59,057 nucleotides of DNA from Bacillus sp. ISL-41 (GTDB lineage Bacteria; Bacillota; Bacilli; Bacillales; Cytobacillaceae). Position 1 is the stretch's first letter. Each line of letters starts with the position of its first letter. This document shows, piece by piece, positions 1-59,057 of the stretch. The stretch is taken from contig NZ_JAGGQP010000022.1 of NCBI RefSeq assembly GCF_018613235.1, positions 1 through 59,057 on the forward strand, written 5' to 3'. Below the pieces are notes generated by a model. It had not been told where the DNA came from. It ran no database searches and worked only from the letters and a program-made list of their open reading frames with translations. The translations under genes were made by a program, and so were the position numbers.

Positions 1-8
1 GGCTAATC

Positions 9-46
9 GTACCCTTATGCAACAGTATCGCCATCTATAAGGGTAC
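9..46. repeat. 10-bp perfect inverted repeat (possible hairpin)
   Basis: GTACCCTTAT at 9-18 is the exact reverse complement of ATAAGGGTAC at 37-46, with an 18-nt loop. It lies just past the 3' end of the minus-strand MATE gene. There is no T-run after it on that strand, so it is either a weak terminator, an mRNA 3'-end hairpin, or part of an element outside the window. Confidence 0.4.
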
Positions 47-77
47 AATTAAAGGCTAGCAGCATAGTCTCCATAAC

Positions 78-1439
78 TTATTCTGCCTGGACTGGCTGGA
101 CATCCGGCACGAATGATTTTTTGACCCATACTCTGGATCTCCAACGCCACAGCATGAGCAATCCGCGTAGCCACTCATCTGCAATGAAGGCGATCCAGAT
201 GCCGACAAGCCCCATTTCCAGATAGATCCCCAGGAAATAAGAGAGTGTTACGCTCACTCCCCACATCGACAGGATTCCCATATAAACAGGGAATTTCACG
301 TCACCCGCAGCCCTTAGTGAACTGATGAGGACTAGATTAAAGGATCTGCCGGGTTCAAGGATGATTGTGAGCAAAATCAATGTGGTGCCGAGTTCGATGA
401 TGCTCATATTATCCGTGAAGATTCCAAGCAGGTTTTTTGAAAAGAAGGAAACAATCACCGCGGCAGCGATGGAAATGATAATCGCCAGCTTCAAACTTTT
501 TAATGCGCGCTTATACGCATTCTCGATTTCTTTTGCGCCGACCATATGTCCAATCAAAATCTGTGTTCCCTGACTGATTGCGATACTGAAAAGGAAAATG
601 AACATCATGACATTTTGAGTATAAACTTTTGCGGTCAATGCCTGTGTTCCAAGAGTCGCGATAAAATAGGTGATCACCATCTGGGATCCATTGTAGCTCA
701 AGTGCTCACCGGCAGATGGGATTCCGATATTAAGCAGGTTTTTCAGATGCTTTTTTGGAAAACTGAATAGCATTGATAATGGCAATGAACCAGGTATGCG
801 TTTTGTCATTACATAAATAGCGGCCAGCAATCCGATAATCCGGCTGACAGTGGTTGAAATCGCCACACCTTCTACCCCTAGGACAGGGAAGCCGAAAGGC
901 CCGAAGATGAAGAAATAGTTGCCGATGACGTTCAGCACGTTCATGCCGATCGTGACATACATAATGTCACGGGTAAATCCATAGCTGCGGATAATGCTGC
1001 TGACTGTCATGATCAACGACTGAATGAATGAAAAGCCGCCGACAATTTTTAGATAGGAATTGGCTTCATCAAACAATTCAGGGGGAAGATCCATTAACCG
1101 GAGTAATTGCTCGCTAAAAATGAAAACGGCTGCGCTCAGAACCAGGCCGAATACCAGGTTTGCACCGATCGAAACTGCTGAAACTTCACGGGCATCATCA
1201 TTCATTTTTGCGCCAAGGTTCTGCGCAACCAAAATAGCAGTCCCTGTTGCAATGAAGCCGAACATGACAATGACCATCGAAAGTATCTGGTTGGATACCC
1301 CGACAGCAGCCACGGAATTATCCGAATACTGGGAAAGCATGAGCGTATCCGCATTTCCCATCAGCATATATAGAAGAATTTCTATAAAAAGTGGCCATGT
1401 AATGGCAAAAAGTGATAGTTTAACTGTTTTATTTTTCAT
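78..1439 (-). CDS. MATE family multidrug/Na+ efflux transporter
   Basis: The 453-aa product is a polytopic membrane protein with about 12 hydrophobic segments, arranged as two homologous MatE halves (roughly residues 12-170 and 235-395). Such proteins export cationic drugs or metabolites, coupled to Na+ or H+. The opening has the family pattern: a hydrophobic first helix, then an N-A-D-T-hydrophobic stretch facing the membrane core. The N-A-D-T-L segment near residue 30 and the duplicated G-x-G-x-A-I-L-V-type segment near residue 65 support the family. The length is normal. The ATG at 1439 has a GGAGATG ribosome site upstream. The gene is monocistronic and convergent with nothing in the window. 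It resembles B. subtilis YoeA/NorM-type proteins, but the substrate cannot be assigned from sequence. Confidence 0.9.
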   Translation of the reverse strand: MKNKTVKLSLFAITWPLFIEILLYMLMGNADTLMLSQYSDNSVAAVGVSNQILSMVIVMFGFIATGTAILVAQNLGAKMNDDAREVSAVSIGANLVFGLVLSAAVFIFSEQLLRLMDLPPELFDEANSYLKIVGGFSFIQSLIMTVSSIIRSYGFTRDIMYVTIGMNVLNVIGNYFFIFGPFGFPVLGVEGVAISTTVSRIIGLLAAIYVMTKRIPGSLPLSMLFSFPKKHLKNLLNIGIPSAGEHLSYNGSQMVITYFIATLGTQALTAKVYTQNVMMFIFLFSIAISQGTQILIGHMVGAKEIENAYKRALKSLKLAIIISIAAAVIVSFFSKNLLGIFTDNMSIIELGTTLILLTIILEPGRSFNLVLISSLRAAGDVKFPVYMGILSMWGVSVTLSYFLGIYLEMGLVGIWIAFIADEWLRGLLMLWRWRSRVWVKKSFVPDVQPVQAE

Positions 1440-1637
1440 GTTTTACATCTCCAAGTTGTCACTCAATTCCTTAATTATACAGACTATGCGGAGAAATTGA
1501 AGTGAAAAAGATTCGTTTTCCGAAAAAACTTAATTCTGAAAAGTATATACTTAGCAAGGTGACTATATATAATTCGTCAGATTCTGGGAGAATTTCGGAT
1601 CGGCAAATAGGTTCGTCCCCTCGAAAAGTAAGAAAAT

Positions 1638-1672
1638 AAAAAAAGTAACCCCCTGTCCAGAAGGAAAGGGGG
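1638..1672 (-). terminator. Rho-independent terminator after the neopullulanase gene
   Basis: On the minus strand CCCCCT (1672-1667) pairs with AGGGGG (1654-1649), followed by TTACTTTTTTT, just downstream of the stop at 1683. Confidence 0.7.
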
Positions 1673-1682
1673 AAGGCTGTCT

Positions 1683-3827
<2,145 letters not shown>

Positions 3828-5105
3828 ATGAAAAAGGCATTGTCAATTTTCATGATGCTGGTCTTAATGATTGGCGCACTTGCTGCTTGTGGACCTAAAG
3901 AAGAAGAAAACACAGGTTCAAAAGACAACGGTGAGAAAACAGAAGACGCTTCTAAACCAGAGAAGCTAGTAGTTTGGGAAGATAAAGATAAGTCTGGCTG
4001 GCTTGAGAAAGTAGCAGCAGACTTCGAAAAAGAACACGGAATCAAAATCGATTTCAAAGAAGTAGAAATGGCTACAAAAATGAAAGAACAATTACGTCTT
4101 GATGGTCCTGCGGGAACTGGCCCGGACATCATCACTCTTCCACATGACCAAATCGGTGAGCTTGCAGTTCAGGGACATATCGCTGAACTAAATGTAAGCG
4201 ACGATGTGAAGAGCACTTTCTCTGAGTCATCAATCAACGCACAATCTTTCGACGGTAAATTATACGGACTTCCAAAGTCTGCTGAAACTCCAGTATTTAT
4301 CTACAACAAAGCTCTTATGACTGAAGTTCCTGCTACAATGGAAGACCTTTACGAATTCGCAAAAGCTAACACTAAAGACGGCAAGTACGGTTTCCTTGCA
4401 CTTTGGGATAACTTCTACTTTGCACACGCTCCAATCGGCGGCAACGGCGGATATGTATTCGGTGAAAAAGACGGCGCTCTTAACCCTCAAGATCTTGGCT
4501 TGAACAACGAAGGTGCTGTAAAAGGTACTGAGTACATTCAGAAATGGTATACTGAAGGACTATTCCCTAACGGAATCATCGGCGAAAACGGCGGTTCTGC
4601 TATGGACGGACTTTTCAATGAAGGTAAAGTAGCTTCTGTCATGAACGGACCATGGGCATTTGGCGGCATGAAAGATGCTGGCATCGAATATGGTGCAGCT
4701 CCATTCCCTAAATTTGCTGATGGAACACCAATGAAGACTTTCATGGGTGTTAAAGGCTGGCACGTTTCTTCTTACTCTAAAAATCAGGAATGGGCTACAA
4801 AGTTCCTTGAGTACATCACAAACGACGAAAATGCTAAGTACCGTTTCGAGCAAACTGCTGAAGTTCCAACTAACGTAGCTCTAGTTGACGACCCAGCAAT
4901 CGCTGAAAATGAAGGTGCTAAAGCTGTTGCACTACAGACACAAGACGCAGTACCAATGCCGAACATCCCGGAAATGGGCGAAGTTTGGGGACCAATGGCA
5001 AGCGCATTGCAAACTGTTGTAACAGGCAAAGCGGAACCACAAGCAGCTCTTGATTCAGCTGTAAAACAAATCGAGCAAAACATCCAGCAAAACCACGCAA
5101 AATAA
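3828..5105 (+). CDS. mdxE: Maltodextrin ABC transporter substrate-binding lipoprotein
   Basis: The 425-aa MalE/MdxE-type solute-binding protein captures maltodextrins outside the membrane and delivers them to MdxFG. It has a lipoprotein signal peptide with lipobox L-A-A-C (Cys21), a charged low-complexity linker rich in Glu/Lys (about 22-45), then an SBP_bac_1 fold (about 48-400). Length is close to B. subtilis MdxE. It is first in the operon, behind the cre/operator promoter, and a terminator-like hairpin follows it. Codon use is visibly more biased than in its neighbours (GCT, GTA, AAC, CTT), fitting high expression of a binding protein. An MsmX-type shared ATPase, not present here, would be needed to energise the system; that is inference from the B. 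subtilis system. Confidence 0.93.
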   Translation: MKKALSIFMMLVLMIGALAACGPKEEENTGSKDNGEKTEDASKPEKLVVWEDKDKSGWLEKVAADFEKEHGIKIDFKEVEMATKMKEQLRLDGPAGTGPDIITLPHDQIGELAVQGHIAELNVSDDVKSTFSESSINAQSFDGKLYGLPKSAETPVFIYNKALMTEVPATMEDLYEFAKANTKDGKYGFLALWDNFYFAHAPIGGNGGYVFGEKDGALNPQDLGLNNEGAVKGTEYIQKWYTEGLFPNGIIGENGGSAMDGLFNEGKVASVMNGPWAFGGMKDAGIEYGAAPFPKFADGTPMKTFMGVKGWHVSSYSKNQEWATKFLEYITNDENAKYRFEQTAEVPTNVALVDDPAIAENEGAKAVALQTQDAVPMPNIPEMGEVWGPMASALQTVVTGKAEPQAALDSAVKQIEQNIQQNHAK

Positions 5106-5566
5106 TAGTATTAATAGATATTACAGTACCTCCCATGGGGGGTACTGTTATATTTTCCAGCAGTATATTCCATTTTCTGTGTTTTCGTAAAGGGTATGTG
5201 AAAAGTCACAAAGTTTACGGAAACTGATGTAAAAAAGTCTTTCATTGAGCAAACGGTTGCGCTAGAATAGAGTTAAGTTAATCAGGTGCTTCATGAGAGT
5301 GAAAACAGGAAAAATCGATCCAATAAATTGTTTTCTCGAGCAGATATCCATTACGGGAAATAATGTATTCGTTCTCATAAAGCATCTGATGCTTTTACAA
5401 GGTCTCTTCGCAATGATTGCAGCTTTCGCCATAGCTTTGCCCACTCACTATCAGGCCTCTGTAAAAAGAAGCTGTTTGACCTGGGAATGGTCCAAAGTAA
5501 GCATGAAAAGCGGGTTACACGATGAGGTGCCTTAAAAAAACATAGAAAGAGAAAGGGGAATATAGG
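5106..5566 (+). promoter_or_regulatory. mdxE-mdxF intergenic region with candidate second promoter and operator
   Basis: This 461-bp gap holds the attenuator above and then a candidate promoter: TTTCAT (5240-5245), 17-bp spacer, TAGAAT (5263-5268). A near-palindrome GCAAACGGTTGC (5249-5260) sits between the two hexamers and shares the CAAACG core of the mdxE operator, so the same LacI-type repressor (or CcpA) probably controls both. The rest (5290-5550) contains a partial inverted repeat, GCTTCATGAGA (5287-5297) against TCTCATAAAGC (5374-5384). An 80-codon open frame at 5293-5535 has no ribosome site and is not called as a gene. Confidence 0.5.
5123..5156 (+). terminator. Internal terminator/attenuator between mdxE and mdxF
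   Basis: ACAGTACC (5123-5130) pairs with GGTACTGT (5141-5148), extended inward by TCCC/GGGG pairing, followed by TATATTTT. It should trim the transcript after mdxE and raise binding-protein output relative to the permease genes. Confidence 0.7.
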
Positions 5567-6850
5567 ATGAAAGAGAAGTCCTATCAAACCAACCACCGCA
5601 GAATAGCAACAGCCCTTTCGATTATTCCAGGGCTAGGACAGCTATACAACAAACAGTATTTAAAAGGAATCGCATTCTTAATTTTGACCGGTGCATTCTT
5701 CGGAGTTTTCGCAGATTTGCTCAACATGGGTTTATGGGGCCTGTTTACACTAGGAGAGCAGACGCCTCGTGACCACTCCATCTTCTTAATGGTTGAAGGG
5801 ATTCTGGCACTGATAGTCCTGATCTTTGGAATCGGTTTCTATCTATTCAACTTAAATGATGCATATAAGACTGGCTTAAAAAGAGATATGGGTGAGCGTC
5901 TTAGCACTGTTAAGGAGCAATACAACAACCTGATTGATAATGGATTCCCATACTTGATCATGTCACCGGGATTCCTGCTTTTGATTTTTGTAGTTGTATT
6001 TCCAATTCTATTTGTAGTCTTGCTGGCATTCACCAACTATGATCTGTACCATTCACCACCTGCAAAATTGGTTGACTGGGTCGGACTGAAAAACTTCTTT
6101 GATTTGTTCCGATTAGAATCTTGGCGTCAGACATTCTTCTCAGTACTTTCATGGACAATCATCTGGACATTCGTCGCAACCACTTTCCAGGTTGCATTGG
6201 GAATGTTCCTTGCGATTCTCGTAAATCAGAAGGATGTAAAAGGAAAGGCAATCATCCGTACTGTGTTCATTCTTCCTTGGGCTGTACCTGCATTCGTATC
6301 AATCCTTGTATTTGCTGGTATGTTCAACGAATCATTCGGTGCTATCAACCGTGATATCCTTGGTTTCTTTGGTATCGATCCTATTCCATGGATGACAGAG
6401 GCAATGTATACTAAAGTCGCGTTGATCATGATTCAAACATGGCTTGGATTCCCGTTCATTTTCGCAATGGTAACAGGTGTCCTCCAATCCATTCCGGAAG
6501 AATTATACGAAGCAGCAACTGTGGACGGTGCGACAAACTTCCAGAAGTTTAAGAACATCACATTGCCGCTTGTGCTTTTCGCTACAGCGCCAATTCTGAT
6601 TACGCAATACACGTTCAACTTCAATAACTTTAATATTATTTATCTCTTTAATGGCGGCGGACCTGCTATGCCAGGCGCTAATGCCGGCGGCACAGATATC
6701 CTGATTTCGTGGATTTACAGCCTCACGATGACATCTGCACAATATTCCAAAGCTGCTGCCATCACAATGCTCCTTTCATTAATCGTTATTGGAGTAGCTT
6801 TATGGCAATTCAAGAGAACGAAATCATTCCAAGAAGAGGATATGATGTAA
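5567..6850 (+). CDS. mdxF: Maltodextrin ABC transporter permease MdxF
   Basis: The 427-aa inner-membrane permease pairs with MdxG to form the maltodextrin translocation channel. An N-terminal extension with two hydrophobic segments, beginning with a P-G-L-G-Q-L-Y-N motif, precedes six transmembrane helices of the BPD_transp_1 domain. The cytoplasmic EAA loop, which docks the ATPase, reads E-L-Y-E-A-A-T-V-D-G-A near residues 310-320. Length is near the 435 aa of B. subtilis MdxF. ATG at 5567 follows GAAAGGGG. It ends one base before mdxG, so the two are translationally coupled. Confidence 0.93.
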   Translation: MKEKSYQTNHRRIATALSIIPGLGQLYNKQYLKGIAFLILTGAFFGVFADLLNMGLWGLFTLGEQTPRDHSIFLMVEGILALIVLIFGIGFYLFNLNDAYKTGLKRDMGERLSTVKEQYNNLIDNGFPYLIMSPGFLLLIFVVVFPILFVVLLAFTNYDLYHSPPAKLVDWVGLKNFFDLFRLESWRQTFFSVLSWTIIWTFVATTFQVALGMFLAILVNQKDVKGKAIIRTVFILPWAVPAFVSILVFAGMFNESFGAINRDILGFFGIDPIPWMTEAMYTKVALIMIQTWLGFPFIFAMVTGVLQSIPEELYEAATVDGATNFQKFKNITLPLVLFATAPILITQYTFNFNNFNIIYLFNGGGPAMPGANAGGTDILISWIYSLTMTSAQYSKAAAITMLLSLIVIGVALWQFKRTKSFQEEDMM

Positions 6851-6851
6851 T

Positions 6852-7694
6852 ATGAGTATCAAACGACAGAAATATCTCAGACTGACATTAACATATCTTG
6901 TGATTTTGGCTATGTTTGCGATCATTATCTACCCGCTCCTCTGGATTGTCGGTTCATCGTTCAATCCGGGGCAAAGCTTGTCCGGTTCAAGCATCATTCC
7001 GGAAAATGCTACGCTTGCTCACTATAAGGAGCTTTTCGATACTAGCCAAAGCGCGTACTTGTACTGGTACTGGAATTCGCTGAAGGTAAGTGTGCTGACA
7101 ATGGTGTTTACTGTCATCCTTGTCAGCCTGACTGCGTATTCATTTTCACGCTATCGCTTCATCGGCCGTAAAAACAGCTTGATGACATTTCTGATCCTGC
7201 AGATGATTCCAAACTTTGCAGCCTTGATCGCGATTTTCATCCTTGCATTATTGACTGGGTTACTTGACACTCATCTAGGCTTGATCCTTGTATATGTTGG
7301 GGGCGCAATCCCGATGAATACTTGGTTAATGAAGGGATATCTTGATACGATTCCGAAAGAACTTGATGAATCAGCTAAAATGGACGGTGCCGGCCACTTG
7401 AGGATATTCTTCCAAATCGTCATGCCGCTTGCGACACCAATCATCGCGGTTGTAGCTTTGTTCGCGTTCATTGCTCCATTTGGTGATTTCATCCTTGCGA
7501 GAATCCTTTTAAGAACAGAAGAAAAATACACACTTGCTGTTGGTCTATATGATATGGTAGCCAAACAGTTCGGTGCAGAATTCACGACTTTCGCAGCTGG
7601 TGCAGTATTGATCGCGGTACCGATTGCCATCCTTTTCCTGTCATTCCAAAAATACTTTGTTTCTGGTTTGACGGCAGGAGGAACAAAAGGATAA
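6852..7694 (+). CDS. mdxG: Maltodextrin ABC transporter permease MdxG
   Basis: The 280-aa second permease subunit has six predicted transmembrane helices and the EAA loop (E-L-D-E-S-A-K-M-D-G-A, near residue 170). It is of MalG type, including a long first periplasmic loop with an N-P-G-Q-S motif. Length matches B. subtilis MdxG (278 aa). It starts 2 bases after the mdxF stop codon and relies on a ribosome site inside mdxF (AAGAGGA). A strong hairpin follows before the amylase gene. Confidence 0.93.
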   Translation: MSIKRQKYLRLTLTYLVILAMFAIIIYPLLWIVGSSFNPGQSLSGSSIIPENATLAHYKELFDTSQSAYLYWYWNSLKVSVLTMVFTVILVSLTAYSFSRYRFIGRKNSLMTFLILQMIPNFAALIAIFILALLTGLLDTHLGLILVYVGGAIPMNTWLMKGYLDTIPKELDESAKMDGAGHLRIFFQIVMPLATPIIAVVALFAFIAPFGDFILARILLRTEEKYTLAVGLYDMVAKQFGAEFTTFAAGAVLIAVPIAILFLSFQKYFVSGLTAGGTKG

Positions 7695-7714
7695 TCTATT
7701 AGGGCAGAAACATT

Positions 7715-7746
7715 TTAAGCAAAGGCCATATTTGGCCTTTGCTTAA
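7715..7746 (+). other. 14-bp perfect intercistronic hairpin
   Basis: TTAAGCAAAGGCCA (7715-7728) and its exact reverse complement (7733-7746) flank a 4-nt loop. The following sequence is not T-rich, so it looks more like an mRNA-stabilising or processing hairpin between mdxG and the amylase gene than a full terminator. Confidence 0.6.
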
Positions 7747-7766
7747 ATTATGAGGAGGACCCGGAG

Positions 7767-9308
7767 ATGAAAAAAATGATCATCTTCATCTTGATTCCGT
7801 TTCTTCTTTTTAGCTCCCTCCCGGCAGGTGCCGCTGAAAAAGAAGGACGCAAATGGCAGGATGAAACAATTTACTTTTTAATGGTTGACCGTTTTAACAA
7901 CGGTGACAATAGCAATGACTTCGAGGTTGATGCGAATGACCCAAAGGCTTATCATGGAGGCGATTTCCAGGGTGTCATCGACCAGCTGGATTATATTAAG
8001 GATATGGGATTTACCGCTATCTGGCTGACACCTGTGTTCGATAATGTCGATAAAGGCTACCATGGATACTGGATTAAGGACTTCTATAATACAGAAGAGC
8101 ACTTTGGAAGCGTTGACAAATTCAAAGAGCTGGTAAAAGAGGCTCATGATCGTGACATTAAAATCATATTGGATTTTGTCGTCAACCATGTCGCTCCAGA
8201 ACACGAGTGGGTAAATGATCCTGCTAAGAAAGACTGGTTCCATGAAAAGCAGGATATCCTTGATTGGAACGACCAGGAACAGCTGGAGAATAACTGGCTT
8301 TATGGTTTGCCGGATCTGGCCCAGGAAAATCCTGAGACAAAGGAATATTTACTGGATGCTGCTAAATGGTGGATTGAAGAAACGAATATCGACGGTTACA
8401 GACTTGATACTGTCCGTCACGTACCTGTTGAGTTCTGGGAAGAGTTTTCAAAAGAAGTGAAAAGTGTTAAAGAGGACTTTTATCTGATTGGCGAGGTTTG
8501 GTCTGAGGATCCAAATTATATTGCTGAATATGATAGAGCGGGAATCGATGGCTTTGTTGATTTCCCATTGAATGAGCAGCTGCGCACTGCATTCGAAAAA
8601 CCTGATCAAACTTTGGACTGGCTTTTAACAACAGCGAAAAGAAATAAAGCGATATATGAAAACCCTGAATTAATGGGGAATTTTATCGATAACCATGATA
8701 TGGTCAGGTTCACAAGGAAAGCGGTCCAGAACAGACAGCATCCAGGAACGAGATGGAAGATGGCACTGACGTATATGTATACTGCTCCAGGAATTCCAAT
8801 TGTCTATTATGGAAGTGAAATCGCCCTTGACGGTGGGGAAGATCCGGATAACCGCAGGCAAATGAGCTTCAGGGCTGATAAAGAATTAATCGATTACATC
8901 ACGAAAATTGGAGAGCTGCGCAATGACCTTCCTTCATTAAGAAGAGGCGATTTGGAAGTCCTTTATGAAAAGAAAGGCATGGCTGTTTTCAAAAGGACCT
9001 ATGAGAATGAAACTGCCGTTATTGCGATTAATAATACTTCAAATACCCAGAATGTCACATTGACAGCGGATCAGTTAGAGGCTGACAAAGAGCTGAGAGG
9101 CTTACTTGCAAATGATCTTGTCAGAAGCAAGGATGGAGAATATAACCTGGCTTTGGATCGGGAAAAAGCAGAAATTTATGTTCTTGCGGAAAAAACCGGG
9201 TTGAATATTCCTTATTTACTGGCAATGGGTGCTGTATACGCTGCTTTCTTCGGTTTCATTTTCCTTCTATTTAAGAGGAGGAAGAGAAGCAAGGAGCAAG
9301 GAGAATAG
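7767..9308 (+). CDS. Secreted, C-terminally membrane-anchored alpha-amylase (GH13)
   Basis: The 513-aa GH13 enzyme degrades starch or maltodextrin at the cell surface to feed MdxE. An N-terminal signal peptide (about residues 1-22, ending A-G-A-A) is followed by the catalytic barrel and a short beta domain. The catalytic residues are Asp214 (YRLDTVRH), Glu243 (IGEVWSED) and Asp311 (FIDNHD). A hydrophobic helix near 484-505 is followed by a KRRKR-type cytoplasmic tail, predicting an anchored ectoenzyme rather than a free one. The anchor is a plain transmembrane segment, with no LPXTG motif. GGAGGA precedes the ATG. It is in line with mdxEFG and probably co-regulated. Confidence 0.9.
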   Translation: MKKMIIFILIPFLLFSSLPAGAAEKEGRKWQDETIYFLMVDRFNNGDNSNDFEVDANDPKAYHGGDFQGVIDQLDYIKDMGFTAIWLTPVFDNVDKGYHGYWIKDFYNTEEHFGSVDKFKELVKEAHDRDIKIILDFVVNHVAPEHEWVNDPAKKDWFHEKQDILDWNDQEQLENNWLYGLPDLAQENPETKEYLLDAAKWWIEETNIDGYRLDTVRHVPVEFWEEFSKEVKSVKEDFYLIGEVWSEDPNYIAEYDRAGIDGFVDFPLNEQLRTAFEKPDQTLDWLLTTAKRNKAIYENPELMGNFIDNHDMVRFTRKAVQNRQHPGTRWKMALTYMYTAPGIPIVYYGSEIALDGGEDPDNRRQMSFRADKELIDYITKIGELRNDLPSLRRGDLEVLYEKKGMAVFKRTYENETAVIAINNTSNTQNVTLTADQLEADKELRGLLANDLVRSKDGEYNLALDREKAEIYVLAEKTGLNIPYLLAMGAVYAAFFGFIFLLFKRRKRSKEQGE

Positions 9309-9425
9309 TCCAAATCTTGCCTGCACTGTTGTTTAATGGAGGCTTGAAAAAATAAGCAAAAAACCTGGACAATTCATTTATAATAAAGATAAGGGAATTG
9401 CTCTGGCAAAAGGGAGGGGAACTTT

Positions 9426-10469
9426 ATGGCTGTCACAATAAAAGATGTTGCGAAGGTTGCAAATGTCGCGCCTTCAACTGTCTCGCGTGTTATCGCCAAT
9501 AGTCCAAGAATCAGCGAAAAAACGAAAGAAAGAGTCAGGGAGGTTATGGATCAGCTAGGGTATCACCCGAACTTCATCGCCAGAAGCCTGGCCAGCCAAT
9601 CGACTCGGGCAATCGGTCTGGTCATGCCAAGTTCTACTGATGTCGTATTCCAGAATCCGTTTTTTCCAACTGTCCTGAGAGGATTAAGTGAAGGAGCTCA
9701 TTCTAAGCAGTACGCCCTTCATATGACCACTGGTAAAACAGAGGATGAAATTTTCGATGGTGTTGTCGCAATGGTTCAGGGCGGAAGAGTAGATGGTGTG
9801 GTTCTTTTATATTCAAAGGTGGAAGATAGGGTCATTGCTTATCTGAAGGAAAGAAATTTTCCTTTTGTGGTAATTGGCAAGCCTTTTAAAGATGATGAAA
9901 ATACCAGTTATGTTGATAATGATAACTTTAAAGCCGGAAAAGAAGTGACCGAGCATTTGATCCAGCTTGGCCACGACCGGATTGGTTTCATCGGAGGAAA
10001 TCTAGATCTGGTCGTAACGGTTGAACGCCTGCTTGGCTATGAAAAAGCTTTGAGGAACTCAGGGATCCATCTGGAAGACAAGTACATCGTCAACGATGAA
10101 TTCCTCCGCGAAAGCGGCCAGGATGCCGTGGAGGTATTGTTATCCTTAGAACATCCGCCTACCGCCATGGTCGTTGCGGATGACTTGATGGCACTTGGTG
10201 TGCTGAATAAGCTTGATGAAATGGGAATTGCGGTACCTCAGGATGTCTCAATTGTCAGTTTTAACAATGTCCTTATTGCCGAAATGGCAAGACCGCCTTT
10301 GACTTCTGTGGATATTAACATTTTCGATCTAGGATACCAAGCTGCGAAATGCCTGATCCAGATCATAGAGAATCCGAATGAGCCAATCAAACGGATTATC
10401 GTACCGTTCAATATAGTGACACGCTACTCTTGCGGTCATCCTAAGGATTACAAGGAAGTACTTGTATAA
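9426..10469 (+). CDS. LacI-family transcriptional regulator of the maltodextrin operon
   Basis: The 347-aa regulator has an N-terminal LacI helix-turn-helix (about residues 4-23, D-V-A-K-V-A-N-V-A-P-S-T-V-S-R) with the hinge helix that inserts in the minor groove (about 50-60). A periplasmic-binding-protein-like sensor domain (60-340) follows. It is of the MalR/MdxR type. Its place directly after the amylase gene, and the CAAACG-core dyads before mdxE and mdxF, make it the likely local regulator responding to maltose or maltodextrin; this is inference. GGAGGGGAA precedes the ATG. A strong terminator follows. Confidence 0.9.
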   Translation: MAVTIKDVAKVANVAPSTVSRVIANSPRISEKTKERVREVMDQLGYHPNFIARSLASQSTRAIGLVMPSSTDVVFQNPFFPTVLRGLSEGAHSKQYALHMTTGKTEDEIFDGVVAMVQGGRVDGVVLLYSKVEDRVIAYLKERNFPFVVIGKPFKDDENTSYVDNDNFKAGKEVTEHLIQLGHDRIGFIGGNLDLVVTVERLLGYEKALRNSGIHLEDKYIVNDEFLRESGQDAVEVLLSLEHPPTAMVVADDLMALGVLNKLDEMGIAVPQDVSIVSFNNVLIAEMARPPLTSVDINIFDLGYQAAKCLIQIIENPNEPIKRIIVPFNIVTRYSCGHPKDYKEVLV

Positions 10470-10477
10470 TAAATGAT

Positions 10478-10509
10478 CTGCACCTCCAGTTGCTGGGGGT
10501 GCAGTTTTT
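10478..10509 (+). terminator. Terminator after the LacI-type regulator
   Basis: CTGCACCTCCAG (10478-10489), loop TTG, CTGGGGGTGCAG (10493-10504) with one G-U pair, then TTTTT. Confidence 0.9.
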
Positions 10510-10570
10510 GCATTTCTTATGAAAATCATAAAATTATTTAGTTGTGGATGCCACATGTAGTATTCTTAAT

Positions 10571-10780
10571 CCAGCTCCAGCGCCTATCCAGTTTTCATCC
10601 CTGACAGTGCATCCTCGGGTATCTTGCGAGAAGCGCTAGCTTTGAGCAGCTCGAGTCGCTTGTCTAACTGCGGCTCCTAACTCCTCGAGACGCTTCGGTC
10701 CTGCCAATGAAGTCAAAGAACGACTTCCCTGTCAGGACCTCCAGCGCTTGTCGGAGTTGGACAGTCGCCTACGCTTTTTG
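10571..10780. repeat. Structured intergenic repeat, long variant (family A)
   Basis: It begins with CCAGCTCCAGCGCC and ends with a CGCCTACGCTTTTT-like tail. The core hairpin has arms around GAAGTC-aaagaac-GACTTC. It contains about 95 bp of extra sequence near the 5' end compared with the compact copy at 45085. Apart from this element the 315-bp gap after the LacI gene holds only the terminator. Confidence 0.75.
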
Positions 10781-10784
10781 TTCT

Positions 10785-11650
10785 TTAACCATTAACGATG
10801 GTGCCGCCATTGACGTGAATGGTTTGTCCGCTAACATAAGTTGAGTCATCACTAGCCAGATAGACGTAGGCAGGTGCCAATTCATATGGCTGGCCGGCAT
10901 GTCCCATTGGAGCGTTTGTGCCGAACTTCGCGACTTCCTCTGCAGTGAAGGTCGAAGGAATGAGAGGAGTCCAGATTGGGCCTGGAGCTACGCTATTGAC
11001 ACGAATGCCCTGTGACGCAAGGGACATGGCTAGAGAACGTGTAAATGAAACAATCGCCCTTTGGTTGAAGAATAGTCGATCAACTTCTCATTACCCTTGT
11101 ATGCGGTAATAGAGGAGGTATTTATAATTGTGCTGCCTTTCTTCAAATGCGGCAGGACAGCCTTTGTCAGGTGGAAAATAGAAAATACATTCGTGCGGAA
11201 CGTCTTCTCCAACTGGTCTGCCGAGATATCGAGCAGACTTTTTTGCGGATGCTGTTCTGCTGCGTTATTGACCAGGATATCAATTTTACCGAACTCATCA
11301 AGCGTTTTCTTCGTCACTTCCTCACAGAATGGTTCACTGCCAATATCACCAGCAAGCAGCAGGCATTTCCGGCCTTCAGCTTCAACGAGTTCCTTTGTCG
11401 TCTGCGCATCTTTGCTTTCCTCAAGATAGACAATCGCAACATCCGCGCCTTCTTTTGCATAATAGATAGCTACAGATTTGCCGATACCGCTGTCTCCTCC
11501 GGTAATCAAGGCTACTTTACCACTTAATTTCCCAGATCCTTTATAATTTTCATCAACAGATTTAGGTTCAGGATTCATTTCCGGCTCAGTTCCAGGCTGA
11601 TGATCTTGGTGCTGAGGCGGAAAGCCCTGTTTTTTATTTTCATTAGGCAT
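10785..11650 (-). pseudogene. Frameshifted SDR family oxidoreductase (GSP39/YhdF-like)
   Basis: Two reading frames, 11650-11030 (206 codons) and 11027-10785 (80 codons), together make one classical short-chain dehydrogenase of about 288 aa, similar in length to B. subtilis YdaD/YhdF/YhxC. The first part holds the hydrophilic N-terminal extension, the TGGDSGIG nucleotide-binding motif, the N-N-A-A motif and the active-site Y-S-S-T-K. After T-K-G the frame runs into a stop. Restoring one G in the GGG (plus-strand CCC, 11057-11059) gives the expected A-I-V-S-F-T-R-S-L-A continuation into the second part. This is either a real inactivating deletion or a homopolymer sequencing error. The downstream piece is otherwise intact. 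Confidence 0.85.
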
Positions 11651-11746
11651 AAACTATTCACTCCTTTATTATGAGTCACCATTTATTAAATTCCTTTAAA
11701 ATCCAGATTAAAAACATGGAAATTACTTCTTCTAATCGTAAGTGAA

Positions 11747-11861
11747 TTGCCCGAAACAGTGAAAGGAGCAAAAAAGCTAGGACATGAGGCCAGCATTGTC
11801 CGAAAAGTTGGCAGGAAGCGAGAAACGGTAAAAGCAGAAGCTAGTTCTGCATTGAATGCAA
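11747..11861. repeat. Degenerate copy of the CCCGAAA/TTTCGGTAA-type array
   Basis: ATTGCCCGAAAC (11746-11757), ATTGTCCGAAA (11797-11807) and CGGTAAAAGCAG...TCTGCATTG (11826-11854) resemble pieces of the array at 54681-54937 and recur at 51-54 bp. The similarity is imperfect and judged by eye. Confidence 0.35.
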
Positions 11862-11896
11862 AAAAAATAAGCGGCCCCCTATAAAAGGGAGCCGCT
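11862..11896 (-). terminator. Terminator after the CoA-disulfide reductase gene
   Basis: On the minus strand AGCGGCTCCC (11896-11887) pairs with GGGGGCCGCT (11879-11870), followed by TATTTTTTTT. Confidence 0.9.
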
Positions 11897-11905
11897 CCAT
11901 ATTAA

Positions 11906-13558
11906 TTACTGAAGTTTATTTTTAAAGATTGAATAAGTCTTATAACCGCCTGTCAGGTTCTTGACCTTGAAGCCGTTTTGCTGAAGGATACGGGAAGCTA
12001 GGTAACCTCTCAATCCAACCTGGCAAGTGATCAGGATGGTTTCATCCTTTGGAAGCTCATCAAGACGATTACGCAAATCATCAAGCGGAATATTCTTTGA
12101 GCCTTCAATTTTGCCATCTGCATGCTCTTTCTCAGTACGCACGTCAATCATGAATGCGCCGTCCTGGAGCAATTTGTCAACTTCATAGTGCTGGACCGTT
12201 TCGATTGTACCATCCACAATGTTGGAAGCAACGTAACCAGCCATGTTCACTGGATCTTTTGCAGAAGAGAATGGTGGTGCGTAAGCAAGCTCAAGCTCTT
12301 GAAGGTCATAGACGCTCAAACCGCCTTTGATAGCCGTTGCGATAACATCAATACGCTTGTCAACACCATCTTTACCAACTGCCTGTGCACCAAAGATCTT
12401 GCCAGTCTCTCTGTCGAAAATAACTTTAAGAGAGATTTGCTCTGCGCCAGGATAGTAACCAGCGTGTGATAGCGGATGGATATGGACTACCTCATATGGA
12501 ATGCCCAGTCTGCGCAATAGCTTTTCGCTGTTGCCAGTCGTAGCAGCAGTCAACTCGAAAACTTTAACGATAGAAGTGCCCAGTGTACCTGGATATGCGA
12601 TTTTACGCCCATTGATATGATGTCCGACAATATGCGCCTGGCGGTTTGCTGGCCATGCGAGTGGAATCATTGTTGGCTGGCCATTGATATAGTCAGTAAC
12701 CTCGATCGCATCTCCCATTGCATAGATTGATTCGTCAGATGTCTGCAGGTATTCATTTACTTTAATACCGCCCCGTTCTCCAAGCTCAAGGTCAGAGTCA
12801 GCTGCAAGCTTGTTTTCCGGGCGAACACCGATTGACAGGATGATTAGTTCAGAATCAAGAACCTTGCCGCTTTCAAGAACTACTTTCGTGCCGTTCTCTT
12901 GAACATCGGTGATTCCGTCTCCAAGAATCAGCTCAACGCCATTTTTTCTCAACTCATCTTCAACGATTGCTGCCATTTCTGGATCAACCGGCCCCATAAC
13001 CTGTGGCAATTTCTCGACTAGAGTAACATTGACTCCAGCGTGTACCAGGTTTTCAGCCATTTCAAGACCGATAAAGCCACCGCCGATTACGACTGCGTTA
13101 TTTGGTTTATTGTCTTCAAGGTATGCTTTGATTTTATCCATATCCGGAATATTTCTAAGCGTAAATACATTTGCGCTCTTCAAGCCTTCAATCGGAGGAA
13201 CGATTGGTTTCGCTCCTGGTGATAAAACTAGAACATCATAGCTTTCAGTGTATTCTTCACCAGTTTGGACATGTTTTATAGAAACAGTTTTATCTTCACG
13301 GTTGATTGCAGTCACTTCAGAGAAATTGCGGATATCCAGGTTGTAACGTGCATTCATGCCTTCAACAGTTTGCAGAAGCAATTTTTTGCGGTCTTCAATA
13401 ACGCCGCTGATATGATAAGGCAGTCCGCAGTTTGCGAAAGAAATGAACTCTCCTCTTTCAAAAAGAACTATTTCAGCCTGTTCATCAAGTCTTCTTAGTT
13501 TAGTTGCTGTAGTTGCTCCACCTGCTACGCCGCCAACGATTACGATTTTTTTACCCAT
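11906..13558 (-). CDS. cdr: CoA-disulfide reductase / NAD(P)H polysulfide reductase with C-terminal rhodanese domain
   Basis: The 550-aa flavoprotein joins a FAD/NAD(P)H disulfide reductase (about 1-450) to a rhodanese domain (about 460-548). The FAD motif G-G-V-A-G-G-A begins at residue 9. The single redox Cys of the CoADR/Npsr family is Cys44, in F-A-N-C-G-L-P-Y-H. The rhodanese active-site Cys is Cys512, in I-T-C-Q-V-G-L-R-G. Family members reduce CoA disulfide, CoA persulfide or polysulfide; the fused rhodanese favours a persulfide or sulfane-sulfur role. AAAGGATG precedes the ATG. The gene is alone, with a terminator at its end and a CsoR/CstR-like dyad in its promoter, which supports a sulfur-stress function. 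Confidence 0.92.
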   Translation of the reverse strand: MGKKIVIVGGVAGGATTATKLRRLDEQAEIVLFERGEFISFANCGLPYHISGVIEDRKKLLLQTVEGMNARYNLDIRNFSEVTAINREDKTVSIKHVQTGEEYTESYDVLVLSPGAKPIVPPIEGLKSANVFTLRNIPDMDKIKAYLEDNKPNNAVVIGGGFIGLEMAENLVHAGVNVTLVEKLPQVMGPVDPEMAAIVEDELRKNGVELILGDGITDVQENGTKVVLESGKVLDSELIILSIGVRPENKLAADSDLELGERGGIKVNEYLQTSDESIYAMGDAIEVTDYINGQPTMIPLAWPANRQAHIVGHHINGRKIAYPGTLGTSIVKVFELTAATTGNSEKLLRRLGIPYEVVHIHPLSHAGYYPGAEQISLKVIFDRETGKIFGAQAVGKDGVDKRIDVIATAIKGGLSVYDLQELELAYAPPFSSAKDPVNMAGYVASNIVDGTIETVQHYEVDKLLQDGAFMIDVRTEKEHADGKIEGSKNIPLDDLRNRLDELPKDETILITCQVGLRGYLASRILQQNGFKVKNLTGGYKTYSIFKNKLQ

Positions 13559-13597
13559 TGTATTGTCATCCTTTCGGTTGAAAAATTTATGTGTTTT

Positions 13598-13613
13598 ATA
13601 CCCCTACTGGTAT
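13598..13613 (-). promoter_or_regulatory. CsoR/CstR-like operator in the cdr promoter
   Basis: ATACC-CCTACT-GGTAT is a dyad with a C-rich left half, similar to operators of the CsoR/CstR/RcnR family. On the minus strand it overlaps a TATAAA -10 (13601-13596), with TTCACG about 18 bp further upstream as a possible -35. CstR senses persulfide, which fits the rhodanese-reductase gene. The regulator gene is not in the window. Confidence 0.45.
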
Positions 13614-13790
13614 ATTAACGTGAAAATAGGGGAAATCCAATAGTACTTTGTGAAGGATTTGTGAATGTTTTACCAAATTAAGTATCCCTGACCGACTAAT
13701 GTCACATCCGAAACCAATACATTCATTTTAACGTGTAAATAGGGTAATACCATGGGCGGTTTGTGAACCATTCATGACTTTTCTATAAAT

Positions 13791-13824
13791 TAAAAGCGGA
13801 CAATGCAACCATCATCCGCTTTTT
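13791..13824 (-). terminator. Terminator after yajQ/yitK
   Basis: AAAAGCGGA (13792-13800) and TCCGCTTTT (13815-13823) form the stem. The minus-strand tail is TTTTAATTT. Confidence 0.75.
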
Positions 13825-13853
13825 ACTCAACATTATTTAGTTTTAGCACTTTA

Positions 13854-14345
13854 TTAACGATAATTCACGAATTGAACATCTACAGTAAGATCTGCTTCTT
13901 TGACAGCAGCGATGATCTTTTGAAGGTCATCACGGTTTTTGCCTGTGACGCGGACTTGGTCATCCTGTACCTGGCTCTTGATTTTCAAGCCGCTGTTTTT
14001 GATGATTGTATTGATTTTCTTTGCGTTCTCTTTATCGATTCCCTGTACGAGCTTGGCTCTTTGTCGGACTGTTCCTCCTGAAGCACGCTCGACTTTCCCA
14101 TAGTCTAGATTTTTTATCGGAATGCCTCGTTTAATCATCTTGCTGAATAGAACATCCTTCAACTGGTCAAGCTTGTATTCATCATCTGAGATAAGGACAA
14201 GTTCTTCTTTATCAAGTGAAATATCACTCTTGCTGCCCTTAAAATCGTAGCGATTCTGGATTTCTTTCATAGCGATGCTGATGGCATTGGTGACTTCAGA
14301 CATTTCTACCTTGGATACAATATCAAATGAGCTCTCTTTAGACAT
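13854..14345 (-). CDS. yitK: YajQ family nucleotide-binding protein
   Basis: The 163-aa soluble protein has the full YajQ/UPF0234 length. It starts S-F-D-I-V-S-K-V and continues with the conserved R-Y-D-F-K-G-S block near residue 32. In other bacteria YajQ proteins bind cyclic di-GMP or act on RNA or phage gene expression; the role in Bacillus is unknown. GGAGGTAG lies upstream of the ATG at 14345. It is divergent from cvfB across 325 bp and occupies the same position as B. subtilis yitK beside yitL. Confidence 0.9.
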
Positions 14346-14515
14346 GACTACCTCCGGAATAAGGAAAATTTGCTGCGCCGGGAGACAATGGCTGTCCAGG
14401 CGCTTTCGCTTTTGCTTACATTATAGTAAAATATAGCAGTTCAAACAACTTTACGTAATTTAGAGCGTTTTGCCTGATTATAAAAGTATAAACTTTTTTC
14501 ATTCAGATTAAAGTC

Positions 14516-14630
14516 TAGCTGCAGCGCCTAGCCCCTCGATCGTTTCGGTCCGCCCAATGAAGTCAAAGAACGACTTCACCGGTCGGTCCTCCAACGCTAT
14601 TCGGGGCTGACCAAGGCGCTTACGCTTTCT
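14516..14630. repeat. Structured intergenic repeat (family A)
   Basis: A compact copy running from CTGCAGCGCCTAGCCCCTCGA to GGCGCTTACGCTTT. The central hairpin keeps GAAGTC/GACTTC and has GGTCCG paired with CGGTCC, where the 45085 copy has GGTCCTG with CAGGCCC. It fills much of the 325-bp gap between yitK and cvfB; the rest is AT-rich DNA with no other clear signal. Confidence 0.8.
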
Positions 14631-14670
14631 TATTTGGGTAAGATGTTAATAACAAGGCAGGAGGGATTAT

Positions 14671-15534
14671 ATGTCCTTGAACGAATATACAGGTCAGACA
14701 ATGGAACTGACCGTAGCAAGAATTGTTGATTTCGGTTATTTTTTAACGGACGGAGAAGAGGATGTGCTGCTCCATTCCAATGATACAGACCGAACATTTG
14801 AAGAAGGAGATAAGGTAGAGGTATTTCTTTTTGTTGAATCAAGAGGGAGGCTCGCAGCAACAACGACCATACCGAAAGTGCAGGTAGGACACTATGAGTG
14901 GGTTCCTGTCGTTGATGTTAAAGAAGGTATCGGCATATTCCTGGATATTGGGATCAGCAAGGATGTTTTGCTTGGCGAGGAAGACTTGCCAGTAGTAAAA
15001 TCAGTTTGGCCGCAAGAAGGGGACTTGCTTTATATCACGCTTCGAGTAAACCGCAACAATATGATATATGCTCGAATGGCCACGGACCCTGTCATTCAGG
15101 AAATTTCGGTCAAAGCGACAAGAAGTGACTTCAATAAAAATGTCCATGGCTATGTATACCGCACGGCAAGGGTGGGCAGCTGGATGATCACTGCTGAAGG
15201 CTTTAAAGGCTTCATCCATGAATCACAGCGCCGCACTGAGCCGCGTATTGGCCAGAAAGTAGAGGGAAGGATCATCGACGTAAAACCGGATGGATCTGTC
15301 AATATCTCGCTTTTGCCGCGTAAGCAGGAAGCTTTGGATGAAGACGCTGAGAAAATCATGGAATACCTGGAGCTCCGTAATGGCGCAATGCCATACCATG
15401 ACAAGAGCATGGCCGAGGATATCCAGGAACGCTTCGGGATGAGCAAAGGCTCCTTCAAGAGGGCTATGGGAAGGCTTATGAAGGAAGGAAAGATCTATCA
15501 GGAAGACAATTGGACATATAAAAAAGAAAAATAG
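14671..15534 (+). CDS. cvfB: CvfB family S1 RNA-binding protein (YitL)
   Basis: The 287-aa cytoplasmic RNA-binding protein is the homologue of B. subtilis YitL and Staphylococcus CvfB. Three S1-like OB folds span roughly residues 5-65, 70-140 and 150-215, followed by a C-terminal winged-helix domain (about 220-285) with a D-I-Q-E-R-F-G-M-S-K-G-S-F-K helix. CvfB influences virulence and gene expression post-transcriptionally in S. aureus; that role in Bacillus is not established. AGGAGGG precedes the ATG. A short GC hairpin terminator follows the stop at once. Confidence 0.92.
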   Translation: MSLNEYTGQTMELTVARIVDFGYFLTDGEEDVLLHSNDTDRTFEEGDKVEVFLFVESRGRLAATTTIPKVQVGHYEWVPVVDVKEGIGIFLDIGISKDVLLGEEDLPVVKSVWPQEGDLLYITLRVNRNNMIYARMATDPVIQEISVKATRSDFNKNVHGYVYRTARVGSWMITAEGFKGFIHESQRRTEPRIGQKVEGRIIDVKPDGSVNISLLPRKQEALDEDAEKIMEYLELRNGAMPYHDKSMAEDIQERFGMSKGSFKRAMGRLMKEGKIYQEDNWTYKKEK

Positions 15535-15557
15535 AGCCGGTCGGCTCTATTTTTTTT
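15531..15557 (+). terminator. Terminator after cvfB
   Basis: ATAGAGCCG (15531-15539) and CGGCTCTAT (15542-15550) form the stem, with TTTTTTT downstream. The first arm overlaps the cvfB stop codon. Confidence 0.85.
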
Positions 15558-15592
15558 ATTGATTTCAATTAAATAGTTAGTTCAAGTTTTTA

Positions 15593-15724
15593 TTAAAGAT
15601 GATCTGTTTTCTTGGAGTATTGATTCTTGCCAGCTTTGCGATTCTTTTCACGCATCATATTTTTTTCGTGGCGAAGGGCATTGTTGTCCTTTGCTTTTTT
15701 ATCGTTATCAGATGTATGTGGCAT
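15593..15724 (-). CDS. DUF3941 family 43-aa microprotein
   Basis: This is a short gene of 43 codons on the minus strand, reading M-P-H-T-S-D-N-D-K-K-A-K-D-N-N and ending Q-Y-S-K-K-T-D-H-L. That pattern is characteristic of the small, highly charged DUF3941 proteins of Bacillaceae. The product is very rich in Lys, Asn and Asp, with no hydrophobic segment, so it should be soluble and perhaps nucleic-acid or spore associated; the function is unknown. AAAGGAG (15739-15733) gives a good ribosome site. It lies downstream of degV on the same strand, and its ribosome site falls inside the terminator-like hairpin between them. Confidence 0.85.
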   Translation of the reverse strand: MPHTSDNDKKAKDNNALRHEKNMMREKNRKAGKNQYSKKTDHL

Positions 15725-15731
15725 ATTAAAA

Positions 15732-15781
15732 ACTCCTTTCAGGTTAGGTACATTTTATTTTTCCTAAAACCCGAAAGGAGT
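15732..15781 (-). terminator. degV terminator-like hairpin that contains the DUF3941 ribosome site
   Basis: On the minus strand ACTCCTTTC (15781-15773) pairs with GAAAGGAGT (15740-15732), extended by GGTT/AACC, followed by TTTTTAAT. The 3' arm is the AAAGGAG ribosome site of the DUF3941 gene, so folding would both terminate and hide that site. Confidence 0.65.
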
Positions 15782-15788
15782 ATGTAAA

Positions 15789-16649
15789 TTATAAAGACAG
15801 TTTATTTAAGAAGAAAATAGCAATCGTACCTGGCCCTGTATGGGAACCGACCGCTGCACCAATCGAAGTGATGAAAACATCCTTTGCATTTAGCTCTTCA
15901 AGAATCATATTCTTCATCTCAGTGGCTGTTTCTAAGTCATCCGCATGGCTGATGCCGACGATTTGGTTTTCAAAAGCTACACCGCGTTCCTTCATTACTT
16001 CAATGATCCTGCGAAGAAGCTTTTTCTTTCCGCGGATTTTTTCGATTGGAACCAATTTCCCATCCTCCACATTCAGCAGCGGCTTGATATTCAATAGGCC
16101 CCCGACGAAAGCAGAAGCTTTAGATACGCGTCCGCCTTTAGCAAGATGGTCAAGGTCATCAACAGTAAATAGATGCTCCATATGCTCGCTTAGGAATTGC
16201 ACGGCTTCAACGATTTCATCCTTTGAAAAATTCTCCTTCGCCATCCGTGCTGCTTCCATGACAACCAGCCCTTGTCCAAGTGAGGCACATTTTGTATCGA
16301 TGATTGACAAGTTGAAGTCGGGATATTCCTCCTTGACCTGCTCGGCAATCATGACGGCTGTCTGATATGTTCCTGATAATTGTGAAGAGAAAGCTATGTA
16401 TATTCCATCCTGTTTATTCTCGGCCAATTCTGTAAAAACTTCTTTAAAACCAGCAGGAGAAGCCTGTGAGGTTTTCGGAAGGTTGCCAGCGCGAATTTGA
16501 TCGTACACTTGCTTTGGCTGGATCGTTCGCAGGTCCTCATATTCAGTGTCATTAATATGGACCTTCAACGGGAATAGTATTGCATCATTTTCTTCATAAA
16601 AACTCAATGGCAAATCACATGCACTGTCAGCCATGATTTTTACTGACAT
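15789..16649 (-). CDS. yitS: DegV family fatty-acid-binding protein
   Basis: The 286-aa cytoplasmic DegV protein starts M-S-V-K-I-M-A-D-S-A-C-D-L. The N-terminal D-S-x-x-D-L motif is the family hallmark. A S-S-Q-L-S-G-T-Y-Q motif near residue 90 and G-S-H-T-G-P-G near the C-terminus line the fatty-acid pocket. DegV/FakB proteins present acyl chains to a FakA kinase. The frame extends upstream to GTG at 16658, but AGGTGA sits correctly for the ATG at 16649, so that start is chosen. It is in the B. subtilis yitS position, divergent from yitT. Confidence 0.9.
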   Translation of the reverse strand: MSVKIMADSACDLPLSFYEENDAILFPLKVHINDTEYEDLRTIQPKQVYDQIRAGNLPKTSQASPAGFKEVFTELAENKQDGIYIAFSSQLSGTYQTAVMIAEQVKEEYPDFNLSIIDTKCASLGQGLVVMEAARMAKENFSKDEIVEAVQFLSEHMEHLFTVDDLDHLAKGGRVSKASAFVGGLLNIKPLLNVEDGKLVPIEKIRGKKKLLRRIIEVMKERGVAFENQIVGISHADDLETATEMKNMILEELNAKDVFITSIGAAVGSHTGPGTIAIFFLNKLSL

Positions 16650-16778
16650 CACTTTCACCTGCTTTCGACCTTTTTATGTTAATAGTTTATAGGGAATATC
16701 GCAAAAAGACAATTAAATATAGTGATTTTCGGCAAAATAGGGGTACAGGATGAATAGAAAAGAATAAGGGGGATTTAC

Positions 16779-17621
16779 ATGGTTTGGTTGGAAACAAAAA
16801 AAATCATCATCGTGGTGATCGGGGCATTCTTGAATGCTTTGTCACTGAATTTCTTTTTAATCCCTGCAAATGTATATGCCAGCGGCTTTACAGGGATTGC
16901 TCAGCTCGTTTCGAGCATACTTGGTGCATTCGCGCCATTTAATATTTCTACAGGGATTCTTCTATTATTATTGAATATTCCGGTAACCATCCTTGGTTGG
17001 AAGAAGGTAGGAAAATCATTTACATTTTATAGTTTTATCTCCGTACTGCTTTCATCATTCTTTCTTGAAATCATTCCGGTAAAAGAAGTTTCGAGCGATA
17101 TCCTGCTGAATGCCGTTTTTGGGGGAGTCATCGCCGCGGTCGGTGTGGGACTGACCTTAAAGTGGGGCGCTTCCACAGGTGGAATGGATATTATTGCTAT
17201 GGTTCTGTCACGAATGAATGATCGTCCGGTTGGTACATATTTCTTTACCTTGAATGGCATCATTATAATGACAGCTGGCTTTGTATTTGGCTGGGAAAAT
17301 GCTCTTTATACACTTGTCGCTCTGTATGTGTCCACAAGGGTAATTGATGCCATCCATACACGCCATGAGAAGTTGACGGCAATGATAGTCACGAAGAAAT
17401 CGGATGAATTAAAGAAAGCGATTCATGACAAACTTGTACGTGGCATCACGCTGCTGCCCGCAAAGGGAGCTTTTTCAGGAGAACAGAAGGAAATGCTCAT
17501 TATTGTTGTCACAAGGTATGAATTGTATGACCTGGAACACATTATCAAGGAAGTGGATCCACATGCATTTACCAATATTGTTGAGACGGCTGGGATCTTC
17601 GGTTTTTTCCGAAGGGAATAA
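16779..17621 (+). CDS. yitT: YitT family membrane protein
   Basis: The 280-aa integral membrane protein has about five hydrophobic helices in the N-terminal YitT_membrane domain (about 10-205) and a C-terminal cytoplasmic DUF2179 domain (about 215-275). The loop L-N-F-F-L-I-P-A-N-V-Y-A-S-G-F-T-G near residue 25 and W-G-A-S-T-G-G-M-D-I-I near residue 130 are conserved in the family. Function is unknown; transport has been suggested from topology. AAGGGGG precedes the ATG. It is followed 22 bp later by the BsuPI-domain gene, in the order of B. subtilis yitT-ipi, so the two probably share a transcript. Confidence 0.9.
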   Translation: MVWLETKKIIIVVIGAFLNALSLNFFLIPANVYASGFTGIAQLVSSILGAFAPFNISTGILLLLLNIPVTILGWKKVGKSFTFYSFISVLLSSFFLEIIPVKEVSSDILLNAVFGGVIAAVGVGLTLKWGASTGGMDIIAMVLSRMNDRPVGTYFFTLNGIIIMTAGFVFGWENALYTLVALYVSTRVIDAIHTRHEKLTAMIVTKKSDELKKAIHDKLVRGITLLPAKGAFSGEQKEMLIIVVTRYELYDLEHIIKEVDPHAFTNIVETAGIFGFFRRE

Positions 17622-17643
17622 ACACTGAAATGGAGGTTTGTAC

Positions 17644-18432
17644 ATGAGGAAGGCTAGTTTGTTGATCATTTTGCTGTTGCTGGCAGTGGCACCTGCCCTT
17701 GCAATTGGCGAAGAAAAACAGTCACCTTCAACGCTTGAATACAGTTTTTACATAGACCCTTTAGCTGGTCCTGAAAAAGCTGCATTTGAGATTGTCCTGC
17801 AAAACCTGGGGGACACAGAGCTTTCTTTTGAATTTCCAACATCACAAAAATACGAAATAACTGTTCTGGATGCCAATAAGAAAAAGGTGTATCAGTATTC
17901 AGAAGGAAAGTCCTTTGCTCAGGCTTTTGAAACCGTGACCTTGAAACCGCAGCAGAAAATGAAATGGGTGGAAGATTGGGATTACACGAGTGCAGGTAAA
18001 AGGGTCCCAGAAGGAGAATATACGGTCACTGCACAGTTAAAAGCAACCAGCCTCAACGGAAAACCTGTTGCGGACAATAAGCTGCTTACAGATACAAAGA
18101 CAATGTATATTCCAGGTGAAAATCCAGTTTTCAAAAGTGTTGTATCAGAGGGCAACAAGGGCATTTATAAAATAATGGGTGAGTCCAGGCCAATCAACGG
18201 TAAGTTCTATTACACAGTTGAAGATGGTCATAACCAGCTGATTGCCGAAACAGAAATGGTCCCTGATGCAAATTACCCGCAATGGAAACCTTTCACATTG
18301 GAAGTCTCCATTCCTGAAAGCAAGCTTCCGCAAAATGGATCCCTCATACTCAATTTGTATGAACGCAGCAAGGATGGCGAAATCATCCATACGTATCCAG
18401 TGCTGCTCGAAAGATTTAATCCAAATAACTAA
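17644..18432 (+). CDS. ipi: Secreted BsuPI-domain protein (Ipi-like), extended
   Basis: The 262-aa protein has a cleavable signal peptide (about residues 1-20, hydrophobic core L-L-I-I-L-L-L-L-A-V). A BsuPI domain (about 30-130) matches the intracellular proteinase inhibitor family, and a second beta-rich region (about 140-260) follows. B. subtilis Ipi is only about 119 aa and cytoplasmic, so this form is longer and exported. ATG at 17644 follows GGAGG at proper spacing; an upstream in-frame TTG at 17638 lacks spacing. Position after yitT supports the ipi assignment. Whether it still inhibits proteases cannot be seen in sequence. Confidence 0.8.
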   Translation: MRKASLLIILLLLAVAPALAIGEEKQSPSTLEYSFYIDPLAGPEKAAFEIVLQNLGDTELSFEFPTSQKYEITVLDANKKKVYQYSEGKSFAQAFETVTLKPQQKMKWVEDWDYTSAGKRVPEGEYTVTAQLKATSLNGKPVADNKLLTDTKTMYIPGENPVFKSVVSEGNKGIYKIMGESRPINGKFYYTVEDGHNQLIAETEMVPDANYPQWKPFTLEVSIPESKLPQNGSLILNLYERSKDGEIIHTYPVLLERFNPNN

Positions 18433-18433
18433 C

Positions 18434-18472
18434 AAAGCAAAAGCTGGCGGAATCCCCGCCAGCTTTTGCTTT
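18434..18472. terminator. Bidirectional terminator between the BsuPI gene and yizC
   Basis: AAAGCAAAAGCTGGCGG (18434-18450) and its perfect complement (18456-18472) make a 17-bp stem with a 5-nt loop, A/T-rich on both flanks. It overlaps the yizC stop codon. Confidence 0.95.
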
Positions 18473-18662
18473 ACTTGCCTTCAATTGAATTCAGCTCGTC
18501 CTGAAATGACCGAAGCTGCTCTTTTTCAGCCATTGTCGTATTGGCATAGGCTGAAGATAGAGCATTTTTAGCAGTGTTGATGGCTGCAGACTGTTCCGCA
18601 GGCTCCGCAGTCTTAGCTAATTGGACAGCCTTCCTTGCTTCCTGAAAAAGCCTGTTTCCCAT
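18471..18662 (-). CDS. yizC: DUF3813 family small protein (YizC)
   Basis: The 63-aa soluble protein is probably helical, with no signal peptide. The opening M-G-N-R-L-F-Q-E-A-R-K-A-V and the alanine-rich, heptad-like middle match DUF3813 proteins; B. subtilis YizC is in the same neighbourhood. Function is unknown. Its ATG follows immediately after the TAA of the small gene upstream (18663-18815), and the ribosome site GGGGGG lies inside that gene, so the pair is translationally coupled. Confidence 0.85.
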   Translation of the reverse strand: MGNRLFQEARKAVQLAKTAEPAEQSAAINTAKNALSSAYANTTMAEKEQLRSFQDELNSIEGK

Positions 18663-18815
18663 TTAAATCCCCCCTAAAGAGGACTCTCTGACATTTGCCA
18701 TCTTTTGAGCTTCAGCCTCGGCATACGTGGTGTGGTAAGGGATTCTTTCATCATGCTTGGAGACAGTATCTACCCCTTGCTGTACAAAACGCTTGGATTT
18801 ATTGCTTTTACCCAT
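18663..18815 (-). CDS. Uncharacterised 50-aa protein upstream of yizC
   Basis: A 50-codon minus-strand frame opens M-G-K-S-N-K-S-K-R-F-V-Q-Q-G-V-D and ends R-E-S-S-L-G-G-I. GGAGGGG lies 8 nt before the ATG at 18815, an ideal ribosome site. The stop TAA is followed directly by the ATG of yizC, so the two form a tight operon. The product is charged, has no membrane segment and contains a K-H-D-E-R-I-P-Y-H-T-T-Y-A-E-A-E-A-Q core. I do not recognise the family. The strong start signal and coupling make it a real gene. Confidence 0.75.
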   Translation of the reverse strand: MGKSNKSKRFVQQGVDTVSKHDERIPYHTTYAEAEAQKMANVRESSLGGI

Positions 18816-18983
18816 CGTTTTACCCCTCCATCTACGAGCGAATTTGAAACAGACTGTTACGCCGTTTCACTTTTAGTATGCTCTATTGGGATGAAAACAA
18901 ACGGTTCTCAGGCAAGTTGAAATTGGAAGGTACAAGCAATGATTAACCGTTATCGAACAAACGCAAGGGGCAGTGCGGATGAC

Positions 18984-19166
18984 TGTCCGATAGAGCCCTT
19001 CTAACGGACAAACGTGTCTGGAATCAGCGGAAAAGTGTCCGATAGAGCCCTTCTAACGGACAAACGCAGTGGAAATCAACAGAAAAGTGTCCGATAGAGA
19101 TCTCCTAACGGACATATGTAAAGGAAAACAATGCCAAAATGTCCGATAGAATTTTTCTACCGGACA
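18984..19166. repeat. Tandem array, four 27-bp hairpin units with exact 52-bp period
   Basis: TGTCCGATAGA-n5-TCTAACGGACA units begin at 18984, 19036, 19088 and 19140. Each has 11-bp arms round a 5-nt loop, and 25-bp spacers separate them. The first two spacers resemble each other (both AACG...GGAA-TCA-C-G/AAAAG), so this is a diverged tandem repeat. With about 170 bp of featureless DNA on its left it fills the 363-bp gap between the 50-aa gene and yitU. Confidence 0.9.
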
Positions 19167-19172
19167 TTTTGG
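19134..19172 (-). terminator. Last array unit, extended, serving as yitU terminator
   Basis: CCAAAATGTCCG.TAGAA and TTCTA.CGGACATTTTGG form a longer stem than the other units and lie directly behind the yitU stop codon (19179). Confidence 0.6.
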
Positions 19173-19178
19173 TTTAAC

Positions 19179-19997
19179 TTATAGAGCTTTCAAATTCAGC
19201 AAATCGTTCAAATAGACGCCAATGCCGTCTTCTTCGTTTGTCAATGTCATGTCGTTTGCGATGTTTTTCACTTCGTCTACGGCATTGCCCATTGCGATTC
19301 CGCGTCCTGCGTATTCAAGCATCTCCAAATCATTATCCTCATCGCCAAAAGCAATGATCCGATCTGCAGGGATTTGGAAATAATCAGATGCTTTCTTTAA
19401 GCCAACCGCTTTGTTCAATCCGCTTTTGACGATTTCGACGACGTGGAACGGAGCAGCCCAGCTTCTGTGGTCGATCACTTCGGCGTGAACCTCAGAAAGG
19501 TGCTTACGGATTTTACGTACGTCCTCTTCATCAGAGTGAATCAGCATGCTAGTTGGTGAGGATTTTAAATATCTTCTCAAATCACCGGTCGTGATATTCG
19601 GATTCCCCATATTAAAAATGTCCATCAATTTTTCATCATGATAGTGGACATATACATCATCAATTACTTCGGCGATGATATTGTGGAATTTAAAATCATC
19701 AAGTGCCTCTACAATATCTTTTGCCACATCGATTGAAAGCGGAGAATGATGTACTCCCCAGTTGTTATCGAGCGGGTGATGGATAAACGCGCCATTGAAA
19801 TTAACGATTGGTGTATCAAGTGCAAGCTCATGGTAATACATCTCACTGGAACGGAATGGCCTTCCTGTCGCGATCATGACAACATGTCCTGCTTCCCGTG
19901 CTTTTTTAATTACGTGTTTGTTCTTTTCAGAAATCGTTTTATCATCTGTTAATAATGTTCCGTCAAGGTCTAATGCAATTAAATGTTTTTCAGCCAT
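19179..19997 (-). CDS. yitU: Cof-type HAD-IIB sugar phosphatase (YitU)
   Basis: The 272-aa cytoplasmic phosphatase has HAD motif I D-L-D-G-T (nucleophile Asp10, acid/base Asp12), motif II in A-T-G-R (near residue 43), the Lys of motif III near residue 196 and motif IV G-D-E-D-N-D near residue 217. A Cof-type cap (about 85-190) sits between. Family members dephosphorylate sugar phosphates or flavin precursors; B. subtilis YitU has been linked to dephosphorylation of the riboflavin intermediate, and the position here fits that orthologue. GAAGGAG precedes the ATG. Confidence 0.9.
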   Translation of the reverse strand: MAEKHLIALDLDGTLLTDDKTISEKNKHVIKKAREAGHVVMIATGRPFRSSEMYYHELALDTPIVNFNGAFIHHPLDNNWGVHHSPLSIDVAKDIVEALDDFKFHNIIAEVIDDVYVHYHDEKLMDIFNMGNPNITTGDLRRYLKSSPTSMLIHSDEEDVRKIRKHLSEVHAEVIDHRSWAAPFHVVEIVKSGLNKAVGLKKASDYFQIPADRIIAFGDEDNDLEMLEYAGRGIAMGNAVDEVKNIANDMTLTNEEDGIGVYLNDLLNLKAL

Positions 19998-20041
19998 AAA
20001 TACTCCTTCTTTAATCTAATATTTTTCTTAGTGTCTCATTA

Positions 20042-20080
20042 CAGCGCTTGTCGGGGCTGAGCAAGGCGCTACCGCTTTTC
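20042..20080. repeat. 3' fragment of the family A structured repeat
   Basis: CAGCGCTTGTCGGGGCTGAG...GGCGCTACCGCTTTT matches only the right end of the element at 45085-45203. Confidence 0.65.
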
Positions 20081-20262
20081 TACTGATATGCGTATGATTG
20101 GCTCTTTTTTCGCAAGAGTTCTACAATACATATATTGGTTGATGGTTAATTGGTCTTATAACCACTATGGTAACCATTTTACATATAAATTGTAAAAAAA
20201 TCATTTTAGATACTTAAAAGAGCGGTAAATTTAATGCCCGCTCTCTTCAGGAGGGTCAATCA

Positions 20263-21030
20263 TTGATTTTAGTCGAAAAGAAAACCATTCAACATATTCC
20301 CGTTCTCCATATCGTAAAACAACAGCAATTCAAGGATAGAATGCCTTTGATTGTTTTTTTGCATGGTTTTACGAGCACGAAAGAACGAAACATGCATTAT
20401 GCTTATCTTTTGGCCGAAAAAGGATTCAGGGTCATCCTGCCGGAGGCGAAATATCATGGAACACGCAGCGAAGGATTTTCAGAGGCTGAGCTGAGTTATC
20501 GCTTTTGGAACATCGTCATCACTTCAATCGAGGAGCTTTGGACGATCAAGCAAGAGTTGGTTGAAGAAGGACTGGTGGATCCCTCTAGGATCGGGGTTGC
20601 TGGAACATCTATGGGCGGCATTACGACACTTGGCGCATTGGCAAAGTATGAGTGGATTAAAGCTGGTGTCAGCTTGATGGGGAATCCTTCATTTGAACAA
20701 TTCGCGTTATGGCAGCTGAACGAAATGGAAAAAAGGAATCTTCAGATTGGGCTATCACAGGAACAAATATCAGATTTGCTGAATCAGCTTAAACAGTATG
20801 ACCTGAGCCTGCAGCCTGAAAAATTGAACCAACGTCCATTGCTATTCTGGCACGGGAAATTAGATCCGGTTGTACCATATCAAGCTGCTTATCATTTTTA
20901 TGAGCAAAACAGGAAAAGCTATGAGGGAATAGAAGGGAAGTTTGAATTCATTACAGACGAAAATGCAGGACATAATGTGTCAAATGCAGGTGTGGAGGAA
21001 ACGGCAAATTGGTTTGAAAAGCATATTTGA
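20263..21030 (+). CDS. yitV: Alpha/beta hydrolase, prolyl-oligopeptidase-like esterase (YitV)
   Basis: The 255-aa cytoplasmic serine hydrolase has the oxyanion-hole H-G-F-T motif near residue 34, nucleophile Ser116 in G-T-S-M-G-G, Asp near 206 in H-G-K-L-D-P-V-V-P, and His near 238 in N-A-G-H-N-V-S. Length and motifs fit B. subtilis YitV. The start is TTG at 20263: AGGAGGG precedes it at proper distance and there is no nearby ATG. The natural substrate is unknown. It precedes yitW by 77 bp, in the same order as in B. subtilis. Confidence 0.9.
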   Translation: MILVEKKTIQHIPVLHIVKQQQFKDRMPLIVFLHGFTSTKERNMHYAYLLAEKGFRVILPEAKYHGTRSEGFSEAELSYRFWNIVITSIEELWTIKQELVEEGLVDPSRIGVAGTSMGGITTLGALAKYEWIKAGVSLMGNPSFEQFALWQLNEMEKRNLQIGLSQEQISDLLNQLKQYDLSLQPEKLNQRPLLFWHGKLDPVVPYQAAYHFYEQNRKSYEGIEGKFEFITDENAGHNVSNAGVEETANWFEKHI

Positions 21031-21107
21031 TGCCTTCCGCTTTAAATGCTTATAAATCATTGTTATGATAGTAATAGGTTACAGCAATAATAAAGGAGTG
21101 TTCACCG

Positions 21108-21419
21108 ATGGATGAAGAATTAAAAGATAGCATTATGGGTGCGCTTGAGATGGTCGTTGACCCTGAACTTGGCGTCGATATCGTTAATTTAGGGCTAGTA
21201 TATGATGTGGATTTGAATGAGGAAGGACTTGCGACAGTGACAATGACGTTGACGTCTATGGGCTGCCCGCTTGCAGGCACGATCGTTGAGCAGGTAAAAC
21301 TGGCTCTTGCCGACCTTCCGGAAGTAAAAGATACTGAAGTAAATATCGTTTTCAACCCGCCATGGTCGAAAGACATGATGTCCCGTTATGCAAAAATCGC
21401 CCTAGGCGTGAGGGATTAA
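21108..21419 (+). CDS. yitW: PaaD/DUF59-type iron-sulfur assembly factor (YitW)
   Basis: The 103-aa MIP18/DUF59 protein has the V-D-P-E-L-G-V-D-I-V-N-L-G-L core (about 18-30), the T-S-M-G-C-P-L motif with the conserved Cys53 and a F-N-P-P-W motif near residue 86. Relatives (SufT, PaaD, YitW) help mature iron-sulfur proteins. AAAGGAG precedes the ATG. Its natural terminator lies 325 bp away at 21745 because a repeat element separates them. Confidence 0.92.
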   Translation: MDEELKDSIMGALEMVVDPELGVDIVNLGLVYDVDLNEEGLATVTMTLTSMGCPLAGTIVEQVKLALADLPEVKDTEVNIVFNPPWSKDMMSRYAKIALGVRD

Positions 21420-21435
21420 AATCTTAACATTGGGT

Positions 21436-21733
21436 TCTGTTAATGCGCGAGGTTGTTTTAAAGCCCTGTTGATTGTAGTAGAAGGCGCGTAGACTCCTCC
21501 GAAAATGCTAACGCATTTTCATCGTGCGTGGGCTCGCTCGAGGAAGCTTAATCAATGTCCTGCGGGATGAGAAAGTCATGGGAGACCCCGCAGGCGCAAA
21601 AAGCGCCGAGGAGGCTCCACGACTGCAAGGAAGAATTTGATCTTTGAAAAAGCCGGCAGTAGGGCTTTTTCATAATTCTTCCCCGCGGAAAGCGAGGCGC
21701 CTGGAACGAAAATCAACAGCCGAGTTTAACAGA
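21436..21733. mobile_element. 298-bp MITE-like repeat element between yitW and its terminator
   Basis: Outer inverted ends TCTGTTAA (21436-21443) and TTAACAGA (21726-21733) enclose a second pair, CTGTTGATT (21466-21474) and AATCAACAG (21711-21719). The interior has GC-rich complementary blocks (CCTGCGGG / CCCCGCAGG, GGCGC / GCGCC) and no ORF. Similar GC-rich palindromic elements with CGCAGGCGC-AAA-GCGCC cores are common between genes in Bacillaceae. Confidence 0.6.
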
Positions 21734-21744
21734 GGCTAACTCTT

Positions 21745-21775
21745 AAGCAGCAGGTACTATCCTGCTGCTTTTTTA
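21745..21775 (+). terminator. Displaced yitW terminator
   Basis: AAGCAGCAGG (21745-21754), loop TACTAT, CCTGCTGCTT (21761-21770), then TTTTAT. It is the first terminator after yitW and lies beyond the MITE-like element. Confidence 0.8.
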
Positions 21776-21871
21776 TCTGGCTTTTACTTCGGATGTTTTA
21801 ATTGTAGAATTCTGCACTATTGAACTCAGGTCACAAAATTGTCATACAAAAGGCAATTACGGCTTTAATTA

Positions 21872-21914
21872 TGTGAGTTAGTTCACTTAATCATGTTGGA
21901 AACACTTATATACT
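21872..21914 (+). promoter_or_regulatory. Fnr-type class II promoter of the radical SAM gene
   Basis: TGTGA-gttagt-TCACT (21872-21887) with TATACT as -10 (21909-21914). The box centre is 29.5 bp before the -10, the -41.5 arrangement used by B. subtilis Fnr. No good -35 is present, as expected for an activator-dependent promoter. The remaining AT-rich leader has no other clear signal. Confidence 0.85.
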
Positions 21915-21946
21915 TCTTTTATAGAGAAGTACTTAAGGAGGCGCCA

Positions 21947-23074
21947 ATGATGTTCGATAGAGATTTTAACAAAGACCCATTCATTGTGATTTGGGAACTT
22001 ACCAGAGCCTGCCAATTAAAATGCCTGCACTGTCGTGCGGAAGCACAATATAGAAGAGATCCGCGTGAATTGTCCTTTGAGGAAGGTAAAGCGCTGATTG
22101 ACCAAATATATGAGATGAATAATCCGATGCTTGTTTTCACGGGTGGAGACCCTTTGATGAGGGAAGATGTTTTTGATATCGCAGAGTATGCTGTGAAAAA
22201 AGGTGTGCGTGTTTCGATGACACCAAGTGCGACACCTAATGTGACGAAAGAAGCGATAGAAAAGGCGAAGTCAGTTGGATTGTCCCGCTGGGCTTTCAGC
22301 ATTGACGGGCCAACTGCTGAAGTCCATGACCACTTCAGGGGAACAGCAGGCTCTTTTGATTTGACGATGGAAAGAATCAAGTACTTGCATGAGTTGGAAA
22401 TCCCGATTCAAATCAATACTGTCATTTCCCGATATAATATTGAGTATTTGGATGAAATGGCTAAGATGGTCGAAGATTTGGATTGTGTCCTTTGGAGTGT
22501 GTTTTTCCTAGTTCCGACAGGACGCGGGCAGGAAAAGGACATGATCTCTCCGGTAGAGCATGAGAAAGTCTTCACCTGGCTGTATGATTTAAGCAAAAGG
22601 GTAAAGTTCGACATTAAAACGACTGCTGCGCAGCATTATCGCCGGGTTGTCATCCAGCAAAAAATGCGCGAAGCAAAGGATCATACAGAAGAAATTGATT
22701 ACTTGACCGCATTGACGAAGGAAGGGTTGACTGGCTCTATCGACGGCCTTGGCCGTGCGCCAAAAGGTGTCAATGATGGAAATGGTTTTGTATTCATTTC
22801 CCACGTAGGAGATGTATACCCAAGCGGACTGCTGCCTGTGAAAGCAGGGAACGTAAGGGAACAGCCCCTTGCTGAAATCTACAGAGATTCTCCAGTCTTT
22901 AAATCATTGAGGAATCCTGATGAGTACAAAGGAAAATGCGGAGTGTGCGAATTCAGGCATGTATGCGGGGGTTCACGCTCAAGAGCATACGCCATGACCG
23001 GTGATTACCTGGAGAGCGAGCCATTCTGCGTTTACATCCCTAAAGCGTTGAGAAAGCAAAAGCAGGAGAGCTGA
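21947..23074 (+). CDS. Radical SAM/SPASM protein (heme-synthase-like family)
   Basis: The 375-aa protein has the radical SAM cluster motif C22-x3-C26-x2-C29 (A-C-Q-L-K-C-L-H-C), a G-G-D-P motif near residue 67, and a C-terminal SPASM-like set C331-x2-C334-x5-C340-x20-C361 that should bind a second iron-sulfur cluster. It resembles the TIGR04053-type branch related to AhbD/NirJ heme-modifying enzymes. The exact reaction is not known to me. AAGGAGG supports the ATG at 21947; an upstream in-frame start at 21893 overlaps the Fnr promoter and is unlikely. The Fnr box predicts anaerobic induction, so a role in heme or cofactor maturation for respiration is a reasonable guess. It is convergent with fnr. 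Confidence 0.82.
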   Translation: MMFDRDFNKDPFIVIWELTRACQLKCLHCRAEAQYRRDPRELSFEEGKALIDQIYEMNNPMLVFTGGDPLMREDVFDIAEYAVKKGVRVSMTPSATPNVTKEAIEKAKSVGLSRWAFSIDGPTAEVHDHFRGTAGSFDLTMERIKYLHELEIPIQINTVISRYNIEYLDEMAKMVEDLDCVLWSVFFLVPTGRGQEKDMISPVEHEKVFTWLYDLSKRVKFDIKTTAAQHYRRVVIQQKMREAKDHTEEIDYLTALTKEGLTGSIDGLGRAPKGVNDGNGFVFISHVGDVYPSGLLPVKAGNVREQPLAEIYRDSPVFKSLRNPDEYKGKCGVCEFRHVCGGSRSRAYAMTGDYLESEPFCVYIPKALRKQKQES

Positions 23075-23098
23075 TAAAGCTCTCCTGGGGAACAATAA

Positions 23099-23145
23099 AA
23101 AAAGCGAGTGATGCCCGATTAATGGACATTCACTCGCTTTTTTTA
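23099..23145. terminator. Bidirectional terminator between the radical SAM gene and fnr
   Basis: AAAAAGCGAGTGA and TCACTCGCTTTTTTT form the stem. A second hairpin, GGAGAGC/GCTCTCC (about 23065-23085), surrounds the radical SAM stop codon. Confidence 0.9.
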
Positions 23146-23147
23146 TA

Positions 23148-23855
23148 TTAATCAATCGAACAAAAAACTGCGGGGCAGTTTTCACAACCTATTTCCTGGC
23201 GTAAATAATCTACATCATGTACGAGGATTTTCCCTTTTTTAATTGATATGATTCCTTCTCTTTTAAGGTCGTTCAAGATCCGGTTTGTGCTTTCGCGTGA
23301 AGTTCCGCAGAAATTGGCCAGCTCCTGGTTAGTCAGCGGCAGGTCGATCAAAATGCCGGTATCTTTCTGGATACCATAGCTGTTTGTCATTCTGATCAAG
23401 GTAGAGAATAATGCACCTTTTTTTCCGTTAAGAACCAGGTCGCGGAATTTAGTCTGAGTTTTACGGAAATGATCGCTCATCCACTTCATAAATTCAAAGG
23501 CAAGTGATGGATTGTGGAAAATCTCCTTTTCGATCACATCTTTTCTGATGGCTGCAATTTTCGCGTCTTCGAGGATTAGCGCACTTAAGAGATACTTTGG
23601 TGCATCAGTAAAAAGTGTCAACTCTCCGCAAATATCATTTTCTCCGCAAATTCTTAAGGCAAGTTCGCGGCCATCCTGGGTGACTTTGCTGATTTGGACC
23701 TTGCCGCCCAGGATCAAATAAAGCTCCTCTGCCTCCATGCCTTCCTGGAACAGGTACGATCCTTTTTGCACCTGGATGGTCCGGTCGGCAAACTGGAGTA
23801 ATTCTTTAATTTCAATTGAATGAGTTGCTTTAGTTGTATTTGGCATGGTCATCAC
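23148..23855 (-). CDS. fnr: Fnr anaerobic regulator, paralog 1 (Bacillus type)
   Basis: The 235-aa Crp/Fnr protein has a cNMP-binding-like beta roll (about 25-120), a dimer helix and a C-terminal winged helix with recognition segment T-S-R-E-S-T-N-R (about 185-192). Like B. subtilis Fnr, the [4Fe-4S] ligands are at the C-terminus: Cys224-x2-Cys227-x4-Cys232, plus Asp139 in F-R-D-L, matching Cys227/230/235 and Asp141 of the B. subtilis protein. Complete ligands predict an oxygen-sensitive activator. It is transcribed divergently from narK; in B. subtilis fnr lies behind narK. The start at 23855 has two Met codons nearby (M1, M2, M4), and AAAGGGTG is upstream. Confidence 0.92.
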   Translation of the reverse strand: MMTMPNTTKATHSIEIKELLQFADRTIQVQKGSYLFQEGMEAEELYLILGGKVQISKVTQDGRELALRICGENDICGELTLFTDAPKYLLSALILEDAKIAAIRKDVIEKEIFHNPSLAFEFMKWMSDHFRKTQTKFRDLVLNGKKGALFSTLIRMTNSYGIQKDTGILIDLPLTNQELANFCGTSRESTNRILNDLKREGIISIKKGKILVHDVDYLRQEIGCENCPAVFCSID

Positions 23856-24194
23856 CCTTTTTTTGAATTTAGCTCTTTAATGAAGAGCTTTTTCCGTGGC
23901 TTCTCTTTATTGACCTAATAATAACATCGGGGTAGTGTTAACTAAATGATGATTAAGGAAATGTCAAAATCTCGTCACATTATAAGACCATTTTGTTCAC
24001 ATTTTCGAAACAATTGCAGTCAGTCTATCTATATTATATCGATAATAAAAGTCTAGTGTTTCAGTTGTTTAGAGACAACTGTGACAGTTTATTGAACAAA
24101 GAAGAGGATGTGAAGTTCGTCATATCTTAAGTTTTTGATTTTTCTTACTATTTAACAAAGGAACGTCTAGGTCTTGTTGAGTAGAGGAGGAAAC
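23856..24194. promoter_or_regulatory. fnr-narK divergent control region
   Basis: For narK, TGTGA-agttcg-TCATA (24109-24124) is centred 29.5 bp before TACTAT (24146-24151). A 7-bp stem CAGTTGT/ACAACTG (24062-24081) lies just upstream. For fnr, a minus-strand TTTAGT (23946-23941), 17 bp and TATTAT (23923-23918) form a plausible sigma-A promoter. Two TCACA half-sites at 23975 and 23997 have poor partners and wrong spacing for the same class II geometry. Confidence 0.7.
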
Positions 24195-25694
24195 ATGATC
24201 ACAAAAAAAATTCAACTGCCGCTTCAAACGCTGAGTCTTGTCGCCGGATTTATGGTATGGGTGATTTTATCTGCATTAATGCCGTTCATTAAAGAGGATA
24301 TTCAGCTGTCTGCGAACCAGGTTGCAATGGCCACTGCCATTCCCGTCGTCCTTGGTTCTGTCCTGAGAATTCCAATTGGGTTCTGGACAAACAGATTTGG
24401 GGCACGAAAACTGTTTTTTTCTAGCTTTTTATTCCTGCTGTTTCCGGTATATTTCATCAGTATCGCTGATTCCTATACAGATTTATTGATTGGAGGCTTG
24501 TTTGTCGGAATCGGCGGAGCAATTTTCTCTGTAGGCGTAACCTCACTGCCGAAATACTATCCGAGAGAACGCCATGGTTTCGTGAATGGGATATATGGAG
24601 TTGGAAACCTGGGAACTGCCCTTACAACTTTTACTGCACCCGTTATTGCAGCTCAGTTCGGATGGCAGCCAACAGTCAAGTTTTTCTTGATCTTGCTTAT
24701 CCTGTTTGCGTTCCTTAACTTTTTCCTCGGTGATAAAAAAGAACCAAAAGTTGTGACTCCTCTGGGTGAGCAAATCAAAAGCGTTTACAAAAATCAGAAG
24801 CTCTGGGCACTGTGCTTATTTTACTTCTTAACTTTTGGTTCATTTGTAGCCTTCACGATCTATTTGCCAAACTTCCTTGTGTCTCATTTTGGGCTTGATA
24901 AAGTAGATGCTGGGTTAAGGACTGCAGGTTTCATTGCGCTGGCAACATTTTTCAGGCCGATTGGGGGCTGGCTGGGTGACAAATTCAACTCATTTGTCAT
25001 ATTGATGGTTGTGTTTGCTGGAATGACCATTTCAGGCATCCTGCTTTCATTTACGCCATCGTTGACACTATATACGATTGGCTGTCTAGCAGTCGCAATC
25101 AGTGCCGGCATCGGAAATGGAACTGTCTTCAAGCTTGTACCGCTTTATTTTTCAAAGCAAGCAGGGATCGTCAACGGTATCGTTTCAGCGATGGGCGGAT
25201 TAGGAGGTTTTTTCCCGCCGCTTATGCTGGCATTCCTATACAACCTTACCGGACATTACGCAATAGGTTTCATGGCTTTATCACAAGTGGCACTGGCAAG
25301 TCTGATCATCGTCATCTGGATGTACTATCAGGATAAATTAAGCCTTGCTAAAAATATCATCGACCACACAGCAGAGGGAATCATGATTACAGATGTAAAG
25401 GGAACGATCGAAAAAGTAAATCCAGCATTCACGACTGTAACAGGCTATAGTGCAGATGAAGTCATTGGGAAGAATCCTCGTTTCCTGCAATCTGGTAAGC
25501 ATGGGGAAGACTTTTACAGGGAGATGTGGAAATCCATAAAAGACAATGGATTCTGGCAGGGGGAGATTTGGAACAAGAAGAAAAACGGTTCCATTTATAC
25601 TGAATGGCTAACAATCAGCCCTGTGAAAAATGAAGCAGGTGAAATTAAGAACTTTGTCGGCATGTTCAGTGAATTGACAGTGAAAAACGAATAA
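24195..25694 (+). CDS. narK: NarK-type nitrate/nitrite transporter fused to a C-terminal PAS domain
   Basis: The 499-aa protein joins a 12-helix MFS transporter (about 1-376) to a PAS/PAC domain (about 384-495). The NarK part has the substrate-binding Arg equivalents in L-R-I-P-I-G (near residue 57) and F-R-P-I-G-G-W (near 255), and glycine-rich nitrate-signature-like stretches Y-G-V-G-N-L-G and I-G-N-G-T. The PAS part has the typical T-A-E-G-I-M-I-T-D opening, G-Y-S-A-D-E-V-I-G-K-N-P-R-F-L-Q-S-G and W-Q-G-E-I-W-N segments. No kinase, GGDEF or other output domain follows. B. subtilis NarK is about 395 aa and lacks PAS. AGGAGGAAAC supports ATG at 24195; the open frame extends to 24174. An Fnr-type promoter precedes it. 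Confidence 0.9.
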   Translation: MITKKIQLPLQTLSLVAGFMVWVILSALMPFIKEDIQLSANQVAMATAIPVVLGSVLRIPIGFWTNRFGARKLFFSSFLFLLFPVYFISIADSYTDLLIGGLFVGIGGAIFSVGVTSLPKYYPRERHGFVNGIYGVGNLGTALTTFTAPVIAAQFGWQPTVKFFLILLILFAFLNFFLGDKKEPKVVTPLGEQIKSVYKNQKLWALCLFYFLTFGSFVAFTIYLPNFLVSHFGLDKVDAGLRTAGFIALATFFRPIGGWLGDKFNSFVILMVVFAGMTISGILLSFTPSLTLYTIGCLAVAISAGIGNGTVFKLVPLYFSKQAGIVNGIVSAMGGLGGFFPPLMLAFLYNLTGHYAIGFMALSQVALASLIIVIWMYYQDKLSLAKNIIDHTAEGIMITDVKGTIEKVNPAFTTVTGYSADEVIGKNPRFLQSGKHGEDFYREMWKSIKDNGFWQGEIWNKKKNGSIYTEWLTISPVKNEAGEIKNFVGMFSELTVKNE

Positions 25695-25701
25695 GCCTGT
25701 A

Positions 25702-25732
25702 AAAAGACTGCGTCCTTGATGCAGTCTTTTCC
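25702..25732 (+). terminator. Terminator after narK
   Basis: AAAAGACTGC (25702-25711) and GCAGTCTTTT (25721-25730) form the stem. Confidence 0.8.
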
Positions 25733-25907
25733 TTGCTTTATCATAAATGTATAAACTTTAAAACTATCAAGACGCTTGCACTTTACTTATGATATTATGA
25801 CAACATGATGACAATTCAACACAAAAACACTATCCTGGCAGTTTTTATGTTGTAATATAGACATAAGCATTAAATTTACTATTCTAATAGAGGACGATTG
25901 ATGTTAC

Positions 25908-25950
25908 TGTGAGAATATTAACAGTTAACCACATTTGTTGCTGTTACAAT
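25908..25950 (+). promoter_or_regulatory. Fnr-type class II promoter of moaA
   Basis: TGTGA-gaatat-TAACA (25908-25923) is centred 29.5 bp before TACAAT (25945-25950). The right half-site differs from TCACA at one position. The rest of the 294-bp gap after narK is AT-rich, with a short inverted repeat around 25800 and no recognised riboswitch. Confidence 0.75.
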
Positions 25951-25988
25951 GTCAGTAATCATCACTTCTATAATTGGAGTTGACAAAT

Positions 25989-27005
25989 ATGGTAAAAAGC
26001 ATAATAAAAGACCAATTAAATAGACCGCTCCGCGATTTGCGTATATCTGTTATAGACCGATGTAATTTCCGCTGTCAGTATTGTATGCCTGCCGAGATAT
26101 TTGGCCCTGATTTCGCTTTCCTTCCTAAAAGCGAGTTGTTGTCATATGAAGAAATTGAACGTGTAGCCAAGTTATTCATAGAGCTTGGGGTGGAAAAGAT
26201 CAGGCTTACAGGTGGAGAGCCTTTGATGCGCAAGGATTTGCCGATTCTCGTCAGGATGCTGAATGAGATTGAAGGATTGAAGGATATCGCTTTGACCACC
26301 AACGGCGTAATGCTGCCGAAGTATGCCGAGGAGCTGCATGCTGCTGGCCTGAAGCGGGTCAATATCAGTCTGGACAGTTTAAAAGATGAATTGTTTGGCG
26401 AAATAAATGGCCGGAATGTTGGTGTCGGACCGGTATTAAAAGGAATTGAATCAGCGAAGAAAGCTGGCCTGGGCGTTAAGATCAATATGGTAATTAAAAA
26501 GGGACTCAATGATTCTGAGATTCTTCCAATGGCAGAATTCTGCAAAAAAGAAGGCCTTGAGCTTCGCTACATTGAATACATGGATGTGGGCAGCACGAAC
26601 GGCTGGAAAATGGATGATGTCATCACCAAGAAGCAGATCCATGACCTTCTAAGCCAGCATTATGAATTAGAGCCTGTTGATCCTGAGTATTTCGGTGAAG
26701 TGGCAAAAAAATACCGTTATAAAGGTACTGATATTCATGTCGGCTTTATTTCATCGGTATCAGAGTCATTCTGTTCAAGCTGCACAAGATCACGATTGTC
26801 AGCGAACGGCCAGATATTCACATGCCTGTTCAATGGCAATGGGCACGATATCCGCGACTTCATGCGCGCTGGTGCTACAGATGATGAACTCCGCTCCCGA
26901 ATTACGGACGTTTGGAATCATAGAACAGATCGCTATTCGGATGAACGAACGGCTGAAACAGTGGCGAACAGAAAGAAAATCGAAATGTCCTATATTGGCG
27001 GCTAA
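25989..27005 (+). CDS. moaA: GTP 3',8-cyclase MoaA
   Basis: The 338-aa radical SAM enzyme catalyses the first step of molybdenum cofactor synthesis, converting GTP to 3',8-cyclo-GTP. The N-terminal cluster is C25-x3-C29-x2-C32 (R-C-N-F-R-C-Q-Y-C). The C-terminal cluster set is seen in S-C-T-R-S-R-L-S and I-F-T-C. The essential C-terminal Gly-Gly is present (S-Y-I-G-G). Length is normal. ATG at 25989 is preferred because GGAG lies 10 nt upstream. The frame extends to TTG 25974. It is monocistronic, with an Fnr box before it and a terminator after it. The product supplies Moco to an anaerobic molybdoenzyme such as nitrate reductase. Confidence 0.95.
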
Positions 27006-27029
27006 GACTCCTTCGGGGGTCTTTTTTTT
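27004..27029 (+). terminator. Terminator after moaA
   Basis: AAGACTCC, short loop, GGGGGTCTT, then a run of eight T. Confidence 0.85.
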
Positions 27030-27183
27030 GTTTCGTACAGAGGAGGCAGCTTTTCGCAAACTCTTAATCACTCGAAATACTGTGGCTTTTGAGGCTTATG
27101 GGAAATTTGGGCATACTAATGTTTCCGGACAAATGGTTTATGGGTATACATGAATCTACTATAAATTTGTTGGAGAATGCTGA

Positions 27184-28695
27184 ATGATAAAAAGAAGACT
27201 AGAATTTTTATTTGTATTTATTTTAATGGCATGTGTCTATATTGTTTTTTTCACCGACTATAGCCAGACTTTCAAGATATCAGCCATACTGATCTATGCG
27301 GTGATCATATTTATCAGCATGTATTCCTTGATGCTTGAGAACCGTTCGGCTCAGCACACGCTGATGTGGATGTATGTCATGCTGCTTTTTCCCGTGGGAG
27401 GGTATTTCTTCTATTTATTTTCGGGTCAGTTGTATTTAAAGGGTTATTTATATAAAAGCAAGCGTACGAGAGACCGTGATCAGTGGGAAAAACTGATGAG
27501 GAAGGAAGAGTCGAGGGATCTTTCTTTTTTAATCGAAAATCAGCAATGCTTCGCGAAGTATGCAAAGAATGCAACATTGACACCGATAACAACTGCCTCC
27601 AGGGCAAAAATCCTTAAAAATGGAGAAGAAACTTTTGCACAACTGAAAAAGAAATTACGGGAAGCAGAAAAATTTATTCATATGGAATACTATATTTTCA
27701 GATCGGATCGCCTTGGACGCGAGATTATAGAAATCCTGATTGAAAAGGCAAAGCAGGGTGTCGAGGTTTTATTCATGTTCGATGCCGCGGGCAGCATGAA
27801 GTTCGCTGTGAGAGACCTTAAAGACATGCAGGAGGCGGGCATTAAAGCGGCACCATTCTCCCCGCTTAAATATGGGTTCTTCAATCAGAAGTTCAACTTC
27901 CGGAATCACAGGAAAATTGTCATTATCGATGGGGAAATTGGATTTGTCGGCGGTTTGAACGTAGGAGTAGAATATTTAGGAGAAGATGATAAAATCGGTT
28001 TCTGGCGTGATACGCATATGGTGCTTACCGGTGAGGCAGTGTATACCCTTCACAATGTCTTTTTGCTTGATTGGGAATATGTGAGCGGCGAGAAAGTGCT
28101 GGAAAATAATCGAGCCGTGAAATATCCTCATGATGAGGATGAACTTGATGGGGCTATCCAGGTCGTACCAAGCGGGCCGGACACACAGCAGGGAATCATG
28201 AGTGATTTTTATTATACGATGATGTCCTGTGCAACAAAATCGATTTGGATTGCCACACCTTATTTTGTTCCTGATGAAGCAATCCGCACTGCACTGAGAG
28301 TAGCCGCAGCAAAAGGAATTGAAGTAAGGATCATGGTTCCGGAAATCAATGACAGCTATCTGACGCAATATGCGAGCCGTTCCTATTATTCAGAGCTATT
28401 GCGGAACGGAGCTGAAATCTACTCATACAAAAAAGGCTTTCTGCACCAGAAGGTCATCATCGTCGACGGAAATATTGCTTCAATAGGCACAGCCAATCTA
28501 GACATGCGCAGTTTCCATTTGAACTTTGAAGTCAATGTCTTCCTGTTTGGTACCAGCTCGATCAGGGACCTTGTGGCCCATTATGAAGAGGACCTTGAAG
28601 AGTCAGAGAAGATCAGTCCTGTCCAATATCATAAGCGCGGACTTTGGGAACGGACGAAAGAATCCTTCGCGCGGCTGTTCTCCGGGGCATTATAA
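27184..28695 (+). CDS. cls: Cardiolipin synthase (phospholipase D family)
   Basis: The 503-aa membrane enzyme condenses two phosphatidylglycerol molecules into cardiolipin. Two N-terminal transmembrane helices (about 8-28 and 34-55) precede two PLD/HKD motifs: His242-x-Lys in N-H-R-K-I-V-I-I-D and His421-x-Lys in H-Q-K-V-I-I-V-D, each followed by G-x-x-N/D. Length is typical of bacterial ClsA. GGAGAA precedes the ATG. Unlike its neighbours it has no clear Fnr box; the upstream 155 bp shows only an AT-rich stretch. Its placement within the anaerobic island may reflect membrane remodelling, which is speculation. Confidence 0.93.
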   Translation: MIKRRLEFLFVFILMACVYIVFFTDYSQTFKISAILIYAVIIFISMYSLMLENRSAQHTLMWMYVMLLFPVGGYFFYLFSGQLYLKGYLYKSKRTRDRDQWEKLMRKEESRDLSFLIENQQCFAKYAKNATLTPITTASRAKILKNGEETFAQLKKKLREAEKFIHMEYYIFRSDRLGREIIEILIEKAKQGVEVLFMFDAAGSMKFAVRDLKDMQEAGIKAAPFSPLKYGFFNQKFNFRNHRKIVIIDGEIGFVGGLNVGVEYLGEDDKIGFWRDTHMVLTGEAVYTLHNVFLLDWEYVSGEKVLENNRAVKYPHDEDELDGAIQVVPSGPDTQQGIMSDFYYTMMSCATKSIWIATPYFVPDEAIRTALRVAAAKGIEVRIMVPEINDSYLTQYASRSYYSELLRNGAEIYSYKKGFLHQKVIIVDGNIASIGTANLDMRSFHLNFEVNVFLFGTSSIRDLVAHYEEDLEESEKISPVQYHKRGLWERTKESFARLFSGAL

Positions 28696-28710
28696 GGTGA
28701 GATTTAATAA

Positions 28711-28744
28711 ACAATGCCCCATCATTAAATGATTGGGGCATTGT
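28711..28744. terminator. Bidirectional terminator between cls and ric
   Basis: ACAATGCCCCA (28711-28721) and TGGGGCATTGT (28734-28744) form an 11-bp stem with an additional inner TCATT/ATGA pairing. Confidence 0.85.
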
Positions 28745-28749
28745 TCCGG

Positions 28750-29448
28750 TTAGGCAATATACCTTGGGAAAAGAATGTTGTTTTCTAGATGAACATGCAT
28801 GAAGGTATGTGATTCCAATGCTTCAAGACGCTTGTAAACTAAACGGTATGTCCCGCACGCATCGATAGGCGGATTGAAGTCAGCAGTAATTTCACGCAGT
28901 TGTTTTAGAATCGAGCCAGCATGATCGTGTTCCTTTTCCAGTTCCGTGATTTCCGCGATCATTTCAGAACGCTTTTCATCATTGGCAGTATCAAGCTGCA
29001 GCAGCAGCGGGAAGACTGTTGCTTCTTCTTTTGCCGTATGCTCGAGGAGCTCCTTTTTCAACTCATAGAAAAGCTCATAGACTTTCAACAGTTCTTCGTG
29101 GCGGTCACCGTGGACTTTTGCCACTTTAGTTACGTACGGGCTGAGCAGTTTTAACTCTTCTTCAAGCTCGCGGTGATACTTGTTCTTGATATGGTCGATC
29201 AATTCCGCTGAGTCCGTTTCTGTCCAAACCTCCATGCTTTCTGCAGCACCGTTATGTTTACGATATAGCTCTTCGAGTGCAGCCATGATTGCCGGCACGT
29301 CCAGGTTCTGTTCAGCAGCCGCTTCACCTAAAGGGCGGTTGCCTCCACAGCAGAAATCCAGTCTATTCTGCTTGAATAAGTCACTTGATTGAGGGAATAT
29401 ATTGACAATGTCTTTAACTAAAGAATTTTGATCAAAAGGCATTTTCAT
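28750..29448 (-). CDS. ric: Iron-sulfur cluster repair di-iron protein Ric/ScdA
   Basis: The 232-aa protein repairs iron-sulfur centres damaged by NO or oxidants. The N-terminal ScdA_N/DUF542 domain has the D-F-C-C-G-G-N motif (Cys33-Cys34). A hemerythrin-like four-helix domain (about 85-230) carries conserved His/Glu such as H-x-x-E-E-A-T-V-F-P and H-V-H-L-E-N-N-I-L-F-P. The ATG at 29448 follows GGAGG. It is divergent from moeA, and an Fnr-type box at -41.5 predicts anaerobic induction, fitting NO arising during nitrate respiration. Confidence 0.93.
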   Translation of the reverse strand: MKMPFDQNSLVKDIVNIFPQSSDLFKQNRLDFCCGGNRPLGEAAAEQNLDVPAIMAALEELYRKHNGAAESMEVWTETDSAELIDHIKNKYHRELEEELKLLSPYVTKVAKVHGDRHEELLKVYELFYELKKELLEHTAKEEATVFPLLLQLDTANDEKRSEMIAEITELEKEHDHAGSILKQLREITADFNPPIDACGTYRLVYKRLEALESHTFMHVHLENNILFPRYIA

Positions 29449-29491
29449 GTGAGAAACCTCCAGTAAAATATTTAATACTGTTTACATACTC

Positions 29492-29534
29492 ATCATAAAG
29501 GAAATGGTTTTACTACTCGGTGATGTGCATCACA
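29492..29534 (-). promoter_or_regulatory. Fnr-type class II promoter of ric
   Basis: On the minus strand TGTGA-tgcaca-TCACC (29534-29519) is centred 29.5 bp before TATGAT (29497-29492). Confidence 0.8.
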
Positions 29535-29581
29535 CTTCACAAAAAATCTACATATTTTCAGGGGATTATATGAGAAAATAC

Positions 29582-29624
29582 TGTGAGGTTTGTTATGTTT
29601 TCATTTTTACATTACTCTTATAAT
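29582..29624 (+). promoter_or_regulatory. Fnr-type class II promoter of moeA-mobB (degenerate box)
   Basis: TGTGA-ggtttg-TTATG (29582-29597) is centred 29.5 bp before a perfect TATAAT (29619-29624). Only the left half-site is strong; the stronger -10 may compensate. Confidence 0.6.
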
Positions 29625-29670
29625 GAAAAGAGTATATTTATAAGTTAAGCCTGCAATAGGAGCTGATTAT

Positions 29671-30936
29671 ATGTTAGAGAAAAGAAACCCCATTCCAATT
29701 GGAGAGGCAGTCAAGAGAGTGATGGAGCTGAAGAAAAACGGCTCCACTGAGTTTGTTTCGATTAATGAAAGCTATGGACGCTATCTTTCGGAGGACTTGA
29801 AAGCAACCAGTGATGTGCCGCATTTTGACAGAGCGCCATACGATGGTTATGCAATCCGTTCTGTCGATACACAAGAAGCCTCTCAAAATCACGCTGTTGA
29901 ATTTGAGGTGGTGGACCATATCGGAGCAGGTATGCTTACGGATAAAGAACTTGGACCGTGCCAGGCGGTAAGGATCATGACAGGCGCCCAGATGCCTGTT
30001 GGAGCTGACGCTGTTGTTATGTTTGAATTGGCTAAAGAACACGAGCGTGATGGAAAAAAATACATGGAAACAAAGCGCAAACACAATAAAGGAGACAATG
30101 TTTCCTACCGCGGTGAGGATGCAAAGGAAGGCGAGGTCCTCGTAAAAAAAGGGACCTTCATCAATCCTGGAATCCAGGCGATGCTGGCAACTTTCGGTTA
30201 TGCAAAAGTACCAGTTGCAAAGAAACCGGTGATCGGGCTGTATGCAACAGGGACTGAATTGCTTGATGTCGATGAACCGCTCGAGCCGGGAAAAATTCGC
30301 AATAGCAACTCTTATATGATATCCGCGCAAATCCTTCGTGCCGGTGCGGAAGTGAAATACTTTGGCCAACTGCCTGATGATTTTGATACATGCTTCGATG
30401 CAGTGAGCAAAGCGATTGAACAAGTGGATTTATTCATTACGACCGGCGGGGTTTCCGTCGGGGATTACGACTATCTGCCGGAGATTTATGCAAAGCTTGG
30501 AGCAGAGGTGTTGTTCAATAAGGTAGCGATGAGGCCAGGAAGCGTCACTACTGTAGCCCAGCTTGATGGTAAGTTATTGTTCGGCTTGTCAGGAAACCCT
30601 TCAGCTTGCTATGTAGGCTTTGAATTGTTCGCCCGTCCAATCATCAGGACAATGCTATTCACTGATCAGCCTCACTTGAGGAAGGAGAAAGCGATTCTTG
30701 ATGCCAATTTCCCTAAAGCAAATCCCTTTACCAGATTTGTAAGAAGTGCCCTGACAATCGAGAATGGAAAACTGGTAGTGACACCAAGCGGCCTGGATAA
30801 ATCAAACATCATTATGAGCCTCGCCGGGGCTAACTCCCTCATGATTTTGCCTGGCGGCACGAGAGGTTTTGAACAGGGAACAGAGGTAGAGGTGCTGGTG
30901 CTCGAAGACCATGTGGGCAGCGAATGGCCTTGGTAA
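29671..30936 (+). CDS. moeA: Molybdopterin molybdenumtransferase MoeA
   Basis: The 421-aa enzyme inserts molybdate into adenylated molybdopterin. The four MoeA domains are recognisable: N-terminal P-I-G-E-A-V (about 6-11), the H-F-D-R-A-P-Y-D-G-Y-A motif (about 51-61), the MoCF-biosynthesis domain with T-T-G-G-V-S-V-G-D-Y-D (about 258-268) and G-N-P-S-A near 310, and the C-terminal beta domain. Length is typical. AGGAGCTG precedes the ATG. It overlaps mobB by 13 nt, so they form an operon, behind an Fnr-type promoter. Confidence 0.95.
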   Translation: MLEKRNPIPIGEAVKRVMELKKNGSTEFVSINESYGRYLSEDLKATSDVPHFDRAPYDGYAIRSVDTQEASQNHAVEFEVVDHIGAGMLTDKELGPCQAVRIMTGAQMPVGADAVVMFELAKEHERDGKKYMETKRKHNKGDNVSYRGEDAKEGEVLVKKGTFINPGIQAMLATFGYAKVPVAKKPVIGLYATGTELLDVDEPLEPGKIRNSNSYMISAQILRAGAEVKYFGQLPDDFDTCFDAVSKAIEQVDLFITTGGVSVGDYDYLPEIYAKLGAEVLFNKVAMRPGSVTTVAQLDGKLLFGLSGNPSACYVGFELFARPIIRTMLFTDQPHLRKEKAILDANFPKANPFTRFVRSALTIENGKLVVTPSGLDKSNIIMSLAGANSLMILPGGTRGFEQGTEVEVLVLEDHVGSEWPW

Positions 30937-31439
30937 AACCGGTGCTGTTCCAAATTGCAGGGTACCAAAACAGCGGCAAAACCACGCTTATCCTGACGTT
31001 GATTAAACAGCTGACTTCAGCTGGCCTTAAGGTAGCGACAGTGAAACATCATGGGCATGGCGGCAAGCCGGAAGTTGTTGAGGCTAAGGATTCAGGTAAG
31101 CATATTAAGGCTGGAGCATCTATCTCACTTGTAGAAGGAGGAGGCAGGATGATTATCCAGGCTGAAAACGGTCCATGGTCCCTTGCTGAAGAGATAGACA
31201 TGCTTTCATTCTTCAAGCCAGATGTAATATTGATAGAAGGCTATAAGAATGAGCCTTTTCCCAAGGCGGTCATCCTGCGTGATGAAAAAGATCTGGAGCT
31301 GGTGGAAAAGCTTCAGAATATCCAGGTCATCTTATGCAGAGATACGGGGCTGCAAGACGTATTAAAGGATAGAGCTTTCCCTGTTCTTAATATGGATGAT
31401 GGAGTTAACTGGATTTTAGAGGAAATCACCAAAAAATAG
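30924..31439 (+). CDS. mobB: Molybdopterin-guanine dinucleotide biosynthesis protein MobB
   Basis: The 171-aa P-loop GTPase assists MobA in forming the guanine-dinucleotide form of Moco used by nitrate reductase and formate dehydrogenase. Walker A is G-Y-Q-N-S-G-K-T (13-20), the K-H-H-G-H-G motif near 43-48 is family-typical, and the Walker B-like I-L-I-E-G-Y is near 109. The start codon lies inside moeA. A hairpin GGAAATCACC/GGTGATTTCC spans its stop codon. Confidence 0.93.
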   Translation: MALVKPVLFQIAGYQNSGKTTLILTLIKQLTSAGLKVATVKHHGHGGKPEVVEAKDSGKHIKAGASISLVEGGGRMIIQAENGPWSLAEEIDMLSFFKPDVILIEGYKNEPFPKAVILRDEKDLELVEKLQNIQVILCRDTGLQDVLKDRAFPVLNMDDGVNWILEEITKK

Positions 31440-31498
31440 GTGATTTCCTCTAGGTCGTTCAAGGTTCAGCAAGAAAAGTTCTTATTTTAGACATATAC

Positions 31499-31541
31499 GG
31501 CGACTTTTGTCACTGTCACTTTATACCTACCCGGTTAGAAT
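31499..31541 (+). promoter_or_regulatory. Possible Fnr-type promoter of the NarI-like gene
   Basis: GGCGA-cttttg-TCACT (31499-31514) is centred 29.5 bp before TAGAAT (31536-31541). The right half is good and the left half matches TGTGA at 3 of 5 positions; the shared geometry is the main support. Confidence 0.45.
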
Positions 31542-31584
31542 GTTAATGGGGTTCAGGTTGTGACATATGTGTGAGGTGAGAGCG

Positions 31585-32013
31585 ATGGAAATGCTGCAAA
31601 TCTTTTTGTGGATTGTATATCCATATTCAGTTGTGGCAATTGTGGCGATGGGACTAGTCTGGCAGTACGATGCATCGAGAGAGGAAGGAACACGTTCGAA
31701 AGCAGGAAGGCTTCTGCTGGGCGTCGTCAAAACACTTATGGCTGCCAGTACGGCGACAGGTATTGCGATCGTGCTGTCAAGCAGCATAGCCTACGAACCA
31801 GTATTGCTGTTTAGATGGCTCATCAGCCTTGCCCAACTGCAGCCGGACATGAGCCTGGTCATGGATATTTCCATTCTCTCGAAGGTCCATTTTATTATTG
31901 TATTCCTTTTCCTATTGAGTCTGGCATTCACGAAGGAAATTTATTATTTATTTAAGCCGCACTTATATTTAAAGAAAATCTTTTTAAAATTGCATTTCGA
32001 AAGAAGAGGCTGA
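31585..32013 (+). CDS. Small NarI-like membrane protein lacking most heme ligands
   Basis: The 142-aa protein has three predicted transmembrane helices (about 4-26, 46-68, 99-117). Its ends look like a nitrate reductase gamma subunit (NarI): the start resembles NarI helix 1 (L-W-I-V-Y-P-Y-S...Q-Y-D), and the segment F-R-W-L-I-S-L...Q-P-D-M-S-L-V with a following K-V-H-F-I-I-V resembles the last NarI helices. NarI is about 225 aa; the middle, with two heme His, is missing. Only His102 of the four b-heme ligands seems retained; the helix-4 His is replaced by Tyr near 120. GAGGTGAG supports ATG 31585. I cannot assign a function; a degenerate or repurposed NarI-like subunit is likeliest. Confidence 0.6.
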   Translation: MEMLQIFLWIVYPYSVVAIVAMGLVWQYDASREEGTRSKAGRLLLGVVKTLMAASTATGIAIVLSSSIAYEPVLLFRWLISLAQLQPDMSLVMDISILSKVHFIIVFLFLLSLAFTKEIYYLFKPHLYLKKIFLKLHFERRG

Positions 32014-32093
32014 ATTTAGGGTTTTGTTATTGTGTAACGAAATTAAATGAAGCCCTGTGAATAATTCTACTTGTTTAAGTAATTAGCGACATA

Positions 32094-32125
32094 AAAAAAC
32101 GCTTAGGGGCTCCTAAGCGTTTTTC
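32094..32125. terminator. Bidirectional terminator between the NarI-like and MEDS genes
   Basis: ACGCTTAGG (32099-32107), 4-nt loop, CCTAAGCGT (32112-32120), with A-run before and T-run after. Confidence 0.9.
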
Positions 32126-32699
32126 CGTATTTTTTACTACTTGCTAATTGGTATTTATCGGAGACGGTGAAATTGTCGTCTTTTAGAACATAAGGGTGTG
32201 TTTCCATCAAAATTTTTATGAGATGGTCTGGCATTTTCTCCCCTTCGTAAGCACAAATCAGTGGGAAAGAAAGTGAATTTACAGCTTCGTCTACTATTCT
32301 TTCAAAATCTTCAATTATATGCAGTGGATCTTTCATAGTGGCCCACTCAACATGTGCCCAGGATCGAAAAGAGATATCTTTTTCAACGTATGGCTGTACC
32401 ATCTTATTAAAATAATCCAGGATTGCCGGAGGGTGATAACTTCCACTGGAATAATAAAAATCGAAGCTGTTTACGCTATGAACAAATTTCATTTGGTCTT
32501 CCGTTAATCGCGAGCTGAGCTCTTTGTTAATTGAACGGAAGAGCGGTTCATTTTCAATGAAAATAACATAATCTCCCGCCTTAACACCTTCTTCTATGTA
32601 ACTAACAGCCTGTTCAATGTATTTCTCCATTGTACTATAGGAATAAAGGACATGGACGCTCCGTTGATCTTCAAACAACTTATTCATTTGTTTTTTCAA
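32103..32699 (-). CDS. Solo MEDS-domain sensory protein
   Basis: The 198-aa soluble protein consists almost entirely of a MEDS domain, a P-loop-like alpha/beta sensory fold first described in DcmR and methanogen regulators. H-V-L-Y-S-Y near residue 16, the G-D-Y-V-I-F-I-E-N stretch near 42 and the C-A-Y-E-G motif near 150 support this. No DNA-binding or kinase domain is attached. Start TTG at 32699 follows GGGGTGAT, and the first clear ATG is 5 codons inside. It is convergent with the NarI-like gene. Its partner and ligand are unknown; in Bacillus MEDS proteins are often near sigma or two-component genes. Confidence 0.75.
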   Translation of the reverse strand: MKKQMNKLFEDQRSVHVLYSYSTMEKYIEQAVSYIEEGVKAGDYVIFIENEPLFRSINKELSSRLTEDQMKFVHSVNSFDFYYSSGSYHPPAILDYFNKMVQPYVEKDISFRSWAHVEWATMKDPLHIIEDFERIVDEAVNSLSFPLICAYEGEKMPDHLIKILMETHPYVLKDDNFTVSDKYQLASSKKYGKTLRSP

Positions 32700-32881
32700 G
32701 TGATCACCCCTTCTTTCCAGTTATCCTCCATTGTACTACACTCCTGTTTAGTAAGAAAAGCCAACTCAATTGAATCTTTATCCAAGGGTTCAAGCTATAG
32801 GTTTAAAAAAATGAACTTATGCTTTTAATGAAAAATTGTTTTTGACAGTTCGGTGTCATTCGGACTATTCACAATTGAAAA

Positions 32882-32924
32882 TGTGATGTGTTTCACTTAT
32901 CCATCCTTTTAACTGCTTTATATT
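32882..32924 (+). promoter_or_regulatory. Fnr-type class II promoter of ywiC
   Basis: TGTGA-tgtgtt-TCACT (32882-32897) is centred 29.5 bp before TATATT (32919-32924). It is one of the two best boxes in the island. Confidence 0.85.
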
Positions 32925-32955
32925 TAAGGTAAGAAACATAAGGGAGTGTTCATTC

Positions 32956-33672
32956 ATGAAGTTATTTATGCCAAAACAGCATGGTGCCTGGGCGATGTTG
33001 ATCATCCCTTTCTGGCTAGGAGCAGCGGCAAGTGAAATAGTCTGGCAGCATGTCCCGTTTTTTATTGGATGGCTTTTACTATATTTAGGAACATATCCGC
33101 TTCTTTTGATGTTCAAGAAAAAGAAAATCCCTTTCTATCGTAAATGGGCGCTTATTTATATGATACCAGCGCTTGTGTTCTTAATGGTTCCATTATTCAC
33201 GACGCCAACAATCGTATCCTTTGGCCTTGCAATGATTCCGTTTTTCATGCTTAATGCATACTTCTCTGCTAAAAATAAAGACCGTGCTCTCCTTAATGAT
33301 TTAAGTGCAATCGTTGTTTTCTCTATTGCCGGACTGGCAAGCAGCTATCTCCCGAATGGGGAAATCAATGAAAATGCCATTCTTGTTTTTGCCGCATCGA
33401 TCCTGTTTTTCACAGGAAGCACATTTTACGTGAAAACCATGATCCGTGAGAAGAAAAATAGTCAATTTAAATGGATTTCCTGGACATTCCATATTTTGGT
33501 CCCTGTTCTGTGGCTCGCAGCCGGAGAAGTCATAGTCGCTGTTGCGGCAGTGCCAAGCTTGTTCAGAGCAGTAGTTTTTTATGGCAAACCGCTTTCTGTT
33601 ATGAAGGTAGGGATATACGAAATCGTCAACGCCGTCCTGTTCTTTATCATCATGCTATTTGCGATTTTATAA
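32956..33672 (+). CDS. ywiC: YwiC-like membrane protein
   Basis: The 238-aa integral membrane protein has about seven hydrophobic helices and opens M-P-K-Q-H-G-A-W-A-M-L, the signature of YwiC proteins. In B. subtilis ywiC lies beside narK-fnr; here it sits beside the second fnr and has its own Fnr box, so the link to anaerobic nitrate metabolism is conserved. Function is unknown. GGGAGTG precedes the ATG. Confidence 0.9.
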   Translation: MKLFMPKQHGAWAMLIIPFWLGAAASEIVWQHVPFFIGWLLLYLGTYPLLLMFKKKKIPFYRKWALIYMIPALVFLMVPLFTTPTIVSFGLAMIPFFMLNAYFSAKNKDRALLNDLSAIVVFSIAGLASSYLPNGEINENAILVFAASILFFTGSTFYVKTMIREKKNSQFKWISWTFHILVPVLWLAAGEVIVAVAAVPSLFRAVVFYGKPLSVMKVGIYEIVNAVLFFIIMLFAIL

Positions 33673-33686
33673 GAACAAACAATAGG

Positions 33687-33720
33687 AAAAGCCGCCAGAC
33701 TAAATTGTCTGGCGGCTTTT
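33687..33720. terminator. Bidirectional terminator between ywiC and the second fnr
   Basis: AAAAGCCGCCAGAC (33687-33700) and GTCTGGCGGCTTTT (33707-33720) form a 14-bp stem with a 6-nt loop. Confidence 0.95.
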
Positions 33721-33721
33721 C

Positions 33722-34414
33722 CTATTCAATATTGCAAATTTCAATCGGGCAATTCTCACAATCTATTTCTCTTTTTAGCTTATTGAGGGCATGGACGGTA
33801 ATGAATCCTTTATCAATGGAAATGATTTTGCTTTTCCTTAGGTCGCTCAATAATCTGTTTACGACTTCGCGTGAGGTCCCACAGAAGTTTGCGAGTTCCT
33901 GGTTTGTAAGTGATACATCAATCTTCAATCCATCTTCCGTCTTTATTCCGTAACTGTTCACCATCCGGATCAAGGTTGAGTACAATGCCCCTTTTTTTCC
34001 GTGAAGGACGAGATCCCTGAACCTTGTTTGCGATTTGCGGTGCTGCAGGGAAAGCCATTTAACGAGTTCCAGTGCAAGCCCGCTGTCCTTTTCAATTTCA
34101 GTCTCGAGCTTATCCTTCTGTATCACCGCTACCGTGCCGCTTTCTGAGGCGCGGGCATTCAATATATGCTGGGATGCCGGGCTGAAAAGTGATAGCTCTC
34201 CAACCAACTCGCCAGCTGAACACATTCTGATTGTTAACTCGCGTCCATCCGGAACCATTTTGCTGATCTGAAATTTCCCGCTCTGGATAATGTACAGCTC
34301 ATCTGCGGTATTTCCTTCTTCAAAAAGAAAGCGCCCTTTATCAATAGTCTTGATTTTGTGGACCTTTTCAAAAAGCTTATTCAAATTTGGTGACAACGTT
34401 GTTGCAGTCAACAT
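33722..34414 (-). CDS. Fnr anaerobic regulator, paralog 2
   Basis: The 230-aa Crp/Fnr protein is collinear with paralog 1 and keeps the same ligands: Asp134 in F-R-D-L and Cys219-x2-Cys222-x4-Cys227 at the C-terminus. The winged helix carries T-S-R-E-V-V-N-R in place of T-S-R-E-S-T-N-R, so DNA contacts may differ slightly. The start ATG at 34414 has only a weak upstream AAGGTGG. It is divergent from argC. A 15-bp palindrome TGTGAA-TTG-TTCACA (34509-34523) upstream has a half-site spacing one base shorter than the other boxes. Confidence 0.9.
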   Translation of the reverse strand: MLTATTLSPNLNKLFEKVHKIKTIDKGRFLFEEGNTADELYIIQSGKFQISKMVPDGRELTIRMCSAGELVGELSLFSPASQHILNARASESGTVAVIQKDKLETEIEKDSGLALELVKWLSLQHRKSQTRFRDLVLHGKKGALYSTLIRMVNSYGIKTEDGLKIDVSLTNQELANFCGTSREVVNRLLSDLRKSKIISIDKGFITVHALNKLKREIDCENCPIEICNIE

Positions 34415-34540
34415 ATGAATACCACCTTATTTACGGGAGATTATACTCCCTTCCGTATCTGATATTAATATAATTATATTGTAAAGCATACAAAGCCAGC
34501 AATAAAATTGTGAATTGTTCACATATTGTTAATAAATCTG

Positions 34541-34620
34541 TTGCGTTTTCTTCTCTTTGTTTTTATAATAAAAAGAAATTTATTTATAAATATAAATAAA
34601 CTTGATTATTTATACATAAG
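34541..34620 (+). promoter_or_regulatory. argC operon promoter with ArgR/AhrC-like boxes
   Basis: TTGCGT (34541-34546), 17 bp, TATAAT (34564-34569). Directly downstream, AT-rich sequence TATAAATATAAATAA / TTATTTATACATAA (about 34585-34618) resembles paired ARG boxes covering the initial transcribed region, where AhrC would repress in arginine. Confidence 0.7.
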
Positions 34621-34637
34621 TTGAAAGGAGGTTTCAA

Positions 34638-35672
34638 GTGAAGGCATCGATTATTGGTACCACTGGATATGGGGGTGGAGAACTAATCCGTATCCTGGCG
34701 AATCATCCAAATATCAGTATTCATTCAATCCACACAACAAGAGATGAAAAACCTGTTTCTGAAGAATATCCCCACTTAACAGGAATTTTTGATAAGGTCC
34801 TCACCAAGATTGAAACTGACAAAATCGCCGAGGAAGCAGATATAGTGTTCCTGGCAACCCCATCAAGAGTTTCCGGAAAGCTTGTAGAATCTTTTCTCAA
34901 TAAGAATATTAAAGTCATTGATTTATCAGGTGACCTGAGATTGAAAGACGCATCAGCATACGAAGCATGGTATAAGCATGAATCAGTCAATGCTTCTATA
35001 TTGGATGAAGCGGTATACGGACTAAGCGAATGGAATAGGGAGCAGATTATGAATGCAAACCTGCTGGCCAATCCAGGCTGTTACCCGACTGCAGCTCTCC
35101 TTGGGCTGGCACCGGTGCTGACAGAACAGCTGATTGAATCGAATAGTATCATCATTGATGCCAAGTCTGGAGTGTCCGGTGCAGGAAGGTCTCCCTCAAT
35201 GGGAACGTTATACGCTGAGTTAAATGAAAATTTCAAAATTTATAAAGTTAATGAGCACCAGCATATCCCTGAAATCGAGCAGCAGCTCAGTCTTTGGAAT
35301 GGCGAAGAGGTCAGGGTCACCTTCAGCACACATTTAATACCCGTTACAAGAGGCATCATGGCGACCATATATGTTCAGTTAAAAGAAGATCTGGATACTC
35401 TGAGACTGCTAGATTTATATAAAGAAACATATGATGGCCATCCATTTATCAGAGTAAGGAAAAGTGGGATATTCCCTTCAGTTAAAGAGGTCAAGGGATC
35501 GAATTACTGTGATATTGGGCTGCATGCGGACAGCAGGACAGGAAGGCTGACGATTGTTTCGGTGATCGATAATTTAATGAAAGGTGCTGCAGGGCAGGCG
35601 GTCCAAAACGCCAATATCATGTTTGGATTAGAGGAAAGTGCAGGACTGAAGATGATACCACTTTATCCATAA
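34638..35672 (+). CDS. argC: N-acetyl-gamma-glutamyl-phosphate reductase
   Basis: The 344-aa NADPH-dependent enzyme reduces N-acetylglutamyl phosphate to the semialdehyde, the third step of arginine synthesis. The nucleotide motif G-T-T-G-Y-G-G-G-E is at residues 7-15 and the catalytic Cys148 is in N-P-G-C-Y-P-T. Length is normal. Start GTG at 34638 is fixed by AAAGGAGG. It is first of the argCJBD-carAB-argF operon. Confidence 0.96.
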   Translation: MKASIIGTTGYGGGELIRILANHPNISIHSIHTTRDEKPVSEEYPHLTGIFDKVLTKIETDKIAEEADIVFLATPSRVSGKLVESFLNKNIKVIDLSGDLRLKDASAYEAWYKHESVNASILDEAVYGLSEWNREQIMNANLLANPGCYPTAALLGLAPVLTEQLIESNSIIIDAKSGVSGAGRSPSMGTLYAELNENFKIYKVNEHQHIPEIEQQLSLWNGEEVRVTFSTHLIPVTRGIMATIYVQLKEDLDTLRLLDLYKETYDGHPFIRVRKSGIFPSVKEVKGSNYCDIGLHADSRTGRLTIVSVIDNLMKGAAGQAVQNANIMFGLEESAGLKMIPLYP

Positions 35673-35683
35673 AGGAGGAAAAT

Positions 35684-36919
35684 ATGTACCAGGCAATGAC
35701 CGACAAGCAATTAATTAAAAAAATCCCTGATGGAGGAATCTTAACCCCAAAAGGATTCCAATGCGGGGGAGTACATGCAGGGCTGCGCTATGCCAAGCTT
35801 GATTTGGGGATGATTGTAAGCGAGAAACCGGCCAGTTGTGCCGCTGTATACACGACAAGTCACTTCCAGGCAGCGCCATTGGCGGTTACACAGAAAAGTA
35901 TTGCGGAGGAAAAGGTTCTCCAGGCAATCGTCGTCAACAGTGCATGTGCGAATGCATGCACCGGGGAACAAGGGTATCAGGATGCGCTGAAAATGCGGTC
36001 ATTGGCAGCAGCAAAACTGGGGATTCCTGTTCATCATGTTGCCGTTGCATCAACGGGTGTTATCGGTGAATTTATGCAAATGGAAAAAATCGAGTCTGGA
36101 ATCGGTAAGCTGTCCTTCGGCAAAACAGCGGATGATGCTAAGGATTTCCAAACGGCGATCCTGACAACAGATACGGTAATGAAAAGCTGCTGTTACACTG
36201 CTGAAATTGACGGGGTAACAGTGAGTATCGGAGGAGCCGCGAAGGGTTCTGGAATGATTCATCCGAATATGGCCACGATGCTTGGTTTTTTAACAACAGA
36301 TGCTAATATTTCAAGTGAATACTTGGCGGCCGCGCTAAAGGATGTCACGAATACAACCTTCAATCAAATCACGGTGGATGGGGATACATCAACGAATGAT
36401 ATGGTGCTGGTAATGGCAAATGGAACTGCAGGAAATCAGTCATTGGACCCCGCCCATCCAGATTGGCCAGTTTTTATAGACTTGTTACAAGAAAGCTGTG
36501 CCAGTCTTGCAAAACAGATTGCAAAGGATGGAGAGGGAGCAACAAAATTAATTGAGATATCGGTAACAGGTGCGATGTCTGATGAAGAAGCACGAATGAT
36601 CGGAAAACAAATCGCGGGGTCTAACCTTGTCAAAACAGCAGTTTACGGGGCGGATGCGAACTGGGGACGGATCATTGGCGCGATCGGCCAAAGTGAGTCA
36701 TCCGTAAATCCAAAAACAGTCGATATATCCCTTGGAGAAATTACTATGCTTAAAGATAGTACACCTGTTGCTTTTGATGAAGAGCAGGCGAGGGAGTACC
36801 TGATGAAAGACAAGATTGAGATTTTCGTTGACCTGCATTTGGGAGAAGGGAAAGGAATGGCCTGGGGCTGCGATCTTTCTTATGATTATGTGAAAATAAA
36901 TGCAAGCTATCGGACTTAA
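35684..36919 (+). CDS. argJ: Bifunctional ornithine acetyltransferase / N-acetylglutamate synthase
   Basis: The 411-aa enzyme transfers the acetyl group from N-acetylornithine to glutamate and can also use acetyl-CoA, closing the acetyl cycle. The precursor is cleaved at the conserved Ala197-Thr198 bond (H-P-N-M-A-T-M-L), with Thr198 becoming the nucleophile. The P-K-G-F near residue 22 and T-G-V-I-G near 124 are typical. AAAGGAGG precedes ATG 35684. It is 11 bp after argC. Confidence 0.96.
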   Translation: MYQAMTDKQLIKKIPDGGILTPKGFQCGGVHAGLRYAKLDLGMIVSEKPASCAAVYTTSHFQAAPLAVTQKSIAEEKVLQAIVVNSACANACTGEQGYQDALKMRSLAAAKLGIPVHHVAVASTGVIGEFMQMEKIESGIGKLSFGKTADDAKDFQTAILTTDTVMKSCCYTAEIDGVTVSIGGAAKGSGMIHPNMATMLGFLTTDANISSEYLAAALKDVTNTTFNQITVDGDTSTNDMVLVMANGTAGNQSLDPAHPDWPVFIDLLQESCASLAKQIAKDGEGATKLIEISVTGAMSDEEARMIGKQIAGSNLVKTAVYGADANWGRIIGAIGQSESSVNPKTVDISLGEITMLKDSTPVAFDEEQAREYLMKDKIEIFVDLHLGEGKGMAWGCDLSYDYVKINASYRT

Positions 36920-36932
36920 AGGGGCGGATTAA

Positions 36933-37703
36933 TTGGAAACGGTGGTCATTAAATGCGGCGGAAGTGTGTTAGAGGAGCTTAATGACAATTTCTTTAATAG
37001 TCTAAAAGAATTGATGGAGGATGGGTTCTATCCTGTCATCGTTCACGGGGGTGGACCAGCAATCAACTCGATGCTTGATTTATATGAAATCCCGGCAGTG
37101 TTCAAAGAAGGTCTTCGCGTGACGTGCGAAAAGACGATCGGAATCGTTGAAATGGTACTCTCCGGACAGACGAACCGGCAGCTGTGCAGCATGCTGGTGA
37201 AGCAGGAGTTCAATGCTCTAGGCATCAATGGGAGCGATGGTCTTTGCCTCCAGGCCGAATATATTGATAAGCAGAGCTTAGGATACGTTGGGACGATCAC
37301 CCAGGTAAACACTGACTTGATTATGCTGGCGCTTCGAAATGGCTATATTCCTGTGATTACGCCAATCGGGATTGCCAAGGATGGAAGCAAGCTAAATATA
37401 AATGGCGATTATGCTGCTGCATCGATCGCGAAAGCCTTGAAGGCTGAACGCTGTGCTTTCGTAACCAATGTGGATGGAATCCTGATTGATGGCAAGCTGG
37501 TGACCGAAATGACTGATAATCAAATAGAGAGCTATATTTCTGATGGAAGTATCTATGGAGGAATGGTTCCAAAGGTGAAATCCGCATTGTCAGCTACAGC
37601 GGCGGGCGTAGATACTGTCATGATTATTTCTGGCAAAAAGCAATTCTATAAAAATAACTGCTGGCATGGAACAGCGATTGCCGCAAAAGAAGAGGTGTTT
37701 TAA
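36933..37703 (+). CDS. argB: Acetylglutamate kinase
   Basis: The 256-aa kinase phosphorylates N-acetylglutamate. Motifs are K-C-G-G-S-V near residue 7, the H-G-G-G-P loop near 37 and N-G-D-Y-A-A near 155. Start TTG at 36933 gives the usual N-terminus, with AAGGGGCGG upstream. It ends one base into the next gene's start (37703), so argB and argD are coupled. The N-terminal arginine-binding extension of feedback-inhibited forms is absent, which is typical of short Bacillus ArgB. Confidence 0.95.
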   Translation: METVVIKCGGSVLEELNDNFFNSLKELMEDGFYPVIVHGGGPAINSMLDLYEIPAVFKEGLRVTCEKTIGIVEMVLSGQTNRQLCSMLVKQEFNALGINGSDGLCLQAEYIDKQSLGYVGTITQVNTDLIMLALRNGYIPVITPIGIAKDGSKLNINGDYAAASIAKALKAERCAFVTNVDGILIDGKLVTEMTDNQIESYISDGSIYGGMVPKVKSALSATAAGVDTVMIISGKKQFYKNNCWHGTAIAAKEEVF

Positions 37704-38857
37704 TGAGCCATTTATTCCCTACCTATCAGCGATGGGAAATACAGCCTGTAAAAGCAGCAGGGACGATTCTTTATGGAACGGACGGCCAGCAATACCTTGA
37801 TTTCACTTCTGGCATTGGCGTCTGCAATTTGGGCCATCGTCCTGAAGCAGTAGAGCATGCAGTCAAGGAACAACTCGACTTATTCTGGCATGTATCGAAT
37901 CTCTTTCCTCAACCCATCCAGGAAGAAGCAGCTAATAAGCTCGCAGAGAGTTCTGGGTTGGATTGTGTATTTTTTGCCAATAGCGGTGCTGAAGCAAACG
38001 AAGCAGCTATTAAACTGGCAAGGAAAGCCACTGGGCGCACCAAAATCATCACATTCCTGCAATCCTTTCACGGAAGGACTTTCGCCGGCATGGCTGCCAC
38101 TGGACAGGATAAAATCAAGCAGGGGTTTGGCAGCATGCTTGAAACATTCATCCATCTGCCATTCAATGATCTGGATAGTCTAAAAACTGAGATTGATTCT
38201 GATACAGCTGCGGTAATGATTGAAATCGTCCAGGGTGAAGGCGGAATCCATGTCGTAACCAACGAATTTATAAAGGAAGCGGCAAGTTTATGTGTTGAAA
38301 AAGGCGTACTGCTTATTATCGATGAAATCCAGACCGGGATCGGCCGGACGGGGAGACCATTTGCATTTCAGCATTTTGGGATAAAACCTGATATTATAAC
38401 CGTTGCAAAAGGGCTTGGTAATGGATTTCCAATAGGAGCTGCCATTGGCAAAGCTGGTCTCGCGGAGTTTTTTGGTCCGGGCAGCCATGGATCGACATTT
38501 GGCGGTAATCCAATCAGTATGGCTGCAGCGATAGCCGTTATGGACATCATTTTTAATGAAGGATTCCTTGAAGAGACATCTGCCAAAGGGAAATTACTAT
38601 TTGCGATGCTCCACAAGGAAGTCGGTTGGATGGAAGTGGTTAAAGACATCAGAGGACTGGGATTGATGGCTGGAATTGAACTGACGGTAGCTGCACAACC
38701 AATTTTGGCTGACTTGAGGAAATCGGGAATGATTGCATTGCCGGCAGGAGAAAAGGTTGTCCGTCTGCTTCCGCCGCTAAATGTTACAGAAGAAGAGATC
38801 GAGAAGGCTGTGTCATTGATGAAAGCCACACTAAGTAACTATAAGGTAACAGTATAA
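37703..38857 (+). CDS. argD: Acetylornithine aminotransferase
   Basis: The 384-aa class III PLP aminotransferase makes N-acetylornithine. The PLP Lys is Lys236 in T-V-A-K-G-L-G-N-G. The G-A-E-A-N-E motif is near residues 95-100 and the [11 protein letters not shown] loop near 207-217. Length is normal. Its ATG overlaps the argB stop. Confidence 0.96.
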
Positions 38858-38924
38858 ATTTTTTTATGTTTTAATGCATAAAAATAAACTAGTTTAAATA
38901 AATATACGTTTGGAGATGTGTCTG
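38858..38924 (+). promoter_or_regulatory. Short AT-rich gap before carA, possible ArgR/AhrC site
   Basis: TGCATAAAAATAAACTA and TTTAAATAAATATAC within 38876-38909 resemble ARG-box half-sites. No convincing promoter hexamers were found, so carA may mostly be read from upstream. Confidence 0.35.
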
Positions 38925-40004
38925 ATGAAAGGATATCTACATCTGGCTGACGGCAAGACATTTCAGGGGCACTTACATGGATCGCTAGCTGAAGAAGGCA
39001 TTGTCGGTGAGATTGTTTTTTTTACAGGAATGACGGGCTATCAGGAAGTATTGACCGATCCTTCATACAAGAATCAAATCATTGTTTTCACGTATCCGCT
39101 GATTGGCAACTATGGAATCAATAATAAAGATTTTGAAAGCAAAAAGCCGCATGCTGCGGCAGTAATTGTTTTTGAAGCTGCAAAAACAGCGTACCACTAT
39201 GAGGCACAGCACTCATTTACTGAGTATCTGGAGAAATGGGATATTCCATTATTGGAGCATGTTGATACTCGTGAGCTCGTAAAATCCATTCGGCAGAATG
39301 GAACGATGCCTGCCATTTTATCAAGCGACTCAATTTGTGAATCAAGCTGTGAAACGATTAATGGTCTTAAGGTGCAGGAAGTGTCATCGATAGCACCAGA
39401 AACTTTAGGGTTTGGTGATACCCATATTGTGTTAATTGATTACGGTTTTAAAAAATCGATCGCAGACTATCTGGTAAAACAAAACTGCCTGGTGACAATT
39501 GTTCCTTACAACTATAGCTTTGAACAAATTGCAGCATTAAAGCCTGATGGTGTGCTCCTATCCAATGGACCAGGCGATCCGAAGGAATTATTTGGACAGC
39601 TGCATGAGATCAGGAAAATAATCGAGCATTATCCTGTATTGGGGATTTGTCTTGGGCATCAGCTGGCAGCGCTGGCTCTTGGAGGGAATACAAACAAAAT
39701 GCTCTTTGGCCATCGAGGTGCAAATCAGCCAGTTTACGATGTGAAAAGCAACCGGGTGTTCATGTCATCGCAAAACCACAGCTATGCTGTTGATCCTAAA
39801 AGTATCAGCAGTACAGGTTTGAAGGTCCGTTTTTTCAATCAAAATGATCAGTCAATTGAAGGCCTTGATCATGAAGAATGGCCGCTGATGACAGTCCAGT
39901 TCCACCCGGAAGCAAGCCCCGGACCTGAAGACAGTGTATTTATATTTGAAGATTTCATCAATACAGTCAAATACAGAAAGCGGAGAGAAGTCAGCTATGC
40001 CTAA
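38925..40004 (+). CDS. carA: Carbamoyl-phosphate synthase small subunit (arginine-specific)
   Basis: The 359-aa glutaminase subunit has an N-terminal CPSase_sm domain with F-F-T-G-M-T-G-Y-Q-E-V near residue 33. The class I glutamine amidotransferase domain has nucleophile Cys242 in G-I-C-L-G-H, and the His/Glu of H-P-E-A-S near residue 328. ATG 38925 is chosen because TGGAG lies 9 nt upstream; the frame opens at TTG 38910. It overlaps carB by 8 nt. Placement within the arg operon marks it as the arginine-dedicated enzyme. Confidence 0.95.
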   Translation: MKGYLHLADGKTFQGHLHGSLAEEGIVGEIVFFTGMTGYQEVLTDPSYKNQIIVFTYPLIGNYGINNKDFESKKPHAAAVIVFEAAKTAYHYEAQHSFTEYLEKWDIPLLEHVDTRELVKSIRQNGTMPAILSSDSICESSCETINGLKVQEVSSIAPETLGFGDTHIVLIDYGFKKSIADYLVKQNCLVTIVPYNYSFEQIAALKPDGVLLSNGPGDPKELFGQLHEIRKIIEHYPVLGICLGHQLAALALGGNTNKMLFGHRGANQPVYDVKSNRVFMSSQNHSYAVDPKSISSTGLKVRFFNQNDQSIEGLDHEEWPLMTVQFHPEASPGPEDSVFIFEDFINTVKYRKRREVSYA

Positions 40005-43000
40005 GGATAAAAATATTAAGTCAATACTGGTAATCGGTTCTGGTCCCATTATCATCGGCCAGGCCGCTGAATTTGATTATGCAGGAACACAGGCCTGCAT
40101 TGCCTTAAAAGAGGAAGGATATCGGGTCATTCTTGTAAACAATAACCCGGCAACTGTCATGACGGATCATGTATTTGCAGATGCAGTCTATTTTGAACCG
40201 ATGACGGCAGAAGGGGTAGAAAAAGTGATCCAGCGGGAAAATCCGGATGGTATTTTAGGGACTCTTGGCGGCCAGGCGGGATTGAATCTAGTGTTCAAGC
40301 TAAGTGAAGAGGGCATTCTCGAAAAGTACAATGTAAAGGTGCTGGGGACCTCGGTTGCAAGCATTAAACAAGGAGAAGACAGGGAAGCATTCCGCAGCCT
40401 GATGCATGAGTTGAATGAGCCAGTGCCGGAGAGTGAGATCGTTCAATTTGTTGAAGAGGCAGTGGCCTTTGCAAACAAAATCGGCTTTCCGTTAATTGTA
40501 AGGCCAGCCTACACGCTGGGAGGCACAGGCGGCGGGATAGCCTGGACCATGGAAGAATTAATCTCTCTTGTATCCGGCGGGTTAAATGAGAGCCCGATTA
40601 ACCAATGCCTGGTTGAAAGAAGCATTGCAGGCTATAAGGAAATTGAATACGAAATGATGCGTGACGCTGCTGGTACTTGCATCTCCATCTGCAATATGGA
40701 GAATATCGACCCGGTCGGCATCCATACCGGCGACTCCATTGTAGTAGCTCCATCACAGACGCTGACAGATCGAGAGTACCAGATGCTTCGGACATCTGCT
40801 GTTAAAATCATTTCTGCACTGGGAATCGTAGGAGGCTGCAATATCCAGTTTGCCCTCGACCCTAAGAGCAAGAATTACTTCTTGATTGAAGTTAACCCAC
40901 GGGTCAGCAGATCTTCAGCGCTTGCATCGAAAGCGACAGGATATCCAATCGCACGGATGGCCGCAAAGCTGGCAGTCGGATACAATCTTGCCGAGATCAT
41001 GAATCCTGTTACAGGCAATACATTCGCCAGCTATGAGCCAGCGCTCGACTATGTAGTGGTGAAAATACCGAAGTGGCCGTTTGAGCAATTCCCGCAAATC
41101 GACAGGAGCTTAGGGACGCAAATGAAGGCAACAGGGGAAGCAATGGCAATTGACCGAAACTTTGAACGAGCTTTTATCAAAGCGGTACGTTCACTGAATA
41201 GTAAAGCTTTGGATCTACAACTGCCGGCATTTGAAGAATATACTGTCGAACAGCTGACTGCGTTGGCTGGAAAGCAGACAGACCAGCGGGTTTTTGCATT
41301 GCTCGAACTGATGCGTCGGGGTAAGGAAATTCAATCTCTCCATGAAATAACAAAGATCGATTTATTTTTCCTGAATAAATTCAAGTCTTTGATTGATATT
41401 GAGAAGTCGATTGAAAGGCTTGAATTCGAAAGTATTACAGCTCCAAAGCTTCAATCTCTGAAAGAAAAAGGATTCAGTGATGCTTTTCTGGCCAAAAAGT
41501 GGGGCGTTGGTGAGCAGAAGGTCAGGGAGTTGCGGAAAAGCCATGGCATCAAACCTGTTTATAAAATGGTCGACACTTGTGCAGCGGAATTCGAATCTGC
41601 CTCCAATTATTTTTACTCCAGCTATCTCGGGGCAAATGAAGCTGCAGTTGAAAACAGTAAACGAAAGGTGCTTGTCATTGGCAGCGGACCAATCAGCATT
41701 GGCCAGGGAATCGAGTTTGACTATTGCTCAGTTCATGGAGTTTTTGCCCTTAAAGAAGAAAATGTGGAAACAATCATGATCAACAATAATCCGGAGACTG
41801 TCAGCACTGATTTTGCCATATCGGATCGATTGTATTTTGAACCCTTAACATTGGAAGACATCCTGAATGTGATTGAGATGGAAGGAATACAGGAAGTCAT
41901 TGTCCAGCTCGGCGGGCAGACTGCCTTGAATCTGGCTAAGGGTCTTGAGGAAGCGGGAGTCAAGCTGCTGGGAACAAGTTCAGCAACCATTGACCTGTTC
42001 GAAGACCGGGATCAATTTTACCAGCTGCTCGACAAGCTTAAGATTCCGCGTTTAAAGGGTGAAACAGCCGAGGATGAGGATGAACTGCTGTCTGCTGTGG
42101 AGGAGTTAGGATATCCAGTTTTAATCCGGCCTTCGTATGTGATTGGCGGACTTAATATGGTGGTAATTCGAGATTCGGATGAATTGAAAAGAGTAGTGGA
42201 TGAAGGTAACATTCAATACCCAATCCTGGTTGATGAATACCTTGAAGCAACTGAGGCGGAATTGGATCTTGCGTCCGATGGAGAGCATGTCCTGATACCG
42301 GCCATAATCGAGCATATCGAAAAAACAGGCGTTCATTCAGGGGACAGCTTTTGCATCATTCCAGCCCAAAGCTTCCAGAACGAAACGAAGCAGCAGATGG
42401 CAGTGTATGCAAAGAAAATCGTGAAGGAATTGAAGTATAAGGGATTAATGAACATCCAGTTCATTTTGAAGGGAAACGAATTGTATCTGCTTGAAGTCAA
42501 CCCGCGCTCAAGCAGGACTATGCCAATCGTCAGCAAGGCAGCCGGTGTTGACTTAGTCAAAAAAGCGACAAAAATATTGCTTGGGAAATATATTTTGTCG
42601 AATGATGAAGTGTTGCTCGACTCTGATGCACGATACACAGTCGTAAAGCATCCGGTATTTTCGAACTTTGCATTAAAAGGGCTGGACGCCAGGACTGGTC
42701 CGCAAATGATTTCGACAGGGGAAGGCATCAGCATTGCATCGACACTTGAAGAGGCACTGCATAAGAGCTTCCATTCAATCAGCGGAAAAGCTGTACAGGG
42801 AGACATTGCATTTGCAGATGCAAATGATTTATTGGAGGCAGGAGAACTTTCAGCCGATTTTCATTTAATTCATATCGATAAAGTATCCGACCAACAAAAA
42901 GTGGCAGCCTTGTATTGTCCGGGTTCATCTGAAAGGGATGTAACTTTAAGAGAATGGGCGATCAAGAACCGGAAGATCGTATTGACCCAAAAGGAAACTT

Positions 43001-43098
43001 TACATGCGCTGTTAAAAAGTGCGACAGCCAAGAGATGGAATGTTAGCTCCCTAAATCAATGGCTGACAGAAACTAATGAGGAAGTGATGGCAGAATGA
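39997..43098 (+). CDS. carB: Carbamoyl-phosphate synthase large subunit (arginine-specific)
   Basis: The 1033-aa synthetase has two homologous ATP-grasp halves (about 1-400 and 550-930) with matching motifs such as G-S-G-P-I-I-I-G-Q and G-S-G-P-I-S-I-G-Q. It is shorter than pyrimidine-regulated forms (about 1070 aa), with a short, atypical C-terminal region in place of a full UMP-binding MGS domain, as in B. subtilis arginine-specific CarB (about 1030 aa). The start is 39997; an in-frame upstream ATG at 39934 lies deep in carA and has no ribosome site. It is coupled to argF by a 4-bp overlap. Confidence 0.95.
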
Positions 43099-44051
43099 CA
43101 GCACTACAGCAGCTTCATATTGATATAAAAGGCAAAGATCTATTAACTCTGGCTGATTTGGAACCACAGGAAATCTTAACATTATTAGAAAAGGCAGTTA
43201 TTTTGAAGGAAAAAACATTAAAAAAACAATTTGACCATCCCCTCAAAGGCAAAATACTGGGAATGATCTTTGACAAGTCCTCAACGCGTACAAGAGTATC
43301 ATTTGAGGTAGGCATGATCCAGCTTGGGGGCAGCGCTCTTTATTTAAATGGAAATGACCTTCAGCTTGGCCGCGGTGAGACAGTGGCAGATACAGCCCAG
43401 GTTCTCTCGCAATACCTGGACGGCATCATGATCAGAACATTCTCGCATGAGTCAGTTGAAGAACTGGCTGCTTATGCTGATATACCCGTCATTAACGGTC
43501 TGACCGATCTGTACCATCCATGCCAGGCACTTGCTGACCTGCTGACAATCTACGAAAAAAAGGGGAAGCTTAAAGGCCTTAAGCTTGCTTACATCGGTGA
43601 TGGAAACAATGTTTCCCATTCACTGATGATCGCCTGCACAAAAGTCGGGATGGATGTCTCAATAGCCGCTCCACAGGGGTACTTCCCGAATGAGGCGATC
43701 ACTGCTCGCTGTGAAGAATTTGCGTTGATGAGCGGTGCAAATATGGTCATCACCGACTCTCCCCAGGAAGCCGTAACTGACGCGGACATCATCTATACAG
43801 ATGTATGGACCAGCATGGGCCAGGAGTTGGAAAATGAGCAGAGACTAAATGATTTCCATGACTACCAGGTGAATGAAGCATTACTCGAAGCAGCAAAGGA
43901 AGACTATCTGTTTATGCATTGTCTTCCCGCGCACCGCGGCGAAGAGGTAACAGCAGGAGTCATAGATGGTCACCAATCCGTCGTATTCGAACAGGCAGGA
44001 AACCGACTCCATGCCCAGAAGGCATTGCTTGTGGAGTTATTGAAGGATTAA
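43095..44051 (+). CDS. argF: Ornithine carbamoyltransferase
   Basis: The 318-aa transferase makes citrulline from ornithine and carbamoyl phosphate. The carbamoyl-phosphate loop S-S-T-R-T-R is near residues 59-64, and the ornithine loop H-C-L-P-A-H-R-G near 275-282. Length is normal. Its ATG overlaps the carB stop (ATGA). argG and argH are not in the window, so citrulline-to-arginine conversion is encoded elsewhere. Confidence 0.96.
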
Positions 44052-44084
44052 GTAGCAGTGGCAAATTCCAAAGTGAATAAAACA

Positions 44085-44115
44085 CAAAAACCGGCTATTA
44101 AGTTAGCCGGTTTTG
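44085..44115. terminator. Bidirectional terminator between argF and uppP
   Basis: CAAAAACCGGCTA and TAGCCGGTTTTG form a 12-13 bp stem with a 6-nt loop. Confidence 0.9.
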
Positions 44116-44119
44116 TAAA

Positions 44120-44932
44120 TTAAGAAAAGAGAAGGACAAGTGGTCCTACAATGAAACAGTAAATCGCAAAGTACTTCAGGTTTCCGCGCGCCATGATATT
44201 CATGAACCATTTTAAAGAGAAGTAAGAGGCAATCAGTGATGCGATGAAGGCAAAAATATATGGTACTGCCAGCTCTCCAAGACGTTCATCAAGTAAAAGG
44301 TCTGAAAATCCGAGAATCATCCCGCCGAAACTAACTGGAATATAAAGCAGGAAAGAGTACCTTAGTGCAGTTTCCTGTTTCATGCCCAGGCTCATCGCTG
44401 CGACAATTGTGGCTCCGGAACGACTGATGCCGGGAATTAGTGCAACTGCTTGAGCCAGTCCAACAATTATGGCATCTTTAAAGCTTAAATCTCCGTCATT
44501 CTTGCGGCCTCGCATGTTTCGGATCAGCCAGAGTGCAAGCCCGGTCACTATAAGTGTTACGCCGACAGTTTTAATATGGGAAAGTTCTTTCTCGATAAAG
44601 TCTCCGAAAAGAACCCCGATGACACCTGCTGGAATTGTTCCGACAATTAGATAAATGATGAACATAAAATCTGATTTTGCTTCGGGATCTTTACTTTTAA
44701 GATATGCAATTCCGTTAACAATTAACCGGATGATATCGGCTCTGTAAATTAACAAAACAGCAAATAGTGAAGCTGTATTCATGAGAAGGGCAAAACTCAA
44801 TCCTTCAATTTTTAGTTTGAAAAAATGTTCTGCTATCTCAAGGTGTCCGCTTGATGAAACAGGAATCGGTTCGGTGATTCCCTGAAAAAGGCCTAGAAAT
44901 ATGTATTTAATCAATTCATAGAAATTTTCCAT
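44120..44932 (-). CDS. uppP: Undecaprenyl-diphosphatase UppP/BacA
   Basis: The 270-aa integral membrane enzyme recycles the lipid carrier of cell-wall synthesis and can confer bacitracin resistance. It has about eight helices, the N-terminal [14 protein letters not shown] motif (residues 19-32) and P-G-I-S-R-S-G-A-T near 160. The usual T-E-F-L/I-P is T-E-P-I-P here, a Phe-to-Pro change in an otherwise conserved box. The ATG at 44932 is preceded by a modest GGAGGAA. Structured repeats lie upstream. Confidence 0.88.
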
Positions 44933-44987
44933 ATCGTTTTTGTATTCCTCCGTTTTTTTAAGATGAGAATATATTTATTTCGAGGTT

Positions 44988-45080
44988 GTCCAGCTCCAGC
45001 GCACGGCAGTTTTCAGTCACATGAGGCGGCGTTTTAGGTTTGTATCGCTTAGATGGGCTGACCAAGGTGCTTCCGCTTTT
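44988..45080. repeat. Structured intergenic repeat, divergent short copy (family A)
   Basis: It starts GTCCAGCTCCAGCGC and ends GGGCTGACCAAGGTGCTTCCGCTTTT; the central hairpin is replaced by unrelated sequence. Confidence 0.7.
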
Positions 45081-45084
45081 CTTT

Positions 45085-45203
45085 GTCCAGCTCCAGCGCC
45101 TAGCCCCTCGAGACGCTTCGGTCCTGCCAATGAAGTCAAAGAACGACTTCACTGTCAGGCCCTCCAGCGCTTGTCGGGGCTGACCAAGGCGCATCCGCTT
45201 TTG
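45085..45203. repeat. Structured intergenic repeat, full compact copy (family A)
   Basis: It runs from GTCCAGCTCCAGCGCCTAGCC to AAGGCGCATCCGCTTTT. Nested arms are GCGCCTAGCCCC with GGGGCTGACCAAGGCGC outside, and GGTCCTG...GAAGTC with GACTTC...CAGGCCC inside. With the copy before it, it fills most of the 396-bp gap between uppP and yjzC. Confidence 0.85.
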
Positions 45204-45328
45204 TTTTCTCATACACACTAATGTACCGTATAAGCCTTTTTTTTGGAAGGATAAAATATGCATAAATACTTTATTTAAATCAGCAAATAATAAAATTGCC
45301 GGAATACTTTAATGAAGGAGGAAGGCAA

Positions 45329-45511
45329 ATGGGACAAAGTCATCAGTTCCGTGCCGGACAAAAGGCACCGAATAATGGTATTTATATTGAAATTGGTGAA
45401 ACAGGCAGCAATGTCAACAATCCGCAAAAGATAAAACTTAAAGTTGGGGACCGTTTTCCGGAAAACTCCAACCACAACCGCCACTGGACATACATGCCAA
45501 AGTTTAAATAA
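45329..45511 (+). CDS. yjzC: YjzC-like small protein
   Basis: The 60-aa soluble protein opens M-G-Q-S-H-Q-F-R-A-G-Q-K-A-P-N-N-G and ends H-W-T-Y-M-P-K-F-K. This matches the YjzC family of small Bacillus proteins (a tungstate/ABC-like annotation is sometimes attached without proof). ATG 45329 has AAGGAGGAAGG directly upstream; the frame opens at 45296. It has the B. subtilis position after argF. Function is unknown. Confidence 0.85.
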   Translation: MGQSHQFRAGQKAPNNGIYIEIGETGSNVNNPQKIKLKVGDRFPENSNHNRHWTYMPKFK

Positions 45512-45562
45512 CATATCCTGATTCACCCAGGATTCCGGAATGAAATTCATACTGTCTTTCTT

Positions 45563-45587
45563 AAAGCCATCCAGTGCGGATGGCTTT
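45563..45587 (+). terminator. Hairpin after yjzC
   Basis: AAAGCCATCC (45563-45572), loop AGTGC, GGATGGCTTT (45578-45587). The stem is strong but the tail is not a clean T-run; it overlaps the clpB -35 region. Confidence 0.6.
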
Positions 45588-45638
45588 ACTATTTGGGAAT
45601 TTTTATTATAATATAACTAAAGGTCAAAAAAGGTCAAA
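45585..45638 (+). promoter_or_regulatory. clpB promoter and CtsR operator
   Basis: TTTACT (45585-45590), 16 bp, TATAAT (45607-45612). The CtsR direct heptad GGTCAAA-AAA-GGTCAAA (45622-45638) lies right behind the start site and runs into the ribosome site AAAGGAG. It matches the CtsR consensus at every position. Confidence 0.93.
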
Positions 45639-45651
45639 GGAGTGGTTGGTC

Positions 45652-48252
45652 GTGGATTTAAATAAAATGACAGAAAGCTTGCAGAATGCCTTTGTATCAG
45701 CCCAGACCCTGGCTGTTCAACATAATAACCAGGAAGTAGATGATGCGCACCTTTTGCTTGCCTTGCTTGAACAGGACGGCAATCTGGCGGCAACCTTGCT
45801 GACTGGTATCGGAATAAATCTAAATCATTTTACTGATGAATTAAACAAAATCCTGTCTAAGAAGCCCCAAGTCTTGGGAAGTGGGGCAGAACAGGGGAAA
45901 TTATACATTACAGCAACACTGCAAAAGGTTTTGGCCCAGGCCGAAAAGGAAATGAAACAGTTTGAAGATGACTTTTTATCGGTAGAACATGTTTTACTCG
46001 CTTTACTTGAGATACCTGGATCTGAAACAGGCGCAGCTTTGAGGAAATTAAGTGTTAACAGAGACACATTAATGGCGAGAATCAATCAGGTTAGGGGGAA
46101 CCAGAGAGTGACTTCACAAAACCCAGAAGCAACTTATGAAGTGTTGGAAAAATATGGACGAGATCTTGTAGAGGAAGTCCGGTCAGGGAAGGTCGACCCG
46201 GTAATCGGCAGGGACAGTGAGATTCGCAATGTCATCCGTATCCTCTCAAGGAAGACGAAAAATAATCCAGTTTTGATCGGAGAGCCAGGTGTAGGCAAGA
46301 CAGCTATTGTCGAAGGTCTTGCACAGAGAATTGTCCGCAGGGATGTACCGGAAGGCCTGAAGGATAAGACGATTTTTGCACTGGACATGAGTGCGCTGAT
46401 CGCAGGAGCGAAATTCCGGGGAGAATTTGAAGAGAGATTAAAAGCTGTCTTGAATGAAGTGAAAAAGAGTGAAGGCAAAATCCTGCTGTTCATTGATGAA
46501 CTCCATACCATTGTAGGTGCGGGTAAGACTGAAGGGGCAATGGATGCCGGGAATATGCTGAAACCGATGCTTGCTCGCGGGGAGCTCCATTGCATCGGTG
46601 CTACAACCCTTGATGAACACAGAAAATACATTGAAAAAGATCCTGCGCTGGAACGCCGCTTCCAGCAGGTGCTGGTAAAAGAACCAGATGTCGAGGATAC
46701 CGTGTCAATTTTACGGGGATTGAAGGAAAGGTTTGAAATCCACCATGGAGTCAACATTCATGACCGTGCAATAGTGGCTGCCGCTGCCTTGTCAGATCGA
46801 TACATCACAGACCGATTCCTGCCTGACAAGGCGATTGACCTGGTTGATGAGGCTTGCGCGATGATCCGTACAGAAATTGACTCAATGCCGACTGAGCTTG
46901 ATGAAGTGACTAGAAGGGTGATGCAGCTGGAAATTGAAGAAGCTGCGTTGACAAAGGAAAAAGATGATGCGAGCCGGGAGCGACTCGAAACTCTTCGTAA
47001 GGAACTCGCCAACTTGAAGGAAAAAGCGAATGCAATGAAATCGAGATGGCAAAAGGAAAAGGAAGGTATCCAAAAGGTACAGGAACAGCGGGAGCTGCTT
47101 GAAAAGCTTCGACGGGAGCTGGAAAAAGCAGAAAATGACTACGACTTGAATAAGGCCGCCGAATTAAGGCATGGCCGTATTCCTTCTCTTGAAAAAGAAC
47201 TGAAGGCACTGGAGCTGGAAGTTAGCAAAAATGAAGGAGAAAGGCTTCTTCGTGAGGAAGTGACCGAAGAAGAAATTGCTGGAATCGTTTCACGGTGGAC
47301 GGGCATACCTGTTATGAAGCTGGTGGAAGGCGAACGCGAAAAGTTACTAAAGCTTGAGAGTATTTTGCATGAACGCGTTGTCGGACAGGATGAAGCAGTA
47401 TCATTAGTTTCTGACGCGGTCCTCAGGGCAAGAGCTGGCATCAAGGATCCAAACAGGCCAATAGGTTCGTTCATTTTCCTCGGACCTACCGGAGTCGGTA
47501 AAACAGAATTGGCCAAAACGCTTGCACAGTCATTATTTGACAGTGAAGAACATATCATCCGGATCGATATGTCTGAGTATATGGAAAAACATGCAGTATC
47601 CAGGCTGATCGGTGCACCTCCGGGATATGTTGGGTATGAAGAAGGCGGCCAGCTGACAGAAGCAGTCAGAAGGAATCCTTATTCTGTCATCCTCCTTGAT
47701 GAAGTGGAGAAAGCACATCCTGAAGTTTTCAATATCCTTTTGCAAATGCTTGATGATGGACGGGTAACGGATTCTCAAGGAAGAGTGGTCGATTTTAAGA
47801 ATACCGTAATCATCATGACTTCCAATATTGGATCTCATCATTTGCTCGACCGACAGGAAGGGGAGGAAGAAATCTCCTCTGAAACAAGGGATCTTGTGAT
47901 GGGACAACTGCGCAGCCATTTTCGTCCGGAATTCTTGAATCGAGTGGATGAAATCATACTGTTCAAGCCTTTGGCATTGAAGGAGATCAAAATGATTGTC
48001 GGAAAGCTAGTGAAGAATTTGCAAGCAAGGCTCGCTGACCAGCAAATTCAGCTGTCAATCACGGATGACGCAAAAGAGTTTTTAGCTGAACATGGATTCG
48101 ATCCTGTGTACGGTGCGAGACCTTTGAAGCGATTCATCCAGAGAAGTGTGGAAACGAAGCTTGCCAGGGAAATCATTGCCGGCAGGATCAAAGAGAAGAG
48201 CCAGGTGGAAATTCGTGTAGAAGATGGAGATATTTCGTTGAGCATTATATAG
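45652..48252 (+). CDS. clpB: ATP-dependent disaggregase ClpB
   Basis: The 866-aa AAA+ chaperone dissolves protein aggregates with DnaK. Domains run N-terminal Clp_N repeats (about 1-145), AAA1 with Walker A G-E-P-G-V-G-K-T (about 210-217), the coiled-coil M domain (about 410-530) and AAA2 with G-P-T-G-V-G-K-T (about 611-618), then the D2-small domain. The GTG at 45652 fits AAAGGAG (45636-45642). A CtsR operator overlaps the start region, predicting heat and stress induction. B. subtilis 168 has no clpB at this locus, as I recall, so this is an insertion relative to it. Confidence 0.95.
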
Positions 48253-48256
48253 AATG

Positions 48257-48288
48257 AAAAAAGTCATCCGCTTTGGATGACTTTTTTT
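48257..48288. terminator. Bidirectional terminator between clpB and yjzD
   Basis: AAAAAAGTCATCC and GGATGACTTTTTTT form the stem with a 5-nt loop. Confidence 0.92.
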
Positions 48289-48293
48289 ATGTA

Positions 48294-48482
48294 CTAGTGA
48301 CTATGATTTTCTTCAGTACCATTTGGAAGAACTGCAGGAATTACAAGGATAATGATTGTCGCCACAACTGCAATAATCGCACTTTGAGCTAAGTCCAATC
48401 CGACGCCGATCATCGCGCCAGCTACGTAATTTAGCATTAGGACCAGGAGGAATGTCCAGAGTAAAGTCCAGAAATATTTCAC
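48294..48482 (-). CDS. yjzD: DUF2929 small membrane protein (YjzD)
   Basis: The 62-aa protein has two hydrophobic helices (about 3-25 and 32-52) and a hydrophilic tail, as in DUF2929/YjzD. GTG at 48482 is preferred because AAGAGGTGA lies 5-6 nt upstream and the product then starts M-K-Y-F-W-T-L-L-W-T-F, the usual family start. The open frame continues to GTG 48491. It lies between clpB and yjaU, and in B. subtilis follows yjzC. Function is unknown. Confidence 0.8.
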   Translation of the reverse strand: MKYFWTLLWTFLLVLMLNYVAGAMIGVGLDLAQSAIIAVVATIIILVIPAVLPNGTEENHSH

Positions 48483-48741
48483 GATTTTCACCTCTTACAT
48501 TATTAAATCTTTTCTCATCTTACCACAAGCCATATAAATTATAAATGAATTTTAAATAAAATGAAAAGCGTTTTCATAGAACAATTCCATTTTTCCGGAA
48601 CTTGGTCGTATTATATTTGCCGGAATCATGAAAATTTGAGTAAAGCAAAGGATTAATATGGAAAAATGGGCAAACCCCCTTTCATTTCCTGTTAAACTAC
48701 ATACAGTAATATGAATAATCTGTAGGGAAGGGGTTGGTAAG

Positions 48742-49479
48742 ATGGAGAGCCGGAACTTTAAACTGGATACCGAATGGAATGTCATCCATTATCCTGAAAG
48801 GCCAAATGGTTTCGGTATCCTGACGATTGGAGATGAAAGGCACTTTGTGAACAGCAGCAGCAGCTTCTGGACGCAGAATGAGGGTAAACGTTCACTGTTG
48901 AACATATGGAAAAAGGAAGGGTATACTGTTTTTTATTCGAATTTATATGGAAGACATTGGGGAAGTGAAAAGGCTGTGGAATTAACGCTGAGACTGTGCA
49001 GCCATATCGTCCGTAATGAAATACTGAATACTTCCTTCCATTTAGTGGCTGAGGGAATGGGGGCTCTTGTGGCCTTGAAATTATTAAAGCATAGTGATTT
49101 TAAAATAAGGAGCCTGGTTCTGATCAATCCGGTCCTTTCTCTCAGTACCCAACTGGAGCAGGAAAAAGAGAATAAATTTTTTTATAAAAAGCTTGTCGCG
49201 GAACTCGAAGCGGCTTATGAAACAGACATTAAGACACTCCTTGAAAGCCTTGAAGGCGAATCTTCCAGACCCGCATTCAATAATGATACCCCGGTGAAGA
49301 TCATCCATGTATTATCAGGAAACAGGGCTTACAAGCAATCAAGTATCATTAAGGAACTGTCTGTTGAATGGGAAAAGGATGACCTGCCGGTTACCATAAG
49401 CTATGTTCTTCCAGAAAAAATGCTTCAAGTAGGAAGCCAAATCGTTCAGTTTTTTAGAAAACATGAGCAAGTCCTTTAA
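48742..49479 (+). CDS. yjaU: YjaU-like alpha/beta-hydrolase-fold protein
   Basis: The 245-aa cytoplasmic protein has an alpha/beta-hydrolase outline with the strand-turn-helix motif near residue 95. The nucleophile elbow reads A-E-G-M-G where a G-x-S-x-G would be expected, so Ser is replaced by Glu and catalysis by the usual triad is unlikely. Position before yjaV and med matches B. subtilis yjaU. GGAAGGGGTTGG precedes the ATG. Function is unknown. Confidence 0.75.
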   Translation: MESRNFKLDTEWNVIHYPERPNGFGILTIGDERHFVNSSSSFWTQNEGKRSLLNIWKKEGYTVFYSNLYGRHWGSEKAVELTLRLCSHIVRNEILNTSFHLVAEGMGALVALKLLKHSDFKIRSLVLINPVLSLSTQLEQEKENKFFYKKLVAELEAAYETDIKTLLESLEGESSRPAFNNDTPVKIIHVLSGNRAYKQSSIIKELSVEWEKDDLPVTISYVLPEKMLQVGSQIVQFFRKHEQVL

Positions 49480-49547
49480 CTCCCTGCAAATATTTTCAAG
49501 TTTATATTCATAGGATACAAGAGAGTATTTGCAAGGGGGAATTCAAT

Positions 49548-50375
49548 ATGGAAAGGGCAGTAATTCTCGGAATATATGATTTTATTGGATATAGCCTGTG
49601 CAGGTATATGCTTGATCAGGGCGTTGAGATAGATGGTATCCATCCGGAAGAGTACAAAGAGGATTATTTTACAGAAGAAAAACGCCTGGAAATCGGCAGG
49701 AATGCCAACTTCACAGAAATTGGCCTTCAAGACTGGCAAGTTGAAGGAGCAGAAGGTTTTCTCTTTGTGACTTTGTTTGAATCGCTCCAGTCACGGAATG
49801 TGAAAAATGATTTAATGGAAGCACTTTTAAGCAAATTAGACAAACAACATTTGAAAAATCTGCCGACAGTCGTAATACTGCCTGCATTTTTTGCTGAGGA
49901 AAATGTGGAATTGAGAGAAGCGGGTGCTAAAATAAGCAGGTTTATCAGCAGCCGGGAATCAACGCTACTGACAATCTACTTGCCAACCATTTATGGACCC
50001 TGGCAGCCGGAGGAATGTTTCTTTCAGCAGGCAATGTCTCCTTCTTCCATTGAAGGCGGGAAAATTCCTGATATTAGTCAATGGGAGTGGGTGCATGATT
50101 GTTTGTATATCGATGATGCTGTAAAAACGATAAAGGAAATGGCTGAATCAGGCCATAAGGGCCAGTATATACTGTCAAGTGGAGAACGAGGCAGATGGCT
50201 GAAGTGTGCAGAGGAACTGGTTGGCAAGGAACCTGCAATACTTAGAAATGAAGGTAAGCCACCAATATTTAAAGAGTCCATCAAAGCCGTGACAGTAGAA
50301 AAAAATGAGCAAATCAGCAAGGGGTTAAGCAGGCAAAAGGAGCAATTTACCCGGATACAGGACAGCAGAGTCTGA
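49548..50375 (+). CDS. yjaV: YjaV-like NAD-epimerase-fold protein
   Basis: The 275-aa protein has a Rossmann-like N-terminus, I-L-G-I-Y-D-F-I-G-Y-S-L, where the typical epimerase motif is G-x-x-G-x-x-G. A Y-G-P-W-Q-P motif occurs near residue 147, and W-V-H-D-C-L-Y-I-D-D-A near 180 is the epimerase-like V-H-V-D-D-A analogue. The altered glycine motif suggests weak or no NAD binding. AAGGGGG precedes the ATG. Position matches B. subtilis yjaV. Function is unknown. Confidence 0.75.
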   Translation: MERAVILGIYDFIGYSLCRYMLDQGVEIDGIHPEEYKEDYFTEEKRLEIGRNANFTEIGLQDWQVEGAEGFLFVTLFESLQSRNVKNDLMEALLSKLDKQHLKNLPTVVILPAFFAEENVELREAGAKISRFISSRESTLLTIYLPTIYGPWQPEECFFQQAMSPSSIEGGKIPDISQWEWVHDCLYIDDAVKTIKEMAESGHKGQYILSSGERGRWLKCAEELVGKEPAILRNEGKPPIFKESIKAVTVEKNEQISKGLSRQKEQFTRIQDSRV

Positions 50376-50518
50376 GTGAATTTCGATAAACCACTTTTCA
50401 AAGTTATACTCCAGAGAGTAAAATGGTAAAAGATTCTTATAATCGGTTCCATTTTAATAAAGCGGGCACTGGATGATGTGAAGGATTAGCACAGTGGCGC
50501 ATAAAGGAGATGCATCGG

Positions 50519-51469
50519 ATGCTGAAACGTTTCGGGCTAATATTGTTAAGCCTTCTTTTGCTTGGGGGATGCGGACAACCACTAGCAACAGGCAAGGTGG
50601 AGAAAGTCGGCCTGTTGGTGCCTGAAACTATTAATGATCAGGTGTGGGGGACGAAAGGATATCGTGGCCTTCTGCAAATCCAATCCAGCCTGGAAGTTGA
50701 TGTCTTTTTCAAAGAAGGAATGAATTCACAGGAAGCTGTAGAGGCTGCAGTGAGGGAGTTCGACAGGCAGGGAGTCAATCTAATATACGGGCATGGTAAT
50801 GAATACGCTGCCTATTTCAATAAAATTTCTGGCGAATATCCTGACATCCATTTCATTAGCTTTAATGGGGATGCCAGGTCAAAAAATACGACAAGCCTGA
50901 ATTTTAAGGCATATGCCATGGGCTTTTTTGGCGGAATGGTCGCGAGCCACATGTCTGAAACCGGCAAAGTCGGAATCATTGCAGCATATGAATGGCAGCC
51001 TGAAGTGGAAGGCTTTTACGATGGTGCGATCTTTGAAAACAAAAATATGAAGGTCGACATTCGTTATGTCGGCCACTGGGATGATCAAAAAAAGGCACTC
51101 GATGTCCTGGATGATGTCCTGGATGAGGGGGCTGATGTCATATATCCTGCTGGAGATGGGTATAATGTACCTGTCATTGAAAGAGTAAAGGACCGAGGCC
51201 TGTATATTATCGGTTATATTTCAGACCAGTCAGATTTCGGTGAATCGACGGTATTGACAAGTACCGTCCAGCATGTCGATGACCTGTATGAATTGACGGC
51301 CGATAAATTCAATAATGGGGAACTTAAGTCTGGCAACCTGTCATTCGACTTTCAGGATGGGGTTATATCCCTGGGGAAGTTCAGTCCTAAAGTCGATTCC
51401 AACTTCAGGGAAAGAATAGGCACTTATATTAATTCTTATAAAGAAAACGGTAAATTGCCCAACCAGTAA
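50519..51469 (+). CDS. med: Med, BMP-family lipoprotein regulator of competence
   Basis: The 316-aa Bmp/Med protein has a lipoprotein signal with lipobox L-L-G-G-C (Cys18), then a periplasmic-binding-like fold (about 30-310) with the G-L-L-V-P-E-T-I-N-D motif and G-x-G-N-E-Y-A-A-Y near 92. Med in B. subtilis is needed for normal comK expression and binds no proven ligand. ATG 50519 fits AAAGGAG at 50502-50508; ATG 50510 is too close. It is followed 25 bp later by comZ, as in B. subtilis. Confidence 0.9.
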   Translation: MLKRFGLILLSLLLLGGCGQPLATGKVEKVGLLVPETINDQVWGTKGYRGLLQIQSSLEVDVFFKEGMNSQEAVEAAVREFDRQGVNLIYGHGNEYAAYFNKISGEYPDIHFISFNGDARSKNTTSLNFKAYAMGFFGGMVASHMSETGKVGIIAAYEWQPEVEGFYDGAIFENKNMKVDIRYVGHWDDQKKALDVLDDVLDEGADVIYPAGDGYNVPVIERVKDRGLYIIGYISDQSDFGESTVLTSTVQHVDDLYELTADKFNNGELKSGNLSFDFQDGVISLGKFSPKVDSNFRERIGTYINSYKENGKLPNQ

Positions 51470-51493
51470 TTATTAATAAAGGAGACAATAGAC

Positions 51494-51682
51494 ATGCAAA
51501 GCAATGATAAAACGATGGAGTTCATGCAAATTGCCATGAAGTACCTTCCGGAAGCGCAGCAAAAACTACAGGAAGCAGGCATTGAGTTGACTATGGACAA
51601 CCTGCAGCCATTTTTCACGCTTTTCACAAATGTAATGAATGAAGCTTATGAGCTTGGAAAGGCTGATGCTGCAAAAGAATAA
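51494..51682 (+). CDS. comZ: ComZ, negative regulator of comG expression
   Basis: The 62-aa soluble protein opens M-Q-S-N-D-K-T-M-E-F-M-Q-I-A-M-K-Y-L-P-E-A-Q. This closely follows B. subtilis ComZ (63 aa), which lowers transcription of the comG operon, in part through binding to the promoter or leader. A leucine-zipper-like spacing is visible. AAAGGAGA precedes the ATG. It is in the med-comZ operon. Confidence 0.92.
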   Translation: MQSNDKTMEFMQIAMKYLPEAQQKLQEAGIELTMDNLQPFFTLFTNVMNEAYELGKADAAKE

Positions 51683-51711
51683 CATACATATAGGAAAAGC
51701 TGAGGCTCGCC

Positions 51712-52023
51712 TCAGCTTTTGTTTTTATCCATAAAATGATCAAAAAGAGGTTTAACCTTTCCCACTAGCGGCTTGAGCTCTCTGGCTGATGTCATCAGTG
51801 TATCTACATGGTACATCACTTCATCTAAATCGATTTGTCCCAGATACTTGTTGAGGGGAGAATCATTTTTCTCACTTTGCTCACTTGATTCTTCTTTGTA
51901 TCTTGGCTGTCCGAACATAAAATGATCGAAATGCGTATTCTCCCTCTCTCGTTGATCGGGACTCTCTTCATTCTCTCTCTTTATCCTGAAGCCAAATAAG
52001 TCTCTGTCTCTTCCATCCTCCAT
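51712..52023 (-). CDS. YjzB-position hypothetical protein
   Basis: The 103-aa highly charged protein (rich in Asp, Glu, Arg, Ser) has a Y-L-G-Q-I-D-L-D-E-V-M-Y-H-V-D-T-L-M-T-S helix near residues 60-80 and a short Lys-rich end. It carries no signal or membrane segment. ATG 52023 has GGTGGGAG upstream. It occupies the place of B. subtilis yjzB, between comZ and fabHA on the opposite strand, but I cannot confirm homology. Function is unknown. Confidence 0.6.
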   Translation of the reverse strand: MEDGRDRDLFGFRIKRENEESPDQRERENTHFDHFMFGQPRYKEESSEQSEKNDSPLNKYLGQIDLDEVMYHVDTLMTSARELKPLVGKVKPLFDHFMDKNKS

Positions 52024-52202
52024 TTTCACTCCCACCTTTCTATTTTTCTATTTAGTTTCACATCGTCAGCAACTGGTTAGACTGGCTTATTTCAATCTGC
52101 CTTGGCGCGTTGAAGAAATGACCAATAGCAAAGGTCTTCACTGTAGTTTATGATTCAAATGGCCACATGGACTAGGGCATATGCGGAAATCTCAATTTTC
52201 AG

Positions 52203-52249
52203 TTGCAGTTAGAGAGCAGTTTCTGATAAAATTAGTACCAAGTCATAAT
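52203..52249 (+). promoter_or_regulatory. fabH promoter with FapR-like operator
   Basis: TTGCAG (52203-52208), 16 bp, GATAAA (52225-52230). ATTAGTACC-aagtc-ATAAT (52231-52249) keeps the left half of the FapR consensus (ATTAGTACCTGNTACTAAT) exactly and the right half partly. FapR represses fatty-acid genes until malonyl-CoA accumulates. Confidence 0.7.
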
Positions 52250-52310
52250 ATTTGATAATAATAATTTTAGCGAAAATAGACAGAATCCAAGATAAAAGGA
52301 GATGGATCCC

Positions 52311-53243
52311 ATGAATGCAGGGATAATTGGGGTTGGGCGGTATTTGCCGGAGGAAGTGGTAACAAATCTTGATTTGGAAAAGAGGATGGATACATCTGAT
52401 GAGTGGATCCGGACCAGGACAGGTATTGAAGAAAGAAGAATAGCAGGCGACGATATGGATACATCAGATTTAGCCTATCGTGCTGCAGCGGAGGCAATCA
52501 GGAATGCTGGGATTTCAGCCGAAGAGCTAGACTTGATTCTTGTTGCGACAGTTACACCAGATCAGCCATTTCCTACCGTCTCCTGCATGCTCCAGGATCA
52601 GCTTGGGGCGAAAAAGGCGGCCGCCATGGACCTGAGTGCTGCGTGTGCTGGATTTATGTATGGAATGGTTACCGGAAAGCAATTTATTGAAGCTGGCACT
52701 TATAAGTATGTTTTAATAGTAGGTGTAGAAAAGCTTTCCAAGATAACGGATTGGAAAGACCGTAACACAGCCGTGCTATTTGGTGATGGTGCCGGTGCGG
52801 TTGTCATGGGACCTGTTTCTGACGGTAAAGGAGTTCTTTCATTCGAGTTGGGCTCTGACGGTTCCGGCGGAAAGCATCTGTATCAGGATGATTATATTGT
52901 AATGAATGGTCGTGAAGTGTTTAAATTTGCGGTTAGGCAAATGGGTGAGAGCAGCATCAATGTCCTTGAAAAAGCTGGACTATCAAAAGAGGATGTCGAT
53001 TTTCTGATTCCTCATCAGGCAAATATCAGGATTATGGAATCAGCCCGACAGCGACTTGAGCTCCCGGTAGAAAAAATGTCAAAGACCGTCCATAAATACG
53101 GAAATACATCAGCCGCGTCAATTCCGATCTCGCTTTTTGAAGAATTGGAAGCAGGGAAAATCAAGGACGGCGATGTAGTGGTAATGGTTGGCTTTGGCGG
53201 CGGGTTGACATGGGGCGCGATCGCCATGCGCTGGGGCAAATAA
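52311..53243 (+). CDS. fabHA: Beta-ketoacyl-ACP synthase III FabH (FabHA)
   Basis: The 310-aa condensing enzyme starts fatty-acid synthesis by joining acyl-CoA with malonyl-ACP. The triad is Cys112 (S-A-A-C-A-G-F), His235 (P-H-Q-A-N) and Asn265 (Y-G-N-T-S), matching other FabH. ATG 52311 is chosen because AAGGAG lies 9 nt upstream and the product starts M-N-A-G-I-I-G-V-G; an ATG at 52302 is too close to that site. It is co-transcribed with fabF. Confidence 0.95.
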
Positions 53244-53301
53244 ACCAATTATAAGATGAACTCTATATAAAAATAAGAGTCTGAATAAAGGAGATGCAAT
53301 A

Positions 53302-54546
53302 ATGATGGAGAAACGCAGAGTCGTTGTTACTGGAATCGGGGCTGTTACGCCTCTTGGAAATGATGCAGAAACTACCTGGAACAATATCATTGAAGGTGTA
53401 TCGGGAATCGGACCGGTCACTAGACTGAATGCCGATGATTTCCCCGCAAAGGTTGCGGCAGAAGTTAAAGAATTCAATGTGGAGAACTTTATAGACCGGA
53501 AAGATGCAAGAAAGATGGACCGCTTCACTCATTATGCGGTTGCCGCTTCATTGATGGCTGTGAAAGATTCAGGACTTGAAATCACGGATGAAAATGCTCC
53601 GCGAGTTGGTGTATGGATCGGATCTGGTATCGGCGGGATGGAGACATTTGAACAGCAGCACGAAACGTTCATGAACAGAGGGTATCGCAGGGTCAGCCCT
53701 TTCTTCGTGCCGATGATGATTCCTGATATGGCAACTGGACAGGTTTCCATCACACTTGGCGCGAGAGGCTTTAACTCTTGTACAGTTACAGCATGTGCGA
53801 CTGGAACCAACTCAATCGGGGATGCCTTCAAGGTCATCCAGCGAGGCGACGCAGACGTAATGGTTACTGGCGGGGCAGAAGCGCCGATTACAAAAATGTC
53901 ATTCGCAGGCTTCTGTGCAAATACAGCGCTATCTACCAATCAGGATCCGCAAAAAGCGAGCAGGCCTTTTGATAAAAATCGCGATGGATTTGTTATGGGT
54001 GAGGGCGCGGGAATCGTTGTTCTTGAAAATCTGGAGCACGCATTGGCCCGTGGAGCAAAAATCTATGCTGAAATCGTAGGTTATGGTGCTACCGGGGATG
54101 CCTATCACATTACCGCTCCAGCTCCTGAAGGGGAAGGCGGAGCAAGAGCAATGAAAATGGCGCTTGATGATGCAGGCCTTGCACCAGAAGAAGTTGGCTA
54201 TATCAATGCCCATGGAACAAGCACTGAATATAATGATAAATACGAAACAATGGCCATCAAATCAGTATTTGGTGAGCATGCTTACAAGCTTACAGTTAGC
54301 TCAACAAAATCAATGACAGGCCACTTGCTTGGAGCGGCAGGCGGAATAGAAGCGATTTTCACGGTTTTGGCTTTGAATGAAGGGATCCTGCCTCCAACCA
54401 TCAACCTGGATACACCTGATCCAGACTGTGATCTCGATTATGTGCCAAACGCAGCACGCAAGCAACAGGTCAATGCAGCAATCAGCAACTCACTGGGCTT
54501 CGGCGGCCACAACGCGACAATTGCTTTCAGAAAATACGAAGGATAA
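53302..54546 (+). CDS. fabF: Beta-ketoacyl-ACP synthase II FabF
   Basis: The 414-aa KAS II elongates acyl-ACP. The nucleophile Cys165 (A-C-A-T-G), catalytic His in A-H-G-T-S-T near 305 and [12 protein letters not shown] near 337 are intact. AAGGAG (53287-53292) serves ATG 53302; the neighbouring ATG 53305 is also possible. Length is normal. It lies 58 bp after fabHA and ends at a terminator. Confidence 0.96.
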
Positions 54547-54572
54547 TGGAGGGTGAAACCCTCGCAATATAG

Positions 54573-54612
54573 AAGCAGAAATCCTGTTTAGTTATGGGGT
54601 TTCTGCTTTTTA
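54573..54612 (+). terminator. Terminator after fabF
   Basis: AAGCAGAAATCC and GGGGTTTCTGCTT form the stem, then TTTTATTTT. Confidence 0.85.
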
Positions 54613-54680
54613 TTTTGTTTTTGGAATTGGTGCGGAGCAATTGATTTTGCGCATTTACCGTTTTTTCGCTAGTTTGTGAA

Positions 54681-54937
54681 TTTCGGTGAATGGAACCACA
54701 CTGCATTGCCCGAAAATCCGTCTGACTCCTTATTTCGGTAAAAGAAACGCGTCTCCATTACCTGAAAGTGCTCCGGATTATATTTTTCGGTAAAATCAAC
54801 GCCCTTGCATTGCCCGAAACTGCGCCAGACTCCTTATTTCGGTAAAAGCAGTGCATCTGCATTACCCGAAACTCAGCCAACTTCCTTCTTTCTGTAAAAG
54901 CAAATCCCCGCCCTTAAGCTAACCGAGCTTTCACTTC
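54681..54937. repeat. Tandem array with exact 52-bp period (CCCGAAA/TTTCGGTAA type)
   Basis: TTTCGGTAAAA-like starts occur at 54681, 54733, 54785, 54837 and (as TTTCTGTAAAA) 54889, exactly 52 bp apart. Within each unit a TTACCCGAAA-like arm can pair with the next TTTCGG-TAA across about 17 nt. The 639-bp gap between fabF and appD holds this array, the fabF terminator and AT-rich DNA (54940-55185) with no gene. B. subtilis has yjaZ here; I saw no remnant of it. Confidence 0.88.
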
Positions 54938-55185
54938 TGCAAAAACTAGAATTATTCACTCCACCTAAACTAAAAAAGACCTAAATCTATTTTCCTGAAA
55001 AAGTATTTTTCCTTCAAAAAGCATGCTTTTAAAAAATGACTACGGAATATTGTCTTAAAAAAAGTAATGAAAGTGTAATAAAAGAACTGACTCTCTAATA
55101 ATTAATAATTATCAGAATCTTTAACTGGTCAGAAAGTTAATTCTTTTTATATCAATTTCATTGGGATAGGCGGTGTGCAAGAATC

Positions 55186-56169
55186 GTGACAGCCTTATTG
55201 GAACTAAAGAATCTTAAAACCTATTTTAAAAGGAAAAAGACAGTGATTCCAGCAGTAGACGGAGTGGATCTTGTAATCAATAAAGGGGAAACAGTTGCAC
55301 TGGTGGGGGAGTCGGGGTCTGGAAAAAGTATTACTTCTCTATCTATCATGCGATTGATTCCTAGTCCGCCAGGGGAAATTGTGGACGGGCAGATCCAGTT
55401 TGATGGCCGGGATCTTGTTAAAGCCAGTGAGGAAGAAATGTGCAGGATCCGCGGCAATGACATTTCGATGATTTTCCAGGAGCCGATGACATCATTGAAT
55501 CCTGTACTTACCATCGGGGAACAAATCACGGAAGTCCTGACCTATCATCAGGGGTTGAATCAGGCGATGGCAAAGAAAAAGGCGATCGAGATGCTTGAAC
55601 TTGTTGGTTTTTCCCGGGCGAAGGAGATCATCAATGATTATCCGCATCGGCTTTCGGGGGGGATGCGCCAGCGGGTGATGATTGCGATGGCGATGAGCTG
55701 TAATCCGAAGCTGTTGATTGCGGATGAGCCGACGACAGCATTGGACGTAACCATCCAGGCGCAAATCCTGGACTTGATGAAGGATTTGAGCACGAAATTC
55801 GATACTTCCATCCTGATTATCACACATGACCTAGGAGTGGTTTCTGATGTCGCTGACCGGGTCGTCGTTATGTATGCAGGCCAGGTCGTGGAAGAAGCAA
55901 TGGTGGAAGATCTGTTTGAAAACCCACTCCATCCTTATACAAATGGTCTGATGGGTTCAATTCCTTCGATAGACGAGGATCATGCGCGGCTTGTCTCGAT
56001 AGAAGGAAATGTACCTTCACCCGAGAATCTGCCTAAAGGCTGCCGTTTTGCCCCACGCTGCCCGCATGCCTTTGACCGTTGCTACAGTGAAATGCCAAAT
56101 CTTATGAGGAAGTACAGCACCAGGTCTGTAAGGTGCTTTTTACATGATGGCAAGGAGGGGGAGAAATGA
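55186..56169 (+). CDS. appD: Oligopeptide ABC transporter ATP-binding protein AppD
   Basis: The 327-aa ATPase has Walker A G-E-S-G-S-G-K-S (41-48), the Q-loop Q-E-P-M-T-S-L-N-P, the signature L-S-G-G-M-R-Q-R near 153, Walker B L-L-I-A-D-E-P-T and a C-terminal oligopeptide-type domain with C-R-F-A-P-R-C-P. Length matches B. subtilis AppD. Start is GTG 55186 with a weak G-rich site; the upstream sequence does not offer a better start. Its stop overlaps the appF start (ATGA). Confidence 0.92.
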
Positions 56170-57188
56170 TCTCAACAAATGAATCTCTTGAAAATAAAAA
56201 ATCAAAGAATAGCCCCGAAACCTTGCTTGAATTACAGGACCTAAAGAAACACTTTCCTATCAAGGCTGGTTTGCTGCAAAAGACCGTTGGTCATATAAAG
56301 GCAGTTGATGGAATAAATTTGAAGGTGAATAAAGGAGAGACATTAGGAATCGTCGGAGAATCAGGCTGCGGCAAATCGACTGTCGGAAGAACGATTATCC
56401 GACTCTATGAACCTACTGATGGAAAAATCATCTTTAATGGCCAGGATATTTCTCATCTGTCAGAGGGCGACTTGAGAAAAGATGTACGTAAAAATATCCA
56501 GATGATTTTCCAGGATCCCTTTGCTTCGCTCAATCCGAGGAAAACGTTGAGATCAATCATCAGGGAGCCACTCGATACCCACCATATCTATAAAGGCAAA
56601 GAACGGGATGCACATGTTGAGGGTTTATTGGAAAAGGTAGGACTTAATGCGTCCTTTATCAACCGTTATCCACATGAATTTTCAGGGGGACAGAGGCAGA
56701 GGATCGGGATAGCCAGAACACTGGCGTTAAACCCGGAATTAATTATAGCTGATGAAGCAGTTTCTGCACTGGATGTCTCCATTCAGGCACAAATCATCAA
56801 TTTGATGGAGGACCTTCAGGAAGAATTCGGCCTTACTTATATCTTTATATCCCATGACCTAAGTGTTGTCAGACATATAAGCGACAGGGTAGGGGTTATG
56901 TACCTTGGGAAGATGATGGAGCTTGCCTCCAAAAAAGAGCTATATGCAGAACCGCTCCATCCTTATACTCAGGCATTGCTGTCAGCTGTGCCGGTGCCCA
57001 GGAAGAAAGGCGTCATGAAGAGGGAACGGATTATTTTAAAAGGAGAACTGCCAAGCCCGGCAAACCCGCCAAAAGGGTGTGTCTTCCATACAAGGTGTCC
57101 AGCCGCATTTGACCTATGCAAACAAGTGAATCCTGACTTCAAAGAAGTCAAGAGCAATCATTTTGTCGCCTGCCATCTATATACATAG
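56166..57188 (+). CDS. appF: Oligopeptide ABC transporter ATP-binding protein AppF
   Basis: The 340-aa second ATPase has Walker A G-E-S-G-C-G-K-S (about 63-70), signature F-S-G-G-Q-R-Q-R, Walker B L-I-I-A-D-E-A-V and C-V-F-H-T-R-C-P at the C-terminus. An N-terminal extension of about 17 charged residues precedes the ABC domain. AAGGAGGGGG lies before the start. With AppD it powers oligopeptide import. Confidence 0.92.
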
Positions 57189-57272
57189 GGCAGCAGCAGG
57201 ATTTGAAGGGAGGAGATAGAAACACCTTTCTGCTTGTCTTTAAAACTAGTAAAAATTTAAGGGGGAAAAAAT

Positions 57273-58925
57273 GTGAAATTAAGAAAAGCTTCCTGGTTAT
57301 TAATCAGTCTTACCCTGATCCTATCGATCTTCCTGACAGCATGTACAGGAAATCAAGCTGAGGATCCGAAAGAAACTCCTGGAGATGATGGCAAAAAAGA
57401 AGAAGAGCAGGCCACAGGTCCGCAGCAAGGCGGGGATTTGATCATTGGTTCTACTGGTGCACCAACAGTTTTTAACCCGCTTTACTCAACTGATACGTCA
57501 AGCTCTGATATTGAAGGGTTCATTTTTGACAGTCTTGTATCATCCGATACGGAATTCAATCCGACGATGAGCATGGCTGAGTCAATTGATATCTCTGAAG
57601 ATGGCCTGACATTTACGGCAAAATTGAAAAAGGGCATTAAATGGCATGACGGTGAAGAGTTCACTGCCGATGACGTAGTATTCACTTTCAGCATTCCAAA
57701 AAATCCTGATTATAATGGTGAGCGCGGATCTGCCTTTGAAGCAATGGAATCTGTCACAAAAGTTGATGACTATACTGTTGAGTTTAAGCTGAGCAAGAAG
57801 GATGCTTCCTTCTATCCAGTATCACTAAGCTATTACATCCTGCCTGAGCATATCCTTAAGGATGTTCCTGTTGCAGAACTTGGGGAGCATGAATTCAATA
57901 CGAAGAGCCCGATTGGTACTGGTCCGTTTAAATTCGTTGAATGGAAAGACGGAGAGTATGTAAAAGTTGAAGCGTTCGATGATTACTTCCAAGGCCGTCC
58001 GTACCTGGATACACTTACTTATAAAATCGTTCCAGATATGGATGCCATGATTGCGCAAATCCAGGCTGGTGATATCCATTTTGCAGCTGGAGTTCCAGGG
58101 ACAGATATTGAAACGGTCAAGTCATTCCCGGGTGTTAAAGTGGAGTCTGGTCTTGGTCTTTCATACACATATCTTGGATACAACCAAAAGAATGAACTGT
58201 TCAAAGACAAAAAAGTCCGTCAGGCAATCACTCACGCAATTGACAGGGAAGCAATCGTCAGCTCTGTCATGAACGGAGACGGAAAAGTGGCGCATGTTCC
58301 GGAAAGTCCACTATCGTTTGCATACAATGAAGATGTTCCGAAATTTGAATTTGACGTTGAAAAAGCAAAGTCATTACTGGCTGAAGCAGGCTGGAAGGAT
58401 TCAGATGGCGACGGAATTCTTGATAAGGACGGCAAGAAATTCTCCTTCACGGTAAAAACAAACCAAGGTAACAAAGTAAGGGAAGATATTGTCGTGGTCC
58501 TTCAGGAGCAATTGAAGGAAGTAGGAATCGAAGCGAAGCCTGAAATCGTTGAATGGAGCGCATTCATCGAGCAAATCTCTGCGCCGAACTGGAATTACGA
58601 CGCGCTTGTACTTGGATGGAGCTTGTCTACATTCCCGGACCAATATGATATTTTCCACACAAGCCAGATGGAAGAAGGTTTGAACTTCGTCTGGTACTCG
58701 AATCCTGAAGCGGATAAGCTGATGGAAGAAGCGAAGCAGATTCTTGATCAGGATGAGTACAAAGCAGCATATGCCGACATTTATAAAATGCTGGCAGAAG
58801 ACCAGCCATACACATTCCTGTATTATCCAAATGTTCACAGGGTCATGCCGGCTAATCTGGAAGGCTATGTGTTCCACGCGAAGGATGATTTTTATGATAT
58901 CTCCAAGTGGTGGCTGAAACAATAG
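57273..58925 (+). CDS. appA: Oligopeptide ABC transporter substrate-binding lipoprotein AppA
   Basis: The 550-aa SBP_bac_5 protein has a lipoprotein signal with lipobox L-T-A-C (Cys24), an acidic linker (about 30-50) and the two-lobed peptide-binding fold. The order appD-appF-appA and the length fit B. subtilis AppA. Start GTG 57273 follows AAGGGGG; an ATG two bases earlier (57271) is followed at once by TGA and cannot be used. A terminator follows, so appB/appC, if present, lie beyond the window or under a separate transcript. Confidence 0.93.
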   Translation: MKLRKASWLLISLTLILSIFLTACTGNQAEDPKETPGDDGKKEEEQATGPQQGGDLIIGSTGAPTVFNPLYSTDTSSSDIEGFIFDSLVSSDTEFNPTMSMAESIDISEDGLTFTAKLKKGIKWHDGEEFTADDVVFTFSIPKNPDYNGERGSAFEAMESVTKVDDYTVEFKLSKKDASFYPVSLSYYILPEHILKDVPVAELGEHEFNTKSPIGTGPFKFVEWKDGEYVKVEAFDDYFQGRPYLDTLTYKIVPDMDAMIAQIQAGDIHFAAGVPGTDIETVKSFPGVKVESGLGLSYTYLGYNQKNELFKDKKVRQAITHAIDREAIVSSVMNGDGKVAHVPESPLSFAYNEDVPKFEFDVEKAKSLLAEAGWKDSDGDGILDKDGKKFSFTVKTNQGNKVREDIVVVLQEQLKEVGIEAKPEIVEWSAFIEQISAPNWNYDALVLGWSLSTFPDQYDIFHTSQMEEGLNFVWYSNPEADKLMEEAKQILDQDEYKAAYADIYKMLAEDQPYTFLYYPNVHRVMPANLEGYVFHAKDDFYDISKWWLKQ

Positions 58926-58938
58926 GATCAGGATGGGA

Positions 58939-58972
58939 GGGAAGGGAGAATCCCTTCCCTTTCAAATTTTTA
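58939..58972 (+). terminator. Terminator after appA
   Basis: GGGAAGGGA (58939-58947), loop GAA, TCCCTTCCC (58951-58959), then TTTCAAATTTTT. Confidence 0.85.
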
Positions 58973-59005
58973 GTTTTCAGATAGATAAATTTCACTTCGA
59001 GAATT

Positions 59006-59057
59006 GTCCAGCTCCAGCGCCTAGCCCCTCGAGACGCTTCGGTCCGCCCAATGAAGT
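59006..59057. repeat. Structured intergenic repeat, 5' part cut by window end (family A)
   Basis: TGTCCAGCTCCAGCGCCTAGC...CGGTCCGCCCAATGAAGT matches the first half of the 45085 and 14516 copies, with the GGTCCG variant seen at 14516. Confidence 0.8.

Follow-up and report, generated by a model that had tools for sequence, protein, structure and literature searches.

The gene considered here lies in a stretch of 59,057 nucleotides from Bacillus sp. ISL-41 (hereafter the window) and raises the question of what a PAS domain does at the end of a nitrate carrier when no output domain is attached to it. PMC10710835, citing Willson et al. 2019, mentions that regulatory domains (CBS, CNBD, UspA and PAS) occur fused to MFS carriers. 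The narK-PAS gene belongs with these, as it combines an MFS carrier and a regulatory domain in one open reading frame; the likeness lies in the C-terminal position of the fused domain and in PAS being among those named. A NarK–PAS protein, a flavin-type PAS or a detached kinase is not named in the part of that paper available to us. The MFS–PAS kind is already known in print. No description of a NarK–PAS protein was found in the literature searched, which was accessible in part, and in comparison with it the NarK–PAS family, its flavin-type PAS, the constant linker, the repeated losses and the neighbouring kinase core are apparently new.

Architecture of the carrier–PAS protein

The gene is a single open frame from ATG to TAA (Table 1) that encodes 499 amino acids plus the stop, contains no internal stop and is preceded by a good ribosome-binding site (AGGAGG) just 5' of the ATG. 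Pfam assigns MFS_1 to residues 15–340 (150 bits; cut-off 33.4) and PAS_9 to residues 394–495 (70.9 bits; cut-off 27), with the PAS model covering residues 387–492. No Pfam domain is found C-terminal to the PAS, and the protein stops a few residues past it, without an output helix. These assignments bear out the first-pass annotation, which had described a NarK carrier followed by a full PAS domain reaching the C-terminus and no output domain. The carrier had been said to end near residue 376, in agreement with the NarU alignment, which reaches residue 378. It had also been given twelve helices; the MFS fold is confirmed, and the helix number is taken from that fold alone. A frameshift or other artefact at the junction, already denied in the first-pass annotation, is ruled out by the uninterrupted frame and by the match of all 80 kept relatives through the PAS, and their conservation rules out a chance fusion. 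NarK–PAS is a real, conserved fusion without a covalent output domain. A terminator-like hairpin follows the stop codon, from which the gene is probably transcribed alone.

Table 1. Positions of narK-PAS, its parts and neighbouring features in the window.
Feature	Position	Strand	Basis
Crp/Fnr-family regulator, divergent, with C-terminal cysteines CENCPAVFC	23148..23855	-	Pfam
Fnr-like box TGTGAAGTTCGTCATA, one mismatch	24109..24124	+	TGTGA-N6-TCACA scan
narK-PAS coding sequence	24195..25694	+	ORF, Pfam, match through PAS in 80/80 kept named loci
NarK-type MFS carrier, residues 15–375	24237..25319	+	MFS_1, TIGR00886 (227.7 bits), PDB matches NarK/NarU, nitrate-site residues
Linker from TM12 to PAS, residues 376–396, constant length, probably helical	25320..25382	+	Alignment of 97 rows, hydrophobic moment
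PAS domain, residues 387–495, flavin-PAS type (T399, N409, W445, W454, W459, N460), without LOV cysteine	25353..25679	+	Pfam, alignments
Intrinsic-terminator-like hairpin	25702..25730	+	
moaA, molybdenum cofactor synthesis	25974..27005	+	NCBIfam

A search of the PDB revealed NarK and NarU, the latter presumably the Escherichia coli protein, as the sole relatives of the carrier with solved structures at E 0.001. The nitrate-binding residues of E. coli NarK, as given in the section of PMC4432589 at hand, are F49, R89, F147, N175, Y263, F267 and R305. Mapping by hand on the NarK/NarU alignment placed F19, R58, F111, N138, Y210, F214 and R254 at the equivalent positions, so that all seven are present, and they are invariant in 44 aligned sequences. 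The score against TIGR00886 falls below the cut-off of 311.7, which is narrow: 13 of 14 control genomes match the model and only 2 exceed it. By its substrate site the carrier is of the NarK type, outside formal TIGR00886 membership, and it is predicted to transport nitrate/nitrite, beyond mere sensing. Besides structural kinship and the nitrate site, it shares with NarK, NarU and NarT of the NNP family of the MFS a link to nitrate reductase genes and Fnr, and it differs from them in the C-terminal PAS and in the low TIGR00886 score.

Spread, loss and selection of the fusion

A scan of a one-per-species genome collection yielded 178 confirmed relatives, of which 80 loci were kept. The match extends to residue 494 or beyond in every kept locus, a count to be read with the bias of two of the six search peptides (residues 374–381 and 438–445, in the TM12-linker/PAS part) toward PAS-bearing copies. 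A single open frame is found in 78 of the 80. Of the two exceptions, L042 has a frame that stops at residue 451, and in L061 (positions 11140–11240; Virgibacillus subterraneus) the frame is broken at the NarK/PAS junction by an in-frame stop, with the remaining PAS frame open; either the gene was split recently in nature or the sequence contains an error. The comparison of homologues suggested in the first-pass annotation therefore comes out in favour of the fusion. The contrary arrangement it had envisaged, with close relatives all stopping before a separate PAS gene, is rejected, since a separate PAS is seen only in L061, through its in-frame stop.

MFS_1 and PAS_9 are both present in all 44 members of the alignment. 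Most of the closest named relatives (84–92% identity) come from contigs of Mesobacillus or Bacillus sp., after which we use Mesobacillus type as a working label for window-like copies. Loci L042, L044 and L099 are titled Chryseobacterium sp., Cytobacillus oceanisediminis DE0166 and Pseudomonas sp., respectively; their narK-PAS genes and gene order are of the Mesobacillus/Cytobacillus type, and these contig labels look wrong.

With a threshold of E 1e-60, a match is present in 16 of the 21 genomes of the genus, and two of the five non-matching genomes are less than 90% complete. At the family level 136 of 193 genomes match at the same threshold, with or without PAS, and the full-length form occurs in 64 of 398 sampled genomes of the class, across 11 family codes, one of these genomes (G370) being listed with a TGA. 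In that genome the PAS-bearing copy (locus L143, 58% identity) adjoins genes for a GAF protein, a PAS-type kinase and a regulator, in the order seen beside the PAS-less copies L135 and L136. No full-length match from outside the class Bacilli was found among those listed at E 1e-50 in a 398-genome sample of the phylum, some Bacilli included. Among plasmids, 567 records match; one of the best 20 is 62% identical over the whole length (Niallia taxi), and the other 19 are 28–36% identical.

A tree of 114 carrier domains (97 with PAS, 16 without and 1 split) was built by a quick method, with several rows on long branches. The PAS label changes seven times on it when scored as present or absent, the split copy counting as present. 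Forcing the PAS-bearing rows into a single clade lowers the log-likelihood by 160 and is rejected (p-AU 1.1e-5), and PAS-less copies nest inside the carrier tree, which indicates that the PAS is modulatory and sometimes lost. PAS and carrier have been inherited together, as shown by the correlation of their distances (Mantel r 0.83 against a maximum of 0.108 in 999 permutations, 95 rows), and one old fusion followed by several losses is the simplest account. Ten PAS-less carriers at 65–81% identity have no separate PAS frame of the narK-PAS type in the fetched stretches, the contig of L124 ending just past the gene. The PAS-less carriers L124 to L127 adjoin a divergent fnr gene, as the window gene does, and their four genomes hold additional PAS-bearing copies. 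These repeated natural losses, four of them in the same setting as the window copy, constitute ready-made controls.

Among 14 Mesobacillus-type copies the median dN/dS is 0.078 for the PAS and 0.034 for the carrier, rough values given the usable pairs (65 and 62 of 91, respectively) and a dS of about 1.1. By this measure the PAS is under purifying selection. The pairing of NarK and PAS is old and widespread among the relatives, and it might explain the quick shut-off of nitrate uptake when oxygen returns in some bacteria.

The linker and the PAS pocket

The region joining the two halves is free of insertions and deletions over residues 340–399 in all 97 rows, and the hydrophobic moment of residues 376–396 peaks at 100 degrees among nine angles tried, as expected of helical periodicity. 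A helix of constant length is more readily reconciled with mechanical coupling than with a loose tether. The putative flavin-type sensor on this linker would be a concrete, separable part of the carrier.

Compared with solved structures, the PAS family profile is closest to MmoS (127 bits), NifL (97 bits) and 9qq6 (96 bits), an entry listed as a histidine kinase whose PAS aligns identically to that of NifL. Other PAS and LOV domains score at most 74 bits, with the hybrid-kinase chains at about this value presumably being LOV domains, and Aer scores 54 bits. Against NCBIfam the PAS scores 89 bits with NifL and 142 bits, its best value, with the phosphodiesterase DibA. Several types of sensor can be set aside. 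The photoactive cysteine motif of LOV photoreceptors, which we take to be NCRFL, is found in none of the 97 rows. An Fe-S PAS like that of NreB requires cysteines, and the PAS has none in 87 of the 97 rows and a single one in the other 10. Heme is unlikely by analogy, as the nearest solved relatives, MmoS and NifL, speak against it.

The residues lining the presumed pocket are strongly conserved. T399, N409, F412, T416, G417, G425, S433, F440 and Y441 are kept in 97 of 97 rows, W445 in 96 of 97, and N460 in all 96 rows with a letter at that position. According to the available part of PMC10468136, the Trp of helix Fα is the main determinant of FAD binding, with a His and an Asn as secondary ones. 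W445 provides this conserved Trp, by our own assignment from the alignments, and two of the three determinants are in place, Trp and Asn, with a Pro at the His position. Fitting the pocket numbering of MmoS and Aer (PMC9668731, seen in part) to the alignment by hand places P428 at the His of Aer and MmoS (H53/H132; Glu in NifL) and F491 at their Arg (R115/R195), an Arg or His position. NarK–PAS is therefore not filed in the Aer/MmoS subtype. It retains the Thr, Trp and Asn of MmoS PAS-A, NifL PAS1 and Aer, the first two being its closest solved relatives, and differs from them in the Pro and Phe that replace their His/Glu and Arg/His, as well as in being joined to a transporter without a kinase.

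The carrier shares its Pro/Trp/Trp/Asn pattern with another PAS protein encoded in the window genome, one whose C-terminal end reads, by sequence, as a GGDEF-like domain. In PA0285, FAD binding by PAS2 was predicted from the same Trp and Asn, and the domain bound no FAD, as stated in the accessible portion of PMC10874727. Flavin binding by the carrier PAS is plausible, with chances close to even. In PAS-type kinases near the operons of relatives, each PAS match long enough to cover the pocket has all of Thr, His, Trp, Asn and Arg. The flavin signature of Aer/MmoS is complete in the tandem PAS domains of kinases encoded beside the relatives' nitrate operons (for example L068, positions 13450–15177) and in those of a window-genome PAS protein (L165) whose gene neighbours that of a molybdopterin enzyme containing an in-frame TGA.

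Proposed oxygen control, kinase neighbours and alternative readings

The divergent regulator gene next to narK-PAS has a cysteine pattern that we take to be that of the Bacillus type of Fnr. Some 10 kb away (33722–34414, minus strand), another gene of the Crp/Fnr family also encodes C-terminal cysteines and presumably belongs to the same type. The Fnr consensus is TGTGA-N6-TCACA. Five boxes with at most one mismatch occur in the window (at 21872, 24109, 25908, 29519 and 32882), each intergenic in the nitrate/molybdopterin region; the one at 25908–25923, with one mismatch, belongs to moaA. Five boxes compare with an expectation of 2.0, and at least as many are obtained in 6 of 100 shuffles; with up to two mismatches there are 27 boxes in the window against 29.7 expected, no excess over chance. 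Because the window-wide count is weak, the case for Fnr is carried by the conserved position of the box: one with at most one mismatch lies 5' of narK-PAS in 9 of 9 Mesobacillus-type loci (L037 to L045); across all loci the figure is 21 of 80, compared with 0.8% for simple shuffles, the related loci being non-independent. The order fnr, narK-PAS, moaA is likewise common to the window and to L037 to L045 (moaA is uncalled in L044). Membership of the gene in an Fnr regulon, as claimed in the first-pass annotation, is supported by the divergent Fnr-type gene and the conserved box, short of proof, and Fnr probably switches on narK-PAS transcription at low oxygen.

Two further genes of this part of the window deserve mention. 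A Radical SAM/SPASM protein (TIGR04053, 539.7 bits) is encoded at 21893–23074 on the plus strand, with the one-mismatch Fnr-like box of 21872–21887 in front of it; a cluster of radical SAM genes, one that takes in the Mesobacillus-type copies, is found near narK-PAS in 22 of the 80 loci. Inside the nitrate/molybdopterin region, a MEDS-domain protein (PF14417, 71 bits; 32103–32699, minus strand) is distantly similar to anti-sigma regulators of the RsbA kind.

A nitrate reductase is encoded within 7.5 kb of narK-PAS in 67 of the 80 loci, NarGH in 28 and a NasC-like enzyme in 39; nar names were given from sequence and gene order, and the NasC-like example scanned reaches 868 bits against a cut-off of 1100. 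In 20 of the 80 loci the gene adjoins a stand-alone kinase core, HK216, which consists of HisKA_3 and HATPase only and lacks a sensor domain. HK216 lies directly 3' of the best-matching narK-PAS copy in 19 loci, with a gap of 1–192 bp, and beside the other copy in L081. All 20 copies retain the His box, and the best NCBIfam matches of HK216, both below cut-off, are MctS (120 of 700 bits) and UhpB (105 of 408 bits). Where the contig permits, the genes that follow encode a LuxR regulator and an NreA-like GAF protein, in most cases together with a PAS-type kinase. All 19 loci in which HK216 directly follows narK-PAS have a NasC-like reductase, and none has NarGH.

In this subset HK216 may supply the missing output in trans. 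UhpC is an MFS protein that serves the kinase UhpB, and in this pair, as in CbrA, a transporter-like membrane part is coupled to a kinase. In CbrA, the SLC5 and PAS parts precede the kinase, so that a PAS also lies between carrier and kinase (PMC7096432, available in part). The present arrangement differs in that the kinase core is a separate gene, found in a quarter of the loci. In the window no cognate kinase is fused to narK-PAS or encoded beside it, which keeps the gene out of the transporter-coupled kinases. A search of the window genome yielded only 26–34% identical matches inside longer frames, with no close relative of HK216, and no NreA was found there either. A kinase partner of this kind encoded in the window genome is thus rejected, and HK216 cannot be the general answer.

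From this evidence we tentatively favour a cytosolic, redox-responsive PAS switch on NarK-type nitrate transport under Fnr-controlled synthesis, a reading to which we give somewhat less than even confidence and for which we infer transport, flavin binding, redox sensing and gating. Fnr would raise synthesis of the carrier when oxygen is low, and the PAS, rigidly joined to TM12 in the cytosol, would control its activity, so that oxygen would act twice, on synthesis and on activity. In one group of relatives the detached histidine kinase core next door may also read the state of the PAS. The first-pass annotation had proposed that the PAS gates transport or recruits a partner. This is still the simplest reading, now joined by a conserved fusion and by a kinase core beside the gene in a quarter of the loci, with gating as its conjectural part; the retention of the PAS in the 60 loci without HK216 points to a role within the carrier. 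The activity step is attractive because oxygen has been reported to shut NarK2-type transport via the redox state of the cell, by a mechanism left unexplained (PMC3445494, seen in part). If the proposal is correct, the missing oxygen switch of nitrate uptake would be gating by the carrier's own PAS. That report concerns NarK2 of Mycobacterium tuberculosis, and the word PAS is absent from the part of it available to us, so the PAS cannot be a universal mechanism. Counting against a flavin switch are P428 and F491 in the pocket, the top NCBIfam score of DibA, the failure of PA0285 PAS2 and the repeated loss of the domain.

Several other readings were weighed against the redox switch. The carrier–PAS protein could be a transceptor, the membrane sensor of a split histidine kinase that passes nitrate occupancy and/or redox state to HK216, which would then phosphorylate the adjacent LuxR-type regulator. 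The sensorless core next door with its invariant His box, the regulator that follows, the likeness to UhpB and MctS below cut-off, and the UhpC–UhpB and CbrA analogues all argue for this; we nevertheless consider it rather unlikely, as 60 loci lack HK216, the window genome has neither a close HK216 nor NreA, and most of the operons with HK216 also contain a gene for a complete PAS-type kinase able to serve the regulator. Moreover, the ratio of PAS to carrier divergence in loci with HK216 (1.69) is not below that of the nar (1.39) or other nas loci (1.34), the Mesobacillus type reaching 1.95. For a quarter of the loci, a kinase acting in trans has to be taken seriously as an alternative, perhaps as an added, second possible output there. 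That one protein carries nitrate, senses redox through a flavin-type PAS, gates itself and, in relatives with HK216, also drives the detached core as a split transporter-receptor kinase appears improbable.

A purely structural role is also unlikely. PAS domains often dimerise, and the protein ends a few residues past the PAS without an output helix, as suits a domain that senses nothing and instead holds two carriers together or brings the carrier to nitrate reductase or another partner so as to channel nitrate and nitrite; the frequent presence of reductase genes nearby agrees with this. However, the presumed flavin-anchor Trp and Asn are among the conserved positions, and the division of the reductases between NarGH and NasC-like makes a single docking surface less likely. 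Feedback control of uptake by a non-flavin ligand, such as a carboxylate or another nitrogen metabolite, seems quite improbable: the DibA score, the shared pattern of the GGDEF-like protein and the PA0285 result (PMC10874727, in the portion at hand) are in its favour, while the FAD sensors MmoS and NifL rank first among solved structures and the anchor residues are nearly invariant. The several losses of the PAS and the junction stop of L061 would suit a functionless passenger, which is very hard to reconcile with the low dN/dS of the domain, its near-invariant pocket, the complete absence of linker indels and the spread over 11 family codes.

In the window genome itself, ten frames match a molybdopterin domain; none of the seven scanned is NarG, and one is NasC-like (915 bits; cut-off 1100), located on another contig in a cluster that resembles those of the relatives. 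Outside these seven, three molybdopterin-oxidoreductase frames (L152, L153 and L159; 692–1014 residues) each contain one in-frame TGA, which may encode selenocysteine. An ArrA-like enzyme (L160; 1127 bits, cut-off 1600) and a TtrA-like one (L161; 486 bits, cut-off 1750) are also encoded, fitting a versatile anaerobic respirer.
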